From Candidatus Zixiibacteriota bacterium (GTDB lineage: Bacteria; Zixibacteria; MSB-5A5; GN15; JAAZOE01): 64,000 nt of DNA. A model generated the notes under the pieces. The model saw only the letters and a list, made by a program, of their open reading frames with translations. It ran no database searches and was not told the DNA's origin. A program made the position numbers and the translations under genes. The stretch is taken from positions 124,001 through 188,000 of the forward strand of contig JAZGGI010000024.1 of NCBI GenBank assembly GCA_036480375.1. Reading direction: 5' to 3'. Shown here one piece after another: positions 1-64,000 of this stretch (within the stretch, counting starts at the first letter, position 1; each line of letters opens with the position of its first letter).

Positions 1-602
1 TTCCATCCGGTCGCCCAAACGATTCCGCCGACTTCGGCCGTAACCGTTTTCTCCTTCATATCCAGATCAATCGCGCCGTACTCGCACGCCTCGGCGACCT
101 TTTTCATCCGGTCGTCCGAAGCGTACTCGGGGTCAACAACGTGGCGCGGGGGATAGGCCAGCATATGCGGTTGATAAATCGCCTTGGTCTTCGACATGCC
201 GTGATTAAATTCGTCATCCCGTTCGATTTCGCAAACTTTTTCGCATTCGCCGCATGAGGTGCACTTTGCGTTGACAAAGCGAGGATTGAGTTTGATAGTG
301 ACCGTCAATTTACCGGGCTGTCCGGAAATATCTTCAATATCGGCCAGCGTCAACACTCGAATATTGTTACTGGCGCGAATTCGTTTGAGATTTATTTCGA
401 TTCCGCAGGTGGGTGGGCACAGCTTGGGAAAATACTGATTCATCGCCGCCACTCGTCCTCCCAGCGTCGGTGATTTTTCCACAAGAATGACCTGCTTTCC
501 CGTTTCGGCCGTTTCGATGGCGCTGGTAATGCCGGCGATACCTCCACCGACAACCATGACATCGGCCGCGAGTTGATTTTCGACAGGCTTAATCTCTGCC
601 AT
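1..602 (-). CDS. QmoA/HdrA-like FAD and 4Fe-4S oxidoreductase subunit, 3' part cut by window edge
   Basis: This is the N-terminal 200 residues of a flavoprotein that runs off the left edge. I translated it directly from the minus strand, starting at the ATG whose complement lies at 600-602. Residues about 13-50 form an FAD-binding Rossmann fold (VVGGGIAGI, then VEKSPTLGG). The stretch PKLCPPTCGIEIN after it is the form seen in QmoA rather than in methanogen HdrA. A ferredoxin-type motif CTSCGECEKVC follows at about residues 113-123. QmoA belongs to the membrane quinone-interacting complex that moves electrons between menaquinone and cytoplasmic iron-sulfur partners. The Hdr/NarI-like genes at 7.9-10.4 kb are plausible functional relatives, but they are 7 kb away on the other strand. 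The family call is confident; QmoA against generic HdrA-like is less certain. Confidence 0.85.
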   Translation of the reverse strand, partial: MAEIKPVENQLAADVMVVGGGIAGITSAIETAETGKQVILVEKSPTLGGRVAAMNQYFPKLCPPTCGIEINLKRIRASNNIRVLTLADIEDISGQPGKLTVTIKLNPRFVNAKCTSCGECEKVCEIERDDEFNHGMSKTKAIYQPHMLAYPPRHVVDPEYASDDRMKKVAEACEYGAIDLDMKEKTVTAEVGGIVWATGW

Positions 603-861
603 AGGCTACTCCTTGGTCTTGGCCCAAGATGTTGGGTCGCTGTACGTTACAGACATTATATTCAATCGAGATTGTGAAATTTTTAACAAACCCATACAAA
701 AAAAATCGGCTAAATCGCGTTTACCCTTAATATCCTTTTACAACCTGCCAATAAAAAAAGTTTTTCCCACTTTGTCAAGCAATTTGAAAGAGGCTTAATA
801 GACAGATAAATCTTTTATTTTCAATTGTAGAGAAGAGGCAAGCCCTAACAATCTTTTGTAG

Positions 862-909
862 GTCGAAACCCTTGCCGAAGGTCCTGAGCGCAGCGAAGGA
901 GGTTTCGAC
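862..909. repeat. Hairpin-forming intergenic repeat-like element
   Basis: GTCGAAACC at 862-870 and GGTTTCGAC at 901-909 form a perfect 9-bp inverted repeat. The loop holds CCTGAGCGCAGCGAAGG-type sequence. Elements of this look are common dispersed extragenic repeats in many bacteria. No second full copy occurs in the window, so calling it a repeat family is inference. Confidence 0.4.
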
Positions 910-980
910 AATTAACAGAAGGTTAGGTGTCTACATTATGCTACCTCAAGATAAAGAGGTTGATTTCCAATACATTTCCG

Positions 981-1008
981 TTGACAATTATGAACCGCCT
1001 TATATATT
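981..1008 (+). promoter_or_regulatory. Sigma70-like promoter of the beta-helix/dockerin gene
   Basis: TTGACA at 981-986 is followed, after a 16-nt spacer, by TATATT at 1003-1008. With an 18-nt spacer, TATTAT is an alternative -10. The predicted start of transcription is about 1015, just upstream of the ribosome binding site AGGAG at 1025-1029 and the ATG at 1035. The rest of the 603-1034 gap holds only the hairpin at 862-909 and no convincing gene. Confidence 0.6.
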
Positions 1009-1034
1009 ATATCTAATACTTACCAGGAGAAAAA

Positions 1035-2219
1035 ATGAAAAGCCCAACAATCTATACTGTGACCATACTAATTGTATTATCACTGATTCAAATATGCAAT
1101 GGTAAAATAATATTAATTTCTCCACAGGAAGGTATTGAAGTTGCAATTTCAAATGCTATTGAAGGCGATACTCTCCAATTTCAACCAGGAATATATACTG
1201 GTGTCTTAAATAAAAATATTACAATAAATACAAATGGATTATACATCACCTCCATTTCAGGCGCAGAAAATACAATAATTGACCTTGAAAATAATGGTCG
1301 AGCATTTAACATCGAAGGTAATGTTGATTCTACCTGCCTTATAGAGGGACTTACTTTTAGAAATGGTAATGTCAACCGCGTAAGCGGTGGGGCCATATCA
1401 ACATTGTCCGCGACTCCTCGACTAAAAAATTGCATATTTGAAAATAATTACGCCGATCAGGCAGGTGCTATTAGAGGATGTTTCTATTCTGTTGAAAATT
1501 GTATATTCAGTGATAATAGAGTTGCGACACACGGAGGAGCTATGACTTTATACGGCGGCTGCAGTACAATTCTCAAAAATTGCCTTTTTGTAAATAATGA
1601 TGCTATTGAGGGAAGTGCTGTTTCTTGTATTCAATCAAGTCCCATTTTTATTAATTGTACTTTTGTTAAAAATAAAGGTCTATCTGCTGTAAACTTATTT
1701 AGCTCGGCCAAGCCGATCTTCGAAAACTGTATATTGGCTTTTAATGAAGAATATGCATTTTCATACATGACATTTTCAGGTGACGACTATAACAATCCTT
1801 CATTTTTTTGTACGAATATTTCAGAAAACCAATATGATTGGGATTCAGAAATATCACATCATTTGGGACAAAATGGAAATATATCTTTAGATCCACTATT
1901 TTGCGATATTGAGAATAATGACTTTTCGATCTCTAGTGATTCCCCTTGTGCTCTGGCAAATAACGAATGCGGTGTTTTAATTGGGTGTTTTTATGTTCAG
2001 TGTGGTGCTCCATTTCAGTGCGGAGACATTAATGGTGATGGTTTAATGGCATTAGATGATGTTGCCTACTTGTCTGCTTTTGTTTTTTGTGAAGGGGAAT
2101 ATATGTATCCCGATAATGCAGGCGATTTAAATAATGATGATTTTATCAATATTGTTGATGTGATGCTCTTATATCGATATGTTGTTAATGACATTACACC
2201 GACTAAATGTCTTAATTGA
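1035..2219 (+). CDS. Secreted parallel beta-helix protein with C-terminal dockerin type I domain
   Basis: The 394-residue protein starts with a signal peptide (hydrophobic residues about 6-22, ending near CNG). About 290 residues of right-handed beta-helix repeats follow, with recurring N-C-x-F and E-N-N ladders (for example LKNCIFENN, VENCIFSDN, LKNCLFVNN), of the kind found in polysaccharide-binding or polysaccharide-degrading proteins. Residues about 336-390 hold two EF-hand-like dockerin repeats, GDINGDGLMALDDV and GDLNNDDFINIVDV, which bind calcium and in other bacteria dock to cohesins. No cohesin is evident here. The start is fixed by AGGAG at 1025-1029. The gene is visibly more AT-rich than its neighbours, which hints at acquisition. 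It lacks a type IX sorting tail. The substrate is unknown. Confidence 0.8.
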   Translation: MKSPTIYTVTILIVLSLIQICNGKIILISPQEGIEVAISNAIEGDTLQFQPGIYTGVLNKNITINTNGLYITSISGAENTIIDLENNGRAFNIEGNVDSTCLIEGLTFRNGNVNRVSGGAISTLSATPRLKNCIFENNYADQAGAIRGCFYSVENCIFSDNRVATHGGAMTLYGGCSTILKNCLFVNNDAIEGSAVSCIQSSPIFINCTFVKNKGLSAVNLFSSAKPIFENCILAFNEEYAFSYMTFSGDDYNNPSFFCTNISENQYDWDSEISHHLGQNGNISLDPLFCDIENNDFSISSDSPCALANNECGVLIGCFYVQCGAPFQCGDINGDGLMALDDVAYLSAFVFCEGEYMYPDNAGDLNNDDFINIVDVMLLYRYVVNDITPTKCLN

Positions 2220-2319
2220 TGGATTAGCCGGGCGCCCCACATCTTGCTGAGAGAAAAGCGGTAAAAAACCAAGGGATAAAGAATATTAATATTCACTCGT
2301 TCGATCCTTGCCAGGGTGC

Positions 2320-2339
2320 CCCAAGTCTTCAGACTTGGG
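2320..2339. repeat. Perfect 9-bp inverted repeat with 2-nt loop
   Basis: CCCAAGTCT at 2320-2328 and AGACTTGGG at 2331-2339 are exact reverse complements around TC. No T-run follows on either strand, so it is not a standard terminator. Confidence 0.6.
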
Positions 2340-2555
2340 ATTAGTTTTATCACTCGATAGTTTTGAATCATCTAAATTCATCCGCTTTATTGCCCAAGCT
2401 TCCGTTGGCCCCGCCGAACGGGCCAAAGACCGGTTTGGCGGGATTCCTGCCAACCCCCCCATTTCCCCCACAAAACCGCCATTGATTCATAAAACCTCCA
2501 ATTAGTTGAAAACCAGTACATTCTGAACCGGGGAGAAATAATGGCAAAAATCCAG

Positions 2556-2738
2556 CTCATCCACGCGACAGCCATAAGGTGGCAATGCCACAATCACCAC
2601 CGATTTGATATGACCAAAAACGTTAATCTGAGGAAACAAACCCATTTTGGAAGTTGCTCTCTGTGCCGTCGGTTCCTTAGCGAAGCGGTGAACCGACGGT
2701 AGGTCATCCGCGCGACAGCCAAAAAGTGGCGTCGCCAC
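2556..2738. repeat. Two copies of a 36-nt imperfect direct repeat
   Basis: Copies lie at 2556-2591 and 2703-2738. Both read TCATCC(A/G)CGCGACAGCC, then a short A-rich stretch, then a small palindrome (GTGGCAATGCCAC in the first, GTGGCGTCGCCAC in the second). A shorter CGACAGCCAAAAA fragment at about 2741-2753 may be a third remnant. The changes between the copies keep the terminal palindrome pairable. That suggests a structured repeat. Confidence 0.5.
2666..2699. repeat. Perfect 10-bp inverted repeat with 14-nt loop
   Basis: CCGTCGGTTC at 2666-2675 pairs exactly with GAACCGACGG at 2690-2699. The loop contains AGCGAAG, as does the loop of the hairpin at 862-909. The two may belong to one extragenic repeat style, but they are not copies of each other. 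Confidence 0.5.
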
Positions 2739-3026
2739 CCCGACAGCCAAAAAACAGGCCTTTGCACGTAAAAGGACAAAACGAACCCAATTCCCCGCAA
2801 TCGAATACCCAACAATAAATTACAAGGAATTTTCAAAAATAAAAATGTGGATAACTCATTGTAAGTCGGGTTCTGAGGCCAATTGGCCAAAAAACCCGAC
2901 AAAAACCTGTTGATATAAGCTCATCAAAAAATTATCATTTAAGCGATACCCGATAAATACTTAAAACAACAATGGAGAGACCATAAAATCGCACAATTAT
3001 ACGTAGAATAGGCGTATATATATGTT

Positions 3027-4448
3027 ATGAATTTCGCGACTGTTTCATACTTAATATTCTTTGCCGTCGTATTTATCGTTTACTGGCATTTGCGGCATCG
3101 CTTCCAGAATATATTTCTGCTTGGCGCCAGCTATCTGTTTTACGCCGCCTGGGATTGGCGGTTTTTGAGCCTGATTATCATTTCGACCCTGACCGACTAT
3201 ATCAGCGGCCACATGATTTACCGAAGCGATTCTGCGTTGCGCAGAAAAATAGTATTGATTATCAGTCTGGTAATAAATCTTAGTCTGCTGGGATATTTCA
3301 AATATTTCAATTTCTTTGCCGATAGTTTTATCACTCTGGCCAATTCAGTCGGGTGGAATGTATCCTGGACAGCCGCCAACATTATTTTACCGGTTGGAAT
3401 TTCGTTTTATACCTTCCAATCGATCAGCTATACGGTCGATATCTATCGCAAAAAGCTTAAACCGACCGCATCATTGATTGATTTCGCCGCCTTTGTCGCT
3501 TTTTTCCCGCAACTGGTTGCCGGGCCGATTGTCCGCGCCAGGGAATTCGTATTCCAACTTGAAGCAAAACGTGTTTTCAATACTCAGGAGTTTGAAGCGG
3601 GACTCCGGCGTTTTCTATTCGGTTTTTTCAAAAAAGCGTTCATTGCCGACACGCTGGCGATGCATCTGGTTGAACCGGCTTTCGCCAATCCGACCGAATA
3701 CTCCGGCGCGACACTGTGGCTGGCGTTAATCGGATGGACGTTCCAGATTTACGCCGATTTTTCCGGCTATTCGAGCATGGCTATCGGCTCGGCGAAGATG
3801 CTGGGATTTAAGATTCCTGAGAATTTTGATTTTCCGTATCTTTCGAGGAATATTTCTCAGTACTGGCAACGCTGGCATAAAACGATGTCCCGTTTTTTCC
3901 GCGACTACGTTTATATCGGACTGGGAGGCAACCGCCGCGGATTGCGCCGCTCGCTAATCAATATCACGATAACAACGTTTGTCAGTGGTTTGTGGCATGG
4001 AGCCGGATGGACCTTTGTTACCTGGGGATTATTGCATGGATTTTATATAGCGGTATTCCAAACGTGGCGCAAATGGCGCAAAGATACCGGCCGGTGGAAA
4101 GACAATCCCGGCATCACGGGTATTATTCTGGCCTGGATTCTGACACAACTGGCAATATGCTTATCCCGGATTCTATTCCGCTCTCCTGATTTTTCAACTG
4201 CCTGGAATTATACCAAAGGGATAGTCCTGGGAAGCGGCAGCGGGACAATTGAGGTGCCCTTTTTGGTATGGGTTGCCTTTGGAGCGATTGTGATTGACCA
4301 TATCTTCGGATGGTTTTTGGAACACCGGCCACATATTAAAGACAGAGTGCCGGGATATGTCAAGGTTGTGGTTTATGTCGCGATGATTCTGTTTTTGTCG
4401 AACAGTCTGCCGGATTTCGTCAACCCTTATATCTATTTCCAGTTTTGA
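3027..4448 (+). CDS. MBOAT family membrane-bound O-acyltransferase (AlgI/DltB type)
   Basis: The 473-residue polytopic membrane protein has the AlgI/DltB-type MBOAT layout. Many hydrophobic helices start at the N-terminus, with LPVGISFYTFQSISYTVD and PQLVAGPIVRA in the middle. The catalytic region LWHGAGWTFVTWGLLHG carries histidines near residues 323 and 337. Members transfer acetyl or other acyl groups across the membrane to extracellular polysaccharide. The next gene begins 8 nt downstream and encodes an SGNH-like membrane protein, the usual partner that completes acyl transfer (compare AlgI with AlgJ/AlgX, DltB with DltD). The acceptor glycan is not known. The EPS locus at 34-64 kb is a possible source of it. 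Confidence 0.9.
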   Translation: MNFATVSYLIFFAVVFIVYWHLRHRFQNIFLLGASYLFYAAWDWRFLSLIIISTLTDYISGHMIYRSDSALRRKIVLIISLVINLSLLGYFKYFNFFADSFITLANSVGWNVSWTAANIILPVGISFYTFQSISYTVDIYRKKLKPTASLIDFAAFVAFFPQLVAGPIVRAREFVFQLEAKRVFNTQEFEAGLRRFLFGFFKKAFIADTLAMHLVEPAFANPTEYSGATLWLALIGWTFQIYADFSGYSSMAIGSAKMLGFKIPENFDFPYLSRNISQYWQRWHKTMSRFFRDYVYIGLGGNRRGLRRSLINITITTFVSGLWHGAGWTFVTWGLLHGFYIAVFQTWRKWRKDTGRWKDNPGITGIILAWILTQLAICLSRILFRSPDFSTAWNYTKGIVLGSGSGTIEVPFLVWVAFGAIVIDHIFGWFLEHRPHIKDRVPGYVKVVVYVAMILFLSNSLPDFVNPYIYFQF

Positions 4449-4456
4449 GGTAATTC

Positions 4457-5653
4457 GTGAGCCCAGACAAACAAAATATCAAACTCTCAACCCCGGTCTG
4501 GAAACAGTTATTGAGTATAAGACGGACGGCTCCGATTGTTTTTTATACGATGATGATATACATGGCGGCAGAATTGATAACGGTATTTATTCTTCCGCAA
4601 ATTATCCCTGATCATTATTATCTGAGATTATATCTGCATGAACATGCTATCGAGCGAACGGAAATATTTTTAAACAACGAAGATCCTTTTAACCAATCGG
4701 ATGAATTACTCGGATGGCAAAACCGGCCTAACAGCCAGCATGATAATTGGAAAGTCGACAAATACGGCGCCCGGACGACCTTTACCGTATCGAAGCAACC
4801 GACCAGGCCGATTCGAATATTATTCCTTGGGAGTTCGCTCATTAACGGAGGACCTCAGATTTCGGTTGAAAACAGCATCTCGGCCCTGATTGAGGATTCG
4901 GTTACCGAGGCCGTCAATTTCGGTGTGATGAGATATTCTCTCGACCAGTCCTATCTGGCTTATCGTGAGGAGTTATATGAATTTCAACCCAGAGTATTGG
5001 TAGTTGAACTTCCCCGCGAACCGACAGGCGGACTAATAAATCAATACATTCCTTTTCGTCATCCTGAAGCGCACGGAATGCCATTTTTAAAACCCCGTTT
5101 TGAAATTAATTCCGGGCGACTGAATTTGATACCGCTGCCGCCGCGTCATATGTTTGACAGTCTCCTTGACAATTCGGAATTATTATGCTGGCTTGAGGTA
5201 CATGACGGATATTTCGGAAAGTTTGAGGAATTTAAGAAATTCGGAATTTTGCCCATATCGAGGTTATTTTGGCATGGCTATGAGATGATCGAGAAGAAAA
5301 TTCATTTTTCAAGAGGAAATGAAGAGGGTGCCGCTCTATTGAAAAAAATAATGACTGCATTGGTCGAAGACGCGGCCGCCAAAAATACTCACATCATTTT
5401 CCTCTCTTATCCTCATCAGGCCGACACTTATATACCCCGGTGGCGAAGTTTGTTTCCGGATTATTATGGATTGAGAATAGAAGAATTATCTGCTCCTGGA
5501 TTTGAAATTATTGATTGCCGAGAGATTTTGCGCCGGAGCGGACGTCCGGCTTATGAATTGTATCAAGCGGATATGAGGCATATGACACCTATTGCCAATA
5601 AACTAATCGCGGTGAAGTTAAAAGAAAAAATCTCCGATATCCTCTCCGAATAA
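4457..5653 (+). CDS. Membrane-anchored SGNH-hydrolase-like acyltransferase partner
   Basis: The 398-residue protein starts at GTG 4457, with GAGG 7 nt upstream (4447-4450). One N-terminal membrane helix (residues about 25-50) anchors a soluble domain outside the cytoplasm. An SGNH-like block I, LFLGSSLINGG, places the candidate nucleophile serine near residue 124. Near the C-terminus, ADMRHMTP gives the D-x-x-H pair typical of block V. Together with the upstream MBOAT gene this matches an O-acetylation pair for a surface polymer. It is not closely recognisable as AlgX, AlgJ or DltD, so no symbol is given. A short 6-bp hairpin lies just after the stop (5663-5683) but has no T-run. Confidence 0.75.
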   Translation: MSPDKQNIKLSTPVWKQLLSIRRTAPIVFYTMMIYMAAELITVFILPQIIPDHYYLRLYLHEHAIERTEIFLNNEDPFNQSDELLGWQNRPNSQHDNWKVDKYGARTTFTVSKQPTRPIRILFLGSSLINGGPQISVENSISALIEDSVTEAVNFGVMRYSLDQSYLAYREELYEFQPRVLVVELPREPTGGLINQYIPFRHPEAHGMPFLKPRFEINSGRLNLIPLPPRHMFDSLLDNSELLCWLEVHDGYFGKFEEFKKFGILPISRLFWHGYEMIEKKIHFSRGNEEGAALLKKIMTALVEDAAAKNTHIIFLSYPHQADTYIPRWRSLFPDYYGLRIEELSAPGFEIIDCREILRRSGRPAYELYQADMRHMTPIANKLIAVKLKEKISDILSE

Positions 5654-5857
5654 TACGCGGACACCGGCGAGTGCCAAGCCGGTAACCACTCTTTGAATAT
5701 TCTATAATCACCAAAAATCAATGACCAGTTTTATGTGTATTTTCATAACCCCTTGTTATGCGGCAACATAGGGCGCACGCGGGGATTGTTGAGGTTTGGC
5801 GTTAATCCTGCTTCGCAATATTCAGTTGAATAAAACTGTAATATCGAAAGGTAGATA

Positions 5858-6667
5858 ATGAATAAAAACCAAATATTAATCCGCGCCATGATTTGGAGTT
5901 TGGTGCTGGTTGTAATTGGGATGAGCGGAGCCTCAGCTCGACACCAAGTCCCAACAATGATTAAGAAAAAACCTAAATCGGTGCAGGTGGGACAAAAGGT
6001 GAAAATACTAATCGAAGACAGAAGCATAGTTGAGGGCAAGGTTATAAAGATAAGTAATGATTCAATTCATATTGGACAGGAAGGGGAAGTTCAGATTTAT
6101 GGTGTTATGAAACATGACAGCACATTTATCAATTTTGCTTATCCGGGCGCCCGATATGATTCTCCGGAACAGACGATAACCGGTAGGTTGGAGTCCGGCG
6201 AGAAAATTACCATTCCGCTGACTGAAGTTGAATATGCCGATGTTATCATTAAATTGCCAAGAGATACTGCTCATCTTAAGTTTAAGGCAAAAACAGTTCA
6301 TGCCCGTTTTCGCTTCGGAGCCAAATATCCGGAATTACGGGTTATCCCGATTGAATCGATTAATGAAATTTATGTATGGCATTCTTCTCAGGACGGGCTA
6401 AAGCCAATTTGTACCTTATCCGGTCTGGTTGTAGGGATAATCTGGGGCACCGCGGAGTACCATAATCAGGAAGATAGTTTTATATCGTTCCGAAAGGAAT
6501 TCTTTACAATAACCTGTGGAGGAATAGGATTATTATTGGGAGTGGCTGTTGGAAAAATCGCGGCCGGTCATGATCATTGGGAAAAGGCTTCAGTTAGTCA
6601 ATTCAACATTGGCATTGGACAAATCAATAAAGATGCCGTTGGTGTATCTATGGTTTATAGATTTTAA
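5858..6667 (+). CDS. Uncharacterised exported or membrane protein
   Basis: I do not recognise this 269-residue protein. It has a clear N-terminal signal or anchor (residues about 8-27, ending near GASA). A middle part rich in beta-strand-like sequence follows (VGQKVKILIEDRSIVEGKVI resembles a small Sm/SH3-like barrel strand pattern, and GRLESGEKITIPLTEVEYADV repeats the theme). Two glycine-rich hydrophobic segments lie near residues 187-205 and 218-235. The end, VGVSMVYRF, could be a final outer-membrane beta-strand. A 204-nt intergenic stretch separates it from the acyltransferase pair upstream, and a similar gap follows it. No function can be given. Confidence 0.6.
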   Translation: MNKNQILIRAMIWSLVLVVIGMSGASARHQVPTMIKKKPKSVQVGQKVKILIEDRSIVEGKVIKISNDSIHIGQEGEVQIYGVMKHDSTFINFAYPGARYDSPEQTITGRLESGEKITIPLTEVEYADVIIKLPRDTAHLKFKAKTVHARFRFGAKYPELRVIPIESINEIYVWHSSQDGLKPICTLSGLVVGIIWGTAEYHNQEDSFISFRKEFFTITCGGIGLLLGVAVGKIAAGHDHWEKASVSQFNIGIGQINKDAVGVSMVYRF

Positions 6668-6875
6668 CGGTAAATTCTTATAAGAAATGATAAAAAACAT
6701 TTCCGAGGTAAATATAATCAGGATACCAATTTACAGGTTTTTGATAATAATATGTATTGCTATACAGTAAGTTAGGCGTAAAGTTTGTGAAATATTTCTC
6801 AAAAAGGGCTTGACAAATCAAGATGAATACGATTGATTCCGATAATAGTCAGAAAAATCAGAATAGCCATTCATT

Positions 6876-7292
6876 ATGGGTAAAAGGCATTTTACAACAT
6901 CTGAAGTCGCCAGACTTCTTTCGGTGGCGCCTGACACGGTTCTTAAGTGGGTCAAGGCGGGAAAGATAGCTTCATATCGAACTCCAGGAGGTCATTCTCG
7001 AATTCCTGCTGAGGCGATTGAAAAGATGTTGCCCGATGATCGACTTTTGAAAAAGTCAAAAGAGCTTCATCCGGACAGAAATGATTCCTTTCAATATTGC
7101 TGGGAATTTTTTGCCAAGTCGAGCGGACTCAATGAAAACTGCCAACATTGCATTGCTTATCGCAGCCGTTCGCAAAGATGTTATGAGATGAAGCATATTC
7201 CCAAAGAATTTGGCCATCTGAAATTATATTGTAAAGATAGCTGCGAAGAATGTGAGTATTATCTTCTGACTCATTTTGAGAATAAGTTATAG
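6876..7292 (+). CDS. Excisionase/MerR-type HTH regulator with C-terminal cysteine cluster
   Basis: Residues 5-52 form a helix-turn-helix of the excisionase/MerR family (TTSEVARLLSVAPDTVLKWV, then GKIASYRTPGGHSRIP). The remaining 85 residues carry seven cysteines at 75, 89, 92, 102, 119, 123 and 126, in the pattern C-x13-C-x2-C-x9-C-x16-C-x3-C-x2-C. The CWEFF and CYEMK surroundings resemble the small two-CW type cysteine domains found in anaerobes. Such a cluster could hold zinc or an iron-sulfur centre and make DNA binding redox-responsive. That is inference. It sits 75 nt upstream of the macro-domain gene and faces the same way as the redox operon, so it is a candidate regulator of it. No Shine-Dalgarno is visible. 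Confidence 0.75.
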   Translation: MGKRHFTTSEVARLLSVAPDTVLKWVKAGKIASYRTPGGHSRIPAEAIEKMLPDDRLLKKSKELHPDRNDSFQYCWEFFAKSSGLNENCQHCIAYRSRSQRCYEMKHIPKEFGHLKLYCKDSCEECEYYLLTHFENKL

Positions 7293-7366
7293 GGCGATTA
7301 CAGATCGCCGACGGTTTATACCGGAGGCTTTTCTGTAATTAAATATAAATAAATTGGGAGGGATAA

Positions 7367-7900
7367 ATGAGTGACACGTTGTCTATCAACGGGGGTACTA
7401 TTCGTCTAATTCAAGATGATATTACTCTCCTTAAGATTGATTCATTCGTATATTATGCCCGTCATGACTTGAATCTGGGTTCTGGATTTGGCGGGGCGAT
7501 TAGCATCCGGGGTGGTCCTTCGATCCAGGAAGAGCTAAAAGATAAAGGGTCTCTTGAAACTACTGATGTTTATGTATCGGGGGCTGGGGATTTGGAAATG
7601 AATTATATTGTTCATGCCGTTGGCCCTCGTTTTCAGGAAGAAGATTTAAATGAGAAGCTCGAACAAACGATTGCCAAAACTCTCAGCGCCGCGGAAGAAA
7701 AAGGGATCAATAGCATCGCTTTTCCTCCAATGGGATCGGGGTTTTATGGCGTTCCAATTGATGTTAGCGCCGAAATCACACTGAAAGCGGTTAAGGAATA
7801 TCTCTCCAATAATCCGAAAATCAAAGATATCGTTGTTTGCGCCAATGACAGACGGGAATATCAGGCGTGCCAGAATCAATTAAGGAAGATGGGAGGGTAG
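7367..7900 (+). CDS. Macro-domain protein (ADP-ribose or nucleotide-derivative binding)
   Basis: The 177-residue single-domain protein matches the macro fold. It opens with IRLIQDDITLLKIDSFVYYA, followed by GSGFGGAISIRGG, then YIVHAVGP and FPPMGSGFYGVP. The usual V-N-A-A-N strand is replaced by FVYYARHD, so the asparagines that support hydrolysis in MacroD-type enzymes are missing. Binding rather than hydrolysis is likely. The gene is preceded by GGGAGG at 7356-7361. It ends 9 nt before the cytochrome b gene, which suggests one transcript. A macro domain beside a NarI-like cytochrome and an Hdr-type reductase is an unusual pairing. Confidence 0.85.
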   Translation: MSDTLSINGGTIRLIQDDITLLKIDSFVYYARHDLNLGSGFGGAISIRGGPSIQEELKDKGSLETTDVYVSGAGDLEMNYIVHAVGPRFQEEDLNEKLEQTIAKTLSAAEEKGINSIAFPPMGSGFYGVPIDVSAEITLKAVKEYLSNNPKIKDIVVCANDRREYQACQNQLRKMGG

Positions 7901-7909
7901 GGATTCAAT

Positions 7910-8581
7910 ATGAGTAGTCAATTACATTTTGCCGAGCATACTCTACAGGAGATAGCCCTGGTCTTCATGGCCCTTGTCTATATTATTCGGTTATTCTGGC
8001 TGACCCGATTTATGGCGGGCAAGGAACGGCAGGCGCCCACGGGCATTGGTATGCTAAAGCCTCGCAAGAGTATTATATACTCCTGGGCGAATGTCGCCAT
8101 GCCATGGGCGATGGAAAGTACGCGCACCAAGCTCTTTTTGTATTTACAATTTGTAATCTTTCACCTGGGAGTTACGGTGGCTATCGCGCTGTCGTTTATT
8201 ATTCCGTATCTGCCGAATTTCCTGATGATTACAGGGGTCATCCCCGCGCTTCAGATTATAATCGGAGCGGCGTTTATTGTCGGATTGATGAGAATTATTC
8301 GGCGGGTCGGAAGCAAATATATTCGGGCGATATCAACTCCCGATGATCATTTTTCATTGTGGTTTTTGACAATCTGGTTTGCCTTTGCCTTTTTAGCCGT
8401 GCCCAATGATATTTCGGGCGGCGAGACTCTGATGATGATTTACTTTTACCAAACGGCCTTTTTCTTAGTTTACGTTCCGTTTTCCAAGATTTCGCATTAT
8501 CTGTATTATCCGTTTACTCGTTACTATCTTGGAAAGACGTTAGGGCGACGGGGAGTATATCCGATGCGCCGTTCGTCATGA
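7910..8581 (+). CDS. NarI/QmoC-like membrane cytochrome b subunit
   Basis: The 223-residue protein has about five membrane helices (near residues 13-32, 69-94, 99-123, 144-165 and 177-200). Histidines within or beside helices (FHLG in helix 2, HFSLW before helix 4, KISHYLYYPF in the last) and the closing YPFTRYY match the NarI-type family that carries two b hemes and exchanges electrons with quinone. Such subunits anchor Hdr/Dsr/Qmo-type iron-sulfur reductases. The gene directly after encodes exactly that kind of reductase. The start ATG 7910 follows GGGAGGG at 7891-7897. Heme ligation is inferred from family resemblance. Confidence 0.75.
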   Translation: MSSQLHFAEHTLQEIALVFMALVYIIRLFWLTRFMAGKERQAPTGIGMLKPRKSIIYSWANVAMPWAMESTRTKLFLYLQFVIFHLGVTVAIALSFIIPYLPNFLMITGVIPALQIIIGAAFIVGLMRIIRRVGSKYIRAISTPDDHFSLWFLTIWFAFAFLAVPNDISGGETLMMIYFYQTAFFLVYVPFSKISHYLYYPFTRYYLGKTLGRRGVYPMRRSS

Positions 8582-8630
8582 ACGAAGAGCAAAGCGGATA
8601 ATATATTGATAATGAAAACTGGAGATGGAT

Positions 8631-10370
8631 ATGTCTGAAAATAATAGATCACACAAAGCCAAAAAAGTTTTGGAGCGGATGGGTAAAAAACTCAACCGCC
8701 AGATAACCAGTTCATTGATAGCCTGCGTTCATTGCGGCAATTGTACCGAAGCCTGCCATTATGTTCTGGCCAATCCTGGCGATCCCACTTTCGCTCCCGC
8801 CTATAAAGCTGATAAAATTCGCTCGATATTCAAGAGACATTTTGACTGGACCGGTCGGGTGATACCCTGGTGGGTCCACGCTAAATCGGTTTACACCGAT
8901 GATGATTTGGAAGAGTTAAAAGATACGGTCTTTGGCAAATGTACTAATTGCCGTCGCTGCACCATTAACTGTCCCATGGGCGTCGATTATGCGACGTTTA
9001 ATCGTATGGCTCGCGGGCTATTGGTGTCCGTCGGGATTATGCCCGAGGGCGTAGCCGTGGTTAGTAAAGACCAATGGGAACTGGGTAATCAGATGGGGGT
9101 TCTCAAAGAGGATTATATCGATACCCTGGAATGGCTAACCGAAGAGCTACAGATGGAGCACGGTGATACTTATCCCGGAATTCCGATTGATAAAAAGAAC
9201 GCCGATGTTGTATATTCGATAAACCCTCGTGAAGTAAAATACGACCCGCGTACGATCAGCGACGCGGCCTTGATATTTAATGAAGCCGGCGAAGACTGGA
9301 CGATGCCGTCAGACAGCTGGGACATGACTAACTTTGGCCTATTTTCCGGCGATGATGATTTGGGCGGAGCCGTTGCCCGACGTCTTTATGAAAAAGTAGA
9401 AGAACTTGAGGGAAAGAAGCTGGTAATTTCCGAATGCGGTCACGGTTATCGATCGACTCGCTGTGAGGGGCCCAACTGGGCTAAGCGCGATGTTAATTAC
9501 GTGATGGAAAGCTCAGTTATAACAATGCTGAGATATATAAAAGAAGGCCGAATTAAAGTTGACAAATCTAAAAATCCGGAGCCGGTTACTTTTCATGATT
9601 CCTGCAATAATGCCAGAAGTTGCGGATTGTTTGAAGAACCTCGCGAACTTATGAATTTGGTCTGTGAAGATATCCGGGAAATGTATCCCAATCGGGCCGA
9701 AAATTATTGCTGTACCGGCGGCGGCGGGGCCATGTCGATGTCGGAATACACGCCGATGCGTTTGAAATCGGCCAAGATCAAGGCTGATCAGATGACGGCA
9801 ACCGGAGCCAAGTATGTCGTAACTTCCTGTCACAACTGCGTCGATGGATTGGCCGATTGTATCAAGCATTACAAACTTGATATGAAAGTCACCCAATTGG
9901 TTAACCTGGTGGCCAATGCCCTCGTGATCGAAAAGGTTGAAGAACCTGTTATCGTGCCTCCGGAAGAAGCGGCGATTGAAGGAAAACTGGCGGGATTTAC
10001 GATTCTTGTTGTTGACGACGAGCCTGATTTTGTTACATTTGCATCAACGCTCCTTGAAGATAACGGTGCCAAAGTAATAAAGGCTTACACCGGTGAAGAA
10101 GCGCTTGAAACCGCGCGCCGTGAAAAGCCGGATTTGATTACTTTGGATTTGAGTATGCCCGGTCAATCGGGTTCTGATGTCTTTGAATCGATTCGCAAAG
10201 ATCCGGAATTAAGGGGCATGATGGTTTGCATTATTACCGGCAAACCGGAATTACGTCGTTTGATTTACGAGCGAACAGTGAAACCGCCGGATGGTTACGT
10301 TGATAAACCGATTACGGAGGAGACGTTGCTCTTTAATGTTCGTAAGATATTAGATACTATGCATAAATAG
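8631..10370 (+). CDS. HdrD/DsrK-type 4Fe-4S reductase fused to a C-terminal response-regulator receiver
   Basis: The start is set at ATG 8631, because GGAG (8621-8624) is 6 nt upstream of it and abuts the earlier in-frame ATG at 8625. This gives 579 residues. Two ferredoxin motifs lie at C32-x2-C-x2-C-x3-C42 and C104-x2-C-x2-C-x3-C114-P. A CCG-type catalytic region follows. It has C269, C325 and C331 (HDSCNNARSCG), the CCTGGGG motif at C360-C361, and C400/C403 (TSCHNC), as in heterodisulfide-reductase HdrB/HdrD and DsrK. Residues about 456-579 are a full CheY-like receiver (LVVDDEPD, phospho-acceptor D506 in LITLDLSMP, ITGK, DKP). A catalytic Hdr-type subunit carrying its own receiver is unusual. 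It is flanked by the membrane cytochrome and a histidine kinase. Confidence 0.9.
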   Translation: MSENNRSHKAKKVLERMGKKLNRQITSSLIACVHCGNCTEACHYVLANPGDPTFAPAYKADKIRSIFKRHFDWTGRVIPWWVHAKSVYTDDDLEELKDTVFGKCTNCRRCTINCPMGVDYATFNRMARGLLVSVGIMPEGVAVVSKDQWELGNQMGVLKEDYIDTLEWLTEELQMEHGDTYPGIPIDKKNADVVYSINPREVKYDPRTISDAALIFNEAGEDWTMPSDSWDMTNFGLFSGDDDLGGAVARRLYEKVEELEGKKLVISECGHGYRSTRCEGPNWAKRDVNYVMESSVITMLRYIKEGRIKVDKSKNPEPVTFHDSCNNARSCGLFEEPRELMNLVCEDIREMYPNRAENYCCTGGGGAMSMSEYTPMRLKSAKIKADQMTATGAKYVVTSCHNCVDGLADCIKHYKLDMKVTQLVNLVANALVIEKVEEPVIVPPEEAAIEGKLAGFTILVVDDEPDFVTFASTLLEDNGAKVIKAYTGEEALETARREKPDLITLDLSMPGQSGSDVFESIRKDPELRGMMVCIITGKPELRRLIYERTVKPPDGYVDKPITEETLLFNVRKILDTMHK

Positions 10371-10409
10371 ACAATCGGATATAACGGCCCTTGGAATCGA
10401 GAAGTGGGT

Positions 10410-11864
10410 ATGGATAATCTATATAAGACTTATTTTAAGGCGTTACCCTGCTATCTTACGATTCAGGATCGCGATTTTAAGATTATTGATGCCAACGAAA
10501 ATTTCGTTAAGAATTTTGGAGATTTTAGGGGCCGTTATTGCTATCAGATATATAAGAAACGCCCGGAAAAATGCGAGGACTGTCCGGTTGAAAGAACTTT
10601 TTTGGACGGTAAAAGGCACCGCAGCGAGGAATTGGTCAAAACCCTGGACGGTCGGGAAGTTTCCGTAATCGTTTATGCGACACCCATACATGATGAAGAC
10701 GGAAAAATTACTTCGGTGATGGAAATGTCAACCAATATCACCGAGATAAAAATGCTTCAAAAGCAACTTAAAAACAGCCAGGAAAAGTACCGCCTGCTTT
10801 TTGAGGAAGTCCCCTGCTTTATCTCCATACAGGATCGCAATCTCCGCATCGTCGAAGCCAATCGTTTGCATCGTGAAGCATTCGGGACGTTTTATGGCTG
10901 TAAATGTTATGAGGTTTACAAGCATCGGGACAAAGCCTGTCATCCATGTGCGGTCCTGAAAACATTTGACAGCGGTAAAGTTCATTTACATGAAGAGGTT
11001 GTAGTCGCCCGCGATGGCCGGCAAATGAATGTTATGGTAATGACGGCACCGATTTATAATGATGATGGCGAGATTGAAAGCGTTATCGAGATGTCCACCG
11101 ATATTACCCAGATTCGGGAACTGCAGACTAAGTTATCCTCGGTCGGGATGATAATCAGTACCATCTCACACGATCTCAAAGGCCTTCTCAACGGCATGGA
11201 CGGAGGTATTTACCTGGTTAATACCGGAATGCAGAAAGAGGACCGGGACCGCATCGACAAAGGCTGGGAGATGGTTCTGCGAAATGTTGACCGGATTCGC
11301 AGCACCGTGCTGGATATCCTGTATTATGCCAAGGATCGCGAACCTGAATGGTCGGAGCTTAGGCTCAGTGAAATTATCGAAGAAATTTATTCGGTTATGA
11401 AACCCAAGGCCGAAAGCCTCAAAATTGATTTTTCTAAAGAAATTATTCTGGATAATGACACGTTTAAGGCCGATAGCAATGCGATTCGTTCTATGCTCAT
11501 AAATCTGATTGATAATTCTTTTGATGCTTGCCGGGTTGATAAGCAAAAAGAGAACCATGAAGTAATGATAAATATCACAGGTGATTCCGAAGAAATAAGA
11601 TTTGAGATTTCCGATAACGGTATCGGTATGGATCAGGAGACTCGCGAAAAGGCTTTTACACTATTTTTCTCATCCAAAGGATCCGGCGGTACCGGACTGG
11701 GACTCTTTATCGCCAATAAAATCGCCCAATCTCACGGAAGTAATATCGAGATCGAGTCGGAGCCGGGGGTGGGTACGAAAATATCTATCGTCATGCCTCG
11801 GGACCATGTCGATTCCGCCGCGAGTAATGAATCTGAAGACTCCCAGTCTACTAATAAACCTTAA
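10410..11864 (+). CDS. Soluble histidine kinase with two tandem four-cysteine PAS domains
   Basis: ATG 10410 is preferred over the in-frame GTG at 10404, because AAGTGGG lies just upstream. The 484-residue protein has no membrane helix. PAS1 (about 6-110) and PAS2 (about 128-235) are duplicates. Each opens with PCYL/PCFI and carries cysteines with identical spacing, C-x29-C-x10-C-x2-C (C14, C44, C55, C58 and C136, C166, C177, C180). A dimerisation domain with phospho-histidine H254 (STISHDLKG) and a HATPase follow (NLIDNSFDA, DNGIGM, GGTGLGLFIA). The cysteines could bind metal or an iron-sulfur cluster, or form switchable disulfides. It lies 39 nt after the reductase-receiver fusion and before a stand-alone receiver, both likely phosphorylation partners. 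Confidence 0.9.
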   Translation: MDNLYKTYFKALPCYLTIQDRDFKIIDANENFVKNFGDFRGRYCYQIYKKRPEKCEDCPVERTFLDGKRHRSEELVKTLDGREVSVIVYATPIHDEDGKITSVMEMSTNITEIKMLQKQLKNSQEKYRLLFEEVPCFISIQDRNLRIVEANRLHREAFGTFYGCKCYEVYKHRDKACHPCAVLKTFDSGKVHLHEEVVVARDGRQMNVMVMTAPIYNDDGEIESVIEMSTDITQIRELQTKLSSVGMIISTISHDLKGLLNGMDGGIYLVNTGMQKEDRDRIDKGWEMVLRNVDRIRSTVLDILYYAKDREPEWSELRLSEIIEEIYSVMKPKAESLKIDFSKEIILDNDTFKADSNAIRSMLINLIDNSFDACRVDKQKENHEVMINITGDSEEIRFEISDNGIGMDQETREKAFTLFFSSKGSGGTGLGLFIANKIAQSHGSNIEIESEPGVGTKISIVMPRDHVDSAASNESEDSQSTNKP

Positions 11865-11901
11865 ATTTTTGATCACCAACCTTAAAAATCGTATAAAGAT
11901 A

Positions 11902-11930
11902 TTGATTGATTGCAGGGCATAGAGTATAAT
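11902..11930 (+). promoter_or_regulatory. Sigma70-like promoter of the stand-alone receiver gene
   Basis: TTGATT at 11902-11907, a 17-nt spacer and a perfect TATAAT at 11925-11930 lie in the 88-nt gap before the receiver gene. A ribosome site GGGAGG at 11939-11944 follows. The receiver may thus be transcribed separately from, or more strongly than, the kinase. Confidence 0.55.
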
Positions 11931-11952
11931 ATATACTTGGGAGGATAATGAG

Positions 11953-12333
11953 ATGTCAGATAAAAAAAAGATTCTGATTGTAGAGGATGAAGCCGATCAG
12001 AGAGATTGGCTGACCACATTTTTTGAAGATAACGGTTACGACACAATTACAGCCGAAGATGGGCAAAAAGGTTTCGAGCTGGCCAGGACCGAAAGTGTTT
12101 CCCTTATCACTCTTGACATAAGTATGGATAATGAATCCGGAATCAAGGCGATAAGAAATCTGCAGGAAACGCCGGCGACCGTCAATATCCCGATCATAAT
12201 AATAACTGGAGTATCAAGTGATTTTAAGCGTTTTTTGGAGCGTTCCAAAAAAGTAAATCCACCGCAGGGTTATTTTGATAAACCGGTTGATCGGGATGAG
12301 CTTCTTAAGAAGGTCAAAGAGCTAATCGGTTAA
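11953..12333 (+). CDS. Stand-alone response-regulator receiver protein
   Basis: The 126-residue protein consists only of a CheY-like receiver (LIVEDEAD acidic pocket, phospho-acceptor D55 in LITLDISM, IITG, DKP). No output domain is present. It resembles the receiver fused to the iron-sulfur reductase upstream. Both have LITLD-x-SM and a distinctive PP-x-GY-x-DKP segment before the conserved lysine, so the two probably arose by duplication. It is likely phosphorylated by the PAS-PAS kinase and may compete with the reductase-borne receiver or relay phosphate from it. Its own promoter lies at 11902-11930. Confidence 0.9.
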   Translation: MSDKKKILIVEDEADQRDWLTTFFEDNGYDTITAEDGQKGFELARTESVSLITLDISMDNESGIKAIRNLQETPATVNIPIIIITGVSSDFKRFLERSKKVNPPQGYFDKPVDRDELLKKVKELIG

Positions 12334-12473
12334 TTATTCGACTTTCAATAAGAAAATTCCCATTATTCTTGAGCGTAATAATCTTGCCCTCTATCAATTG
12401 TTTATAGAATTTAAATATCCGCCGATATTATTGATACATATTATAAATTATTTTTTTGAGGACGGGGATAAAA

Positions 12474-13985
12474 TTGACAAAAACGCACAGTCCAGACCTT
12501 TATAATTTTCGCAGCCCTTTAATCCTATTGATTTCCGTATTTCTCGGCTTAAATTTGGGCTGTACGAAAAGCGAGACGAAATCATTCAGGGACAATACCT
12601 TTTCTCTTTTAGAATCTATAAGAATTGAAAATAAGAATGAAATCCTTGATCATTTTCAAAGTCAATTTCAAATCGCCGGACGGGCCGCCAATGATCCCCG
12701 GCTGATTGATATATTTCTTGAATATTATAATCAGGGGCGGAAGTGGAGTATAAATTCGAATCTTGAGTACAACCTCGATAAACATTTTGTTGAACATTAT
12801 GGCGAGTTTTATGATTTATTATTTCTTGATACGACGGGATTTGTATTCCATAGCATCAGGCAGGAATCCGATTATAAAACGACTTTGATCTCCGATACTC
12901 TGCCGGTTAAACTAGCCAAAAGCTTGAAATCTATAAACTCATCTTCCTTTATAGATTATGAGCATTATTGTCCTTCGGATGAGCCCGCGGCATTTATGGT
13001 TACTCCGGTTAATATTGGGACGTCCGGCGCGGGTTGGCTCGTTTTTCAGGAACCGATAAATCGCGTTAACGCAATTTTAACCAACCGTCAGGGAATGGGA
13101 CGGACCGGCGAAGTGTATCTCGTCAATAGTAAAAACGTTATGCTGTCCGAGTCTCGATTTATAAAGGGCCAAACCGTACTTCGCAAGAAAATCCGGACCG
13201 AGGCCATCAATACAGCTCTTAGAGAAAAACATGGGAACAAAATAATTGCCGACTATCGCAATGTACCCGTCTTCAGTTCTTTTGAGATATTTGACCTACT
13301 CGGCACTGACTGGATTATCATTGCGGAGATAGACGAGGCCGAAGTTTTAACTGAATATTACCGCCAAGTCTCAAAGGAAATTTACGATAACCTGATAACA
13401 TCAATTAAAAACGCGGCCGGTCCCAAAGAAATATCCATTCCGCGAATATTGTCGTCGCAAAAGGTTGACATGAATGAGTTTGTTGGCGTACGACCGGGAC
13501 AGACGGCGAAAACTAAAGGCGTATCGACCTGTACCGCTGTCGCGATTTCATTTCCCGGGAAATTTTCGTATCTGGCCCATATTTCGCCAACCGATATTTC
13601 TTATGAATCTGAGGATTCGCGGTTCATCTTTGGCGATGATAGTCAAAATCTATTGGGCCGTCTGCTGCAACGCATTCTCTATTTCGATATTTACAACTAT
13701 GAAATTGACAGCCTGTCGGTGACACTGGTCGCCACCCATGAAGAAAGTTATGAGGGTATTTTGAAGAACCTATTTGAGGTCGGCATAAAAATTAATCAGA
13801 TTAAATTTTTATTCAATCCAGCGGCAAATTACGTCGATGTCATCGTTGACCCCGTTGACGGCCAAGTGACCGCGGAATGGTATAGTATGAATAATTCATT
13901 TCCCTCAATCGAAAGCGACCTATATTGTAAAAACCTGGAACAGGTATTCAAGCGGACGATTTCTTATGCCAGAGAATTACCTTAA
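12474..13985 (+). CDS. Lipoprotein with Cache-type sensor domain and C-terminal CheD-like domain
   Basis: Start codons here are TTG. I prefer 12474 (GGGG 6 nt upstream) over 12456. The signal peptide ends in the lipobox LNLGC, giving lipid-modified C30. Residues about 45-300 resemble a double-Cache extracellular sensor. Its GRTGEVYLVNSKNVMLSESR motif is typical of the membrane-proximal part in chemoreceptors, and it ends in DWIIIAEID. Residues about 320-470 resemble CheD, the chemoreceptor glutamine deamidase. T347, C353 and H369 fall at nearly the spacing of the CheD Thr-Cys-His triad, within GVSTCTAVAI and LAHIS. There is no transmembrane helix, methylation region or kinase. A CheD-like domain exported with a Cache sensor would be unprecedented to my knowledge. 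The CheD call is my pattern reading. Confidence 0.6.
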   Translation: MTKTHSPDLYNFRSPLILLISVFLGLNLGCTKSETKSFRDNTFSLLESIRIENKNEILDHFQSQFQIAGRAANDPRLIDIFLEYYNQGRKWSINSNLEYNLDKHFVEHYGEFYDLLFLDTTGFVFHSIRQESDYKTTLISDTLPVKLAKSLKSINSSSFIDYEHYCPSDEPAAFMVTPVNIGTSGAGWLVFQEPINRVNAILTNRQGMGRTGEVYLVNSKNVMLSESRFIKGQTVLRKKIRTEAINTALREKHGNKIIADYRNVPVFSSFEIFDLLGTDWIIIAEIDEAEVLTEYYRQVSKEIYDNLITSIKNAAGPKEISIPRILSSQKVDMNEFVGVRPGQTAKTKGVSTCTAVAISFPGKFSYLAHISPTDISYESEDSRFIFGDDSQNLLGRLLQRILYFDIYNYEIDSLSVTLVATHEESYEGILKNLFEVGIKINQIKFLFNPAANYVDVIVDPVDGQVTAEWYSMNNSFPSIESDLYCKNLEQVFKRTISYARELP

Positions 13986-14009
13986 GCGAAATTTAATTTC
14001 TTTCCGGAA

Positions 14010-14804
14010 TTAGGTATACAATTCACCTCTGATAACAATTACGGCCTTGCCTGCCAAAATTACTCGATCATCTTCTACCCGGACGCGAACCGCGCCTCCT
14101 CGAGGTGAAGCCTGATAACCGACCATTTCCGTTTTCCCCAATACATTCATCCAATAGGGCGCCAGGACGCAATGGGCTGAACCGGTAACGGGGTCTTCGG
14201 GGATTCCTACCGCCGGTGCGAAAAAGCGAGAAATGAAGTTATAATCGCCGCTACCCCGGGCGGTCACGATCAGTCCGCGCGTCGGGAGTTTTTCAATGGC
14301 CGATATATTTGGTGTGAGATTTCGGATTGTATCCTCGGAATCGCATACTGCCATGCAGTCTTCACCAGCTTTCGCGAAATATGAGGGTTTAAATCCTAAA
14401 GCACTTTCAAGATTCTCCGGGATTGATTCCTCTCTGGGGATTTTCGCAGGAAAATTCAACTCAATCCACTCCCCATTAAGTGAAGCGTAAAGCGGGCCGC
14501 TTAGCGTATGGAATGTAATCCGATTGTCATGCGGTACATGATTGTCTTTGAATAAAACATGGGCCGACGCCAGTGTGGCATGTCCGCACATTTCCACCTC
14601 GGCAACAGGAGTAAACCAGCGCAGATTATAGTTATAATCTTTTCCCTGTTTGTAAAAAAAGGCGGTCTCGGACAGATTCATCTCGCTGGCCACCGACCGC
14701 ATCCAGCTCTCTTTGGCCGGACCATCGAGAAAACAAACGCCGGCAGGATTTCCCGCGAAAGGTTTATCGGTAAATGAATCGACCTGTATGATAGACTGTC
14801 TCAT
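14010..14804 (-). CDS. PhzF family isomerase
   Basis: The 264-residue protein belongs to the PhzF/diaminopimelate-epimerase-like family. Motifs seen are QVDSFTDKPFAGNPAGVC at the N-terminus, NLSETAFF with the putative catalytic glutamate, GHATLASAHVLF, and DPVTGSAHCVLAPYW near the C-terminus. The start is placed at the ATG complementary to 14802-14804, because GGAGGAG lies 6 nt upstream. A longer frame begins five residues earlier. Family members act as epimerases or isomerases on varied small molecules. No phenazine genes are nearby, so the substrate is unknown. It ends convergently with the Cache lipoprotein gene. Confidence 0.9.
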   Translation of the reverse strand: MRQSIIQVDSFTDKPFAGNPAGVCFLDGPAKESWMRSVASEMNLSETAFFYKQGKDYNYNLRWFTPVAEVEMCGHATLASAHVLFKDNHVPHDNRITFHTLSGPLYASLNGEWIELNFPAKIPREESIPENLESALGFKPSYFAKAGEDCMAVCDSEDTIRNLTPNISAIEKLPTRGLIVTARGSGDYNFISRFFAPAVGIPEDPVTGSAHCVLAPYWMNVLGKTEMVGYQASPRGGAVRVRVEDDRVILAGKAVIVIRGELYT

Positions 14805-14863
14805 GATAATCTCCTCCATTATTTATTTCCCAGAAATGTTGTTACTTTAAATGACGAAAAATA

Positions 14864-16201
14864 TCAGAGATTGTTCATTTTTTGAAAGGGCACCCTTTTA
14901 CCATAGAATAAATCCTCACCGTACACCGAAATCTTGCGCGCGATGGCCGAATTTTTAATGCCAACCCTGACGAGATTATGTATTAATGACGGCGGATGCG
15001 AATACGGACACACTTTCATACACAGCCCGCAATCGGTGCCAATGGAGCACCAGTATTTAAAGCAGGCTTCGATATTTAACGGCCATTTTCTAACTCCGCG
15101 AATGGTTTCCGGGGCGCAGTCGGGTATCGCAGCCGAAGGGCAATTTACGGCGCATCTTTTGCATCGATCGCAGAAATCCTGAACGCCAAAATTAATGGGG
15201 TTATCAATTTCCAACGGTAAATTGGTTGTGACGGCCCCGAGTCGTATTCGTGATCCATAAGTTGGCGAAATGATATAGCCGTGGCGGCCAATTTCACCAA
15301 TCCCGGCATCATAGGCGACCGGCGGAAGCATAATTTGATAATTACTGTCGGAGATATGCGCCCGGGCCGGATAGCCCATATCCCTGACGTGGCGGGCCAG
15401 AGAAATTGAAATCACGGCCGCTTTTAGATATCCTCGCGCTGTTTCTTCAGTGATGTCAATCCGGGGAGCCTCTTCGACTTTTTCATAATTCATTTCAACC
15501 GAAAAAACTATTACATTTTGGTGTCTATTTTTAATCCCCGAGCCATACGGTTCCGGGCCGCATCCGACGTGAGAATAAACATGGTTTTGCCGCAACTTCG
15601 CGACGCCGGTTTCAACGGCGTCCAATTGCATTACTAAATTTTTTATCTTATGAGTGAATTTCTCAGGGGATTCGATAATTTTATTCTTTGAAATATCACC
15701 ATCCACGCTTGCTGTCATGGAAGCGATAGTCTTGAAAATTGCTTCTATATGTTCGGCTCGGATGGCATCATAATATTTACTGTCGGGAGATAATAAACCG
15801 GGAAGTTTACGCAGGTTATCATCGGCATCTTTTAGTTCAGGATGCCGTTTATAGTATGAATCGTATTTGGTCGTTCCGGGTTTGTATCCGGCCCGGGCAA
15901 ACATCGTATCGCGTTCATCAACCTTTTCCGCATTGTCCGTAATTTCTATTCTTCGACCGGTCCCAGTCGGTACAAAGAATATCAGAAAAACGACAATCAA
16001 GAAAGCCGGGAAAACATATAAAGCCAAAGAATTTGATTCTGCTACATTAATAATTATGATCCCGGTCGCGATTATTATGATTGCGAAAGTAAAACTGATA
16101 ATAGCCGCTCTTGGTCTTTTTTCACGGATTGAGGTGACGACAAACATTAAAAAAATAATGGCCGCTAATGAAATAGATAGATAATGAATAATTATCGCCA
16201 T
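14864..16201 (-). CDS. Membrane-anchored reductive-dehalogenase-like iron-sulfur protein
   Basis: The 445-residue protein starts with three membrane helices (about residues 3-23, 33-52 and 57-77) followed by a soluble domain. Its GIGEIGRHGYIISPTYG and RLGAVTTNLPL segments match the corrinoid-binding core of reductive dehalogenases and, more distantly, epoxyqueuosine reductase. Two 4Fe-4S motifs follow: CDRCKRCAVNCP and an atypical second site with C-x2-C-x3-CP (CGLCMKVCPYSHP) preceded by further cysteines. Classical RdhA has a twin-arginine signal and a separate membrane anchor RdhB. Here there is no twin-arginine motif and the anchor is fused. I see no RdhB, corrinoid gene or regulator nearby. 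The substrate, and even dehalogenation itself, are unproven. Confidence 0.75.
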   Translation of the reverse strand: MAIIIHYLSISLAAIIFLMFVVTSIREKRPRAAIISFTFAIIIIATGIIIINVAESNSLALYVFPAFLIVVFLIFFVPTGTGRRIEITDNAEKVDERDTMFARAGYKPGTTKYDSYYKRHPELKDADDNLRKLPGLLSPDSKYYDAIRAEHIEAIFKTIASMTASVDGDISKNKIIESPEKFTHKIKNLVMQLDAVETGVAKLRQNHVYSHVGCGPEPYGSGIKNRHQNVIVFSVEMNYEKVEEAPRIDITEETARGYLKAAVISISLARHVRDMGYPARAHISDSNYQIMLPPVAYDAGIGEIGRHGYIISPTYGSRIRLGAVTTNLPLEIDNPINFGVQDFCDRCKRCAVNCPSAAIPDCAPETIRGVRKWPLNIEACFKYWCSIGTDCGLCMKVCPYSHPPSLIHNLVRVGIKNSAIARKISVYGEDLFYGKRVPFQKMNNL

Positions 16202-16269
16202 AAAATTCTCACCATATTGTCAGAATAAAGTACCATAATCAATTAATTTTGGCAAGCGGGTTAATCAAT

Positions 16270-16298
16270 TTGACAATTGTGTACGTCAAGAATACATT
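16270..16298 (+). promoter_or_regulatory. Sigma70-like promoter of the methyltransferase gene
   Basis: TTGACA at 16270-16275 and TACATT at 16293-16298 are separated by 17 nt. The promoter lies inside the longest open frame of the next gene. It therefore argues for translation from ATG 16330 rather than from the upstream TTG at 16249. Confidence 0.55.
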
Positions 16299-16329
16299 AA
16301 CTGCATCAGCGTTCGCAGAGGAGACAAGA

Positions 16330-17076
16330 ATGACAGAAATGAATCGCTACAACGATTACAATGATTTTGCATGGTTCTATAATCGCTTTTGGTCGGAAAG
16401 ATTGATTAGACAAATATTTGGAACAATTGAAGATCATTTACTTTCGAAACTAAAACCATCCAACCGCATTCTCGATATATGTTGTGGCAACGGGCATTTG
16501 GCCAAGATGATGACCGAGAAGGGTTTTGTGGTAACGGGTATAGACGGATCGGATGAAATGATTAGGTATTCCCGGGAAAATTCGCCGACGAGTGAGTTTC
16601 AAATTGTCGATGCCCAGGAATTTGAGTTTGAGCCTGTCTTTGATGCCGCAACGTCGACCTGCGATAGCTTCAATCATATCATGTCGATAGATGAACTGCG
16701 CCGTACATTTACAAACGCCTACAACGCAATAAAACCCGGGGGATATTTTCTTTTTGATCTCAATAATCTTGAAGGATATCATAAATACTGGAAAGGTGAA
16801 TCACACGGTAAGGTTGATGATGACTGCGCTCTTGTCATTAAATTTCTCTATAACGAAGACAGCAAAATTGCGACTATTGATTCGGCATTCTTCAGATTGA
16901 TTGACAGCATCTGGCGGCGAACCGATTTGCATTTGACGCAGAGATATTATCCGCCGGAAGAAGTTCTCGCGATGCTTGAAGATATCGGTTTTAAAGATAT
17001 TGAAATGTATGATGTCGAAAAAGATTTGGGGGTTGAGGGAACCGGGAGAAATATGTTTGTCATGAGAAAGGGGTAG
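16330..17076 (+). CDS. Class I SAM-dependent methyltransferase
   Basis: The start ATG 16330 is chosen because GAGGAG (16318-16323) precedes it and a promoter lies just upstream. The 248-residue protein has the Rossmann methyltransferase core. Motif I is ILDICCGNGHLAKMM, then VVTGIDGSDEMI (motif II acidic end), IVDAQEFEF, and a TSTCDSFNHI/YNAIKPGGYFLFD post-core. The substrate cannot be told from sequence. Similar stand-alone enzymes modify small molecules. It is a single-gene transcript that converges on the oligopeptidase gene. Confidence 0.9.
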   Translation: MTEMNRYNDYNDFAWFYNRFWSERLIRQIFGTIEDHLLSKLKPSNRILDICCGNGHLAKMMTEKGFVVTGIDGSDEMIRYSRENSPTSEFQIVDAQEFEFEPVFDAATSTCDSFNHIMSIDELRRTFTNAYNAIKPGGYFLFDLNNLEGYHKYWKGESHGKVDDDCALVIKFLYNEDSKIATIDSAFFRLIDSIWRRTDLHLTQRYYPPEEVLAMLEDIGFKDIEMYDVEKDLGVEGTGRNMFVMRKG

Positions 17077-17090
17077 GCGAGGCTTACCCC
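17070..17090. terminator. Candidate terminator hairpin between convergent genes
   Basis: GGGGTAGGC (17070-17078) pairs with GCTTACCCC (17082-17090), with one G-T wobble and a 3-nt loop. The hairpin includes the methyltransferase stop codon. A run of six T (17101-17106) follows 10 nt later on the plus strand. That gap is longer than ideal for a classical intrinsic terminator. Confidence 0.4.
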
Positions 17091-17104
17091 CATCGCATAC
17101 TTTT

Positions 17105-19234
17105 TTAGTTCATTTCCAGAATATCCAAAATATAGGCGTATTCAAAAGCTATATCGCGAATGCGATCGTAGCGGCCGGAATAGCCGCCATGACCGGATTT
17201 CATATTCGTTTTTAAAATTATGATGTTGTTGTCCGTTTTTGTCGCCCGCAGTTTGGCCGTCCATTTGGCCGGCTCCCAGTATTGAACCCGGGGGTCATAA
17301 AGCCCGGCGGTTATCAGCATATTAGGGTAAGCCTGGGCGGAAACGTTATCATACGGTGAGTATGATTTCATGTAATCATAATATTCGATTTCGTTGGGAT
17401 TTCCCCATTCGGTGTATTCGTTGACGGTCAGCGGAATGGTCGGGTCCATCATGGTATTGATAACATCGACGAAGGGCACTTTGGCAATGGCGGCTTTGAA
17501 CAATCCCGGGCGCATGTTTACCACCGCTCCGATCAAAAGCCCTCCGGCGCTGCCACCGCCAATAATTAATTTTTCAGGCGACGTGTATCCTTCGGATATT
17601 AGATGTTCGGCGCAGGCGATAAAATCCGAAAAAGTATTTTTCTTTTTTAGATACTTTCCATCTTCATACCACCATCGGCCCATGTCGTTGCCGCCTCGGA
17701 TATGACCCGTTGCGTAAACGATACCTCGATTGAGAAGAGTCAGACGAGTTTTGCTGAAATAAGGCTCACGTCCGAAGCCGTATGAACCATATCCATAAAG
17801 ATACAGCGGCGCGGGACCATTCTCTATCATGCCTTTTTTGTACACTAATGTAATCGGAACCTTGATACCGTCATTGGCTTCGGCGTATAATCTTTCAGTG
17901 ACATATTCCGATTTATCATATCCGCCAACGATCTCTTCCTGTTTTTTCAGAGTCTTTTCGCGTGATTTCATGTTGTAGTCGAAAATGGTTTTGGGAGTTA
18001 TCATCGAAGAATAGCTGACTCGCAGCACGTCGGTATCGAATTCATGATTGCCGGTGCCATAAACGGTATAAATCGATTCGGGAAATTCAATGTAATGCGA
18101 TATATTGTCATTAAAATTTATAATCCGGATTTGGCGCAGGGCGTTTTCTTTCTCGTACAATACCAGGTAATCCTGAAATAGGTTAAAACCTGTTAACAGA
18201 GTCGAATCTCGATGCTCGATTAGTACGCTCCAATTAGAAACGGAAATGTTGTTGTCAGGCGTTTTCATTAATTTGAAATTTTGGGCTTCCTCATTTGTCC
18301 GGATATAGAAGAAATTGTCGCGATGATCGATTTCATACTCAACATCAGCAACCCGACTTTTGAATATTCTGAATTTTCCGGTTGGACGGTCGGCCCGGAG
18401 GAATCGATATTCAGTGGATCCAATCGCCTCCAAAACCATTAGCAGGTATTTCTTATCGGATGATTTGTGGATATAAAGGTCGAAAGCCCTGTCCTTTTCA
18501 TGATAAACCAATACGTCGTTTTTGGTTTTTATTCCCAGGACATGCCGGAAGAGTTTATATGGACGTTCAATGTCATCGAGGGTTGTATAAAAAAGGGTTT
18601 TGCTGTCATTAGCCCAGACGACTTTACCGTCGGTAGCATGGATAGTATCCGGAAGAATTTCGCCCGTTTCCAGAATTTTTGCATAAATCGTATATTGCTC
18701 TCTTCCCGTAGTGTCCACCGTGTAAGCCAATAATTTATGATCGGGACTTATCGAATTACTGCCCAGATAGTAAGTGTCATATCCCTCAGCCAACCGGTTT
18801 ACATCGAGGATTACCTCTTCCGGGGCTTCCAGAGAATAGAGTTTGCGGCAATAGATATTGTATTGCTTCCCCTCCTCCGTACGCGAATAATAATAAAACG
18901 AATCTCTTTTGACCGGAACGGTTAGATCGGTCTCTTTCATGCGGCTTTTTATTTCTTCGAAGAGTTGTTCCTGAAACGGCTCGGTATGCTTCATGACCGA
19001 ATCTTTGTAAGTGTTTTCCGCCCTCAGATAATTGAGAACATCCTCGCTATCTCGCTCCCGAAGCCAGTAATAATTGTCAATAATGGTATCATTATGGTAG
19101 ATGAGTTTTTTGGCAATTTTTTGCGCAACAGGCGGTTGATACTCTGTTTTCCCGCATCCGATATATCCGGCAATGAATAAGGAAATAATCGCGATGGCGA
19201 ATATTTGCGAAATAATCCGCGCTTTGTTACTCAT
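17105..19234 (-). CDS. Prolyl oligopeptidase family (S9A) lipoprotein, oligopeptidase B-like
   Basis: The 709-residue protein begins with a lipoprotein signal (FIAGYIGC, lipid-modified cysteine near residue 27). Next come the N-terminal segment typical of S9A enzymes (DNYYWLRERDSEDVLNYL), a beta-propeller, and the alpha/beta-hydrolase domain. The catalytic serine is in GGGSAGGLLIGAV. The acid is expected in the LYDPRVQYWEP region and the histidine in KSGHGGYSGR near the C-terminus. S9A enzymes cut short peptides after proline or basic residues. The length and the RVQYWEPAKW segment resemble oligopeptidase B. Lipidation places it in the periplasm or at the outer membrane, probably in peptide scavenging. 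It is transcribed divergently from the isoaspartyl methyltransferase gene. Confidence 0.93.
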   Translation of the reverse strand: MSNKARIISQIFAIAIISLFIAGYIGCGKTEYQPPVAQKIAKKLIYHNDTIIDNYYWLRERDSEDVLNYLRAENTYKDSVMKHTEPFQEQLFEEIKSRMKETDLTVPVKRDSFYYYSRTEEGKQYNIYCRKLYSLEAPEEVILDVNRLAEGYDTYYLGSNSISPDHKLLAYTVDTTGREQYTIYAKILETGEILPDTIHATDGKVVWANDSKTLFYTTLDDIERPYKLFRHVLGIKTKNDVLVYHEKDRAFDLYIHKSSDKKYLLMVLEAIGSTEYRFLRADRPTGKFRIFKSRVADVEYEIDHRDNFFYIRTNEEAQNFKLMKTPDNNISVSNWSVLIEHRDSTLLTGFNLFQDYLVLYEKENALRQIRIINFNDNISHYIEFPESIYTVYGTGNHEFDTDVLRVSYSSMITPKTIFDYNMKSREKTLKKQEEIVGGYDKSEYVTERLYAEANDGIKVPITLVYKKGMIENGPAPLYLYGYGSYGFGREPYFSKTRLTLLNRGIVYATGHIRGGNDMGRWWYEDGKYLKKKNTFSDFIACAEHLISEGYTSPEKLIIGGGSAGGLLIGAVVNMRPGLFKAAIAKVPFVDVINTMMDPTIPLTVNEYTEWGNPNEIEYYDYMKSYSPYDNVSAQAYPNMLITAGLYDPRVQYWEPAKWTAKLRATKTDNNIIILKTNMKSGHGGYSGRYDRIRDIAFEYAYILDILEMN

Positions 19235-19337
19235 AACTTCATCCTCTCTTTCAATGTCCTAATTCCTTAAGCCGATATTATAAGACAATATGCACCGGTC
19301 GCCAAGCTGATTTCGTCACATTCCGCATCCTCTCCGA

Positions 19338-20129
19338 ATGAGAATATCTCTTGACAAGTCGCAATTGCGGAATTTACTTATTAAAAGTATGCGATTATTG
19401 AGATTTAATATTTGTCTCGTTTTGTTCCCGGCGGTGATTTTGGCGCCGGTATTGAGTTGTCAGGCAACCGAGAAATCAAAAAATAATTATGAACCAGAAC
19501 GCCGCGAAATGGTTCGTACTCAAATTGCGGCCCGAGGAATATCCGATTCAACTATTCTTGAGGCTCTTAGACGAGTACCGCGGCATCTTTTCGTGCCCCC
19601 TCGATATCGCGCTTTTTCCTATATAGATTCACCGCTTCCGATTGGGAATAACCAGACTATTTCCCAGCCTTATATTGTTGCCTTGATGACGGAGTTGCTT
19701 CAATTGAAGGCCACAGATAAAGTCCTTGAAATCGGAACTGGATCGGGTTATCAGGCGGCGGTTTTGGCTGAATTGGCCTCGGAGGTTTATACAATTGAAA
19801 TTATAGAGCTGTTGGCGCATTCAGCCGATTCACTTCTAATTTCACTGGGGTATAACAATATCTTTGTTCGAGCCGGAGACGGATATAAAGGCTGGCCGGA
19901 GGTAGCCCCGTTTGATGCCATTATTGTAACCTGCGCTCCTTCGGATATCCCGGAGCCTCTAATCGAGCAGCTAAAAGAGGGCGGGCGGATGGTTATTCCT
20001 GTCGGCGAAAATAGTCAGGAACTGGTACTATTGAAAAAAGAAGACGGGAAAATAATTCAACAGGATATTATACCGGTGAGATTTGTTCCGATGACGGGCG
20101 AGGCGGAAAAACTCATAAAAGGCAAATAA
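19338..20129 (+). CDS. pcm: Protein-L-isoaspartate O-methyltransferase with lipoprotein-type export signal
   Basis: The catalytic part (from about residue 50) is a standard PCMT. It has RREMVRTQIAARGISD, RRVPRHLFVP, the substrate loop NQTISQPYIVALMTELL, motif I VLEIGTGSGYQAAVLAEL, and FDAIIVTCAP. The enzyme methylates isoaspartyl residues so that damaged proteins can be repaired. Here it carries an N-terminal extension with a hydrophobic stretch ending in LAPVLSC, which looks like a lipobox. It would then work outside the cytoplasm, where SAM supply is unclear. The start may be 19338 or the internal ATG at 19389, which fits a signal peptide better. Neither has a clear Shine-Dalgarno. Confidence 0.9.
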   Translation: MRISLDKSQLRNLLIKSMRLLRFNICLVLFPAVILAPVLSCQATEKSKNNYEPERREMVRTQIAARGISDSTILEALRRVPRHLFVPPRYRAFSYIDSPLPIGNNQTISQPYIVALMTELLQLKATDKVLEIGTGSGYQAAVLAELASEVYTIEIIELLAHSADSLLISLGYNNIFVRAGDGYKGWPEVAPFDAIIVTCAPSDIPEPLIEQLKEGGRMVIPVGENSQELVLLKKEDGKIIQQDIIPVRFVPMTGEAEKLIKGK

Positions 20130-20133
20130 AAAA

Positions 20134-20207
20134 TACGCCCAGGAGGATTTGAACCCCCAACCTTCTGGTCCGTAGCCAGACGCTCTATCCAATTGAGCTA
20201 TGGGCGC
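20134..20207 (-). tRNA. tRNA-Arg (anticodon ACG)
   Basis: The minus strand folds as a complete tRNA. The acceptor GCGCCCA pairs with TGGGCGT (G-T wobble at the end). The D-arm is TAGCTCAATTGGATAGAGC, and the anticodon stem TCTGG/CCAGA surrounds the loop CTACGGA with anticodon ACG (read as ICG). The T-arm is GGGGGTTCAAATCCTCC, and the discriminator base is A. The 3' CCA is not encoded. Confidence 0.95.
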
Positions 20208-20232
20208 ATATAATATATATTTTCAGGCGTTT

Positions 20233-20260
20233 AATATACTAATCGGAATGAAATTGTCAA
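20233..20260 (-). promoter_or_regulatory. Promoter of tRNA-Arg
   Basis: On the minus strand TTGACA (complement 20255-20260) is followed after 16 nt by TATATT (complement 20233-20238). That is about 26 nt upstream of the mature tRNA 5' end. A T-rich GTTTTTGT block sits directly before the -35 box, as at two other promoters in the window. Confidence 0.6.
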
Positions 20261-20291
20261 ACAAAAACGCTTAATCGAAAATGCTTGAAAA

Positions 20292-21278
20292 TCAATTCTT
20301 GAAGATTATATAAAAAATTGCGACTAATACAATTATTACGAAAATAGCGGCCAGATACGAGACGCCTTTTTTCTTAGGTATAATGACCGTTTCCTCGGTA
20401 TCGCCCGAAGTCTCGGCGCCCTTTACCGCCCATTCTTCTTCGACTTCATAATAATTTTCGGATTCACCCCCAACAGTTACGGTATCGAGTTCCGGCAGGT
20501 ACGAGGAATCGACTTTGCCGGTTATCTTTATTGCGACAACGCTGACATTGTCCGAGCCGCCGCGGTCATTGGCGAGCTGAACCAGGTCATCGCAGATTTT
20601 ATCGATATCCTCATTGCACGCTGCCGTGACATCACGAATATCGCCGTCGTCAACGAATCCACACAGGCCGTCACTACATAAAATATAAATTTCATTTTCA
20701 ACGATTTTGCGTACGGCGACATCAATGTCAACCGACACTTTGACGCCCAGTGCCCGAGTGATAACGTTTCGATTAACGAGATTTTTGGCCTCTTCGGTCG
20801 ATATATTTTCATTCTGTTCCAGCTCAGCCGCCCAGCTATGATCGATTGTCAAAGGGGTTAGCTTTTTATTGGCAAATTTGTATATGCGGCTATCCCCGGC
20901 GTGGAGGATAGTAATGATATCTTCTTCGATCACTACGGCGACAATGGTTGTTCCCATCCCGGTCAGGGCGGAATTATCGGACGCTTTCTTATAAATCCAG
21001 TGATTAGCGATTCTCACCGCCTTGGTCAAAACATCGGTTGACGGGGGAAAGATACGCGGCAGTTTTAGGCGATCATCTTTGAGAAGGTCGGTATAATGAT
21101 TACAGTATAGACCCTTAACGATATCGCAAGCAGTTGCCGATGCCACCTCTCCTGCATTATGGCCCCCCATACCGTCACAGACAATGAATAGATTTGCGGA
21201 AGGAGCCAATCTGATGGAATCTTCGTTTAGTTTCCTGACCAGACCGATATCGGTTTTTCCGGCAGATTTGATAATCAT
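20292..21278 (-). CDS. PP2C-type protein serine/threonine phosphatase with C-terminal membrane anchor
   Basis: Family alignment places the start at the internal ATG complementary to 21276-21278 (MIIKSAGKTDIGLVRKLNEDS), about 328 residues. The open frame extends 25 residues further upstream, but that part does not match the family. PP2C metal-binding motifs are present: NEDS, DGMGGHNAGEVAS, HAGDSRIY, CSDGLCG and GGSDNVSVVAI. The catalytic domain spans about residues 1-245. A linker leads to a single C-terminal helix (AAIFVIIVLVAIFYIIF) that tethers the enzyme to the membrane facing the cytoplasm. Such phosphatases usually oppose Hanks-type kinases. No such kinase is in the window. Confidence 0.9.
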   Translation of the reverse strand: MIIKSAGKTDIGLVRKLNEDSIRLAPSANLFIVCDGMGGHNAGEVASATACDIVKGLYCNHYTDLLKDDRLKLPRIFPPSTDVLTKAVRIANHWIYKKASDNSALTGMGTTIVAVVIEEDIITILHAGDSRIYKFANKKLTPLTIDHSWAAELEQNENISTEEAKNLVNRNVITRALGVKVSVDIDVAVRKIVENEIYILCSDGLCGFVDDGDIRDVTAACNEDIDKICDDLVQLANDRGGSDNVSVVAIKITGKVDSSYLPELDTVTVGGESENYYEVEEEWAVKGAETSGDTEETVIIPKKKGVSYLAAIFVIIVLVAIFYIIFKN

Positions 21279-21383
21279 GGACAAGAATCGCGCTCCTTTG
21301 CACCTTCCATAGCTTCTCCGTAATATTTTACGATAATGAAATTTTGAGGACAAGAGAATTATTCAATAAATTGCAATAATTTC

Positions 21384-22034
21384 TCACTTTTTGATAATTA
21401 GAAGAGCTTTGCCTTTGATTGAAACCGCGACGCGATTCGACGTTATTTCGTTACGCAGAGACAGCGTTCGGCCTAATCTGAGAGTCTGATTCTTTGCGCC
21501 ATATTTCACGCCTTTCACGGATAGTATTACTCGGCTTGAGACCGGAACTATCGATAATCTCTCGTTTTTACGCCCGGAAATCATAATCTTATCATTGCAT
21601 AAGGCGATTATTTCCTGTTTGCTATCAATGAATTTAATTCTCATTCCGGATTTAATACTTGCATTATTTAAAGGCAGCAATATGTTTCCCATCAGGTGAT
21701 CGGTTTCATAAGCTCGATCATACCAGCCGAAAATCGTTATCAAGGCGGTTTTTTGTTTTCGGCAGTAATCCAGCGCCAATTCGCTATCGGTTTTATCTTT
21801 TTCAGAGGGATAGATTTTGATTTCAACGTCCCTGAGAAATCCCTTCTTTATCCGAGGGGCTGAATCCAGGTCGCTAAGCCAAATATCCGGTTTGATTTTT
21901 ATTTTTTGCAGAAAAGCGATTCCGCCATCTACGGCTATTATTTTCCTTTTGCCTCTGGAAATTCTCAGGATTTTCCTGACAAGACCGGAATCGTTTTTAT
22001 GATAATAACCGTTCAGGAAGATAAATGCATTCAT
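21384..22034 (-). CDS. thiN: Thiamine pyrophosphokinase
   Basis: The 216-residue protein matches thiamine pyrophosphokinase. It has IIAVDGGIAFL near residue 35, PDIWLSDLDSA (the metal/ATP aspartates), KIYPSEKDKTDSELALDYC, and a C-terminal beta-rich thiamine-binding part. The enzyme converts thiamine and ATP to thiamine diphosphate and AMP in the cytoplasm. It lies between the PP2C gene and the Wzz-like gene on the same strand, 57 nt after the latter. A shared transcript is possible but has no metabolic logic. Confidence 0.85.
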   Translation of the reverse strand: MNAFIFLNGYYHKNDSGLVRKILRISRGKRKIIAVDGGIAFLQKIKIKPDIWLSDLDSAPRIKKGFLRDVEIKIYPSEKDKTDSELALDYCRKQKTALITIFGWYDRAYETDHLMGNILLPLNNASIKSGMRIKFIDSKQEIIALCNDKIMISGRKNERLSIVPVSSRVILSVKGVKYGAKNQTLRLGRTLSLRNEITSNRVAVSIKGKALLIIKK

Positions 22035-22091
22035 AAATCGTTCCTGAATCGCATGCCCAAATGGCCGGGAATAATTGCTGGCATAAAAAAA

Positions 22092-23612
22092 TTAACCGGC
22101 TTTTATTTTTCCTCTGATTGAGGGAATGTTTGGGATGCTGGCCAATACCGGGGCTTTTAAGATTTCTTCCACATCTTCGATTTTTCTGAAAGAATGATCA
22201 AACAATTCCGCCAGAATCGCTGCGGCGCCTCCAATGATCAAACCCAGCACCATACCCATCAGGGATAATTTGAGGCGATCGGGCTTGACGGGCTCCAATG
22301 GCATTGACGCCGGCTCCATGACACGATATCTTGATTCCGCGCCGCCTCGCATTAATGATTGCGATATTTCCGATCCAGTCAGCTGATTTTTGAAAGTTTC
22401 ATAAATATCCCGAGCCGATTGAACGTCATTGGTAAGATTGCTTAACTGAATCTCATATTCCGGTTCGCGGGCGATACGATCGCGTAAGATAGAAAGTGAT
22501 ACCTCGAAATCATTTAATTTTTGCCTCAACACCATTTCCTGAAATTGAAGCGAGAAAAATTCTTTCAAAGATGAGTTGTCTTCATCGGGAGCTTCGGAAA
22601 ACTGCTCATCCACGGCCAGGACTATTAAATCGTCAACTTCACGGAGCTTGCGGTTGATGGCCAGGTTGGCATTCAATACTTTGGGGTCCGACCAGATATA
22701 TTTGGACATAAAATCAGCCACACGCCCGGAGTTGTCAAAAATCTCATTTTTGAGATTACTATATTTATCCCCGTGATTTAACTTCAGCTCAGATTTTTTA
22801 TATTTGTTCAAAGCCTTCCGGACTCGAGTCTGGTTCCTGATGTTTTCATCAATGACAAGCTCGATATTATCAATATCAGCCATAATTGCCCGGATATTAG
22901 TATCGGCCGTGACTGATTCATCAAGTTGATTCTGCAAATACTCGGCTTCAAATTCGGTTTTGCGACCCTCTGCGTCAGATAAATTTTTCTGATATATAGC
23001 CAGCTGTTCATCGGTAAAATCGAGAGCGCCTCGGACGCCGCTGAGTTCTCGTTTAAGTTGCTCGTCTTTAAAAATCTCAGCCAACCGGGTGGCGAAATTC
23101 ATTGACAATTCCGGGTCATTAGATTCGGTGGTAATCTCTACGATATTTTGGCCGTTAAAGGCGACCCTGATATTCTCCCGTAAATCCTCAATGAGAATGC
23201 GATAAACAAGATTTTGGACGGAAACCTCAGGAAGAGTAATATTCATTTTCTGGGCTTCTTTGATAATATCCTCATCCTGGTATAATCCCAATTCATTTAT
23301 CAGACGGGAAAGATATCCTGTGGAAATTATTTCATTTCGAATCGAAATCAATTTATCCTGCCGCCTCCGGACGGCCGCATAACCGCCGGGATCCTGCCCT
23401 GGGACAAATTGCTGCAATTCCTGGGAGAGATAAAGGGTCTCATCTATGACAACCATGGTAGAAGATTCATATCTCTTTTCAAGCAGAAATGATAAACCGA
23501 AGACAATTGCGGTCACGAGAATAAAGGGGAGAATAATGAGCCATTTTCTTCTTCCCAGAATCGAAAAGATTTCTTTGAAATCGATCATTCCGTCTTTGTT
23601 TACGAAATCCAT
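22092..23612 (-). CDS. Wzz/GNVR-type polysaccharide co-polymerase (chain-length determinant)
   Basis: The 506-residue inner-membrane protein has a first helix at residues about 23-48 (WLIILPFILVTAIVFGLSFL). A long, largely coiled-coil periplasmic part follows, containing a GNVR-like region (YEIQLSNLTNDVQSARDIYE). A second helix near residue 455 (LMGMVLGLIIGGAAAILAEL) leads to a short cytoplasmic tail. This is the layout of Wzz/BexC-type proteins that set chain length of surface polysaccharide. There is no fused tyrosine kinase. It may serve the large EPS locus at 34-64 kb, which lacks its own chain-length gene inside this window. Confidence 0.85.
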   Translation of the reverse strand: MDFVNKDGMIDFKEIFSILGRRKWLIILPFILVTAIVFGLSFLLEKRYESSTMVVIDETLYLSQELQQFVPGQDPGGYAAVRRRQDKLISIRNEIISTGYLSRLINELGLYQDEDIIKEAQKMNITLPEVSVQNLVYRILIEDLRENIRVAFNGQNIVEITTESNDPELSMNFATRLAEIFKDEQLKRELSGVRGALDFTDEQLAIYQKNLSDAEGRKTEFEAEYLQNQLDESVTADTNIRAIMADIDNIELVIDENIRNQTRVRKALNKYKKSELKLNHGDKYSNLKNEIFDNSGRVADFMSKYIWSDPKVLNANLAINRKLREVDDLIVLAVDEQFSEAPDEDNSSLKEFFSLQFQEMVLRQKLNDFEVSLSILRDRIAREPEYEIQLSNLTNDVQSARDIYETFKNQLTGSEISQSLMRGGAESRYRVMEPASMPLEPVKPDRLKLSLMGMVLGLIIGGAAAILAELFDHSFRKIEDVEEILKAPVLASIPNIPSIRGKIKAG

Positions 23613-23782
23613 ATTTTATCCCATCCGTATTATTGCGCCGGTAACATTTTATAAAATCGGCCAATTCACGCGATTATTGACTTTATGTAATTTCTTTCAG
23701 GTCCTCATGTCAAGTTATAAAAATCTTGGTATTTATCTATTATACGCCGAGACAGATGGTAATGTCGAGAATATTCGGGGTT

Positions 23783-24709
23783 TTATAATTGAAAACGCAC
23801 CGTAAATTGGTGGAGGTATTCCGATGTTATTGAAATCCCGGGGGAAAATGAATAATCAAGATGGCTTGATCCAAGTCTTAAACCGCCTCCCAGAGAATAG
23901 CCGCCTGCCATATTCTCCGCGTTATTGTCCTGCGAGATACCATAACCGGCCCGGAGGAAATAATGATCAGAAAATGAAAGCTCAATGCCGTTTTTGTATT
24001 TAACCCGATTATAAAACGGAAAATCAACTTCTGAAACGAGAATCAAACTCTGCCCCGAAGGTTTTATTGAAAAGCCGGCGCGGATAAGAGCCGGTAGTTT
24101 ATTTTGTTTTTCACGGAATATCAGATCAGTACCGATGTTTGCGGCGGTTATGCCTATTGAACCTATTTGAGAATTAAGTCGAAGGCCGAAATCAAAGGCG
24201 TTCGCCGACGCTTTAATTCCGGCCAGAGAAACGATTATATGCTTGGCCGTCAAGCCAATTGTCAGTTTGTCTAAAATCCGGTAGCCCAGGGAAATTCCGC
24301 CCGCGAAATCATAAGTCGAATTAATATCTCCCGTAGGATTATCCGAAATATCATAACCGGTAATTTCACCGTATGATAAAAAGGCGAAGCTGACCGAAAT
24401 CGTAATCTCCTCGTTTAGGGGCATAGCGGCAGCCGCATATTCAAATGAGATATCCTGATACCAGCTCTGGTGCGAGCATATCAATTGAATCGAATTAACA
24501 TTAGCGAGACCGGCCGGATTCCAGAATGATGCCGTGGCGTCATCCGATGCCGAAGTTAATGCGCCGGCGAGGGCCGTTGACCGCGCATCGACGCCAATGG
24601 TCAAAAATCCGGCGGCCGTTTGGCCATTGTCAGCGCCCCAGGCTGCGCAGTGCGAAAAAACCGAGATAAGGGCAATTAATAAATGATATCTACAAAACAA
24701 ACGTTTCAT
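23783..24709 (-). CDS. PorV/PorQ-like outer-membrane beta-barrel protein
   Basis: I place the start at the internal ATG complementary to 24707-24709, where a clear signal peptide begins (MKRLFCRYHLL..., cleavage near AAWG). The longer frame would add 54 residues of no sense. The mature part opens with FLTIGVDARSTALAGALTSA and SFWNPAGLA, the signature of PorV/PorQ and UPF0164-type barrels. Alternating beta-strands follow, ending in QFTVRFQL with a terminal aromatic/hydrophobic strand. PorV-family proteins take part in type IX secretion or act as outer-membrane barrels in FCB bacteria. That fits the sorting-tail proteins in this window. It is not adjacent to other type IX genes. Confidence 0.8.
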   Translation of the reverse strand: MKRLFCRYHLLIALISVFSHCAAWGADNGQTAAGFLTIGVDARSTALAGALTSASDDATASFWNPAGLANVNSIQLICSHQSWYQDISFEYAAAAMPLNEEITISVSFAFLSYGEITGYDISDNPTGDINSTYDFAGGISLGYRILDKLTIGLTAKHIIVSLAGIKASANAFDFGLRLNSQIGSIGITAANIGTDLIFREKQNKLPALIRAGFSIKPSGQSLILVSEVDFPFYNRVKYKNGIELSFSDHYFLRAGYGISQDNNAENMAGGYSLGGGLRLGSSHLDYSFSPGISITSEYLHQFTVRFQL

Positions 24710-25249
24710 TTTTGAACATCGCCGGTTCGAGAAAATTCCAAAACAGGTAGTATGTTGGGGAAAAGAAGTATTCTTGTAGATACCTGAATCTGTAAATCCC
24801 TTATAACCAGCGACTTCCACCATATATAAATTTTTATATATTGTACCACCTTGAAATACAAAATGATACACTCACTCATTGAAATATCCTCAAAAAACAG
24901 TCAAAAAATTCATAAAGCTAAATAATAAAGGCGTTTAGTTAAATTATTGTCAACAAAAACTTTATATGGATTTCCGAGTCGTCTTTTGGCAAATATCGTA
25001 GATTGCCATTTGGGGATAAAGTTCGGGAGAAGCAGAGTGTTCAAGAAGGGCAATGTTTCATTTTGCTGTTCAAGTTTTGCCGGATGTTTAGCAATGAAAC
25101 ATAATTTTTGACCATTTTCACACCCAAAATCTCTTCAGATATTCCCCAAGTTATTGCGACCTGAGAGGTTATTTAATCACCTCTCATTTTGGCCTGGAAT
25201 TTGATATACATCAGCGCACATAAAATCAAAAATTAAATTAAGGAGCAGT
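24710..25249. other. Long divergent intergenic region without a gene
   Basis: I see no gene in this 540-nt stretch between two divergent genes. It holds a candidate minus-strand promoter (24924-24953), an AT-rich palindrome ATATATAAA-TT-TTTATATAT at about 24822-24841, and a 7-bp hairpin at 25163-25185. The hairpin's right arm begins a 13-nt sequence repeated after the Fn3 gene. Confidence 0.6.
24924..24953 (-). promoter_or_regulatory. Candidate promoter of the PorV-like gene
   Basis: The minus strand reads GTTTTTGTTGACA (complement 24948-24960), then an 18-nt spacer and TTTATT (complement 24924-24929). The 13-nt block including the -35 box is identical to that at 60228-60240. The leader to the ATG would be about 205 nt. 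Confidence 0.4.
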
Positions 25250-26491
25250 ATGCGAACCTTGGTACTTAAAAAAAACCAACATTCGAGGGGATATTTCAGC
25301 CTGATAATCGCCGCTTTAATGACTATTTTGATCTTGGCCGCATCCAATGATATCCTTGCCGCCGATGCTACGCCGACAACGATTACTGTTTACTGGACCT
25401 CTCCCGGTGATGATGGCTCTTCGGGAACCGCCTCCGAATATGATATTAGATACTCGACATCGATGATTAACGCCGGTAACTGGGATTATGCCACTCAGGT
25501 CACGAGTGAATCTTCGCCGCAGATTGCTGGCAGCCAGGAATCGTTCACGATTACAGGGCTGACTCCATCGACAACATATTATATTGCGATCACTACGGCT
25601 GACGAAGTTCCCAACTGGTCGGGGTTATCCAATGTCATATCGGTGACTACTTTGGCCGAAGACACTCCGCCAGCTCGTATCGCCGGTTTATCCATTGATA
25701 CTAAAACGTCAACTTCTGTGACGCTCAACTGGACGGCTCCGGGCGCGGATGACGATGTCGGGACGGCTTCGGTTTATGATATCAGATTTTCAACGTCTTT
25801 TATTACCGCCGCGAATTGGGATGCGGCCACGCAGGTCACCGGAGAACCGTCTCCGCAAGCCGCCGGATCGAATGAATTATTTACTGTCACCGGTCTGTTC
25901 CCCAATACTCAGTATTATTTCGCGATTAAAGCGGCGGACGATACCCCCAATTGGTCAGAGCTTTCCAATATCGTGAGCACCACCACTGACCAGGAATCGA
26001 CAGCCCCGGCTTCGGTTGCTAACTTAGACGTTCAGTCTGTTACCGGCAGTTCTGTCGTATTAACCTGGACCGCTCCGGGTGATGACGGCAACAGCGGCAC
26101 CGCTTCCCAATATGACATTCGTTATTCATTGTCTCCGATCACCGATGCCAACTGGGATGCGGCGACGCAGGTCGCCGGTGAACCTTCACCGCAGGCCGCC
26201 GGTACCGGCGAATCGTCTACGGTCACCGGTCTTAATTCGGACACGCAATATTATTTTGCCATCAAAACGGCGGATGAAGTGCCCAACTGGTCGGGATTGT
26301 CCAATGTCGCCACCGCAACAACTCCGGATATAACGCCACCGGCGTCAATTATGGACTTAAGCCGGCTTTTTGAGAAAAATAATAATTATCAGGCAAGCAA
26401 CACTCTCCCCCTGCATCAGGGTAATGTCTATACGGTTTATCTCAGGCCGGAAACAGGTATTCGGGTCAGCCTGTCCGGGCAAACCGTTTAA
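25250..26491 (+). CDS. Secreted protein with three fibronectin type III repeats, apparently lacking its C-terminal part
   Basis: AAGGAG 4 nt upstream fixes the ATG at 25250. A signal peptide (hydrophobic residues about 17-31, cleavage near LAA) is followed by three closely similar Fn3 domains at residues about 41-134, 138-246 and 250-358. Each ends in PNW-S-x-LSN. A fourth domain begins (DITPPASIMDL, residue 360), but the frame then runs 45 unrelated residues and stops. The relative at 36714-37772 ends in a type IX-like sorting tail, which is absent here. I find no tail in other frames before the terminator, so this may be a decayed or shortened paralogue. Its role is probably extracellular adhesion or carbohydrate binding. 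Confidence 0.8.
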   Translation: MRTLVLKKNQHSRGYFSLIIAALMTILILAASNDILAADATPTTITVYWTSPGDDGSSGTASEYDIRYSTSMINAGNWDYATQVTSESSPQIAGSQESFTITGLTPSTTYYIAITTADEVPNWSGLSNVISVTTLAEDTPPARIAGLSIDTKTSTSVTLNWTAPGADDDVGTASVYDIRFSTSFITAANWDAATQVTGEPSPQAAGSNELFTVTGLFPNTQYYFAIKAADDTPNWSELSNIVSTTTDQESTAPASVANLDVQSVTGSSVVLTWTAPGDDGNSGTASQYDIRYSLSPITDANWDAATQVAGEPSPQAAGTGESSTVTGLNSDTQYYFAIKTADEVPNWSGLSNVATATTPDITPPASIMDLSRLFEKNNNYQASNTLPLHQGNVYTVYLRPETGIRVSLSGQTV

Positions 26492-26523
26492 CACACCTCT
26501 CATTTTTTGTACTTCTGTCGCGG

Positions 26524-26556
26524 AAAAACCTCCCTTTTTCGGGAGGTTTTTCTTTT
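26524..26556 (+). terminator. Rho-independent terminator after the Fn3 gene
   Basis: AAAAACCTCCC (26524-26534) pairs perfectly over 11 bp with GGGAGGTTTTT (26541-26551) across a 6-nt loop, and is followed by a T-rich tail. This is the clearest intrinsic terminator in the window. Confidence 0.9.
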
Positions 26557-26652
26557 AAAATTTATACCCACATTTATTGATGATTTTTCGTTCGGGATAG
26601 TATATATATCAACGATATGAATCGTACAGGATATTCAACCGATAGATAAATC

Positions 26653-28236
26653 ATGAAACTGATTGATATTCTCAAACGAGGTGGAGCTACTTCGCCCAAT
26701 AAAATCGCGATCACGCACGGCGATAATAGTATTTCCTACCGAGATCTAATCGGGACGGTTGTAACCCTTTCGGAATATTTGAAGAGCTCACAAATTCCGG
26801 CCGGATCATGCGTCAGCATTCTCTATGAAAATTCGATTGAATATATCGTCTCATTCTTTGCGATTACTGCGGCTGATTTAATTCCGGTTCCACTCGATAC
26901 GTCTTTGAAGCCGGATAAATTCAATTTCATTCTTCATGACTGCGGAGCCAAAGGGCTCATCATCCAGAAAAAATATACCCGGCATATCGACCGGATCATT
27001 GACTCCGATTCCCCAGTTGAGTTGGTAATTTCTGATCGCAAAATGGATTTATCTTCATTAGGTAAACGAACCGAATTGCTATCTGATATTTTGGGAAATT
27101 CTGAGATAAAAACCGATTTTGAGTCGTTCACGGGTGATATGGATAACAAATTACCGAACGAAAGTCTGACTCATACCGCCATCGGAAATACCCCCCATGA
27201 GCTGGCGGCGATTTTTTATACTTCGGGCAGTACCGGTACGCCCAAAGGTGTCATGTTGTCGCATCGTAATCTCTTATCAAATACACTGACAACGGTCGAG
27301 TACCTTGAATTAACCTCGGATGATTCGATAATTGTCATTTTGCCGTTTTATTACATCTATGGCAACTCGCTTTTATTAACGCATATTCTGGCCGGAGGAC
27401 GCGTCGTAATCGATAATCGCTTCGCCTTCCCGCAGGTTGTTTTGGAAACAATGGCCGAAGAAAAAGTGACCGGTTTTTCGGGCGTACCTTCCAATTTCAT
27501 GATACTATTGAACAATCCAAATTTCAGTTCCGATAAATTTCCGGCTTTACGTTATCTCACCCAGGCAGGGGGAGCGATGGCGCCGGAAGTTATCCGAAAA
27601 GTCATGAACGTTTTCTCAGGCAAGCAGATTTTTATCATGTACGGACAGACCGAAGCATCGCCGCGAGTTACCTATCTGCCGCTGGATATGCTCGAAAAAA
27701 ACGTCGGTTCGATCGGCATCCCGCTTCCGGGAGTGACAGTTCAGATAATAGGCGAGAACGGTCAGGAGGTTCCGATCGGGGATGTGGGCGAAATTGTCGT
27801 CTCCGGCGACTGTGTGATGATGGGATACCGCAATCAGCCGGAAGAACAAGCCGAAGTTCTAAAAGACGGCAAGCTCTTTACCGGCGATCTGGCCCGGCGG
27901 GATGAAAATGGGTTGATATACATTGTATCCCGCAAAAAAGAGATTATCAAAGTCGGCGGCAACCGGGTCAGCGCCCGCGAAGTCGAGGAAAAGCTTCTTG
28001 AGCATCCGGGAGTCTCCGAGGCGGCAATTATAGGCGTCTCTGATGAGATTCTGGGCGAAGCGATCAAAGCTATTATCGTTATCAAAGAAAATCAGTCCAT
28101 CGAAACCAAAGAAATTCAGGATTTTTGTAAAGCGCATTTGGCGATGCACAAAGTTCCGAAATATGTGGAATTCCTGGATGCCTTACCCAAATATCAGTCT
28201 GGTAAAATCAATAAACAGGCGTTGAATGAGATGTGA
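26653..28236 (+). CDS. AMP-forming acyl-CoA synthetase / acyl-ACP ligase family protein
   Basis: The 527-residue enzyme belongs to the class I adenylate-forming superfamily. It has the P-loop YTSGSTGTPKGVMLSH near residue 193, YGQTEASPRVTYLP, TGDLARRDENGLIYIVSRKKE and, at the C-terminus, the catalytic lysine in KYQSGKINKQAL. It activates a carboxylic acid, probably a fatty acid, with ATP and passes it to CoA or a carrier protein. A ligase of this type (with ACP and an AsnB-like amidotransferase) is a standard member of exosortase-A type EPS loci. Here the ACP and amidotransferase genes lie 6 kb downstream. No Shine-Dalgarno is evident before ATG 26653. Confidence 0.9.
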   Translation: MKLIDILKRGGATSPNKIAITHGDNSISYRDLIGTVVTLSEYLKSSQIPAGSCVSILYENSIEYIVSFFAITAADLIPVPLDTSLKPDKFNFILHDCGAKGLIIQKKYTRHIDRIIDSDSPVELVISDRKMDLSSLGKRTELLSDILGNSEIKTDFESFTGDMDNKLPNESLTHTAIGNTPHELAAIFYTSGSTGTPKGVMLSHRNLLSNTLTTVEYLELTSDDSIIVILPFYYIYGNSLLLTHILAGGRVVIDNRFAFPQVVLETMAEEKVTGFSGVPSNFMILLNNPNFSSDKFPALRYLTQAGGAMAPEVIRKVMNVFSGKQIFIMYGQTEASPRVTYLPLDMLEKNVGSIGIPLPGVTVQIIGENGQEVPIGDVGEIVVSGDCVMMGYRNQPEEQAEVLKDGKLFTGDLARRDENGLIYIVSRKKEIIKVGGNRVSAREVEEKLLEHPGVSEAAIIGVSDEILGEAIKAIIVIKENQSIETKEIQDFCKAHLAMHKVPKYVEFLDALPKYQSGKINKQALNEM

Positions 28237-28430
28237 ATTTGATTGAATTTTGGTTCTTATTGGTTAGTAAGATATAGTTTGCAGATCGATAATTTGTCTA
28301 ATCCCTTATAGTTTAAATTCTGACTAATAATTAGCGAAAAATTCGCATTTGACTTGCGCATGATTAACAAATTATTTAGAATTCAGATAAGAAATTATTA
28401 AATGACGGAACTTTTATGGAGTAGATTAAC

Positions 28431-30050
28431 ATGTCGAGCGTTATACTATTTTTTACTGTTATCGGGCTAATTTTAATTAATAATACCACGGCCGCTCCGA
28501 TTCATGATGCGGCGGCTGCGGGAGATATAGAAAAAGTTAAGAAATTAATTGAAGATAACCCGACTTCGGCCGGTTCATTTGATAATGTCCGGCTCCTGCC
28601 GATTCACTGGGCCGCCCTGAACGGACATTTGGAAGTAGTCCGCCTGCTTATTGAACAAGGGACCGGGGTTAGCGCTGGTGACGGAGACAACACTACGCCT
28701 CTCATATGCGCCGTCGGTCGCGGTCACCTTGATGTTGTGAAATATTTAATACAGCAGGGTGCTTCAGTAGATGAGCGCGATAATTACGGTAATACTCCGA
28801 TGTTATCCGCAACACGCTCCGGAAGTGTAGAAGTTGTTGCGTATCTGGCTGAACATGGAGGTAATCTTGACGAAAAAACGGAGCATGGCTCGACTTTGCT
28901 TCTTATCTGTATTTCGCGAAACCACCCCGAGCTGGCCAGATATCTATTGGAACGAGGGGCCGATGTCAATGCCTGTCCGGATCCGCAATCCCTGCCTATT
29001 CTGCGTGCTGTACGAGAAGGCAAGACTGAAATTGTTGAAATTCTTCTGGAATTTGGAGCTCCGGTGGATTATATCGAAGAAAAATACGGGCGGAGTTTTC
29101 TTCATCTGGCGGCAATTAAAGGTGATTCGGCTATGGCGAAATTATTTATCGATCATGGTGCGGATATAAATAAATTGGATAATGCCGGTAAGCCGCCTCT
29201 CTTTTACGCTTTAAAATATTCACACTCGACTGTGGTTAAATTCCTTAAAATTAAAGGAGCCGAGCGGGATGATGGAAATGCCCAAATGGGCAATACCAAT
29301 TTATTATCATGTGAACTTAAAAATAAGGAAGCGGTTGTTTGGTATCTCGGTCATTCGGGCTGGGCGGTTAGAACCGCAAATCACTTTCTGATTTTTGATT
29401 ATTACATCCGGGATACGCAGCCTGATATACCTTGTCTGGCCAACGGATGGATTATTCCTGAAGAAATAAAAGATCTGAATGTCATTGTTTTTTCAACTCA
29501 TGAGCATTCCGATCATTACAGTTCGAAAATATTCGTTTGGAAGAATGATATACCGAATATTTCTTTTGTTCTGGGGCATAAACCCAATGTGGATGAGGAT
29601 TTTTTGTTTACGCCTCCAAGAAGCAATCATTCGATTGATGATATAAATATCAAAACCATAGCTTCTATTGATGCCGGTGTTGGATTCGTGATTGAAGTTG
29701 ACGGTCTGGTAATATTTCATGCTGGCGATCATTCCAACGGGAAGGCAGAGATTGATTCTGATTACACCGTCGAAATCGATTATCTCGCCGAACTTGATTT
29801 AGATATTGATTTGTGTTTCCTGCCAATAAGCGGATGTCAACTGGGAACTCCGGAGACAGTTCGAAAGGGTGTGATTTATGCATTGGAAAAACTTGCTCCT
29901 CGAGCGTTTTTCCCGCAGCATCTTGTCCACGTTGAATACCTTTTCAGAGAATTTGTCAATGATTTGCACTCAAATGGATTTACCGTTCAAGCGGGTTGCG
30001 CCGAAAACGGTGGTGACAGCTTTCTATATTGTAATCAAAGACTTCAATAA
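28431..30050 (+). CDS. Secreted ankyrin-repeat / metallo-beta-lactamase-fold fusion
   Basis: The 539-residue protein starts with a signal peptide (cleavage near TTAA, residue 22). About seven ankyrin repeats follow (residues about 25-285; LPIHWAALNGHLEVVRLLIEQG is typical). The C-terminal domain (about 300-535) has the UlaG-like metallo-beta-lactamase fold. VWYLGHSGWAVRT is followed by the zinc motif STHEHSDHYS (H-x-H-x-D-H), HAGDHS, and FFPQHLVHVE as further ligands. The hydrolase should be active, and its substrate (phosphoester, lactone or sugar-phosphate-like) is unknown. Ankyrin repeats fused to this enzyme in an exported protein suggest the enzyme is held against a protein partner. GGAG lies 11 nt upstream of ATG 28431. 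Confidence 0.85.
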   Translation: MSSVILFFTVIGLILINNTTAAPIHDAAAAGDIEKVKKLIEDNPTSAGSFDNVRLLPIHWAALNGHLEVVRLLIEQGTGVSAGDGDNTTPLICAVGRGHLDVVKYLIQQGASVDERDNYGNTPMLSATRSGSVEVVAYLAEHGGNLDEKTEHGSTLLLICISRNHPELARYLLERGADVNACPDPQSLPILRAVREGKTEIVEILLEFGAPVDYIEEKYGRSFLHLAAIKGDSAMAKLFIDHGADINKLDNAGKPPLFYALKYSHSTVVKFLKIKGAERDDGNAQMGNTNLLSCELKNKEAVVWYLGHSGWAVRTANHFLIFDYYIRDTQPDIPCLANGWIIPEEIKDLNVIVFSTHEHSDHYSSKIFVWKNDIPNISFVLGHKPNVDEDFLFTPPRSNHSIDDINIKTIASIDAGVGFVIEVDGLVIFHAGDHSNGKAEIDSDYTVEIDYLAELDLDIDLCFLPISGCQLGTPETVRKGVIYALEKLAPRAFFPQHLVHVEYLFREFVNDLHSNGFTVQAGCAENGGDSFLYCNQRLQ

Positions 30051-30153
30051 ACTAAATAGCGATTTGATATAAATAGAGATATCTGTATCCTCGCCATATT
30101 ACTTTTTGCCGCCAGGTTGCTACTTCATTAATTGCCTGATAGATCCTCTTTAA

Positions 30154-31086
30154 TTATTCAAACGGTTCATCATAATTGCTATTTGGCTTCAGATATAATT
30201 TCAGATTATTGTAATCGAAAATAACATTGAACCGTCTCAGGGCGTCGCTCCCAATAATGCCATCGGCGCCCTCTTGCTTGGAGCGAACTTCTGCTTTTGC
30301 AAATGCGGTCTTCACATCGGTCATTTCGAACGATGCCAGTTTTAATTTGGCAATGCGTCCGTACCGTCCGTAAATATCACCGCTGAGGCCTGTGCCGAGA
30401 TATGACTCGGTCAGACTTTCGGGTAAAGTAAATTTCATGTCGGGTCGCTCTAAAAGTTCCAATGCTTCGCCCGCCGCGAAATCGATATAACAAGTGATGG
30501 GGATATCATCTTCGCCGGCGATACTAATGGCGGCATCAAGGAAAGGAATATTCTTTTTCAGGTTTATATCCAGAGCGGTCCATGAACTATCAATTGTTAA
30601 TTTTGCCGGATCGTGCATGGTTATTAGCATTTTATCATAATTTATTTCGACCGCATACGGTCCCAACAAGGTCCATCCGGTGACGCCGTCGGATGAAAAA
30701 GTTTGAGTATATTCGCTTTGAGAAATTATTAGCATTTGATTTTCAAATACCATATCCCCGATAAAAGCCGTTGCCGAATCGGCTTGCCATGCTTTCGAAC
30801 CTTCTCCGCTTCCCGCTCCGGGAACGATTACTTCGCGGAGAGTATTTAAATTCAATTGCTCTTTTAGTTCCTTATGAAAAAAGTAAAACCCTTCGAAACC
30901 CATCCCGCTGTCGAGGATGATATCCAGAGTATCCGATGCTCCAATTCTCACCGGTAAAATAGTCCTATTGCGATCTATTCTAAATGTAAAATATCCGACG
31001 ATAGAGGATGCACACATGCCGAAACCAGAGCATAATAGGATCGTTATTGCCGCAAAAAGCAATCCTGTTTTCAAATCAATTTTCAT
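30154..31086 (-). CDS. Exported retropepsin-like aspartyl protease
   Basis: The 310-residue protein has an N-terminal signal (residues about 9-28, ending near CASS). The body looks like a two-lobed retropepsin/pepsin-like fold. The first active-site triad is DIILDSGMGFEG (DSG rather than DTG) and the second lobe has ITCYIDFAAGEALELL near residue 200. The C-terminal GADGIIGSDALRRFNVIFDY segment, which packs against the active site in bacterial members, is well conserved. The second motif DFAAG departs from D-T/S-G, so the activity of that half is uncertain. No PDZ domain is present. It probably acts in the periplasm. Confidence 0.8.
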   Translation of the reverse strand: MKIDLKTGLLFAAITILLCSGFGMCASSIVGYFTFRIDRNRTILPVRIGASDTLDIILDSGMGFEGFYFFHKELKEQLNLNTLREVIVPGAGSGEGSKAWQADSATAFIGDMVFENQMLIISQSEYTQTFSSDGVTGWTLLGPYAVEINYDKMLITMHDPAKLTIDSSWTALDINLKKNIPFLDAAISIAGEDDIPITCYIDFAAGEALELLERPDMKFTLPESLTESYLGTGLSGDIYGRYGRIAKLKLASFEMTDVKTAFAKAEVRSKQEGADGIIGSDALRRFNVIFDYNNLKLYLKPNSNYDEPFE

Positions 31087-31226
31087 ATTTGATATTCCAG
31101 GTATTTACAGGTCAATGATGCCTTATATTCAATATTGTGAATTGGCCATGATTTGTAAAGTGTTCTTAAATGGCATAAGATTTTCAAAATAACTTCTCAG
31201 AATTGATAAAATCCGGAATTTTAATA

Positions 31227-31255
31227 TTGACATTATAAATAGTAATAGCTAATAT
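31227..31255 (+). promoter_or_regulatory. Sigma70-like promoter of the CARDB gene
   Basis: TTGACA at 31227-31232, a 17-nt spacer, and TAATAT at 31250-31255. The leader to ATG 31424 is about 160 nt, long enough for a regulatory structure, but I see none that is convincing. The rest of 31087-31423 holds no gene. Confidence 0.55.
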
Positions 31256-31423
31256 AGAAAAGCTCTTGGGAAATTCTCATTTTGTGTCCTTCGATGACAG
31301 CTATATGCAATAAGAGTGTTTGGTAGATCAGAGTCGCATAAATGTGAGCATAATAAATCAATGATATTCTATGATTATTATGGAGTCTGTGTGCATTAAA
31401 TTAAACAAAAGAAAGGAGAAATT

Positions 31424-32230
31424 ATGACAAGGAGGATTATTGTCGGAGCGCTCTTTTTAGGGGCGATGTTTCTGTTTTCATCGGCAATCAATGCGGAAAG
31501 CAGCGCATTGTACAAGTACACCGTAAAATTCATTTGCGGAAAGGAGGGGGGCAAAATATTGGCTCCGGGAGCTTATTGGACCGCGATAAATGTATTAAAC
31601 GCAAATGATTCTACTGCTTTATATCGTAAGAAATTCGCCATTGCGCTGCCCGGCGAGAAACCAGGACCCGCAACTGATTTTTTTAAGAGTGAATTGCCAC
31701 CGGGAACCGCTATGGAAATAGACTGCGATGATATACGGAATCATACCAGATCACGCGAGGATTTTATAAAGGGTTTCGTTATCCTTGAAAGCATGGTGAA
31801 ACTCGATATTGTTGCCGTATATTCCGTTGCCGATCTAAACGGTGAAGTCAAATCCATCGACATCGAACGCGTTTGGGCACAAACTTCTGAAGAGAGCAGA
31901 TGTCCCGATCTTATTGTTGAAAAGATTGAAAAGCCGATATTTGATGAAAAGAATAAAGGCACCATCGTTAGAGTGACTATAAAAAATATTGGCAATTCAA
32001 CGGCCGGTTCATCAATTGCGCGCGCAATGGACAAAATAGCTCCACAAAATAATAACGCGATTGCGATAACTCCGGCTCTGGGTCCCGGTCAGAGTGTTCA
32101 AGTGGTATTTTATCTGTCAGATTGGGTATTCAAACCCAATGCGATTATTGAAGTAATGGCCGATTACAAAAACATGATTCCGGAGTGTAAAGAGGATAAT
32201 AATACAAAGGAATTCAGGGGTGTTGGATAA
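31424..32230 (+). CDS. Exported protein with C-terminal CARDB domain
   Basis: GAAAGGAG upstream fixes the start. The 268-residue protein has a signal peptide (cleavage near INAES, residue 25). An uncharacterised N-terminal domain follows (about 28-160). The C-terminal domain is CARDB-like (about 162-265: PDLIVEKIEKPIF, VTIKNIGNSTAG, LGPGQSVQVVFYL, ECKEDNNTKEF). CARDB domains are Ig-like modules in bacterial cell-adhesion proteins. There is no sorting tail or lipobox, so the product is probably periplasmic or secreted. Confidence 0.8.
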   Translation: MTRRIIVGALFLGAMFLFSSAINAESSALYKYTVKFICGKEGGKILAPGAYWTAINVLNANDSTALYRKKFAIALPGEKPGPATDFFKSELPPGTAMEIDCDDIRNHTRSREDFIKGFVILESMVKLDIVAVYSVADLNGEVKSIDIERVWAQTSEESRCPDLIVEKIEKPIFDEKNKGTIVRVTIKNIGNSTAGSSIARAMDKIAPQNNNAIAITPALGPGQSVQVVFYLSDWVFKPNAIIEVMADYKNMIPECKEDNNTKEFRGVG

Positions 32231-32286
32231 TTGTGATATCTCGTAAATTGGCTGAATACAATAGTGTATGAAAATTAGCTCCTTAT

Positions 32287-32316
32287 CTTCCCGCAGGTTG
32301 CGATGCCTGCGGGAAG
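32287..32316. repeat. Perfect 11-bp hairpin downstream of the CARDB gene
   Basis: CTTCCCGCAGG (32287-32297) pairs exactly with CCTGCGGGAAG (32306-32316) over an 8-nt loop. It lies between the CARDB stop and the SCP2 gene. No T-run follows, so it may be a transcript-stabilising structure, a factor-assisted terminator, or an extragenic repeat. Confidence 0.5.
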
Positions 32317-32365
32317 AAAGTAGATATTTCATGATGCAATTTAATAATTTTGAAAGGAGATTTGT

Positions 32366-32719
32366 ATGAAATCTTATCCAAAGCTTCAAGATTATCTTAA
32401 TAAGGTTGACGGTAATATAACTCAAGCGCTGACTATCATGTCAGAGAAAATGGTGTCAGTCGGAGAGCCCGTCAGTATTCAGTTTGCCATTTATCATGGA
32501 GAGATACCTAAGTATATCTTGGTGCATGCTGATAAAGGAAGATTTGGAGCAGAAAAAAGCAAAGTTGATAATCCTGATATAGAAATTGCTCTTGAGCCGG
32601 ATACTTTAGAAAAAATAATAAGCGGGAAACTTGCTCCGATTACTGCTTTTTTTACTGGTAAGTTGCGATTTCGCGGGGACGAGGAATTGGTTTTGAAAAT
32701 TGTGGAATCATTACGCTAA
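32366..32719 (+). CDS. SCP2-type sterol/lipid-carrier domain protein
   Basis: The 117-residue protein has AAAGGAG at 32352-32358 before the ATG. Its second half matches the SCP2 fold: GKLAPITAFFTGKLRFRGDEELVLKI preceded by DNPDIEIALEPDTLEKII. Bacterial SCP2 proteins bind hydrophobic ligands such as fatty acyl chains. The ligand here is unknown. It precedes a small unknown gene by 44 nt and the two probably share a transcript. Confidence 0.75.
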   Translation: MKSYPKLQDYLNKVDGNITQALTIMSEKMVSVGEPVSIQFAIYHGEIPKYILVHADKGRFGAEKSKVDNPDIEIALEPDTLEKIISGKLAPITAFFTGKLRFRGDEELVLKIVESLR

Positions 32720-32763
32720 AGTAAAATATTTTTATAAAAGTTTTCAATGGAAAGGGAAATAAG

Positions 32764-33015
32764 ATGAGTACGACGGATAAAAGTAAAGTAGATTGGTTGA
32801 AGATAAATAAAGCCCGGGCAATGATTAAAATGTCTTCAGGGTATTTGTATGTTTTGTGGGATGATGGTGATAAGCCATTTTCCGCGGACCCGGACTTATA
32901 TAAATTGTGGGTATCTCAACTAGAGTTAGCGATTGATCGCAATTTTGATATTACGATTCAAATAGAATCGCCTACTGATGGGACGGTAGTATCAGTTATA
33001 TCATGGGCTAATTGA
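32764..33015 (+). CDS. Small protein of unknown function
   Basis: I do not recognise this 83-residue soluble protein. It is acidic and tryptophan-rich (LYVLWDDGD, LYKLWVSQ, VISWAN), with no signal peptide. The frame is supported by AAAGGG about 8 nt before the ATG and by close spacing after the SCP2 gene. It ends convergently, 58 nt before nadE. Confidence 0.55.
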   Translation: MSTTDKSKVDWLKINKARAMIKMSSGYLYVLWDDGDKPFSADPDLYKLWVSQLELAIDRNFDITIQIESPTDGTVVSVISWAN

Positions 33016-33073
33016 CAGTCAATTGGCCACAAATTAGAAGTCAATAAATTCCCTTGATTGGGTTTATAAGTTC

Positions 33074-34048
33074 TCAATCATCAACATGAACCGGGGGCAT
33101 GCGAAGGTAACGGGTGCCACGCATTTTCTGCTGAATATCTTTGTAAACCCGCTCGACCTGTTCGGTCGTCAGGCCTAATGCTTCGGCGACTTCTTCGGGG
33201 GGATAGTCGTTTTCAAGGCCGTACCAGCAGGGATCCATAATTTCAAACGGCATCCCGTAGAAAAATTCCTCATGAGTAACTTCGGCGGTGTAAGTATCGG
33301 TTGTCGGTTGGCGTTTACGGATTTCTTCAGGGACCGGTAGAGTCTCAGCCAGCATATAAACCTGCATTTTGAATAGATGCGCAATCGGCTTGAAATCGGC
33401 TCCGCCGTCGCCGTATTTGACAAAAAATCCAAGTTCGTGTTCGTCTTTCTGACCGGTACCGGCTACGGCGTAATTAAGGCGTTCGGCCTGATAATACAGA
33501 TGCGACATGCGCGTGCGTTGTTTATAGTTGGACGCGGCGACAATTTGCAAATATTCATCACGAGGCAAGCGTTTGGTTTGTTCGGTTCCATCGGGAGCTA
33601 TAATTGTGGCATTAAAGAAATTGAACGATGCTTTTTCGAGAGGGCGGGCAGCATTGGTTATTTTGACATCATAACCCTCGCCGTATTCGGGAAAAACTCG
33701 TTTCAGAGCATCATCCCGTTTCCGATAACATTCGAAGCCTTCCAGAGCCGGAGCGATATTCACAACGATTGATTCGATACCTAAGCCGTCAGCCAGAATC
33801 TGAGCCAGGTTTTTACTATCCGGGCTCGATTCTTTTTCGGGGAGCATAACTCCCAGGACTTTTTCCGGGCCGAGGGCTTTAACGCACAGGGCCGCTACGA
33901 CCGATGAGTCAATTCCTCCTGAGATGCCGACGACGACACCGCCTCGTTTTAAATCCTGCCTCACCTGCCGCTTAATGGTCCTGGCGATAAACTCGGCTTC
34001 CTGTTCGGCATCTATCCTTAAAATATCTTTATGAAACGCCATATTCAT
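33074..34048 (-). CDS. nadE: Ammonia-dependent NAD+ synthetase
   Basis: The 324-residue enzyme makes NAD+ from nicotinate adenine dinucleotide, ATP and ammonia. The PP-loop VVGISGGIDSSVVAAL lies near residue 40, and the family signature GTGQKDEHELGFFVKYGDGGADFKPIAHLFK is intact. There is no N-terminal nitrilase-type glutaminase domain, so ammonia is the nitrogen donor unless a partner supplies it. It is transcribed divergently from the ACP gene. The promoters of the two genes share an inverted element (34062-34166). Confidence 0.93.
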   Translation of the reverse strand: MNMAFHKDILRIDAEQEAEFIARTIKRQVRQDLKRGGVVVGISGGIDSSVVAALCVKALGPEKVLGVMLPEKESSPDSKNLAQILADGLGIESIVVNIAPALEGFECYRKRDDALKRVFPEYGEGYDVKITNAARPLEKASFNFFNATIIAPDGTEQTKRLPRDEYLQIVAASNYKQRTRMSHLYYQAERLNYAVAGTGQKDEHELGFFVKYGDGGADFKPIAHLFKMQVYMLAETLPVPEEIRKRQPTTDTYTAEVTHEEFFYGMPFEIMDPCWYGLENDYPPEEVAEALGLTTEQVERVYKDIQQKMRGTRYLRMPPVHVDD

Positions 34049-34061
34049 ACCCCGTAATACT

Positions 34062-34092
34062 CGGTTAATTATATTGCCTTACGTCTCGATAT
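34062..34092 (-). promoter_or_regulatory. nadE promoter copy of a 31-nt shared element
   Basis: Read on the minus strand, this segment contains GACGTAAGG, three bases, then TATAATTAACCG, with the -10-like TATAAT about 19 nt before the nadE start. It matches the plus-strand copy at 34136-34166 at 26 of 31 positions. The -35 region here is less clear than in the other copy. Confidence 0.5.
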
Positions 34093-34132
34093 AACATATA
34101 TATTGAATTTTTATAAAAGACTCCATACATTT

Positions 34133-34166
34133 TTGATATTCGGACGTAAGGGAGTATAATTAACCG
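34133..34166 (+). promoter_or_regulatory. acp-asnB promoter with the second copy of the shared element
   Basis: TTGATA at 34133-34138, a 16-nt spacer and a perfect TATAAT at 34155-34160 lie 22 nt before the ACP start. The spacer holds GACGTAAGG and the -10 box runs into TAACCG, as in the nadE copy on the other strand. Confidence 0.6.
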
Positions 34167-34182
34167 GATTAAATGGAAGACT

Positions 34183-34437
34183 ATGGATAGACAGGAAATT
34201 AGCAAAAGGGTAGCGGAATTCATCTCCGAGCAGTTTATTTTCGATGAAGATTTAAGTATCGGAAATGATGACTCACTTTTGGAGTCAGGGACGATTGATT
34301 CGACCGGTATTTTGGAACTGGTGCTTTTTCTGGAGGAAAATTTCTCTATCAAGGTCGAGGATGAGGAATTAATACCCGATAATCTCGATTCAATAAGCAA
34401 GATCGCCGATTATGTGACCGCCAAAACGGCGGCATAA
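34183..34437 (+). CDS. Acyl carrier protein
   Basis: The 84-residue acidic protein has the carrier fold, with the 4'-phosphopantetheine serine in GTIDSTGILELV (about residue 39; DST rather than the usual DSL). It is not the housekeeping fatty-acid AcpP by sequence. It lies 75 nt before an AsnB-type amidotransferase. In exosortase-A type EPS loci a dedicated ACP pairs with an acyl ligase and an amidotransferase. The ligase at 26653-28236 is the likely loader. Confidence 0.88.
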   Translation: MDRQEISKRVAEFISEQFIFDEDLSIGNDDSLLESGTIDSTGILELVLFLEENFSIKVEDEELIPDNLDSISKIADYVTAKTAA

Positions 34438-34512
34438 GTTCTTTTCCATTCAACTCGCCTGGGGAAAGTTATTATATTTTAGGCGCGAGATTGATAATAA
34501 GAATTATGTATT

Positions 34513-36498
34513 ATGTGTGGAATCGCCGGATATTTTCAACTCAATCAAAATACCACTCCCGATTATGATTTAATTATCAGAATGGTGTCAATCCTGCGCC
34601 ACCGCGGCCCGGATGAATTCGGAGCCTATTTCGATAATCGTTGTGGATTGGGGCAGGCGCGTTTATCGATCATCGATTTGTCGACCGGGTCGCAGCCTCT
34701 CTCCAACGAAGATGAAACAATCTGGATATCTTTCAATGGCGAAATATATAATTATGTTGAGCTTCGCCCCGAACTGGAATCGCTGGGGCATAAGTTCAAA
34801 ACCAAATCGGATACCGAAGTAATTGTCCATTCTTATGAAGAATGGGGCAAAGATTGCCTGAGTCGATTCAACGGCCAGTTTGCTTTTGCTATATATGATA
34901 AATCAGAAAAATCTCTATTCATTTCCCGCGACAGATTGGGTATTCGACCGGTATTTTACGCGACTCATAAAGGTCGGTTGTATTTCGCCTCGGAAATGAA
35001 GGCGATTTTTTGTGACCGGTCAATTTCGCGCCTGATTGATTATAAAGCTCTCGATGAAACTTTCGCCTGGTGGACTTCGGCGCCGCCGCGGACGCCGTTT
35101 GAAAATATCAATGAACTCGAAGCGGGAACATGGTTGGAGATAAAAGACGGTCAGATAAATCAAGGCCGCTATTGGCAAATGGATTTTCCGGCTGAATTTG
35201 ATTATTCTCGCCCGGTCGAATCATACGCTGAAGAATTAAAAGAAAAATTAACTGAGGCTGTCAGGCTGAGATTGCGCGCCGATGTTCCCGTCGGGGCTTA
35301 TTTATCGGGGGGGTTGGATTCGTCGGCGACGACGGCATTGATACGCCAGCTTGATAAAACCCGGTTGGAAACTTTTTCGGTAGCCTTCGAGGATAAAGCC
35401 TTTGATGAATCGGTTTATCAGAAAGAGATGGCCAAATATCTGGGGACGAGTCATCATGTCGTAACCTGCGATTATAATACGATTGCCGAAGCCTTTCCAA
35501 AAGTTATCTGGCATGCCGAGCGGCCGCTTATCAGAACCGCTCCAACACCGCTGTATCTGCTCTCGGCTCTGGTCCACGAAAAAAATTTCAAAGTGGTTCT
35601 TACCGGAGAGGGTTCGGATGAAATACTCGGCGGGTATGATATTTTCAAGGAAGCGATTATTCGCGAGTTCTGGTCAAGAAATCCCGATTCGGAAAAGCGG
35701 CCCAAATTACTCAAAAAACTGTACCCGACTCTTCCGGTCTCGGGGGCGCGAGCCAAATTTTATCTTGAAACGTTTTATAAATCCGGACTCGAAAAAACAA
35801 GCGAATATTATTTTTCTCATATTCCGAGGATTAACACGACATCGAAAATTAAAGATTTCTTTACCAAAGATATTCGCGACAGGGTTGCCGGGCACGATGC
35901 CATTTCAGCTTATGGCAACAACCTCCCGAAAAACTATCCGAGATGGCATCATCTGGCGCGGGCACAATTTCTTGAGGCGAAATCATTGTTGGCCGGTTAC
36001 TTACTTTCTTCCCAAGGTGATCGCGTGGCAGCCGCTAATTCGATTGAGGGGCGCTTTCCGTTTCTGGATCATAACTTTGTCGAATTCGCCGCCCAGATTC
36101 CTCCGGGTTACAAGATCAGCGGCCTGAACGAAAAATATGTTCTCAAAAAAGCAATGGCTGATGTTCTTCCCGACTCCATTACCAGGCGGGTTAAACAGCC
36201 GTATATGGCTCCCGATTCCAATTGCTTTGTGCAACCGGATTCACCGGAATATGTCGATGAAATGTTGTCTGAGAGTTATTTGAATAAAGCCGGAGTATTT
36301 AATCATTCGGCGGTGTCCAAATTAAGAACTAAATGCTCAAGATTTTCGGACACTCATCTGTCATTCAAAGATAACATGTCATTTGTGGCGATTCTGTCTT
36401 TTCAGATTTTGTATTGGCTATATATCGATGAATTCGATGACGCACCTCAATTAAAACGAGAATCTTTTTCCATCTGGCGAGACGAATCGACCGACTGA
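34513..36498 (+). CDS. asnB: Glutamine-hydrolysing asparagine synthetase family amidotransferase
   Basis: The 661-residue enzyme begins with the catalytic cysteine (MCGIAGYF), followed by the class II glutaminase domain (RHRGPDEFG, LGQARLSIIDLS, SFNGEIYNY; about 1-210). The synthetase domain contains the ATP loop LSGGLDSSATTALI near residue 265 and LTGEGSDEILGGYD. It forms an amide from a carboxylate with glutamine as donor. In EPS loci of this type such enzymes amidate sugar acids rather than make asparagine. That is inference from context. All catalytic motifs are intact. Confidence 0.9.
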   Translation: MCGIAGYFQLNQNTTPDYDLIIRMVSILRHRGPDEFGAYFDNRCGLGQARLSIIDLSTGSQPLSNEDETIWISFNGEIYNYVELRPELESLGHKFKTKSDTEVIVHSYEEWGKDCLSRFNGQFAFAIYDKSEKSLFISRDRLGIRPVFYATHKGRLYFASEMKAIFCDRSISRLIDYKALDETFAWWTSAPPRTPFENINELEAGTWLEIKDGQINQGRYWQMDFPAEFDYSRPVESYAEELKEKLTEAVRLRLRADVPVGAYLSGGLDSSATTALIRQLDKTRLETFSVAFEDKAFDESVYQKEMAKYLGTSHHVVTCDYNTIAEAFPKVIWHAERPLIRTAPTPLYLLSALVHEKNFKVVLTGEGSDEILGGYDIFKEAIIREFWSRNPDSEKRPKLLKKLYPTLPVSGARAKFYLETFYKSGLEKTSEYYFSHIPRINTTSKIKDFFTKDIRDRVAGHDAISAYGNNLPKNYPRWHHLARAQFLEAKSLLAGYLLSSQGDRVAAANSIEGRFPFLDHNFVEFAAQIPPGYKISGLNEKYVLKKAMADVLPDSITRRVKQPYMAPDSNCFVQPDSPEYVDEMLSESYLNKAGVFNHSAVSKLRTKCSRFSDTHLSFKDNMSFVAILSFQILYWLYIDEFDDAPQLKRESFSIWRDESTD

Positions 36499-36713
36499 AA
36501 AATTGGATTTTTACCATTAACTTTAATCCTGTATAATTCTTGCTCAGTTCTCAATAATCGAACATTTCCGGTATGGGAAAATCCCCATAATTCTTTATTT
36601 TTCCGCCTCTAACCACCTGTCAGATAATGCACTTAACATTTCCGTTTATTCGGCCCGAATTTTGTATGTAATCTTTTCGGACATGCGACCGAAGACTTAA
36701 ATGGGAGTCAAAG

Positions 36714-37772
36714 ATGAGTACCAGGATTTATATACTCGGATACTATGACATGAAAAAACTAATTTTCATATGCCTGATTTTTCTATTGACGATAATGCTT
36801 CTGTGTAATTCTCAAACATTTTCCGCCGCTGTGACGGATAATGCCGCTATTGTATCATGGACGGCGCCGGGGGATGATGGGCAGTTTGGTTATGCCGCCC
36901 AATATGATATCAGGTATTCCACCGTACCTATTACGGAGGCCAATTGGGATTCGGCGACTCAGGTGCAGAACGAGCCTACTCCCAGTGTGGCCAATACAAC
37001 CGAGTCATTCGCGATTACCGGACTGGCTTCAGGCGTTCAGTATTATATTGCCATTAAAGCGGCCGATGAAGTCCCTAACTGGTCGGGATTGTCCAATGTA
37101 TTGACTATAACGACCGCAACGGTCGATACTCTGGCTCCCGATCCGGTTGCTGATTTGCAGGTTGAAACCGGCAGCTACGGAGAATTAATCCTGAGCTGGA
37201 CTGCTCCGGGTGATGACTGGAATTTGGGCCTCGCCAATCGATATATAATTGCCTATTCGACCGATACATTGACGGCCGAAAACTGGCAATCGGCAGACTT
37301 ATGGGATACTCCGCCCAATCCGGTACAATCTGGCAATCAGCAGACCGTGACCTTAACCGGATTAATCGAAGCCCAGGAATACTGGGTCGCCGTGGTTTCA
37401 ATCGATGAGTCGAATAATGAATCGGAAATATCAAACGTTACTCATGGTGAAGCCGGTTTCGATTTTGTCCAGAATGACGATGATGGATTGCCGACCAGAT
37501 TTGAATTATCTCAAAATTACCCCAACCCCTTCAATCCCTATACTCGATTTGATTATACCATTCCGATTGAATCACATGTTACGATTGCCGTTTACAATAT
37601 TTTAGGACAGCAGACGGCCGTTTTGGTCGATGAGTACCAGAATGAGGGCGTTTATACGGCCGAATGGGACGGACGCGACAAAAACGGTAATCAAGCCTCT
37701 TCCGGAGTGTATTTTTATAATATCTTCACTGAAGATTATTCCGAATCAAAGAAAATGGTTCTTTTGAAATAG
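36714..37772 (+). CDS. Secreted Fn3 protein with type IX-like C-terminal sorting domain
   Basis: GGGAG upstream supports ATG 36714. An internal ATG at 36750 would give a more standard signal peptide (MKKLIFICLIFLLTIMLL). Two Fn3 domains (about residues 40-135 and 140-240) resemble those of the protein at 25250-26491, including PNWSGLSNV. Residues about 262-352 form the sorting tail: ELSQNYPNPFNPYTRFDYTI, VTIAVYNILGQQ, GVYTAEWDGRDKNGNQASSG and YSESKKMVLLK. Such tails direct proteins through type IX secretion in Bacteroidetes and are widespread in FCB candidate phyla. The protein is probably attached to the cell surface. Confidence 0.88.
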   Translation: MSTRIYILGYYDMKKLIFICLIFLLTIMLLCNSQTFSAAVTDNAAIVSWTAPGDDGQFGYAAQYDIRYSTVPITEANWDSATQVQNEPTPSVANTTESFAITGLASGVQYYIAIKAADEVPNWSGLSNVLTITTATVDTLAPDPVADLQVETGSYGELILSWTAPGDDWNLGLANRYIIAYSTDTLTAENWQSADLWDTPPNPVQSGNQQTVTLTGLIEAQEYWVAVVSIDESNNESEISNVTHGEAGFDFVQNDDDGLPTRFELSQNYPNPFNPYTRFDYTIPIESHVTIAVYNILGQQTAVLVDEYQNEGVYTAEWDGRDKNGNQASSGVYFYNIFTEDYSESKKMVLLK

Positions 37773-37776
37773 TAGC

Positions 37777-37818
37777 CGGGATCAATATCGATATCGTTTT
37801 ATAGTGACATTGATCCCG
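37777..37818. terminator. Candidate hairpin after the Fn3/sorting-tail gene
   Basis: CGGGATCAAT (37777-37786) and ATTGATCCCG (37809-37818) are exact 10-bp inverted repeats with a 22-nt loop. They begin 5 nt after the stop codon. Only a weak pyrimidine stretch follows, so terminator function is tentative. Confidence 0.4.
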
Positions 37819-37942
37819 TCTATCTGCGAATTCATCCAGTCAATTAAATACTTTACGCTTGACGTATATGTCTTTGAGTGACATCTTATATAAGTCTGCA
37901 AAATAGGGGACAAAAACTGCGGTTTTTGATCCGGGAAGGTTT

Positions 37943-38674
37943 ATGAGAAAGTATGTTCTAATATTTATTCCGATAATCTTACTGATTCCCGTTAATAACG
38001 GCTTTTGCCAGGACACCATCTACCCGTCAGGATCTAATATCAATTGCACATACTCATTGAGCGGAAATCAATTTCGCCTTGATGATACTTTGACTATCAT
38101 CCGAGAAGTTACAAATGATGAATCTTTTACATTGATGGGTCTTTATTTTTCGGAAACGCTGCCTCCCGAGTTTGAAATTATTTCAACGGGCGTTACCATA
38201 AATTCATTAAATATTAATCACCGCTATATAGAAAGCGCGATCGGTGAGATTGTCGACGGATATTCGACACATTATTTCGTTTTGGACGATCCCGACAGTC
38301 AATCGGTTTATAATAATGTCCTCAATCCGGGGAATACCGCTCGAATTGTCCTGAAAGTAATTAGCAGTCAATCCGGTGATTATCAGTTTCCGATACATTC
38401 GGCGGTGATGTATTCCGCGACATCAAACTTTTTTACTATCGCTGACGCCGTCAATGTCAGCGTTCAGTATTTATGCGGAGATGTTAACCGGGATAACAGC
38501 GCCGATATCGGGGATATCGTGTTTTTAATTAATTGCGTGTTTAAATTCGGGCCATTGCCGGATCCGATCACTGACGGAGATCTAAATTGTGACGGCAGGT
38601 GTAATGTCGGTGACGCGGTTTTTATGATTAATTATGTCTTTAAGGATGGTCCGGATTTATGCTGTGGCGGTTAA
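37943..38674 (+). CDS. Secreted protein with C-terminal dockerin type I domain
   Basis: GGAAGG upstream fixes the start. The 243-residue protein has a signal peptide ending near GFCQ (residue 23). A beta-sandwich-like domain of unknown family follows (about 30-170). Two dockerin repeats lie at residues about 178-240 (GDVNRDNSADIGDIVFLINCVF and GDLNCDGRCNVGDAVFMINYVF), each with Ca2+-loop acidic residues. The GDxx-x-D-GxxxxxD pattern parallels the dockerin at 1035-2219, but the host domains differ. It lies 40 nt upstream of the first DUF362 gene. Confidence 0.8.
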   Translation: MRKYVLIFIPIILLIPVNNGFCQDTIYPSGSNINCTYSLSGNQFRLDDTLTIIREVTNDESFTLMGLYFSETLPPEFEIISTGVTINSLNINHRYIESAIGEIVDGYSTHYFVLDDPDSQSVYNNVLNPGNTARIVLKVISSQSGDYQFPIHSAVMYSATSNFFTIADAVNVSVQYLCGDVNRDNSADIGDIVFLINCVFKFGPLPDPITDGDLNCDGRCNVGDAVFMINYVFKDGPDLCCGG

Positions 38675-38714
38675 CTTATTTGAAAGATATTAATTCCCGA
38701 AGTCTGAATTAATT

Positions 38715-40064
38715 ATGGCGGAAGATAAACTAACCAGGCGTGAATTTTTACGGCGAGTCGGCTATTATGCCGGAGGCGTAATGGCGGTCGCTAATACTCC
38801 ATTTGAGAATTTGGTTCAATGGAATCCGGTAGAAAGCAAAAACGCTTCAAATGTCTTTTATGTCAAGAACGGAACTCCAGCCCAGAATGTCGAGAAGATA
38901 TTTGATATTATGGGTGGCATCGGTAATTTCATTGGCGGCGATGATGTCGTTGTTATTAAGCCCAATTGCCAGCAGGTGTTACAGGGGGGAACCAACACCG
39001 ATTGCCTGAAAGGTCTAATAGACACCATCCTGAATATTCCCGGTTTTACCGGTGAAATAATCCTCGCTGAGAATATCCATAAAACCAGCCCCGATACAAG
39101 CACCAATAATTTATGGAATACTCCTGATATGACGCACAACGGCGCCATGAATGTCAGTACTCTTTTGAATTATTACGAAAATAACCGAGGTTTATATCCT
39201 GCGATTCACGATCATGGCGGGGAAATAAATGTCAGCAAATATCATTTACTTGACGTCGGTCGAGGCAGTCAGGAAGTTACCGGCCCTTCTGACGGTGACG
39301 GGTATGTCAGAAGAACCGATTTGGAGTATTTTGTCCCTGAGGGCGGATGGGAATTCAATCAGAACCTTAGTTATCCTTCTACCATTATGACTTATCCGAT
39401 CTTTACATCGACTCATTCGGGAATTACGGTCGATATCAAGAATGGTTGCTGGCAGGGTGGGCAATATCTATCGACTAAATGTTTTTTTATCATGATGTCG
39501 GCACTGAATTTCCATAGTGGTTACGCGGGCGTTACCTCGGCCGTTAAGAATTATTACGGTCTCGTGGAATTATCGGGCGCTTTTTACGGCCAATATTCGG
39601 ATTTCCACCGCATTGGTTTTCCGGCCGGAGGCGGTGCAGTCGGTATGTTTGTCAAGCATATTAGGCGAGCCGATTTGTATATTACTACCGCTGAATGGTG
39701 CGGTCATCAGGGACGCCAGGACCCCAATCCGATTCAAACCAAAACAGTCCTGGCATCAACCGATCCGGTAGCGTTGGATTATTGGGCCTCAAAACACATC
39801 GTCTATCCGCTTGGCGGTTGGCGTCAGACTTATAATGACCCTGATAATATGGCTGGGCCATTACGGAAATATATGAATAATTATCTGACAGAAGTCGATT
39901 GGGGTACCATTGATGAAGCCCAGATGGTTGTCCAGGGCTATGATTTTAATAGTCCCAGTGTCACGCGATCCGATATTGATCGAAAAATTATGCAATTCCG
40001 CAACGGTCAGGCAACGGAGCAAGAAGTCCTTAATTTAATTGAGCAGTACAAAAACGGCAAATAA
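38715..40064 (+). CDS. Tat-exported DUF362 family protein (copy 1)
   Basis: The 449-residue protein starts with a twin-arginine signal (TRREFLRRVGYYAGGVMAVA), so it is exported folded. The body matches DUF362. DDVVVIKPNCQQ is near residue 77, GFTGEIILAEN follows, DIKNGCWQGG is in the centre, and VLASTDPVALDYWASKHIV is near the C-terminus. The family often sits in iron-sulfur proteins. Here no ferredoxin motif is present, and the function is unknown. A paralogue follows 128 nt downstream. No clear Shine-Dalgarno is seen. Confidence 0.85.
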   Translation: MAEDKLTRREFLRRVGYYAGGVMAVANTPFENLVQWNPVESKNASNVFYVKNGTPAQNVEKIFDIMGGIGNFIGGDDVVVIKPNCQQVLQGGTNTDCLKGLIDTILNIPGFTGEIILAENIHKTSPDTSTNNLWNTPDMTHNGAMNVSTLLNYYENNRGLYPAIHDHGGEINVSKYHLLDVGRGSQEVTGPSDGDGYVRRTDLEYFVPEGGWEFNQNLSYPSTIMTYPIFTSTHSGITVDIKNGCWQGGQYLSTKCFFIMMSALNFHSGYAGVTSAVKNYYGLVELSGAFYGQYSDFHRIGFPAGGGAVGMFVKHIRRADLYITTAEWCGHQGRQDPNPIQTKTVLASTDPVALDYWASKHIVYPLGGWRQTYNDPDNMAGPLRKYMNNYLTEVDWGTIDEAQMVVQGYDFNSPSVTRSDIDRKIMQFRNGQATEQEVLNLIEQYKNGK

Positions 40065-40192
40065 ATTCCCCTCAGAAAGTACCCAACATTCAATTGCTCA
40101 ATTTATGATTAATTATAATTGATTTAGCCGCCGTATTTATTAATGTTTACAAAATATCCCGGACAATGATATTGACGCCTGGGGATTAATTA

Positions 40193-41512
40193 ATGATAAT
40201 GGATCGCAGACAATTTGTTAAGAATTTACTGATTTCTTTGGCCGGGCTGTGGGTCTTTAGAAAGAAAAAGAATATTTTGGCCGCTGTGAAATCAACGCCG
40301 ACTAAAATCTTGGTAAGACAATCGGTACCGTCCGATGTCTTTTTAATTAGAAATGGAACTCCGGAAGAAAATATGAGCCGTCTCATCGATTTGATGGGTG
40401 GGATTGAGAGTATTATCGGCCGAGAAGATATAGTTATTATCAAACCGAATTCTCAATGGTGGCTTCAGGGAATGACCAATACCGACAGCATGGCCGCTCT
40501 GATTCAGATTATACTTGATATTCCCAATTTCAAAGGCGAGATTATCATCGCCGATAATCATCAGTTTCAGGATGACAACTCCCGCGGCTGGACCACCCTG
40601 GTGCCCAACGGCCGCTTTAATCTCAATCAATTGGTCGAATATTTCCAAAAGGCCGGATATAAAAATGTAACCAAATATCATTGGCATGACGGTGGCAGTA
40701 ATCCATCTCCTATGCAGGGCGACGCTTTCGGAGATAGCGTCGTTTCCGGGCCCGAGGCAGGAGATGGATATGTCTGGGACGAAAACAATTATTATCTGGC
40801 CAGAAACGGCAATAAATGCGTTATGACCTACCCGATTATGACCTCTTCGTATAGTGGAATTACAATTGATTTGAAAAATGGAGCCTTTGAAAACGGCAAA
40901 TATACCGAACAACCGGTAAAATTTGTCAATATGCCATCGCTCAATCATCATGGCGCTTATTGCGGCGTAACTGCCTCGGTGAAAAACCTCATGGGTGTGG
41001 TCGATATGTCATGCGGGTTTCCGGCTCCCCAGCCAAAAGAAACCTTTAATACTCATTATGTTGGGCTGACTTCCCCCTTTTGGGAAAGATTTCGGCGAAC
41101 TGCTAATTTCCATTGGCGGGCTCGAGATATGATGAACAGGTTTTTGAAAGAAACTGATTTGGTCGAATTTCATCATACCGGAGGCGCCCTGGGGTATTGG
41201 ATTCAAAACGTCAGGAAACCGGATTTGAGTATTATAACAGCCGACTGGGTTGGATATGGCAGTCGGATTGTAAAAGCGTTGTCGGCCAGACCAAAGGCAT
41301 TAGTTGCTTCGACCGATCCCGTCGCCGCCGATTTTATTGCCGCTCAAAAAGTTCTCCTGCCGGTGACCAAAGAACATGCCCCAAAAAGCCGATATGTTCA
41401 ATTAAATGACCCCGATAATCCGGATGGGCCATTTTATAAGTTTTTGGAATATGCGGCCCGTGAATGCGGCGGAAATCGCGAAAATTCAAGTATCAGGGTC
41501 ATTGAAAGTTGA
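40193..41512 (+). CDS. Tat-exported DUF362 family protein (copy 2)
   Basis: The 439-residue paralogue of the previous gene has the same blocks in the same order (EDIVIIKPNSQWWLQG, FKGEIIIADN, IDLKNGAFENGKY, LVASTDPVAADFIAAQ). The N-terminus MDRRQFVKNLLISLAG is a twin-arginine signal. Translation may begin at ATG 40199 rather than 40193. The insert around residues 278-310 (FNTHYVGLTSPFWERFRRTA) is absent from copy 1. Both copies precede the EPS genes in the same direction and may act on the exported polymer. No direct evidence for that is visible. Confidence 0.85.
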   Translation: MIMDRRQFVKNLLISLAGLWVFRKKKNILAAVKSTPTKILVRQSVPSDVFLIRNGTPEENMSRLIDLMGGIESIIGREDIVIIKPNSQWWLQGMTNTDSMAALIQIILDIPNFKGEIIIADNHQFQDDNSRGWTTLVPNGRFNLNQLVEYFQKAGYKNVTKYHWHDGGSNPSPMQGDAFGDSVVSGPEAGDGYVWDENNYYLARNGNKCVMTYPIMTSSYSGITIDLKNGAFENGKYTEQPVKFVNMPSLNHHGAYCGVTASVKNLMGVVDMSCGFPAPQPKETFNTHYVGLTSPFWERFRRTANFHWRARDMMNRFLKETDLVEFHHTGGALGYWIQNVRKPDLSIITADWVGYGSRIVKALSARPKALVASTDPVAADFIAAQKVLLPVTKEHAPKSRYVQLNDPDNPDGPFYKFLEYAARECGGNRENSSIRVIES

Positions 41513-41541
41513 TAACTTCACAATTGAATTTGAGGTAGTTT

Positions 41542-42393
41542 TTGTTCAATCAGGATAACTCAATCATCCCGGATCGATGTTTTTCACCAATTGACGGCCA
41601 TGACCTGTTCATTTCACACTATCAACCTCATGAGTCAAATCAAAATGGTATCGGGATTTTGTTTTGCGATCCGATTTTAGAGGAAAAGCAGGATTCCCGG
41701 CGGGCGCTGGCAAACTGGGCCAATTATCTGGCTCAAAATGGATATAATGTTCTGTGTTTTGATTTCCGCGGTCAGGGCGAATCAACCGGGATGTTTTCTG
41801 ATTTCACTCCCGAAGATGCTTTCAAAGATATTGAATTTTGCTTTCGAGAGTTAAAAGATAAAAAGGGTGTGGAGCGGATTGGATTCTTTGGCATGCGTTA
41901 CGGTTGTAATCTTGCCGCCCGTGCAGCAATAGAACTGAAGCCTGATTTTATGATTTTGTGGGGGGCAATGATAAACGGCGGGCAATATGCCGATACGATT
42001 TTGCGCGCCAACTTGACAACCCAGCTTTTGGTTCACCGCAAAGTCATTACCAATAGAAAAACGTTAGTAGAAAAAATGCGGGCTGGCGAAACCGTAAATA
42101 TTGACGGATACGATTTGTCCCTGGACTGGTATACATACATGACTGAGCGAGATATCGCGAAAGATTTGAGGAATTTTCAAGGAGCGCTTTGTCTGTTGGA
42201 ACTCGACCCCAAGCCTCAGCGTCGCGAAAAGAAATGGAATGATTTTACTGAAAGTGTTGAATTGAATGCCAACGGAAACATGTCAGCGATAACGAAATGC
42301 GATCAATTCTGGAAATTGATTCCCCGATATATCGCCTGGCCCGACGAACCGATTGAAAAAACGATGGAGTTTTTGAACTCAAATGCCGGATAA
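41542..42393 (+). CDS. Alpha/beta hydrolase of the exosortase-A hydrolase-2 type
   Basis: The start is a TTG at 41542, with TGAGG 7 nt upstream. The 283-residue protein has the alpha/beta-hydrolase fold: CFDFRGQGESTGMF near residue 73, then GFFGMRYGCNLAARAAIE. The usual nucleophile elbow G-x-S-x-G is GMRYG here, with arginine in the serine position. This matches the G-L-R-L-G form I recall in hydrolase-2 proteins of exosortase-A loci, so it is family-typical rather than a decay mark. It overlaps the next hydrolase gene by 11 nt, which implies translational coupling. Confidence 0.75.
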   Translation: MFNQDNSIIPDRCFSPIDGHDLFISHYQPHESNQNGIGILFCDPILEEKQDSRRALANWANYLAQNGYNVLCFDFRGQGESTGMFSDFTPEDAFKDIEFCFRELKDKKGVERIGFFGMRYGCNLAARAAIELKPDFMILWGAMINGGQYADTILRANLTTQLLVHRKVITNRKTLVEKMRAGETVNIDGYDLSLDWYTYMTERDIAKDLRNFQGALCLLELDPKPQRREKKWNDFTESVELNANGNMSAITKCDQFWKLIPRYIAWPDEPIEKTMEFLNSNAG

Positions 42394-43375
42394 GATTCGA
42401 AAAATCAAACGGGAAGTGATCCGATTTAAATCAGGTGATAATCATCTTAACGGAATGATTCATCTGCCGGATGAGAATAATCGGCGGGAACTGGGTGCTG
42501 TTTTATGTTCGGCAGGACTCAAAAACCGGATTGGTTACGGACGCATAAACGTTATCATCGCTGATTTTCTGGCCGGACATGGATATCCGGTCATGCGTTT
42601 TGATTATCATGGGTGCGGTGATTCTCAGGGACATTTATCGCCAACCGGTGAGGTGAACGAATTGCATGCCGATATAAACGGTTTTATACAGACCGGGCTG
42701 TTTTCCAACGATGCGTTAAATGCGATTGAGGCGCTTAAGGAAAAATCGGGATGTAAAAAATTTATTCTGACCGGTTTATGCGGCGGTTCAAACACATCGC
42801 TATATACAGCGGTAAAATCGGAAGAGGTCATTTCTATCTTCTTATTGAATCTGCCGGTCGCCCTCGATTCCAATCTGGCTCGGCAGGAACGGGCGGGGGA
42901 GATGAGTGAATGGCACCTGAAATTTATGTACGAGTCATATTTGAAAAAAGTATTTTCACCCCGCGCCTGGTTGCGGATTTTAAGCTTCAAATCCGATTTC
43001 CGAGGCATTGCTCAGATAGTTAAATCGAAATTTTCAGGGGGTAAAAGTACAAATTCTGCCGGGCCTTCCAATGAAGAGAAAAAATTCAATTTTAATGATG
43101 ACTTATTGGCGAAATTTGACGAATATTTTACCAGCGGGCGCAAGGCGTATTTTGTATTTGCTGAAAATGATCCCTTGAAAAACGAATTTGAGAAATATTT
43201 TGAAAATGACAAAGGAGCACAGATACTTGAGAAGTATCGGGAAAGCTATTTCAAAAAGGTCATAAAAGACAGCAATCATAGTTTTACCGAATGGAACTGG
43301 CGGAAGCAATTGTTTGAGGAACTGCTCAGATGTATAAAACAGGAAACGAAGACATCCAAAAAAACGGCGGTATAG
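42383..43375 (+). CDS. Alpha/beta hydrolase of the exosortase-A hydrolase-1 type
   Basis: The 330-residue protein has the alpha/beta-hydrolase core. MRFDYHGCGDSQG is near residue 72, and the nucleophile elbow FILTGLCGGSNTSLY carries cysteine where serine is usual. FVFAENDPLKNEFEKYF carries a candidate acid and SNHSFTEW the histidine. The G-x-C-x-G elbow is characteristic of the hydrolase-1 partner in exosortase-A EPS loci. The pair hydrolase 2 then 1 in overlapping frames is a strong locus signature. The substrate is unknown. Confidence 0.8.
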   Translation: MPDKIRKIKREVIRFKSGDNHLNGMIHLPDENNRRELGAVLCSAGLKNRIGYGRINVIIADFLAGHGYPVMRFDYHGCGDSQGHLSPTGEVNELHADINGFIQTGLFSNDALNAIEALKEKSGCKKFILTGLCGGSNTSLYTAVKSEEVISIFLLNLPVALDSNLARQERAGEMSEWHLKFMYESYLKKVFSPRAWLRILSFKSDFRGIAQIVKSKFSGGKSTNSAGPSNEEKKFNFNDDLLAKFDEYFTSGRKAYFVFAENDPLKNEFEKYFENDKGAQILEKYRESYFKKVIKDSNHSFTEWNWRKQLFEELLRCIKQETKTSKKTAV

Positions 43376-44514
43376 GACGATTCGGTCTCTATCTTTTAAT
43401 GATTAAAGACCGACTTGGCCTGTCTAAATCTCAACCGACAGAACACACAACTCATCTGGCCGAAGCGATTAGCTGGCTCACCCGGGCGCAGGATGCGACG
43501 CCGGATGACGGTTTCGCTCGGGCATACAATTTGATTCTGGGGTGGGAACCTTCATATCCCGAGACGACCGGCTATATTATCCCAACGCTGATTGATTATT
43601 ATCATCAGTCCAAAAATGAGGCAATTCTGAAGATAGCAATAAAAGCCGCCGACTGGCTTTTGGGACAGCAATTCCCCGAAGGGGGGATTCCCGGAGGCAC
43701 GGTAGCGACGATGCCCAAAAAACCGACCATTTTTAACACCGGCCAGGTAATATTTGGATGGGTTAATACCTACAATGAGACAGGCGATGAAAAGTATAAG
43801 GACGCTGTCGATCGCGCCTGTAAATGGTTATTTGAAGCCCAGGACGAAAACGGAGCTTGGACTAAACACGGTTCGGTTGTGGCAACGTATGGTTTGAACA
43901 CTTATAATGTCCGCACTGCCTGGGCTATGATCCGAGGGGGCGAAATCACCGGGAACGATGATTTTATAAACGCCGCGCTAAAAAATATTGACTGGGCCCT
44001 GACGCAGAGAAACTCGAATGGATGGTTTGAAAATAATTGCCTGACCGATAATAATAAGCCGTTGACGCATACCATCGCCTACGCAATTCGAGGTATTCTC
44101 GAATGCGGATTGGCGGCCTCACGAACTGATTATGTCGACGCCGCCATTGATTCCGCCCGGAAAGTATTGGGCAGATTACGAGAAGACGGGTATCTGGCCG
44201 GACGATTCGATAATAAATGGAACGCTGCCGCCGGTTACAGTTGTTTACCCGGAACCTGCCAGATGTCTATTATCTGGAGTAAACTATCATCATTGGGTAA
44301 GGACAAAGAATTTCTTGAAGGCGCCGGAAAGGCGCTTGATTATGTCTGTTCGATCCAAAATGTAACAACGGGAAATTTAAATACGCGTGGTGGAATAAAA
44401 GGATCTTACCCTATCGATGGACAATACGGGAGGTTCGAATTTCCAAACTGGGCAGCTAAGTTTTTCGCCGACGCTGTCATGGAATTTCAAAAGGCATCAG
44501 ATAAACAGTTGTAG
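43330..44514 (+). CDS. Alpha/alpha-toroid protein of the EPS locus
   Basis: The 394-residue protein overlaps the previous gene by 46 nt. A later ATG (43399) is possible but lacks a ribosome site. Repeated helical-pair motifs (AISWLTRAQ, AADWLLGQQFPEGGIPGGT, ACKWLFEAQDENGAWTKHGS, NIDWALTQRNSNGWFENN) indicate an alpha/alpha barrel like those of terpene cyclases, lyases and unsaturated glucuronyl hydrolases. There is no signal peptide. Position in the locus suggests an action on the sugar polymer or its lipid-linked precursor. The catalytic type is not clear. Confidence 0.7.
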   Translation: MYKTGNEDIQKNGGIGRFGLYLLMIKDRLGLSKSQPTEHTTHLAEAISWLTRAQDATPDDGFARAYNLILGWEPSYPETTGYIIPTLIDYYHQSKNEAILKIAIKAADWLLGQQFPEGGIPGGTVATMPKKPTIFNTGQVIFGWVNTYNETGDEKYKDAVDRACKWLFEAQDENGAWTKHGSVVATYGLNTYNVRTAWAMIRGGEITGNDDFINAALKNIDWALTQRNSNGWFENNCLTDNNKPLTHTIAYAIRGILECGLAASRTDYVDAAIDSARKVLGRLREDGYLAGRFDNKWNAAAGYSCLPGTCQMSIIWSKLSSLGKDKEFLEGAGKALDYVCSIQNVTTGNLNTRGGIKGSYPIDGQYGRFEFPNWAAKFFADAVMEFQKASDKQL

Positions 44515-44562
44515 GCATTATCGCTTATTTATTCGTATAATGTATTATCATTCGAAACAGGG

Positions 44563-46035
44563 ATGTTGTTAAACTGGGAAGAATTTTCGCTGGAGAAAAT
44601 GACAAGTTCCAAAGATACATTTAGCCGTATGCCGGATCGGCAATTGCAGGCAGCACCGAAGCTGACCTGGCTCTATCTTCTTATAATTACCGCTTCTTTA
44701 GCTGGAGGAGTAGGATTAGTTATTGGTGATCAAACGGTGGTTTTCGCGATCATTCTGTCGGTATTGGGGATGGCAATGATCATTCTATATCCATTCTGTG
44801 GTTTAATCATTTTTGTTATATTGAATTTTATCAGGCCAACCGATATTATGCCTGCCCTGGCGGTTATTCCACTGGCCAAGATAATTGGCGGAGCGACGTT
44901 AATTGCGCTGATCTTTAGCCGCATAAGATCCAGAGATTTTGAATTAGGTGGCCGTCAGGCAGTATTACTGATTGCCTTTGCTGCGACTCTTTTTATTTCA
45001 GTGCCTCTTTCTTTTTGGCCGACCAAATCGTTGGACGTGTCGCTGGATTTCCTAAAAATCATCCTCTTCTACCTTCTCTTTGTTAATATTGTCCGGGATC
45101 TTAAGAAACTGCGTACAATCACATTGATCGCGATTGCCTGCATTGTCGTATTATGCCTTTCGACTATTTATTCTTTTATTTCAGGGGATATTAGAGCCGG
45201 CTCTCTTATTGGTCAGGGGATGTTTGGTGACGCAAATGACGTCGCATTAATATTGGTTACCGCGATTCCCTTAACAATATTTTATAAATTAAAAAACACT
45301 CCCGTACCTTATTACAAAATTATTCAGTGGGGTGTCATAGTTCTTCTCATTCTCGGCGTCGTAATGACCAAATCCCGGGGAGGTCTTCTGGGCCTTTTGG
45401 CCGTCGTTTTTTTTATGGCTATGAAAGGCAAAAACAAAGCAATCGGATTGGTAGTATTTTTAGTTGTAATCGCGCTAATACTTATGTTGCTGCCTTCTGA
45501 ATTTACCGATCGATATTCAACAATCGGTACTTATAATCAGGATGCCTCAGCGATGGGCCGAATATATGCCTGGCAGGCAGGCATAAATATGATGATAGCA
45601 CGACCGGTTACCGGAGTAGGAGTAGGATGTTTTGAAACGGCCTTTGGATTGGCCTTCCGACCGGCCGGATTCGGGGCCGCCAAATGGCAGGCGCCACATA
45701 ATACGCTTATTCAAGTTGGCGGTGAAACCGGATTGATTGGATTGGCAATTTTTATGTATTTATACTTGTATTGCTTAATGCTGATGAGACGATTACAGCC
45801 GGCCGGTACGGATGAGCAGAAGAAAAAGATAACTTTGATAAAAGACGCCATTTTTACAGGCCTGATTGGCTTTGGCGTCAGCGCGTTTTTTCTCACCCAG
45901 GCCTTTAATTACATGCTTTACTTCTTGATCGCGTCAACGGCGAGCCTAACGGCAATAAATAGTCAATTAATGAAAACAACCGATAATAATAAGATAGAGA
46001 ATACTCATGCATCGGAACTCAAGAGGCTAAACTAA
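44563..46035 (+). CDS. O-antigen ligase/polymerase family membrane protein
   Basis: The 490-residue protein has about twelve membrane helices and the Wzy_C/WaaL-type central part (MTKSRGGLLGLLAVVFFMA; then ARPVTGVGVGCFE and APHNTLIQVGGETGLIGLA with the conserved histidine). Proteins of this kind polymerise or transfer lipid-linked glycans on the outer face of the inner membrane. Exosortase-A loci carry a related putative O-glycosylation ligase, and I regard that as the closest match. The start may be ATG 44599 (GGAG just upstream) rather than 44563. Confidence 0.85.
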   Translation: MLLNWEEFSLEKMTSSKDTFSRMPDRQLQAAPKLTWLYLLIITASLAGGVGLVIGDQTVVFAIILSVLGMAMIILYPFCGLIIFVILNFIRPTDIMPALAVIPLAKIIGGATLIALIFSRIRSRDFELGGRQAVLLIAFAATLFISVPLSFWPTKSLDVSLDFLKIILFYLLFVNIVRDLKKLRTITLIAIACIVVLCLSTIYSFISGDIRAGSLIGQGMFGDANDVALILVTAIPLTIFYKLKNTPVPYYKIIQWGVIVLLILGVVMTKSRGGLLGLLAVVFFMAMKGKNKAIGLVVFLVVIALILMLLPSEFTDRYSTIGTYNQDASAMGRIYAWQAGINMMIARPVTGVGVGCFETAFGLAFRPAGFGAAKWQAPHNTLIQVGGETGLIGLAIFMYLYLYCLMLMRRLQPAGTDEQKKKITLIKDAIFTGLIGFGVSAFFLTQAFNYMLYFLIASTASLTAINSQLMKTTDNNKIENTHASELKRLN

Positions 46036-46036
46036 G

Positions 46037-46153
46037 ATGGATTTAATACAGAATTTTCAGATGAGTTCAAAATTGCCGACAATGGTGAGAAAATTACTAA
46101 AACCGATAGCAATATCACGGGTAGCGATAGTTTATGAACGCCGGTTCTGTTGA
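46037..46153 (+). CDS. Possible 38-residue open frame between ligase and FemAB genes
   Basis: A short frame begins 1 nt after the ligase stop and overlaps the FemAB-like start by 20 nt. It encodes a basic peptide (MDLIQNFQMSSKLPTMVRKL...) with no recognisable domain. The tight coupling is suggestive, but there is no ribosome site and no homology I can name. Confidence 0.2.
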   Translation: MDLIQNFQMSSKLPTMVRKLLKPIAISRVAIVYERRFC

Positions 46154-47192
46154 AATAAATACGACCACGGTTCGGCGGGTGAGAAACGATGATGGCCAGC
46201 GCTGGAATGAGTATGCCGAACAAAATCCGTACTGTACCTATTGTCATCAATGGGAATGGCAGGCTGTTTTTCAAAACTCATTCAAAGCAATGCCCTACTA
46301 TTATCTGGCAGAACACGATAATAAAATCGTCGGGATTTTTCCCAATATCTATATGAAGAGCGTGCTTTTTGGCCGTTATATGATTTCCCTGCCATGGCTG
46401 GATTATGGCGGGCCGGTCGCCGATTCGGCGGAAATTGCCGAGCTATTAATTTCAAATGCCGGCAATGAGGCGCGTGATTTGGGATGTCAGTTTTTAGAAA
46501 TGCGAGCCGTCGGCATGCATCTACCAAATTTAACAGAGAAACTTGATAAGAGGGAATTTCATCTTGATTTAACGGGGGGGCAAGACAAAGTCTGGGCATC
46601 ATTCGATGCCAAGGCCCGCAATCAGGTTAGAAAAGCTGAAAAATCAGGACTTATCGTATGTTTTGGTAAAACTGATTTGCTTGATGAATTCTACAGGATA
46701 TTCTCCCGTAATATGAGAGATCTGGGAACACCAGTCTGGCCCAAAAGTCTATTCGCCGAGATTTTTAATCATTTTGGAGATACTTCTGAAATCGCCCTGG
46801 TCAGGATGGACAACGAACCGATTGCCGCGGCGTTGCTTCTTCATTATCGGAAATATTCAACGGTACCGTCGGCATCGGCCCGCCGTGAGTTTTTGAAATA
46901 TTGCCCCAACAATATCATGTACTGGGAAATAATCAAGCGATGTATAGAAAAAGGCTCGAAAGTTTTTGACTTTGGCCGTAGCAGTGAAGGCGCTGGAACC
47001 TATCGGTTTAAAAAGCAATGGGTGAAAAATCCCAAAGAGCAAGTCTGGCAATATCAGCTCTATGCCAAAGACTCTCTTCCGGAATTAAATCCGAATAATC
47101 CAAAATTTAAACTGCTTATTGGAATATGGCGAAAATTGCCGGTGCCTATAGCGAATCTTATAGGCCCTAAAATCGTAACCAAGCTTCCTTAA
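46134..47192 (+). CDS. FemAB-like GNAT-fold acyl/aminoacyl transferase, EPS locus type
   Basis: The 352-residue protein has the double-GNAT FemAB layout. QNPYCTYCHQWEWQAVF is near residue 28, FDAKARNQVRKAEKSGL at about 157, and VFDFGRSSEGAGTYRFKKQW near residue 285, which is the signature of the FemAB-related proteins found in PEP-CTERM/exosortase loci. Relatives transfer amino acids to peptidoglycan. In EPS loci the acceptor is unknown. It starts 98 nt after the ligase gene and stops 6 nt before the aminotransferase gene. Confidence 0.85.
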   Translation: MNAGSVEINTTTVRRVRNDDGQRWNEYAEQNPYCTYCHQWEWQAVFQNSFKAMPYYYLAEHDNKIVGIFPNIYMKSVLFGRYMISLPWLDYGGPVADSAEIAELLISNAGNEARDLGCQFLEMRAVGMHLPNLTEKLDKREFHLDLTGGQDKVWASFDAKARNQVRKAEKSGLIVCFGKTDLLDEFYRIFSRNMRDLGTPVWPKSLFAEIFNHFGDTSEIALVRMDNEPIAAALLLHYRKYSTVPSASARREFLKYCPNNIMYWEIIKRCIEKGSKVFDFGRSSEGAGTYRFKKQWVKNPKEQVWQYQLYAKDSLPELNPNNPKFKLLIGIWRKLPVPIANLIGPKIVTKLP

Positions 47193-47198
47193 CGAATT

Positions 47199-48383
47199 AT
47201 GTTTAACACTTTGCCCCCGACCGGCGTACCGATTGACAAACTCGTTATAGACGGGAACGCTTCTTCAGCAGATTCGAGTTTTGCCGAAATGATTTCCGTT
47301 AGATTAGGCGGCGAAACATTTTTAACGAATTCGGGCCGGACGGCTTTGTATTTATTGTTAACGTCTCTGAAGAAAATTTATCCGGATAGAAACGAAATCA
47401 TTATCCCTGACTACACTTGCTGGTCGGTACCGTCAGCGATAATGAAGGCCGGTTTGAAAGTCAAGCCGGTTGATATTGAATTAAATACTTTGAGCATAGA
47501 TCCCGATATCCTTGTGAATTCAATCGGCGAGAAAACCTGTGCCGTGATCGTAACACACCTCCTGGGTATCCCCGGAGCAGTAGAGAGAATTGAGGAGATT
47601 TGCAAAAACAAGGGAGTAGCGCTTATCGACGATGCCGCTCAGGCTTTTGGGGCAAAAGTAAAATCTCGGGAAGTAGGGTCGTTTGGCGATGCCCTGGTCT
47701 TGAGTTTTGGGCGAGGCAAATGCATCACGACGCTTCATGGCGGAGCGGTCGTAGTGAGAAATAAAGAATTACTCAGGGAATTTGAAATTCATTATTCCAA
47801 TCTGCCGGAAGAAGAATATTCGGATAAAAGTGACCGGTTTCAATTGAAGGTATATCAAAAATTATTCAATCGCCGTTATTACTGGATACCGGATAATATG
47901 CCGTTTCTAAAAATCGGCGAGACAATTTATGATCCTGATTTTCCCGTTAATAAAATGCCGGATAAAAGGACCCGGCGGGGCCAAATAATGATGGAAAGAC
48001 TCGATCAGATTAATGAAGATCGCATAAAAATCTCTAATAAATACAGGGCGGTTTTAAGTGGAATAAATGGTATAATGCTCCCGGAAACCCCGATAAATGA
48101 CGAGCCATGTTATCTAAGGATGCCTGTCCTGATTTACGATAATATAAAAAGAGAGAAAATTTTGAAAAAAGGCCACCCGTTGGGGATTTCCGGCATGTAC
48201 CCGGGAACGGTTAGCGCCATACCGGAACTATCGTCAGATATGACCAGAGATAGTTATTGTCCCATTGCTGAGAAAGTGGCGGATGCCTTGATTACATTGC
48301 CAACGCATTTTGGAGTTACCGATAGGGATATAGATAACATCGCCATTCTATTGGAATCGGCGAATAAATTAAAGAGTAATTAA
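47199..48383 (+). CDS. DegT/DnrJ/EryC1/StrS-type sugar aminotransferase
   Basis: The 394-residue PLP enzyme shows LTNSGRTALYLLLTSL near residue 42, IPDYTCWSVPSAI, LIDDAAQAFGAKV with the PLP-binding aspartate near residue 145, and the lysine region LSFGRGKCITTLHGGAVV. The family makes amino sugars from nucleotide-linked keto sugars. The lysine context (GRGKCITT) departs from the usual K-x-x-T-x-GEGG, so the substrate may differ. It lies tightly within the operon. Confidence 0.85.
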   Translation: MFNTLPPTGVPIDKLVIDGNASSADSSFAEMISVRLGGETFLTNSGRTALYLLLTSLKKIYPDRNEIIIPDYTCWSVPSAIMKAGLKVKPVDIELNTLSIDPDILVNSIGEKTCAVIVTHLLGIPGAVERIEEICKNKGVALIDDAAQAFGAKVKSREVGSFGDALVLSFGRGKCITTLHGGAVVVRNKELLREFEIHYSNLPEEEYSDKSDRFQLKVYQKLFNRRYYWIPDNMPFLKIGETIYDPDFPVNKMPDKRTRRGQIMMERLDQINEDRIKISNKYRAVLSGINGIMLPETPINDEPCYLRMPVLIYDNIKREKILKKGHPLGISGMYPGTVSAIPELSSDMTRDSYCPIAEKVADALITLPTHFGVTDRDIDNIAILLESANKLKSN

Positions 48384-48411
48384 CAATCGACGCGAATTGT
48401 GCGGAGGTTTT

Positions 48412-48942
48412 ATGGAAAATTATTACATTATGAGCGAATACCGAAAACAACGGCCCAAAAGATTGGAGCGTTGGGATTGGTTTTTCAAAATCCTTAGCAA
48501 ATTTACCCGCGATTGGGTCTTCGGCTGGAAAATGAGAAGCCGTTTATATCGTTTTATGGGCGTAAATGTCGCTATGGGCGATGAACCGGCTTATATCTGC
48601 CGTGAGACATGGATAGAAGATAATTTCCCCGAACTTGTTACTATTGATGAGGGCGTCGGGATTGGCTGGCGATGTACGATCTTTGTCCATAATACTCAAC
48701 GAGAACCGCATATTGTCGCCCCGGTGCATATTAAAAAGAAAGTCCTCCTGGGACACTGTGTAACGGTTATGCCGGGCGTAACTATCGGCGAATATAGCCA
48801 GATAGGTTGTGGCGCACTGGTTACGAAGAGCATCCCGCCGTACAGTGTTGCTGCCGGAGTGCCCGCCAAAGTGATTCGCCAGCTTACTCAGGAAGAGATC
48901 GATATGCGTAATAGGGAAAAGGCGATCAAATCATCACGGTGA
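48412..48942 (+). CDS. Left-handed beta-helix (hexapeptide) acetyltransferase
   Basis: GCGGAGG at 48400-48406 places the start at ATG 48412, not at the in-frame TTG at 48397. The 176-residue protein has hexapeptide repeats typical of LbH acetyltransferases (VTIDEGVGIGWRCTIFVHN, VLLGHCVTVMPGVTIGEYSQIGCGALVTKSIP) and ends in PYSVAAGVPAKVIR, the class signature. Such enzymes O- or N-acetylate sugars. The preceding aminotransferase makes an amino-sugar acetylation plausible. Confidence 0.88.
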   Translation: MENYYIMSEYRKQRPKRLERWDWFFKILSKFTRDWVFGWKMRSRLYRFMGVNVAMGDEPAYICRETWIEDNFPELVTIDEGVGIGWRCTIFVHNTQREPHIVAPVHIKKKVLLGHCVTVMPGVTIGEYSQIGCGALVTKSIPPYSVAAGVPAKVIRQLTQEEIDMRNREKAIKSSR

Positions 48943-48946
48943 GGCT

Positions 48947-51250
48947 GTGGAAAACAACGGAAATCGCCAAAATGATGCCTTAGTATGCTACGCCGAAGAT
49001 TGGGGGCGGCTCCCGTCATCGACGCAGCATTTGATGCGAAAATTGTCATCCAATCATACTATTCTTTGGGTTGATAGTCTCGGTTTGCGTGTTCCATCAG
49101 TATCTAAAGGCGATGTCGGCCGGATTTTCTCAAAGATTGGCAAATTTTTCGCCGGAGTTAAGGAAGTTGAACCGAATATATTTGTTCTCTCGCCTCTGGT
49201 CATTCCGCTTTTCAAATATTCCCTGATTCGGTGGATTAACCGCCAGATTCTCAAATTTAATATCCAACGATATTTAAGGAAAAATAATATAGCCTCGATT
49301 ATCCAGTGGTCGTCCTGTCCGACCGCGGCGATTATGCTCGATGCCCTGGGTGAAAAAGCAAATGTTTATTACATCGGGGATGAGTTTTCGGAATTTACGC
49401 AGTTCGATAAAGATTTGGTCGCTTCGCTGGAACGGCTTCTTTTGATTCAATCCGATCTGCTTCTTGTGGTTTCCGACCGGCTGGTGGAAACCAAATCGAA
49501 ATATAATCCGTCGATATATAAACTACCGCATGGATGCGATTATGAACATTTCGCGCAAACCGAAAGGTTAACCGAATCAGATATCCCCGGTGATTTGCGC
49601 ACAATAAAGAAATCCGTTATCGGCTATTACGGTTTGATACGGGACTGGTTCGATTTTGAGATGCTCAAAGATATTTTTTCCCGGCATCCGGAATGGTCGC
49701 TGGTTCTTATCGGTCCTTGCGATACCGATACCTCGCTTATTGATAATCTTCCCAATGTTCATCTATTGGGTCCAAAACCGTATGAGGAATTGCCCAACTA
49801 TCTGAAAGGCTTTGACGTCTGTATCATCCCATATAGAATCAGCGAAATAACGATAAACGCTAATCCGCTTAAACTTCTTGAGTATATGGCTTCCGGCAAA
49901 CCGGTGATAACGACCGATCTTCCTTCGGTGCATTCATATTCCGAGGGCTTGACAATCGCCAAATCAGCCGGTGATATGGAATCAGGGATTGAAAATCTTT
50001 TGTCAGGTCAAACGGATGAGATAAAATCAAAACAGGTTAAGATCGCGCGAGAAAATTCCTGGACAAATCGCGCCGAGAAAATAGAGAGTCTTCTCGAAGA
50101 AAAAGTTCATCCGATATATCGAAAACCGAATCGTCCGGTAATCATGCACGTTATTGCCGCGATGGAAATCGCCGGAGCCGAAAAAGTACTTTTAAATTTG
50201 ATTGACAGAAAAGACAATTGTCCGTACGAAATGCGAGTGACTTCATTTGTCCGGGGATCTGACGGAACCGGAACCAAATTTCTGAAATCTGTGTTCGCGA
50301 CTGATACGACCGTTGATCGGATTCCGATGTGTCGCCGCTGGGATTTACGGGATGTGAAGGCATTGATGCGAATTATAAAGCGGCAAAAAGTCAGTCTCTT
50401 ACATACTCACGGTTACAAGAGTGATATCGTGGGAGTTTTGGCGTCTAAATTAACCGGCGTGCCCATTGTCGCTACATCACATGGTTTTACATCTGCCGAT
50501 GAAAAGTTGAAAAGAAACGAAAAAATCGATCGATTCATATTACGATTCGCCCATAAAATCATTTGCGTTTCGAAAGGGGTTTACGATTCACTGGTCTTTT
50601 CGGGAATTGATAAAGATAAATTGATATTAATACCCAATGCGATTGATTTTGAATATTTTTCAAAACCGCCTGATAAAAATTTTCGTGAAAGCTGGGGCGT
50701 GGCATCGGATGAGATTATAATCGGCACTGCCGGTCGATTGTCTCTGGAAAAGGCGCATACCGATCTTGTCAAAGGGCTGGCAATAATACCAGAAGATATG
50801 CGGAATAGATGTCGCCTGGTAATCGCCGGAGACGGACCGGAAAAGGAAAAGATTCTTGAAGCCGCCAAAGAAAATGGAGTCGCTGATAAACTTATCATGG
50901 CCGGGTATGTAAATGATATGCGGTCGTTCTTTAATTCAATCGACGTATTTTGCCTGTCTTCTCTGGCCGAAGGCACTCCCTTGACCGCGCTGGAAGCGGC
51001 GGCTTCAGGATTGCCCCTGGTTATGACTTCCGTTGGCGGAAGTACGGCCTTGATAAATGACGGTGTAGATGGTTTTCTGATTGAGCCGTCAGCGCCGAAT
51101 CAATTGGCGGATGCATTAAGTAAGCTGATTGATGATGAAAAGCTGAGAAATCAATTCGCGCGGGAAGGGCGAGATAAGCTCAAATCGGAATACGATATTG
51201 TCAACTGGTCGGAAAAGTTTTTTGATATTTATCGGGGAATATTGAGATAA
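48947..51250 (+). CDS. Bifunctional fusion of two GT-B glycosyltransferases
   Basis: The start is GTG at 48947, 4 nt after the previous stop. The 767-residue protein contains two complete GT-B enzymes. Residues about 8-385 have WGRLPSSTQHLMRKL, KSVIGYYGLIRDWFDFEML and NPLKLLEYMASGKPVI. Residues about 395-767 are a GT4 family enzyme (MEIAGAEKVLLNLID, VIAGDGPEKEKILE, LAEGTPLTALEAAASGLPLV). The first half resembles the protein at 56416-57642. The fusion probably adds two successive sugars to the lipid-linked repeat unit. Confidence 0.9.
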   Translation: MENNGNRQNDALVCYAEDWGRLPSSTQHLMRKLSSNHTILWVDSLGLRVPSVSKGDVGRIFSKIGKFFAGVKEVEPNIFVLSPLVIPLFKYSLIRWINRQILKFNIQRYLRKNNIASIIQWSSCPTAAIMLDALGEKANVYYIGDEFSEFTQFDKDLVASLERLLLIQSDLLLVVSDRLVETKSKYNPSIYKLPHGCDYEHFAQTERLTESDIPGDLRTIKKSVIGYYGLIRDWFDFEMLKDIFSRHPEWSLVLIGPCDTDTSLIDNLPNVHLLGPKPYEELPNYLKGFDVCIIPYRISEITINANPLKLLEYMASGKPVITTDLPSVHSYSEGLTIAKSAGDMESGIENLLSGQTDEIKSKQVKIARENSWTNRAEKIESLLEEKVHPIYRKPNRPVIMHVIAAMEIAGAEKVLLNLIDRKDNCPYEMRVTSFVRGSDGTGTKFLKSVFATDTTVDRIPMCRRWDLRDVKALMRIIKRQKVSLLHTHGYKSDIVGVLASKLTGVPIVATSHGFTSADEKLKRNEKIDRFILRFAHKIICVSKGVYDSLVFSGIDKDKLILIPNAIDFEYFSKPPDKNFRESWGVASDEIIIGTAGRLSLEKAHTDLVKGLAIIPEDMRNRCRLVIAGDGPEKEKILEAAKENGVADKLIMAGYVNDMRSFFNSIDVFCLSSLAEGTPLTALEAAASGLPLVMTSVGGSTALINDGVDGFLIEPSAPNQLADALSKLIDDEKLRNQFAREGRDKLKSEYDIVNWSEKFFDIYRGILR

Positions 51251-51252
51251 AT

Positions 51253-52404
51253 ATGGAACTGGCAGCTTTAAACATATTCTGGATTTCCCTGGGAGTTTTG
51301 TTTTATACTTATATTGGTTATCCGGTGTTGATGTTTGTCCTGGGAGGATCAAAACGAACAAATAATGCCAATAACTACGACCTGCCAAAGGTTTCCCTGA
51401 TAATATGCGCCTATAACGAAGAAAAAGTAATCGCCGAAAAAGTCCAAAACGCTTTGTCTTGTGATTATCCATCTCATAAGTTCGAAATTATAATTGTTTC
51501 TGACGGTTCAAGTGATGCCACAAATGAAATTGTTTCCGAATATACTGACGCGCGAATGAAATTTTTCGCCAACCCCAACCGCGGTGGCAAAGCGACGGCG
51601 TTGAATACCGCATTTGGAAACTGTACCGGTGAAATATGTGTATTGACTGACGCGAACGTGATGTTTGAACCTAACGCCGTCAAAAAGTTAGTAAATAATT
51701 TCTCAGATGATACTGTCGGAGCGGTCGTCGGCAATGTAATCTTAAAATCGGCCGACGGTGAGATAGCCGGGGAGTCGCTTTATTCGAAATATGAAAAAGC
51801 AGTTCACACCGCCGAAAATAACTGGGCGACGATGATTACCGTTGACGGAGCGATGTATGCCATCAGAAGAAAATATGCCCGGACTATTCCTACCGATACA
51901 ATCACGGATGATTGGTTTCTCGCTTCACGAAGTCTGCTGGATAAGAAGTGCATGATATGCGATTCCCAGGCAATTGGATATGAAGATGCCGCGGCTTCGG
52001 TTTCCGGAGAATTCAAAAGAAAAGTACGAATGATTGCCGGCGGATTTCAAATGATGTTTCGGCGAATGAAATTATTTTTCAATCCATTTGCGTACCCCAA
52101 AATCTCGTTCATGTTTATATCTCATAAGCTGCTTCGCTGGATAGCGGGATTATTTATGATAATTCTATTGCTGTCTAATATAGTCCTGCAGGGTACCGAG
52201 AATATGTTTTACGGATGGATGTTAGGAATCCAGGTTCTTTTTTATTTACTGGCATTAACAGGATGGCTCGGCAAACGCAACCTGACTAATTTTCTTTTTT
52301 ATGTGCCGTATTACTTCGTGGCCGTGAACTTCGCCTCGATTTTGGGAATGCTAAAATACCTTACCGGTTCCCAGAAAGCGGCCTGGGAAAAAAGCAGGGA
52401 ATGA
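51253..52404 (+). CDS. Membrane family-2 glycosyltransferase
   Basis: The 383-residue protein has an N-terminal membrane helix (residues about 5-25) and a GT-A domain: VSLIICAYNEEKVIAEKV, EIIIVSDGSSDATNEI (nucleotide aspartate), VLTDANVMFEPNAV (DxD-like) and TDTITDDWFLASR. A C-terminal set of three to four helices (about 290-375) follows. The layout matches processive or inner-membrane GT2 enzymes of EPS assembly. It begins 2 nt after the double GT gene. Confidence 0.9.
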   Translation: MELAALNIFWISLGVLFYTYIGYPVLMFVLGGSKRTNNANNYDLPKVSLIICAYNEEKVIAEKVQNALSCDYPSHKFEIIIVSDGSSDATNEIVSEYTDARMKFFANPNRGGKATALNTAFGNCTGEICVLTDANVMFEPNAVKKLVNNFSDDTVGAVVGNVILKSADGEIAGESLYSKYEKAVHTAENNWATMITVDGAMYAIRRKYARTIPTDTITDDWFLASRSLLDKKCMICDSQAIGYEDAAASVSGEFKRKVRMIAGGFQMMFRRMKLFFNPFAYPKISFMFISHKLLRWIAGLFMIILLLSNIVLQGTENMFYGWMLGIQVLFYLLALTGWLGKRNLTNFLFYVPYYFVAVNFASILGMLKYLTGSQKAAWEKSRE

Positions 52405-52480
52405 ATTATAATTGATTTTTGCGTTATCGATAACTTATTTAAAATCGTTGCAGACTATTTGAGTAAATTCATATTCGTAT

Positions 52481-53554
52481 TTGGCAAAACTGATGAGCGT
52501 TTATAAGAACACGATAAAATCAAGCATTAGATATTTGCAGCTCTGGCGAATCGCCAAAGCCGTGAATAAAAAATCTCCGTTGGCGCTAATGTATCACGGA
52601 GTCACAAATAACCCTGATGTGACAGACTGGACCCAATTATCGCTTCCTGAATTTGAACGCCAGATGAATTATATTAAGGAATTTTATAATATAGTCAAGC
52701 CGGAAGAACTATTTGAAATGCTGAAAACGGGATCAATTATTCAGAATACGGCGATACTGACATTTGATGACGGTTATCAAAGTGTTTTTGAACATGCCTT
52801 TCCGATCCTGAGGAAATTGAATATTCCCGCGGCCATTTACATAACCAGTCGATTTATTAGGGATAAGGCAGAGAAGATATCGTTTCTGTGGCCAGACCGC
52901 GTAAAAATACTGATTAAATCGTCGGGTGAAAAAAATCTTAATTTGGAATCATTTGGCTTAGGACAGTATTCACTAATATCTCCTGAAGAAAAAAGAGACT
53001 CAATCAGACAATTAAATTACAGGCTCAAATTAATCCCCGATAGTTTTAGGAAGAGAGTCATTGATCATCTTGAATCGCATTACGGCAGTGAGTTTAAAGC
53101 CGGATTAGAAAATCTGTATAATCCGATGTCCTGGAATCAGGTTCTGGAATTGCATAATAGCGGACTTTTTCATATTGGGGCGCATACGAGAAATCACCCA
53201 ATATTGAGTCAGACGCCGGTTGATGAATTGCGTGATGAGATTTTAGGAAGCAAAAATGATTTAGAGACGAAACTTAATATTAAGATCGCGGGATTTGCCT
53301 ATCCCAATGGCAGACTCCAGGATATATCCAAAGAGTCTTACCGCCTCGTATCCGAAAATTTCGATTACGCTTTCACTACCGAATCGGGCCGAGTAACGTA
53401 TAAAGACAATCGTTATCTTCTCCGACGGATTGGCATAGGGAGTGCTGTCCGGTTTAATGATTTTAGAATATTGGTCTCGGGGGCTTATTATTTAAATAAA
53501 AAGCCCCTTGAAATGGAGATGCTGGCCACGGGATCGCAATATAATGAGCGATAA
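52481..53554 (+). CDS. Polysaccharide deacetylase family protein
   Basis: The start is TTG 52481 or ATG 52493. The 357-residue protein has the NodB-fold motifs. LTFDDGYQSVFEHAFPIL carries the catalytic/metal aspartates near residue 93, then HIGAHTRNHPILSQTP carries the metal histidines, and IAGFAYPNGRLQDI is the active-site arginine-loop equivalent. Family members remove N- or O-acetyl groups from polysaccharides. A deacetylase is a regular member of exosortase-A EPS loci. No export signal is evident. Confidence 0.88.
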   Translation: MAKLMSVYKNTIKSSIRYLQLWRIAKAVNKKSPLALMYHGVTNNPDVTDWTQLSLPEFERQMNYIKEFYNIVKPEELFEMLKTGSIIQNTAILTFDDGYQSVFEHAFPILRKLNIPAAIYITSRFIRDKAEKISFLWPDRVKILIKSSGEKNLNLESFGLGQYSLISPEEKRDSIRQLNYRLKLIPDSFRKRVIDHLESHYGSEFKAGLENLYNPMSWNQVLELHNSGLFHIGAHTRNHPILSQTPVDELRDEILGSKNDLETKLNIKIAGFAYPNGRLQDISKESYRLVSENFDYAFTTESGRVTYKDNRYLLRRIGIGSAVRFNDFRILVSGAYYLNKKPLEMEMLATGSQYNER

Positions 53555-55271
53555 TATGAGCAATTCTCAGATTGATAGGATTAACACGGTTGATGAGTTT
53601 GATGGTTTATGTCAAGTGTGGAATGAATTGGCTGAATCGCAAAAGAATTATTCGATCTTTCAATCATTTAAATGGGCTTCGATATGGTGGGAATGTTTTG
53701 GCGATGGACATGACCTTTATATTCTTACCGTAAAAAGAAATGATGATATTGTCGGTATCGCCCCCTTAATGAAGACCGATTTTAATGGCCCCGGAAGACA
53801 TAAAATAATAAGCTTTTTGGGCGGTAAAGAAAACGATTATAACGGTTTTATCGGGACGGATATCAATTTCATTGTCGATGCCACTCTGCGATATTTAATG
53901 TCTCATAAAAATGACTGGACTCATATCGATTTCTCGGAACTTCCGGAATATTCGCATTCATATAAATGCCTCCGAAATATTCTCAATAATAAATATTCCA
54001 ATTATCGGATTCTGGAATCTGATGTGTGTCTGGCATATGAATATAACGGAAAAAGCATCGAACGCTCAGAATTCTCCGTCAGGAGGAACAAGACTTTTCG
54101 AAAGAAATTTAACTATTTTAAAAAAATTGGCGATGTCGAATTAGAAGTCATAAAAAATCCCGATGATGTCGGTCGCCAGATGTACTGGTTTTTTCATAAT
54201 CATATTAACCGTTGGTTTGAAAAAGGCGGCATTAGTGAATTTGTAAATATCCGCCATCAAAGATTTATTCGGCGGCTAATTGAAGAGCTTTGTCCCGGAC
54301 AACAAATGTTTTTGTTAAGTCTCAAATGCGACGATACCCGTCTGGCTCAGATGATCGTATTTCACTATCGTTCGTCGATTCATAATTATCTTCTCACACA
54401 TAACATGTATTATGGCCGAAAATCTCCGGGATTTATTATCTATCTCCAATCTCTCGAGAAATTTATTCGAGAGGGAATGGATATTGTTGATTTTGGCCGC
54501 GGCCGGACACAGTATAAGGAATTATTGTGCAATGCGGAGCGCACAAATATGCGAATTAAAATTTATTGCGGTAAGTTTCAATATTTAAATTCCGTTATCT
54601 ATGATAGTTTAAAAAAACTATTACTTGTTAGGCTTTTTCCGGGGACTGGGATTATAGAGCGCCTGAAAAGCAAATTCAAGTTTTACAAAGCATTTTATGG
54701 CTTGAAAGCGACATTCGGCAAAATGCTGACAAGCATATCTCGCAGGATATTCGAATATCGCGTTTTCATAATATTCAACTACAATGGTATCGCAGAAAAC
54801 GACTTGAAACCAAGAATGGATGGAATTCATTGCCGGAAACTAACACCTAATTGGATAGAGCGGATTGTGTCATTTTACGGCGCTGGAATTGGATCAGATA
54901 AGGATAAAACTGTTCGGGCTCGCTTTCAAAATGATTGCGATTGTTTTGCCGCCTTATATAGAAATGAAATCGTCGCTATCACTTGGGGAATATTCACATC
55001 CGATACGGAACCGGAGTCAGGATTTACGCTTACTCCGGGGGAAAACGAAGTAATATCATCAGATACGAATACATCTCCGGTATTTCGAGGGATGAGAATC
55101 GGACCGTATCTATTGGCTTATGTCTTTGATAATTACAAACAAAAGGGTCTCAAGGTTATTGGGGCAGTCGATAAATCAAATAAAGCGCAAATGCGCAGCA
55201 ACTTATTTTTGAATCCTACGCCAGTAAGATCGAAAAGGATAGTAAGGATATTTGGCAGAAAAATAAGTTAG
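53544..55271 (+). CDS. FemAB/CelD-like transferase fused to a second GNAT-like domain
   Basis: I place the start at ATG 53544 (overlapping the deacetylase stop) rather than 53508. ATG 53556 is also possible. Residues about 10-345 form a CelD/FemAB-like double GNAT: IFQSFKWASIWWECFGDG, IVGIAPLMKTDF, then DIVDFGRGRTQYKELLC. Residues about 395-575 look like an additional acetyltransferase-type domain (SPVFRGMRIGPYLLAYVFDN, IGAVDKSNKAQMRSNLFL). The fusion is longer than normal for the family. The substrate is unknown. It is the second FemAB-type gene in the locus. Confidence 0.75.
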   Translation: MSDNMSNSQIDRINTVDEFDGLCQVWNELAESQKNYSIFQSFKWASIWWECFGDGHDLYILTVKRNDDIVGIAPLMKTDFNGPGRHKIISFLGGKENDYNGFIGTDINFIVDATLRYLMSHKNDWTHIDFSELPEYSHSYKCLRNILNNKYSNYRILESDVCLAYEYNGKSIERSEFSVRRNKTFRKKFNYFKKIGDVELEVIKNPDDVGRQMYWFFHNHINRWFEKGGISEFVNIRHQRFIRRLIEELCPGQQMFLLSLKCDDTRLAQMIVFHYRSSIHNYLLTHNMYYGRKSPGFIIYLQSLEKFIREGMDIVDFGRGRTQYKELLCNAERTNMRIKIYCGKFQYLNSVIYDSLKKLLLVRLFPGTGIIERLKSKFKFYKAFYGLKATFGKMLTSISRRIFEYRVFIIFNYNGIAENDLKPRMDGIHCRKLTPNWIERIVSFYGAGIGSDKDKTVRARFQNDCDCFAALYRNEIVAITWGIFTSDTEPESGFTLTPGENEVISSDTNTSPVFRGMRIGPYLLAYVFDNYKQKGLKVIGAVDKSNKAQMRSNLFLNPTPVRSKRIVRIFGRKIS

Positions 55272-55325
55272 GATGGAGATAATAACATAGGGGCCGGCCA
55301 TTTTTGGTCAGGCCTGCAATCTGTT

Positions 55326-56438
55326 ATGAGTAAAATTTCGGTATTACATATTGTTTTAACAACCGACACCGGCGGAATGGAAAACGTGGTATATAATCTT
55401 GGGGTCGGTGTTGATCCTTCACGCATACATACTCAAGTCGGTTATCTGTTATGGCGCGGCCACCTCTCGGATTTACTGGATAAACGCAATATAAAATCAG
55501 AGATGATCCCCAGGGGATTTCCTGTTTTATCGCTCATCTATCCCCGCCAGATGATTAAATATATTAAAAGCAGCGGTTGTCAGATTGTCCATGCCCATTC
55601 CGGATGCTGGTTCAAAGTGGCGGCGGCCTGCGCACACCTGCCCCATATTAAATTGATTTACACTGATCATGGCCGAACCTATCCCGAAAAAAAACTCCAG
55701 ATAATGATGGATAGATTCTCCATGCGATATACTGATAAAGTCGTGGCGGTGGGTTCAATCCTTCAGAAATACCTAATCGATGGAATTGGCTTACCGTCAG
55801 AAAAGGTTATTAATATCAATAACTGTATCGATACTGGTAGATTCTCCCCGTGCGACACCAGGATTGAGATTCGTAAAGAACTGGATTTTTCGGAGGATGA
55901 TCTGTTGATCGGTATCGTTGCCCGCCTTGCCCCGGTCAAGAATCATCGATTCTTAATAAAAGCGTTCAAACAAGTTTCTCAAAAATTTCCGAGGGCGAGG
56001 TTATTAATAATTGGCTCCGGACCGTTGAAAAATGACCTCGAAATGCAAGTTGACGATTTAAATTTGAAAGAGAAAATAGTTTTTATGGGGGATCGCCAGG
56101 ATGTCCCCAGACTGCTAAACGCCATGGATTTTACGACTTTGAGTTCCTTAAGCGAGGGAGTTAGTTTAACGATCTTAGAAGCCATGGCCTCCGGACTACC
56201 GGTTGTAGCCACGGCTGTAGGGGGGAATTCATCAATTATTAAATCCGGTCTTAACGGAATTCTGGTTGAATCCGGAAATCTTACTGAATATGTAATTGGC
56301 CTAAACCGATTACTAGAATCGAAAGTTGTACGTGTCGATATGGGTAATAAAGCTCGGAAATATGTTGTTTCTGAGTGGTCGCTTTCGACAATGACCACAA
56401 AATATGAGGATTTATATGAAAGTCTCCTCAGAGAATAA
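55326..56438 (+). CDS. GT4 family glycosyltransferase (PEP-CTERM/EpsH-associated type)
   Basis: The 370-residue GT-B enzyme starts VLHIVLTTDTGGMENVVYNL, a form I associate with EpsH-linked sugar transferases. It contains VHAHSGCWFK, GIVARLAPVKNHRFLIKAF, LLIIGSGPLKNDLEMQ and the donor-binding SLSEGVSLTILEAMASGLPVV. It acts in the cytoplasm on the lipid-linked glycan. Confidence 0.9.
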   Translation: MSKISVLHIVLTTDTGGMENVVYNLGVGVDPSRIHTQVGYLLWRGHLSDLLDKRNIKSEMIPRGFPVLSLIYPRQMIKYIKSSGCQIVHAHSGCWFKVAAACAHLPHIKLIYTDHGRTYPEKKLQIMMDRFSMRYTDKVVAVGSILQKYLIDGIGLPSEKVININNCIDTGRFSPCDTRIEIRKELDFSEDDLLIGIVARLAPVKNHRFLIKAFKQVSQKFPRARLLIIGSGPLKNDLEMQVDDLNLKEKIVFMGDRQDVPRLLNAMDFTTLSSLSEGVSLTILEAMASGLPVVATAVGGNSSIIKSGLNGILVESGNLTEYVIGLNRLLESKVVRVDMGNKARKYVVSEWSLSTMTTKYEDLYESLLRE

Positions 56439-57642
56439 ATCAGTACCATTGCAAGGAAAGGACATTATTTGTGTGTCCAGTATGCCGTATGTCGGCATGT
56501 GGACCCGCAAACAGCGGTTAATGACATTTCTGGCGGAAGCCGGGAATCGCGTTCTATATGTGGAACCGGTAGAAACCGCATTTGCCACCGATGGCAACAA
56601 GGGAAAATGGAGCGACTCGATACAAGAGATTAAGAATAACTTATGGATATTGAAACCTCCCGGAAGATTACCGTTGGCTCGCTTTGCGTTTATGCGGAAT
56701 TTGAATTTTACAAGATATGTCAAATCAATTCAGAAGCATGCTCGCAGGCTCAAATTCAAAAATCCGGTATTATTTACCTATAATCCGGTAATCCATGCCC
56801 ATTCTCCATTTATGCAAATGAAGGGATGCTTCGATGAATCCATTCTGGTTTATGATTGTGTCGACGAGCATTCGGAAACAAGACGGCTATTTGGAAAGTC
56901 TGCTTTAGCGGTAAAAATAGTCCATGAAATTGATCTCAATTTGACAGCACGAGCCGATATTGTTTTTGTTACTGCCCGCGGTTTATATGAGGATCGAAAG
57001 CATCTGAATAAAAATCTCTATTTCTCGCCCAATGGTGTCGATGTCGAGCATTTTTCCAGAGCCTTACTTGACGATACAAAAATCCCGGAAGATCTGAAGA
57101 CAATTCCAGCTCCGCGAATTGGATTTGTGGGTGGCTTATCCCGCTGGATCGATTTTGATTTAATCGGTAAAATTGCCGATCGTTATCGGGAGTACAATGT
57201 TGCTTTGGTGGGACCCGTAGTTCCCGGACCACATATTGAAATGCTCGAAGCCAAAGGCAACATTTATTTCCTCGGCAAGAAAAAACTCGAAGAATTGCCG
57301 GGTTATTTGAAGGGATTTGATTGTGGCATAAATCCTTTCAAACGAGTTGGTATTTCCGAAAAAGTGAATCCTTTGAAAGTGTACGAATATCTGGCCGCCG
57401 GATTGCCGGTTGTCTCAATCGACATGCCGGAAATATTGCCGTTTGAAGGAGCTATATTGGTTGCCCGAGACGATGAGCAGTTTGTGGATAGCGTCGGCAA
57501 GGCCATTTCCGGAGAATTCACTCCTGACCCTGATCAGGTTTCCGAAATCTTAAATCATCATGATTGGCAAAATATTTTTAGATTGCTGATTGAAAAAGTC
57601 ACACAAATAATTAATCAAACGGAGAGGAATGAGGCAAAATAG
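56416..57642 (+). CDS. GT-B glycosyltransferase
   Basis: The start ATG 56416 (AGGA a few bases upstream) is preferred to 56404. It overlaps the previous gene by 23 nt. The 408-residue protein has ICVSSMPYVGMWTRKQRLM, YDCVDEHSETRRLFGK, APRIGFVGGLSRWIDFDLIG and NPLKVYEYLAAGLPVVSI. It closely parallels the N-terminal half of the double GT at 48947-51250, which suggests duplication within the locus. Confidence 0.88.
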   Translation: MKVSSENKSVPLQGKDIICVSSMPYVGMWTRKQRLMTFLAEAGNRVLYVEPVETAFATDGNKGKWSDSIQEIKNNLWILKPPGRLPLARFAFMRNLNFTRYVKSIQKHARRLKFKNPVLFTYNPVIHAHSPFMQMKGCFDESILVYDCVDEHSETRRLFGKSALAVKIVHEIDLNLTARADIVFVTARGLYEDRKHLNKNLYFSPNGVDVEHFSRALLDDTKIPEDLKTIPAPRIGFVGGLSRWIDFDLIGKIADRYREYNVALVGPVVPGPHIEMLEAKGNIYFLGKKKLEELPGYLKGFDCGINPFKRVGISEKVNPLKVYEYLAAGLPVVSIDMPEILPFEGAILVARDDEQFVDSVGKAISGEFTPDPDQVSEILNHHDWQNIFRLLIEKVTQIINQTERNEAK

Positions 57643-57702
57643 GCGATTAACTATTTTAGAATAATGGCAATTTACATGCGCCCTTAGAATGCCCTGCTGG
57701 CT

Positions 57703-58719
57703 ATGCCCATTAAGATAATTTCAAATATTCACGGAATAATTGATGCAGACGTGAAGAACACTCAATTCTGTGTGTATAAATACCCTCTTCATCGTCCCAA
57801 TGTTTTTGGCTTTCTGAAAATATTCCTGCATTCTTTCAGCTATGACTATATTCTTCTCAATTGCGCCTCATTCGATATAATTCTATTTGCATTTTTTAAA
57901 TTTATCTGCCCTTTTAATAATTGCAAACTCATATCAGTTGATATTGTTTTGAGAAAACCCCATGGGTTTGTCGGCAGTGTATTTCGCGTTATTAGAAAGA
58001 TATTATTTAAAAAAGTCTATATGTTTGTTGAGCATTTTAGGAATACGGAGGGTTATGAGAAATATTTCGGTATTCGTAAAAGTCAATTTATGTATATCCC
58101 ATTCAAAATAAATTCGTATGAATTGATATTGAATACTACTATATTTGACGAAGGATATATTTTTTCCGGTGGAAATTCTCTTAGGGATTATCCAACTCTT
58201 ATAGAAGCGGTCGAAGACCTGGACATTCCCGTCAAAATCGTTACCCAGCCTAATGACATAATTAAAATACATGGTACTTTTGTAGATGAAAGTAAATTAC
58301 CGACAAATATTGAAGTTATTCGACATGACGGAAACCAAAAATCATTTATTAATTTTATTGCTGGTTCACGATTAGCTGTTATTCCTCTGAAAAAAGATAC
58401 AATAGCAGCTGCAGGAATCAGCGTTTATCTAATGTGCATGGCTTTGAGAAAGTGCACTATTTTGTCTGACCTGCCAGGGGTTTCGGATGTATTGGATAAA
58501 GATCAGGCGATAATTGTCCCACCGGAAAAACCAGATATATTGAGACAGGAAATAATAAAAACCTATAACGATAACATCTATCGAAGTAAATACGAAGACA
58601 ATGGATACAGGTATGCCATAGGTTTGAAAGGTGAAAGGCAACTTTTTAGGTCAATAGCGCAAATGTTAGTTGATGATTTCAATGAAAATAAAAAGTATCG
58701 AAGTGGGTATAGGCGATGA
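57703..58719 (+). CDS. Glycosyltransferase-like protein, divergent and AT-rich
   Basis: The 338-residue protein is weakly recognisable as GT-B. It has SYDYILLNCASFDIILF in the acceptor half and GYIFSGGNSLRDYPTLIEAV in the donor half. SRLAVIPLKKDTIAAAGISV is followed by ILSDLPGVSDVL and VPPEKPDILRQEI. The gene is visibly richer in A and T, with more ATA and AAA codons than its neighbours, so it may be a later insertion. It overlaps the flippase start by 4 nt (ATGA). Confidence 0.7.
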   Translation: MPIKIISNIHGIIDADVKNTQFCVYKYPLHRPNVFGFLKIFLHSFSYDYILLNCASFDIILFAFFKFICPFNNCKLISVDIVLRKPHGFVGSVFRVIRKILFKKVYMFVEHFRNTEGYEKYFGIRKSQFMYIPFKINSYELILNTTIFDEGYIFSGGNSLRDYPTLIEAVEDLDIPVKIVTQPNDIIKIHGTFVDESKLPTNIEVIRHDGNQKSFINFIAGSRLAVIPLKKDTIAAAGISVYLMCMALRKCTILSDLPGVSDVLDKDQAIIVPPEKPDILRQEIIKTYNDNIYRSKYEDNGYRYAIGLKGERQLFRSIAQMLVDDFNENKKYRSGYRR

Positions 58720-60155
58720 ATATAAAGGCCAGTGTCATATCCGGATTAAAATGGAGTTCCGGCGCCAAGCTGGGGACCCAGATTATCAACTGGGCGATTA
58801 CCATCTATGTCATGCGCCTTTTGAATCCCGATGATTACGGCCTTCTTGCAATGGCCATGGTCTTTGTCGCATTGTGTTTGATGCTAAACGAGATGGGTTT
58901 AGGCGTCGCGCTGGTGCAGGTAAAAGAGCTTTCGGATAAGTTGCTTAAACAAACATTCGGTCTGGTTATTGGACTCAACTGCCTGCTTTTAGTCCTATTG
59001 ATTTTGATTTCAGGGCTTATCGCCGGAATTTTTGATGAGCCTCGCCTGACAAAAATAATTCTTGTCTTATCCCTGCAATTTCCCATCATGGCGCTATTCG
59101 TTATTCCCAATTCTATTTTGCAGCGGAATATGAACTTCCGGGCGATTTCAATCGTCACGGTTTTCGCCGAATTAATCAGCGGTTTCAGTACATTATTTAT
59201 GGCATGGCAGAATATGGGGGTCTGGGCGCTGGTTATCGGCAGCATCGTTAGAGCTCTGGTAATGAGCATCGGAATCAATATCGCTCAACCGTTTTTTAAG
59301 ATGCCCAGTTTTAATTTTAGTGGTTTTGCCGAAGCGGCCAAATTTGGCGGCTACGTATCCCTACAGAGAATCCTCTGGTATATCTATACCCAGTCTGACG
59401 TTTTTATAATCGGTAGAGCTTTGGGTTCAAATATCCTTGGCTATTATTCAGTAGCCATGCATATCGCAACAATGCCCCTCCAAAAAGTCAGCCTTATGAT
59501 GAGTCAGGTCGGTTTACCGGCCTATTCCAGGATTCAGGATAATAAAGAGCTGGTCGCTCGTTACGTCATTAAAACTAGTCGAGCCATTTGTTTTGTCGGA
59601 GTGCCTGTATTTTTTGGTATCTCCTGCGTCGCCCCCGAAATGATAGAAGTAGTTCTTAAAGAAAAATGGCTCCCCAGTGTTATCCCGCTACAGTTAATCA
59701 GTCTTATCGTTCCGCTGCGGGCACTCAATGTATCCTTAACTCCAGCAATAAACGGTATCGGCCGCCCCGACATAAATGCCAAGACACTGGCTATTGCCTG
59801 CATTGTTCTGCCTGCTGCCTTTATAATCGGAATTAAATGGGGTTTAGTGGGCGTCAGCCTGGCATGGTTAATTGCCTACAGTATATGGTTTTTATATATG
59901 TTATCTCAGGTTTTGCCTGCCGTTGGATTGAATATACTTCGATATTTGAATGTTCTCTGGGTTCCATTCATATGGGGAGGAATTATGTATGGCGCCGTCT
60001 ACCTCACCCGGATATTCACGCAGGCAATTCAATTGGCTCAATTGCCGACATTGGTGGTTTTGATCATTATTGGCGGAGCTGTGTACTCTACTGGCATGTT
60101 TATATTCAGTAAAAATACTACTAAAGAGGTCATTTCAGTTTTCAGGAAATCCTGA
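58716..60155 (+). CDS. Wzx-type polysaccharide flippase (MOP superfamily)
   Basis: The 479-residue protein has about twelve to fourteen membrane helices. It opens with the family pattern SVISGLKWSSGAKLGTQIINW, then ALGSNILGYYSVAMHIATMPLQK near residue 234 and RALNVSLTPAINGIGRPDIN near residue 330. Members flip undecaprenyl-linked repeat units to the outer face of the inner membrane for polymerisation. It couples translationally to the preceding glycosyltransferase. Confidence 0.92.
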   Translation: MNIKASVISGLKWSSGAKLGTQIINWAITIYVMRLLNPDDYGLLAMAMVFVALCLMLNEMGLGVALVQVKELSDKLLKQTFGLVIGLNCLLLVLLILISGLIAGIFDEPRLTKIILVLSLQFPIMALFVIPNSILQRNMNFRAISIVTVFAELISGFSTLFMAWQNMGVWALVIGSIVRALVMSIGINIAQPFFKMPSFNFSGFAEAAKFGGYVSLQRILWYIYTQSDVFIIGRALGSNILGYYSVAMHIATMPLQKVSLMMSQVGLPAYSRIQDNKELVARYVIKTSRAICFVGVPVFFGISCVAPEMIEVVLKEKWLPSVIPLQLISLIVPLRALNVSLTPAINGIGRPDINAKTLAIACIVLPAAFIIGIKWGLVGVSLAWLIAYSIWFLYMLSQVLPAVGLNILRYLNVLWVPFIWGGIMYGAVYLTRIFTQAIQLAQLPTLVVLIIIGGAVYSTGMFIFSKNTTKEVISVFRKS

Positions 60156-60473
60156 TCGCCGTCCTGGATACCGGCATTTATTAGTTTGGAAACCAATTAT
60201 CCTATAGTTATGGATGTAGAAATTGTTGTTTTTGTTGACACTCTGATTAAATTCCTTACAATTGCTTCAGCCTGTTGCACGATAATGGATTAAAAGCTGC
60301 ATTCACGATTAATTTGTGCTGATGGTAGACCGATATACAGAATGAATTTTATGAATCAGTTGGTTGCGCAGTAAGTTGTTACAAGTCATTAGATTAAAAA
60401 CAGTTTACTTTTTGGCGGCGGCATGGATTTTGATCCGTATAATACTGTGGAAAAACTATAGAACGGGAGTTGA
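60156..60473. other. Intergenic region with promoter, no gene
   Basis: This 318-nt stretch separates the flippase from the secreted glycosidase-like gene. I see no coding frame. A good promoter lies at 60235-60262, and a TATAAT at 60440-60445 has no matching -35 box. Confidence 0.6.
60235..60262 (+). promoter_or_regulatory. Promoter of the secreted glycosidase-like gene
   Basis: TTGACA (60235-60240), a 16-nt spacer and TACAAT (60257-60262). GTTTTTGTTGACA is identical to the block at the PorV-like gene (24948-24960, minus strand). The leader to ATG 60474 is about 205 nt. Confidence 0.5.
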
Positions 60474-62309
60474 ATGATGATAAAATCACGGATTATCCGG
60501 GAAGGCAATAATGTTAAATTATTTTATTCATATTTTGCCCTATTTGTATTTGCACTCCTAACATGCGCTTCGTCTGTGATGGGGCAATCCTGGATGGTCA
60601 GTACCGACTGGTCGAATAATCAGCATATTCGTACTGCGACAATTACGTACTCGGCATCAGATTTGGCGGCCCTACCATTTGTGGGGCGCAATTATGATTT
60701 GGTTATAAATCCCAATGCTATGATGGCTAATAGTCTCAGGAAATATAATCCTGATATAAAACTGTTGAAATATGTGACTCTGAGCAGCATCCGCAGTGAA
60801 GACTTATCGGCGATTCCGAGTTTCGCTTCTCAGCGCGGGTATGGCGATTCATTGTTTTATCATTGGGTGTCGGGAGATAGTGTCGTTGTTTACGGCTCCG
60901 GTGGTTTGTGTAATGAGACGATAACGAGAAGTTACCGCGGTCAACGAATCCAGTTTTGCGGATGGACCGAAAACCGTTACCTGGCTAATTTTACCAATGA
61001 GGAAACGCAGGCCTATTTCAGGTGGAAGGCTTTCAACTCTATGGGCTCAACCTACGATGGAGTTGCTGAAGATGAAGCTCATTATTATACCGGGGCCAAT
61101 CATATGATGTTTCCTTTCCGGGCTACCGGAAGCGATGAATTAAAGTGGATTGAAGGCACAACTGTATCAGATGTTCAAGACTGGGAAGGATATACCTATG
61201 AACAGGCCCGTGATAGTCTAAAAAAACTACGAGTTAATCCTGCCAAAGGTACCGGCTGGTTAAAAGCGTTTTGCGATACGTTGTATGCGGAAGAAAAAAT
61301 GCATCTGGCCAATGTTACAAATTATGGTATTATTCACCCGTCGACTGATCCCTGGCTGGGAACCAAGGAATTCGGCATGGGCGCCACCCTTTTTGAAACC
61401 TGTTCCTCGCCGGTTTATTTATCAATGTGGGGATCGTATATCTGGACTTATATGGATTCAATTATCTCCTGGGATACGGGCTATGCCGTTGTATTCTTAA
61501 CCGTTTATGACGATGAGGCGACAATCCTGGGCACTCTGGATCGATGTCAGATGGAACGGCTTACTTTTTATTACATGGCGGCCGTTCCTGAAAGATTCTT
61601 CTTTATGTTAGTGGGTAATTCCGCAACTCATCCACCAGGTGATTATAAGGTCGCAGACACCACGTTTAAATGGTTTAATGCTATTAATCATGATGTAGGG
61701 TATCCAACGGCTCAGCGATACGTTATTGCCAGCGGCACTGACGGGGCCGGGCAGGCATACAATCTCTATCGAAGAGATTATACCAACGCTTTGATGCTGT
61801 ATCGCATGAAGGGAGGATCGAATTATGGAGACGCCTCGGGAGTTTCATATAATCTGGGAAGTAACTTCCAGGAACTGTACGCTGACGGAACCCTGGGACC
61901 GATTGTTACCTCGGCTTTGATCCGAAATACGGAGGGCAAGATATTCATTCCGGAAGGCAGTAGTATTATCGACACCATTCCACCCGATAGCATCGATGAT
62001 CTGGGTCAAAATAATCCTGATCCTGAAATTCCTGAATCTCAATCAATGGTTTCAACCGAGCCGCATTTTTATCCCAATCCGTTTGATATGACATTCACTC
62101 CGACGACGACATTTACAGGAGTCTCGGATGAGGCGACGCTGGTTTTGATGACTCCGACCGGTGATATAATAAGGTCATGGGATCATTTATCGGGCGAAGA
62201 AATAATCTGGGATGGAACTAACGCCAACGGTTCTGAAGTGGCCTCCAGCGTCTATTTATGGTATTTGGCCGACACCGATTATAAAGGCAAGCTGGTGGTC
62301 ATTAATTAG
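60474..62309 (+). CDS. Secreted putative glycoside-hydrolase-like protein with C-terminal sorting/FlgD-like domain
   Basis: GGGAG upstream supports ATG 60474. The 611-residue protein has a signal peptide (cleavage near VMGQ, residue 38). A large domain of probable TIM-barrel type follows (NYDLVINPNAMMAN, LLKYVTLSSI, LANFTNEETQAYFRWKAF, YDGVAEDEAHYY), resembling uncharacterised glycosyl-hydrolase-like families. Candidate acids lie in the VAEDEAH segment near residue 200. Residues about 530-611 (PHFYPNPFDMTFTPTTTF, IIRSWDHLSGEEIIWDGTNA, SSVYLWYL) form a FlgD-like tail related to type IX sorting domains. It may trim or modify the exported polysaccharide. Confidence 0.75.
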   Translation: MMIKSRIIREGNNVKLFYSYFALFVFALLTCASSVMGQSWMVSTDWSNNQHIRTATITYSASDLAALPFVGRNYDLVINPNAMMANSLRKYNPDIKLLKYVTLSSIRSEDLSAIPSFASQRGYGDSLFYHWVSGDSVVVYGSGGLCNETITRSYRGQRIQFCGWTENRYLANFTNEETQAYFRWKAFNSMGSTYDGVAEDEAHYYTGANHMMFPFRATGSDELKWIEGTTVSDVQDWEGYTYEQARDSLKKLRVNPAKGTGWLKAFCDTLYAEEKMHLANVTNYGIIHPSTDPWLGTKEFGMGATLFETCSSPVYLSMWGSYIWTYMDSIISWDTGYAVVFLTVYDDEATILGTLDRCQMERLTFYYMAAVPERFFFMLVGNSATHPPGDYKVADTTFKWFNAINHDVGYPTAQRYVIASGTDGAGQAYNLYRRDYTNALMLYRMKGGSNYGDASGVSYNLGSNFQELYADGTLGPIVTSALIRNTEGKIFIPEGSSIIDTIPPDSIDDLGQNNPDPEIPESQSMVSTEPHFYPNPFDMTFTPTTTFTGVSDEATLVLMTPTGDIIRSWDHLSGEEIIWDGTNANGSEVASSVYLWYLADTDYKGKLVVIN

Positions 62310-62324
62310 GAGATATCTGCCGCC

Positions 62325-63428
62325 TTAAAATTTATCATAAATTTCTTCAAGAGTTTTGATGATTCTCTGAGCCGTATGGCCGTCCCAGAGATCGGGAATT
62401 CGCCCTTTGGGATGTTTTCCATTAAATACGTTATTGGCCGCCTTTATTATCTTATCATATTCCAGTCCCGCTAAAACATTGGTCCCCACTTCCGCTGTAA
62501 TCGGCCGCTCGGTATTTTCCCGGATGGTAATACATGGGATTTGCAGATAGGTCGTTTCTTCCTGAATACCCCCCGAATCGGTCAGTACGAGTCTGGCGTT
62601 TGCCTGCAAATTTAGAAAATCCAAATATCCCACCGGGTCAATGATTTTGAAATTATCATTAGATTCAAAATTAAATCCAAATTTCGACAATGCGTTTTTG
62701 GTTCTGGGATGACAGGGAAATATTACCGGTAATTTTTGACTGACTTCGCCGATCGCTTTCAGTAATATATCAAGTCTATCCTTATTATCCACATTGGCCG
62801 GGCGATGGAGTGTCAGAACTGCATATTCTTTTGCCTTGATTCCCAATTGTTCAATTATTTTTGATTCTCGAGCCAACTCAAGGTTCTTGACTAAAGAATC
62901 AATCATAATATTTCCAACAAAAAATACTTTATCTTCGGATACACCTTCCTTATGTAAATTTTCACTTCCTGATTTTTCTGTTATAAAAAGAAAATCGGAG
63001 AGGCGGTCTGTTACTATTCGATTGATCTCTTCGGGCATGGTATTATCAAAACTTCTCAACCCGGCTTCAACGTGAGCCAGTTTCAGACACATTTTGGATG
63101 TGACGATTGAGGCCGCCAGCGTCGAGTTGACATCTCCAAAGACAATAACAAGGTCAGGCCGATTTTTCTCGAATTCTTCTTCCAATCCGGTCATGATTTT
63201 GGCCGTTTGCCGGGCATGGCTGCCCGAGCCAACTCCGAGATAGATATCAGGTTGAGGCATTTTCAACTGTTCGAAGAACAACTGTGACAGGTTATGATCG
63301 TAATGCTGGCCGGTATGAATTAAGAAGGGATCAAATTTTTCAGTATGGGCGCTTAATTCTCGCATCAGGGGAGCGGCCTTAATAAAATTTGGCCGGGCTC
63401 CGATAATCAACATAATTTTCTTAGGCAT
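62325..63428 (-). CDS. wecB: UDP-N-acetylglucosamine 2-epimerase (non-hydrolysing)
   Basis: The 367-residue enzyme carries all family blocks: IIGARPNFIKAAPLMREL, HTGQHYDHNLSQLFFEQL, FGDVNSTLAA, HVEAGLRSFDNTMPEEINR, LTLHRPANVDN, and LTDSGGIQEETTYL near residue 285. It makes UDP-ManNAc from UDP-GlcNAc, a precursor of surface polysaccharides. It is the only minus-strand gene in the EPS region and ends 15 nt from the secreted glycosidase-like gene. GGAG lies about 15 nt upstream of the start. Confidence 0.95.
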   Translation of the reverse strand: MPKKIMLIIGARPNFIKAAPLMRELSAHTEKFDPFLIHTGQHYDHNLSQLFFEQLKMPQPDIYLGVGSGSHARQTAKIMTGLEEEFEKNRPDLVIVFGDVNSTLAASIVTSKMCLKLAHVEAGLRSFDNTMPEEINRIVTDRLSDFLFITEKSGSENLHKEGVSEDKVFFVGNIMIDSLVKNLELARESKIIEQLGIKAKEYAVLTLHRPANVDNKDRLDILLKAIGEVSQKLPVIFPCHPRTKNALSKFGFNFESNDNFKIIDPVGYLDFLNLQANARLVLTDSGGIQEETTYLQIPCITIRENTERPITAEVGTNVLAGLEYDKIIKAANNVFNGKHPKGRIPDLWDGHTAQRIIKTLEEIYDKF

Positions 63429-63662
63429 TTTATCTTTATTTCTCCATTTTCCAAAACACTACGTTAACCCTACTAATATCGGCTAAATATTATTGTAAAT
63501 TATTTCAATTCAACTGTGAATAGTGAACCTTAAGTCAGACTCAGTATAGGGTTGGTGGCAACCTAAGTCAATCTTGAAAGCAAAATCCGCTCTTTTATCT
63601 TTTATTGTTAAATGGCGATATGTTATCTTGGATGATGATTAAATTATGTGAATCCTTATGAA

Positions 63663-64000
63663 ATGAGAAATTGGCTCATGAATAATAATTCCCGGAGTAT
63701 TATATTTTTCGCCATCGTATTGCTTGCCATTATATCGCTGGGATTTATCCGACCACCCGGAAAATCTTTTCTGCTTCAATCGGTCAGTAATACCGGCCAT
63801 ATCCCGGCTTTTGGCGTTCTTGCTCTGGTACTATTTAATCTGTCAAAAAATTTTCTATCCCGGAAGTTGAAAAATCCATTTCAACATTATATAATTACCT
63901 TCGGTATCTCCAGCCTATTAGGAATCCTAACCGAATATATTCAGATCTTCGGTCCTCGCGACGCGGATATCTGGGATATCGTTCGAAACGAAATCGGAAT
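63663..64000 (+). CDS. VanZ-like membrane protein, cut by window edge
   Basis: I translated this from the sequence. The frame is open from ATG 63663 (or ATG 63678) to the right edge, giving 112 residues so far. Helix 1 (IIFFAIVLLAIISLGFI) is followed by GHIPAFGVLALVLFNL. Then comes a VanZ-typical stretch with GILTEYIQIF and PRDADIWDIVRNEIG, where the D-x-x-x-N-x-x-G end is characteristic. VanZ-like proteins are small membrane proteins. In exosortase-type loci they often occur beside or within the EPS genes. The intergenic region 63429-63662 shows no other gene. Confidence 0.75.
   Translation, partial: MRNWLMNNNSRSIIFFAIVLLAIISLGFIRPPGKSFLLQSVSNTGHIPAFGVLALVLFNLSKNFLSRKLKNPFQHYIITFGISSLLGILTEYIQIFGPRDADIWDIVRNEIG

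Follow-up and report, generated by a model that had tools for sequence, protein, structure and literature searches.

Gene content of the locus

The window analysed here is a 64,000-nucleotide stretch of a Candidatus Zixiibacteriota contig. Six genes for redox and signalling proteins lie on its forward strand at positions 6876-12333, separated by gaps of 74, 9, 43, 33 and 88 nt. This same-strand block had been picked out in a first-pass annotation, and we confirmed all six ORFs and matched their domains:

6876..7292, + strand: HTH-Cys protein, 138 aa, with a MerR/excisionase-type HTH (HTH_17/MerR) and a 7-Cys domain
7367..7900, + strand: macro-domain protein, 177 aa (Macro match, 2.5e-23)
7910..8581, + strand: TmcC/HmcE/NarI-like cytochrome b, 223 aa (best NCBIfam matches TmcC/HmcE)
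8625..10370, + strand: HmcF/TmcB/DsrK-like reductase fused to a complete receiver; residues 1-437 form the reductase part
9996..10358, + strand: the fused receiver (REC) inside the reductase gene, approximately residues 458-578
10404..11864, + strand: soluble histidine kinase, 486 aa, with two PAS domains and HATPase_c
11953..12333, + strand: stand-alone receiver (CheY/DivK-like), 126 aa (Response_reg match), an optional member

No Rfam families were found in or near this module, and promoter and terminator scans across it gave results no better than those for shuffled sequence. Downstream, at window positions 12456-13985, lies the gene for a dCache-like protein of 509 aa, which is not conserved together with the module.

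We compared the reductase to the NCBIfam models of related enzymes. It scored highest against HmcF (321 bits, cut-off 750), followed by TmcB (303 bits, cut-off 735) and DsrK (254 bits, cut-off at least 400), each match falling under the curated equivalog cut-off; the bona fide DsrK of the same genome scores 730 bits. The cytochrome b matched TmcC and HmcE at 37 and 33 bits, well under the cut-offs of 240 and 275, and had no Pfam match. Judged by sequence, the two proteins are members of this superfamily that lie outside all named equivalogs. The reductase homologues all retain the two 4Fe-4S motifs and the CCG cysteines, with C327, C362/C363, C402 and C405 invariant, and the reductase thereby carries the complete CCG cysteine set of the DsrK-type catalytic domain.

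The Response_reg match covers reductase residues 460-569 (1.4e-18). The active site of the fused receiver consists of D464, D465, D508, T538 and K561 in the window; intact fused homologues never vary at the two N-terminal aspartates, D508 or K561, and have Thr or Ser at position 538. The protein therefore joins a receiver with the DD, D, T/S, K site to an enzyme, the arrangement of a response regulator with an enzymatic output. When its structure was predicted (pLDDT 82.5), the fusion showed a C-terminal receiver fold, and the remainder matched EtfD/HdrB-like proteins. In the receiver tree the fused domains form one group (91/86), separate from the solo receivers and from the HTH-borne domain described below. 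The deep order of the wide hdr tree was not used, since DsrK and a clostridial sequence lie on long branches.

The cytochrome had been called NarI-like, which holds for its general relationship and for one of the two histidine pairs. The only invariant histidines among its homologues are H85 and H196, which align with NarI H56 and H205, the ligands of the proximal heme. The distal-heme pair, visible in Hmc-like (type B) homologues from the same phylum, is missing, and the cytochrome thus lacks the four axial histidines of a NarI-type two-heme protein. Since only the proximal-type pair is conserved, the protein is expected to hold one heme, facing the cytoplasm. With the distal heme lost, a classical transmembrane quinol route is uncertain.

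Each of the two PAS domains of the kinase contains an invariant C-x10-C-x2-C set (C46/57/60 and C168/179/182). These cysteines, C138 and the phospho-acceptor H256 are invariant across 39 sequences.

The Cys-rich HTH protein of the first-pass annotation is present, but the window copy is shortened. Its orthologues reach approximately 255 aa and have at their C-terminus a degenerate receiver-like domain, which gives a weak Pfam match and a receiver fold in the predicted model. This domain retains the phospho-acceptor Asp and, in some sequences, Lys-Pro, but not the acidic pair normally found towards the N-terminus. The window copy (138 aa) stops ahead of this domain. A short inverted repeat (ggcgat...atcgcc) lies in window positions 7293-7366, directly after the shortened gene, where the orthologues run into the receiver-like domain.

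Across homologues of the macro protein, (Y/F)YAxxDL takes the place of the NAAN motif of MacroD/YmdB-type hydrolases. As NAAN is absent from all homologues aligned, the protein probably binds a ligand without hydrolysing it.

Distribution of the module and coupling of receiver and kinase

Next, we explored how widely the module occurs, using family searches for all genome-wide statements. A close orthologue of the reductase, intact or fragmentary, was found in 34 of 132 genomes of the Zixibacteria phylum (56-83% identity). Related loci occur outside this phylum in metagenome-assembled genomes (MAGs) labelled Acidobacteriota, Myxococcota/'Deltaproteobacteria', Elusimicrobiota and Planctomycetota. 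Most of the genomes are MAGs, whose completeness varies and whose labels may be wrong; one 'Pirellulaceae'-labelled genome measures 11.7 Mb and may be mis-binned. Contamination or mis-binning is possible for some labels, but as the sole cause of the wide spread it fails to explain linkage of the genes on single contigs. Dozens of assemblies carry the HdrD/DsrK-REC fusion, and this recurrence rules out an assembly artefact or a fusion confined to a single genome.

The order and content of the module likewise recur in dozens of genomes, as (HTH-Cys)-macro-cytochrome-reductase/REC-kinase-(solo receiver). No flanking family recurs beyond a few loci. The retention of internal order between varying flanks indicates that the module is a discrete unit. 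Its constant core comprises the macro protein, cytochrome, reductase/REC and kinase, and the HTH protein and solo receiver are optional. A macro gene lies upstream in 42 of 43 REC-bearing loci (duplicates counted; the exception is L090), and the HTH-Cys gene is found in about half of the loci.

We then compared the occurrence of the fused receiver to that of the kinase, counting manually the distinct loci with enough downstream sequence after removal of loci fetched twice. The kinase is adjacent in 34 of 35 REC-bearing loci and in 0 of 8 REC-less relatives (Fisher 6e-8). L017 is the sole exception, with a fused receiver and no kinase nearby. Genome G120 (L021) has a reductase with a stop codon ahead of an apparent decayed REC remnant, and lacks both the kinase and the solo receiver. 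The solo receiver is absent near the kinase in 13 of the 34 kinase-bearing loci. At two minimal loci, L069 and L074, the fused receiver is the only one beside the kinase, with neither solo receiver nor HTH gene nearby. Given the strict co-occurrence, the joint loss in G120 and the two minimal loci, the simplest reading of these sequences is that the reductase-borne receiver is the main partner of the kinase. The enzyme-kinase module of the first-pass annotation is upheld as a real, conserved entity: of the findings that were to refute it, a fusion confined to one assembly and neighbours that vary among relatives were both looked for and contradicted.

Two irregular loci were set apart. The apparent chimeric reductase of L098/L037 (G023) was rejected as a misassembly, because the reductase and dsrA are both split there, and was left out of the counts. 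L066 (G091) has no in-frame receiver, yet leaves room for one before the kinase; we took this for a probable frameshift and kept the locus out of the REC-less set.

Association with dissimilatory sulfite reduction and comparison with known complexes

The first-pass annotation had overlooked a link to dsrAB, dsrC and dsrMKJOP, as well as the single heme of the cytochrome, the third (degenerate) receiver and the pairing of kinases with HdrD-type reductases in other operons. Among the 132 Zixibacteria genomes, dsrAB is present in 31 of 34 with the module and in 22 of 98 without it (Fisher 9e-13). The association persists after stratification by family (CMH p 8e-6, OR 19); kinship was corrected at this level only, and the co-occurrence can partly stem from shared ancestry. 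Three module-positive genomes lack dsrAB: G120, with its decayed module, and two whose completeness is 73-74%. Under other taxonomic labels, dsrA was found in 14 of 14 fused-module genomes tested. Zixibacteria have been listed among the lineages with a full Dsr pathway (PMC10591310).

The association is also physical. At L069 and L074 the dsr operon itself contains the core, which has dsrC on one side and dsrT-M-K-(J)-O-P on the other. The REC-less relatives adjoin dsrC (L030, L031, L091-L097) or dsrMKOP (L029), and the DsrC proteins beside them have both C-terminal cysteines. Among these loci, L091-L097 are three-gene operons, dsrC-cytochrome-reductase, which lack REC and are complementary to the REC-fused form; dsrA was not found in the genomes that carry them. 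The module is thus associated with dsrAB and dsrC both across genomes and along the chromosome, although in most genomes it is not adjacent to dsr genes. It is not essential to the Dsr pathway, since 22 dsrAB-positive genomes do without it.

A dsr cluster lies just outside the window, with NCBIfam matches to dsrA, dsrB, a DsrL-like flavoprotein, dsrC, DsrM and DsrK; the module is ~11 kb from dsrA, and aprA is found ~50 kb beyond the cluster. A small ORF at the dsrD position had no Pfam or NCBIfam match. The region just upstream of the window (L104, G000:C24:106000-124000) contains the dsr cluster including dsrO/P-like genes, with an HdrA2-like protein adjoining. From its gene content the organism looks like a sulfate/sulfite reducer. 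As its genome encodes a bona fide DsrM and DsrK, the module represents an additional complex.

We compared the module to characterised complexes. The Hmc complex of Desulfovibrio vulgaris (HmcABCDEF) shares a NarI-like cytochrome b (HmcE) and an HdrD-type Fe-S subunit (HmcF), and is linked to rrf1/rrf2, regulator genes that affect hmc expression (PMC10924467). However, neither the multiheme HmcA nor HmcB, HmcC or HmcD is found among the conserved neighbours of the module, which instead has a receiver fused to the HmcF-like subunit, a dedicated Cys-PAS kinase and a macro gene. The Tmc complex (TmcABCD) has a comparable membrane subunit (TmcC) and reductase (TmcB), whereas the module has only one pair of heme-ligand histidines and lacks the TmcA cytochrome c and TmcD among its conserved neighbours. 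DsrMK(JOP), a DsrC-trisulfide reductase (PMC10504309), resembles the module in its cytochrome b and CCG-type reductase, its dsr gene neighbourhood and DsrC as the likely partner, and differs in having neither the REC fusion nor the kinase.

Receivers attached to metabolic or redox enzymes, such as REC-thioredoxin reductase, have been noted in bacteria and archaea (PMC5847659); the present fusion differs in that the receiver is joined to an HdrD/DsrK-type subunit of a membrane complex, with a kinase encoded alongside. In the literature searched we found no REC fusion on such a subunit with an adjoining kinase gene. The nearest precedent is Hmc with rrf1/rrf2, which the first-pass annotation did not name. 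The term 'response regulator' is absent from three papers that deal with the diversity and evolution of Dsr (PMC10591310, PMC10504309, PMC7596348), and searches for literature on DsrK phosphorylation and on DVU0258/0259/0264 returned nothing useful.

Within the same phylum, Hmc-like (type B) and DsrM-like/DsrK-like (type C) operons also combine an HdrD-type reductase with a related Cys-PAS kinase (~33-43% identity). Their receivers are separate proteins, unlike the fused receiver of the module, and some type C operons have an Rrf2 gene upstream. Besides a Cys-PAS kinase and several receivers, each of the Hmc-like operons L099, L100, L103, L109 and L110 encodes HmcF-, HmcE-, HmcB- and HmcC-like proteins; the multiheme HmcA was not seen in these five. 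L101, L102, L107 and L108 pair DsrM-like and DsrK-like genes with a HEAT-repeat protein, one or more receivers and a Cys-PAS kinase, with Rrf2 upstream in L101 and L108. The DsrM-like/DsrK-like copy in the window genome (L106) has an Rrf2-like gene and neither kinase nor receiver. A further operon of this genome (L105:5661-10114, G000:C35) encodes a DsrC-like protein, a cytochrome, a DsrK-like reductase and a double-DsrC-domain protein, with a paralogue of the HTH-Cys protein nearby. By these comparisons, the pairing of kinase and reductase is a recurring theme; what is new here is the covalent fusion, together with the macro gene and the link to dsr.

Proposed function of the complex

We propose that the module encodes a reductase complex, accessory to the Dsr pathway and directed at DsrC, whose own kinase phosphorylates the reductase, a model that we consider evenly balanced between right and wrong. 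The cytochrome b would anchor the reductase, and electrons would pass between menaquinone and the cytoplasm through the one cytoplasm-facing heme. In the cytoplasm, the HdrD-type Fe-S/CCG subunit would reduce, or oxidise, a disulfide or trisulfide, for which DsrC is the most likely carrier. Phosphorylation of the fused receiver by the soluble Cys-PAS kinase may tune activity or docking to the redox or sulfur state, and the receiver could act in docking rather than in gating electron flow. Where present, the solo receiver and the HTH-Cys(-REC) protein would supply a transcriptional arm, and the macro protein probably binds an ADP-ribose- or NAD-type ligand. More tentatively, and with confidence somewhat short of even, we suggest that sulfite reduction is tuned post-translationally by a His-Asp phosphorelay, in which the Cys-PAS kinase would read the thiol/redox state and phosphorylate the receiver on the DsrC-directed membrane reductase, enzyme and sensor forming one feedback loop.

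The flow of information might instead run in the opposite direction, with the reductase serving mainly as a sensor input. The fused receiver would then dock the kinase, the redox state of the complex, read through the Cys-PAS domains, would set kinase activity, and the output would be transcriptional, through the solo receiver and HTH-Cys(-REC) protein. Both of these proteins are frequent members of the module, the HTH protein has a receiver-like domain, the same genome has a paralogue of it next to another DsrC/DsrK-like operon, and Hmc is regulated by rrf1/rrf2 (PMC10924467). However, the minimal loci L069 and L074 retain the fused receiver and kinase with neither candidate output protein nearby, and docking alone does not need the full catalytic REC site that has been retained; we regard this alternative as possible but rather unlikely. 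The same active-site conservation, with four residues invariant and only Thr or Ser at position 538, also argues against a fused receiver that does not regulate catalysis at all, whether it served constitutively in structure or oligomerisation or acted as a phosphate sink. Phosphorylation-independent receivers do exist, as in the pseudo-receiver literature (e.g. PMC12632262), but here REC and kinase are retained or lost jointly, and a purely structural role appears distinctly improbable.

A separate question is whether the complex belongs to sulfite reduction or is a general quinone/thiol oxidoreductase, Hmc/Tmc-like, that is merely present in sulfur reducers. The top scores of the reductase against HmcF and TmcB, rather than DsrK, are consistent with such a general role, as are REC-less relatives that adjoin dsrC in genomes where dsrAB was not found (e.g. 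G088, G001-G004). Against this stand the dsrAB association within families, the occurrence of dsrA in every module genome tested under other labels, the insertion of the core into the dsr operon and the decay of the module in the dsr-less genome G120. We therefore think a role outside sulfite reduction unlikely.

Control of sulfate and sulfite respiration has been studied mostly at the level of transcription. If the proposed accessory Dsr complex is correct, the fused receiver would be a direct phosphorylation switch on the respiratory electron flow of a membrane redox complex, and sulfite respiration may be adjusted by direct enzyme phosphorylation, beyond control at the level of genes alone. 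Zixibacteria and several other uncultured lineages would then have, within their Dsr pathway, an accessory complex that had not been named before. It would also offer a testable candidate for how these organisms keep DsrC reduction in step with the cellular redox state.
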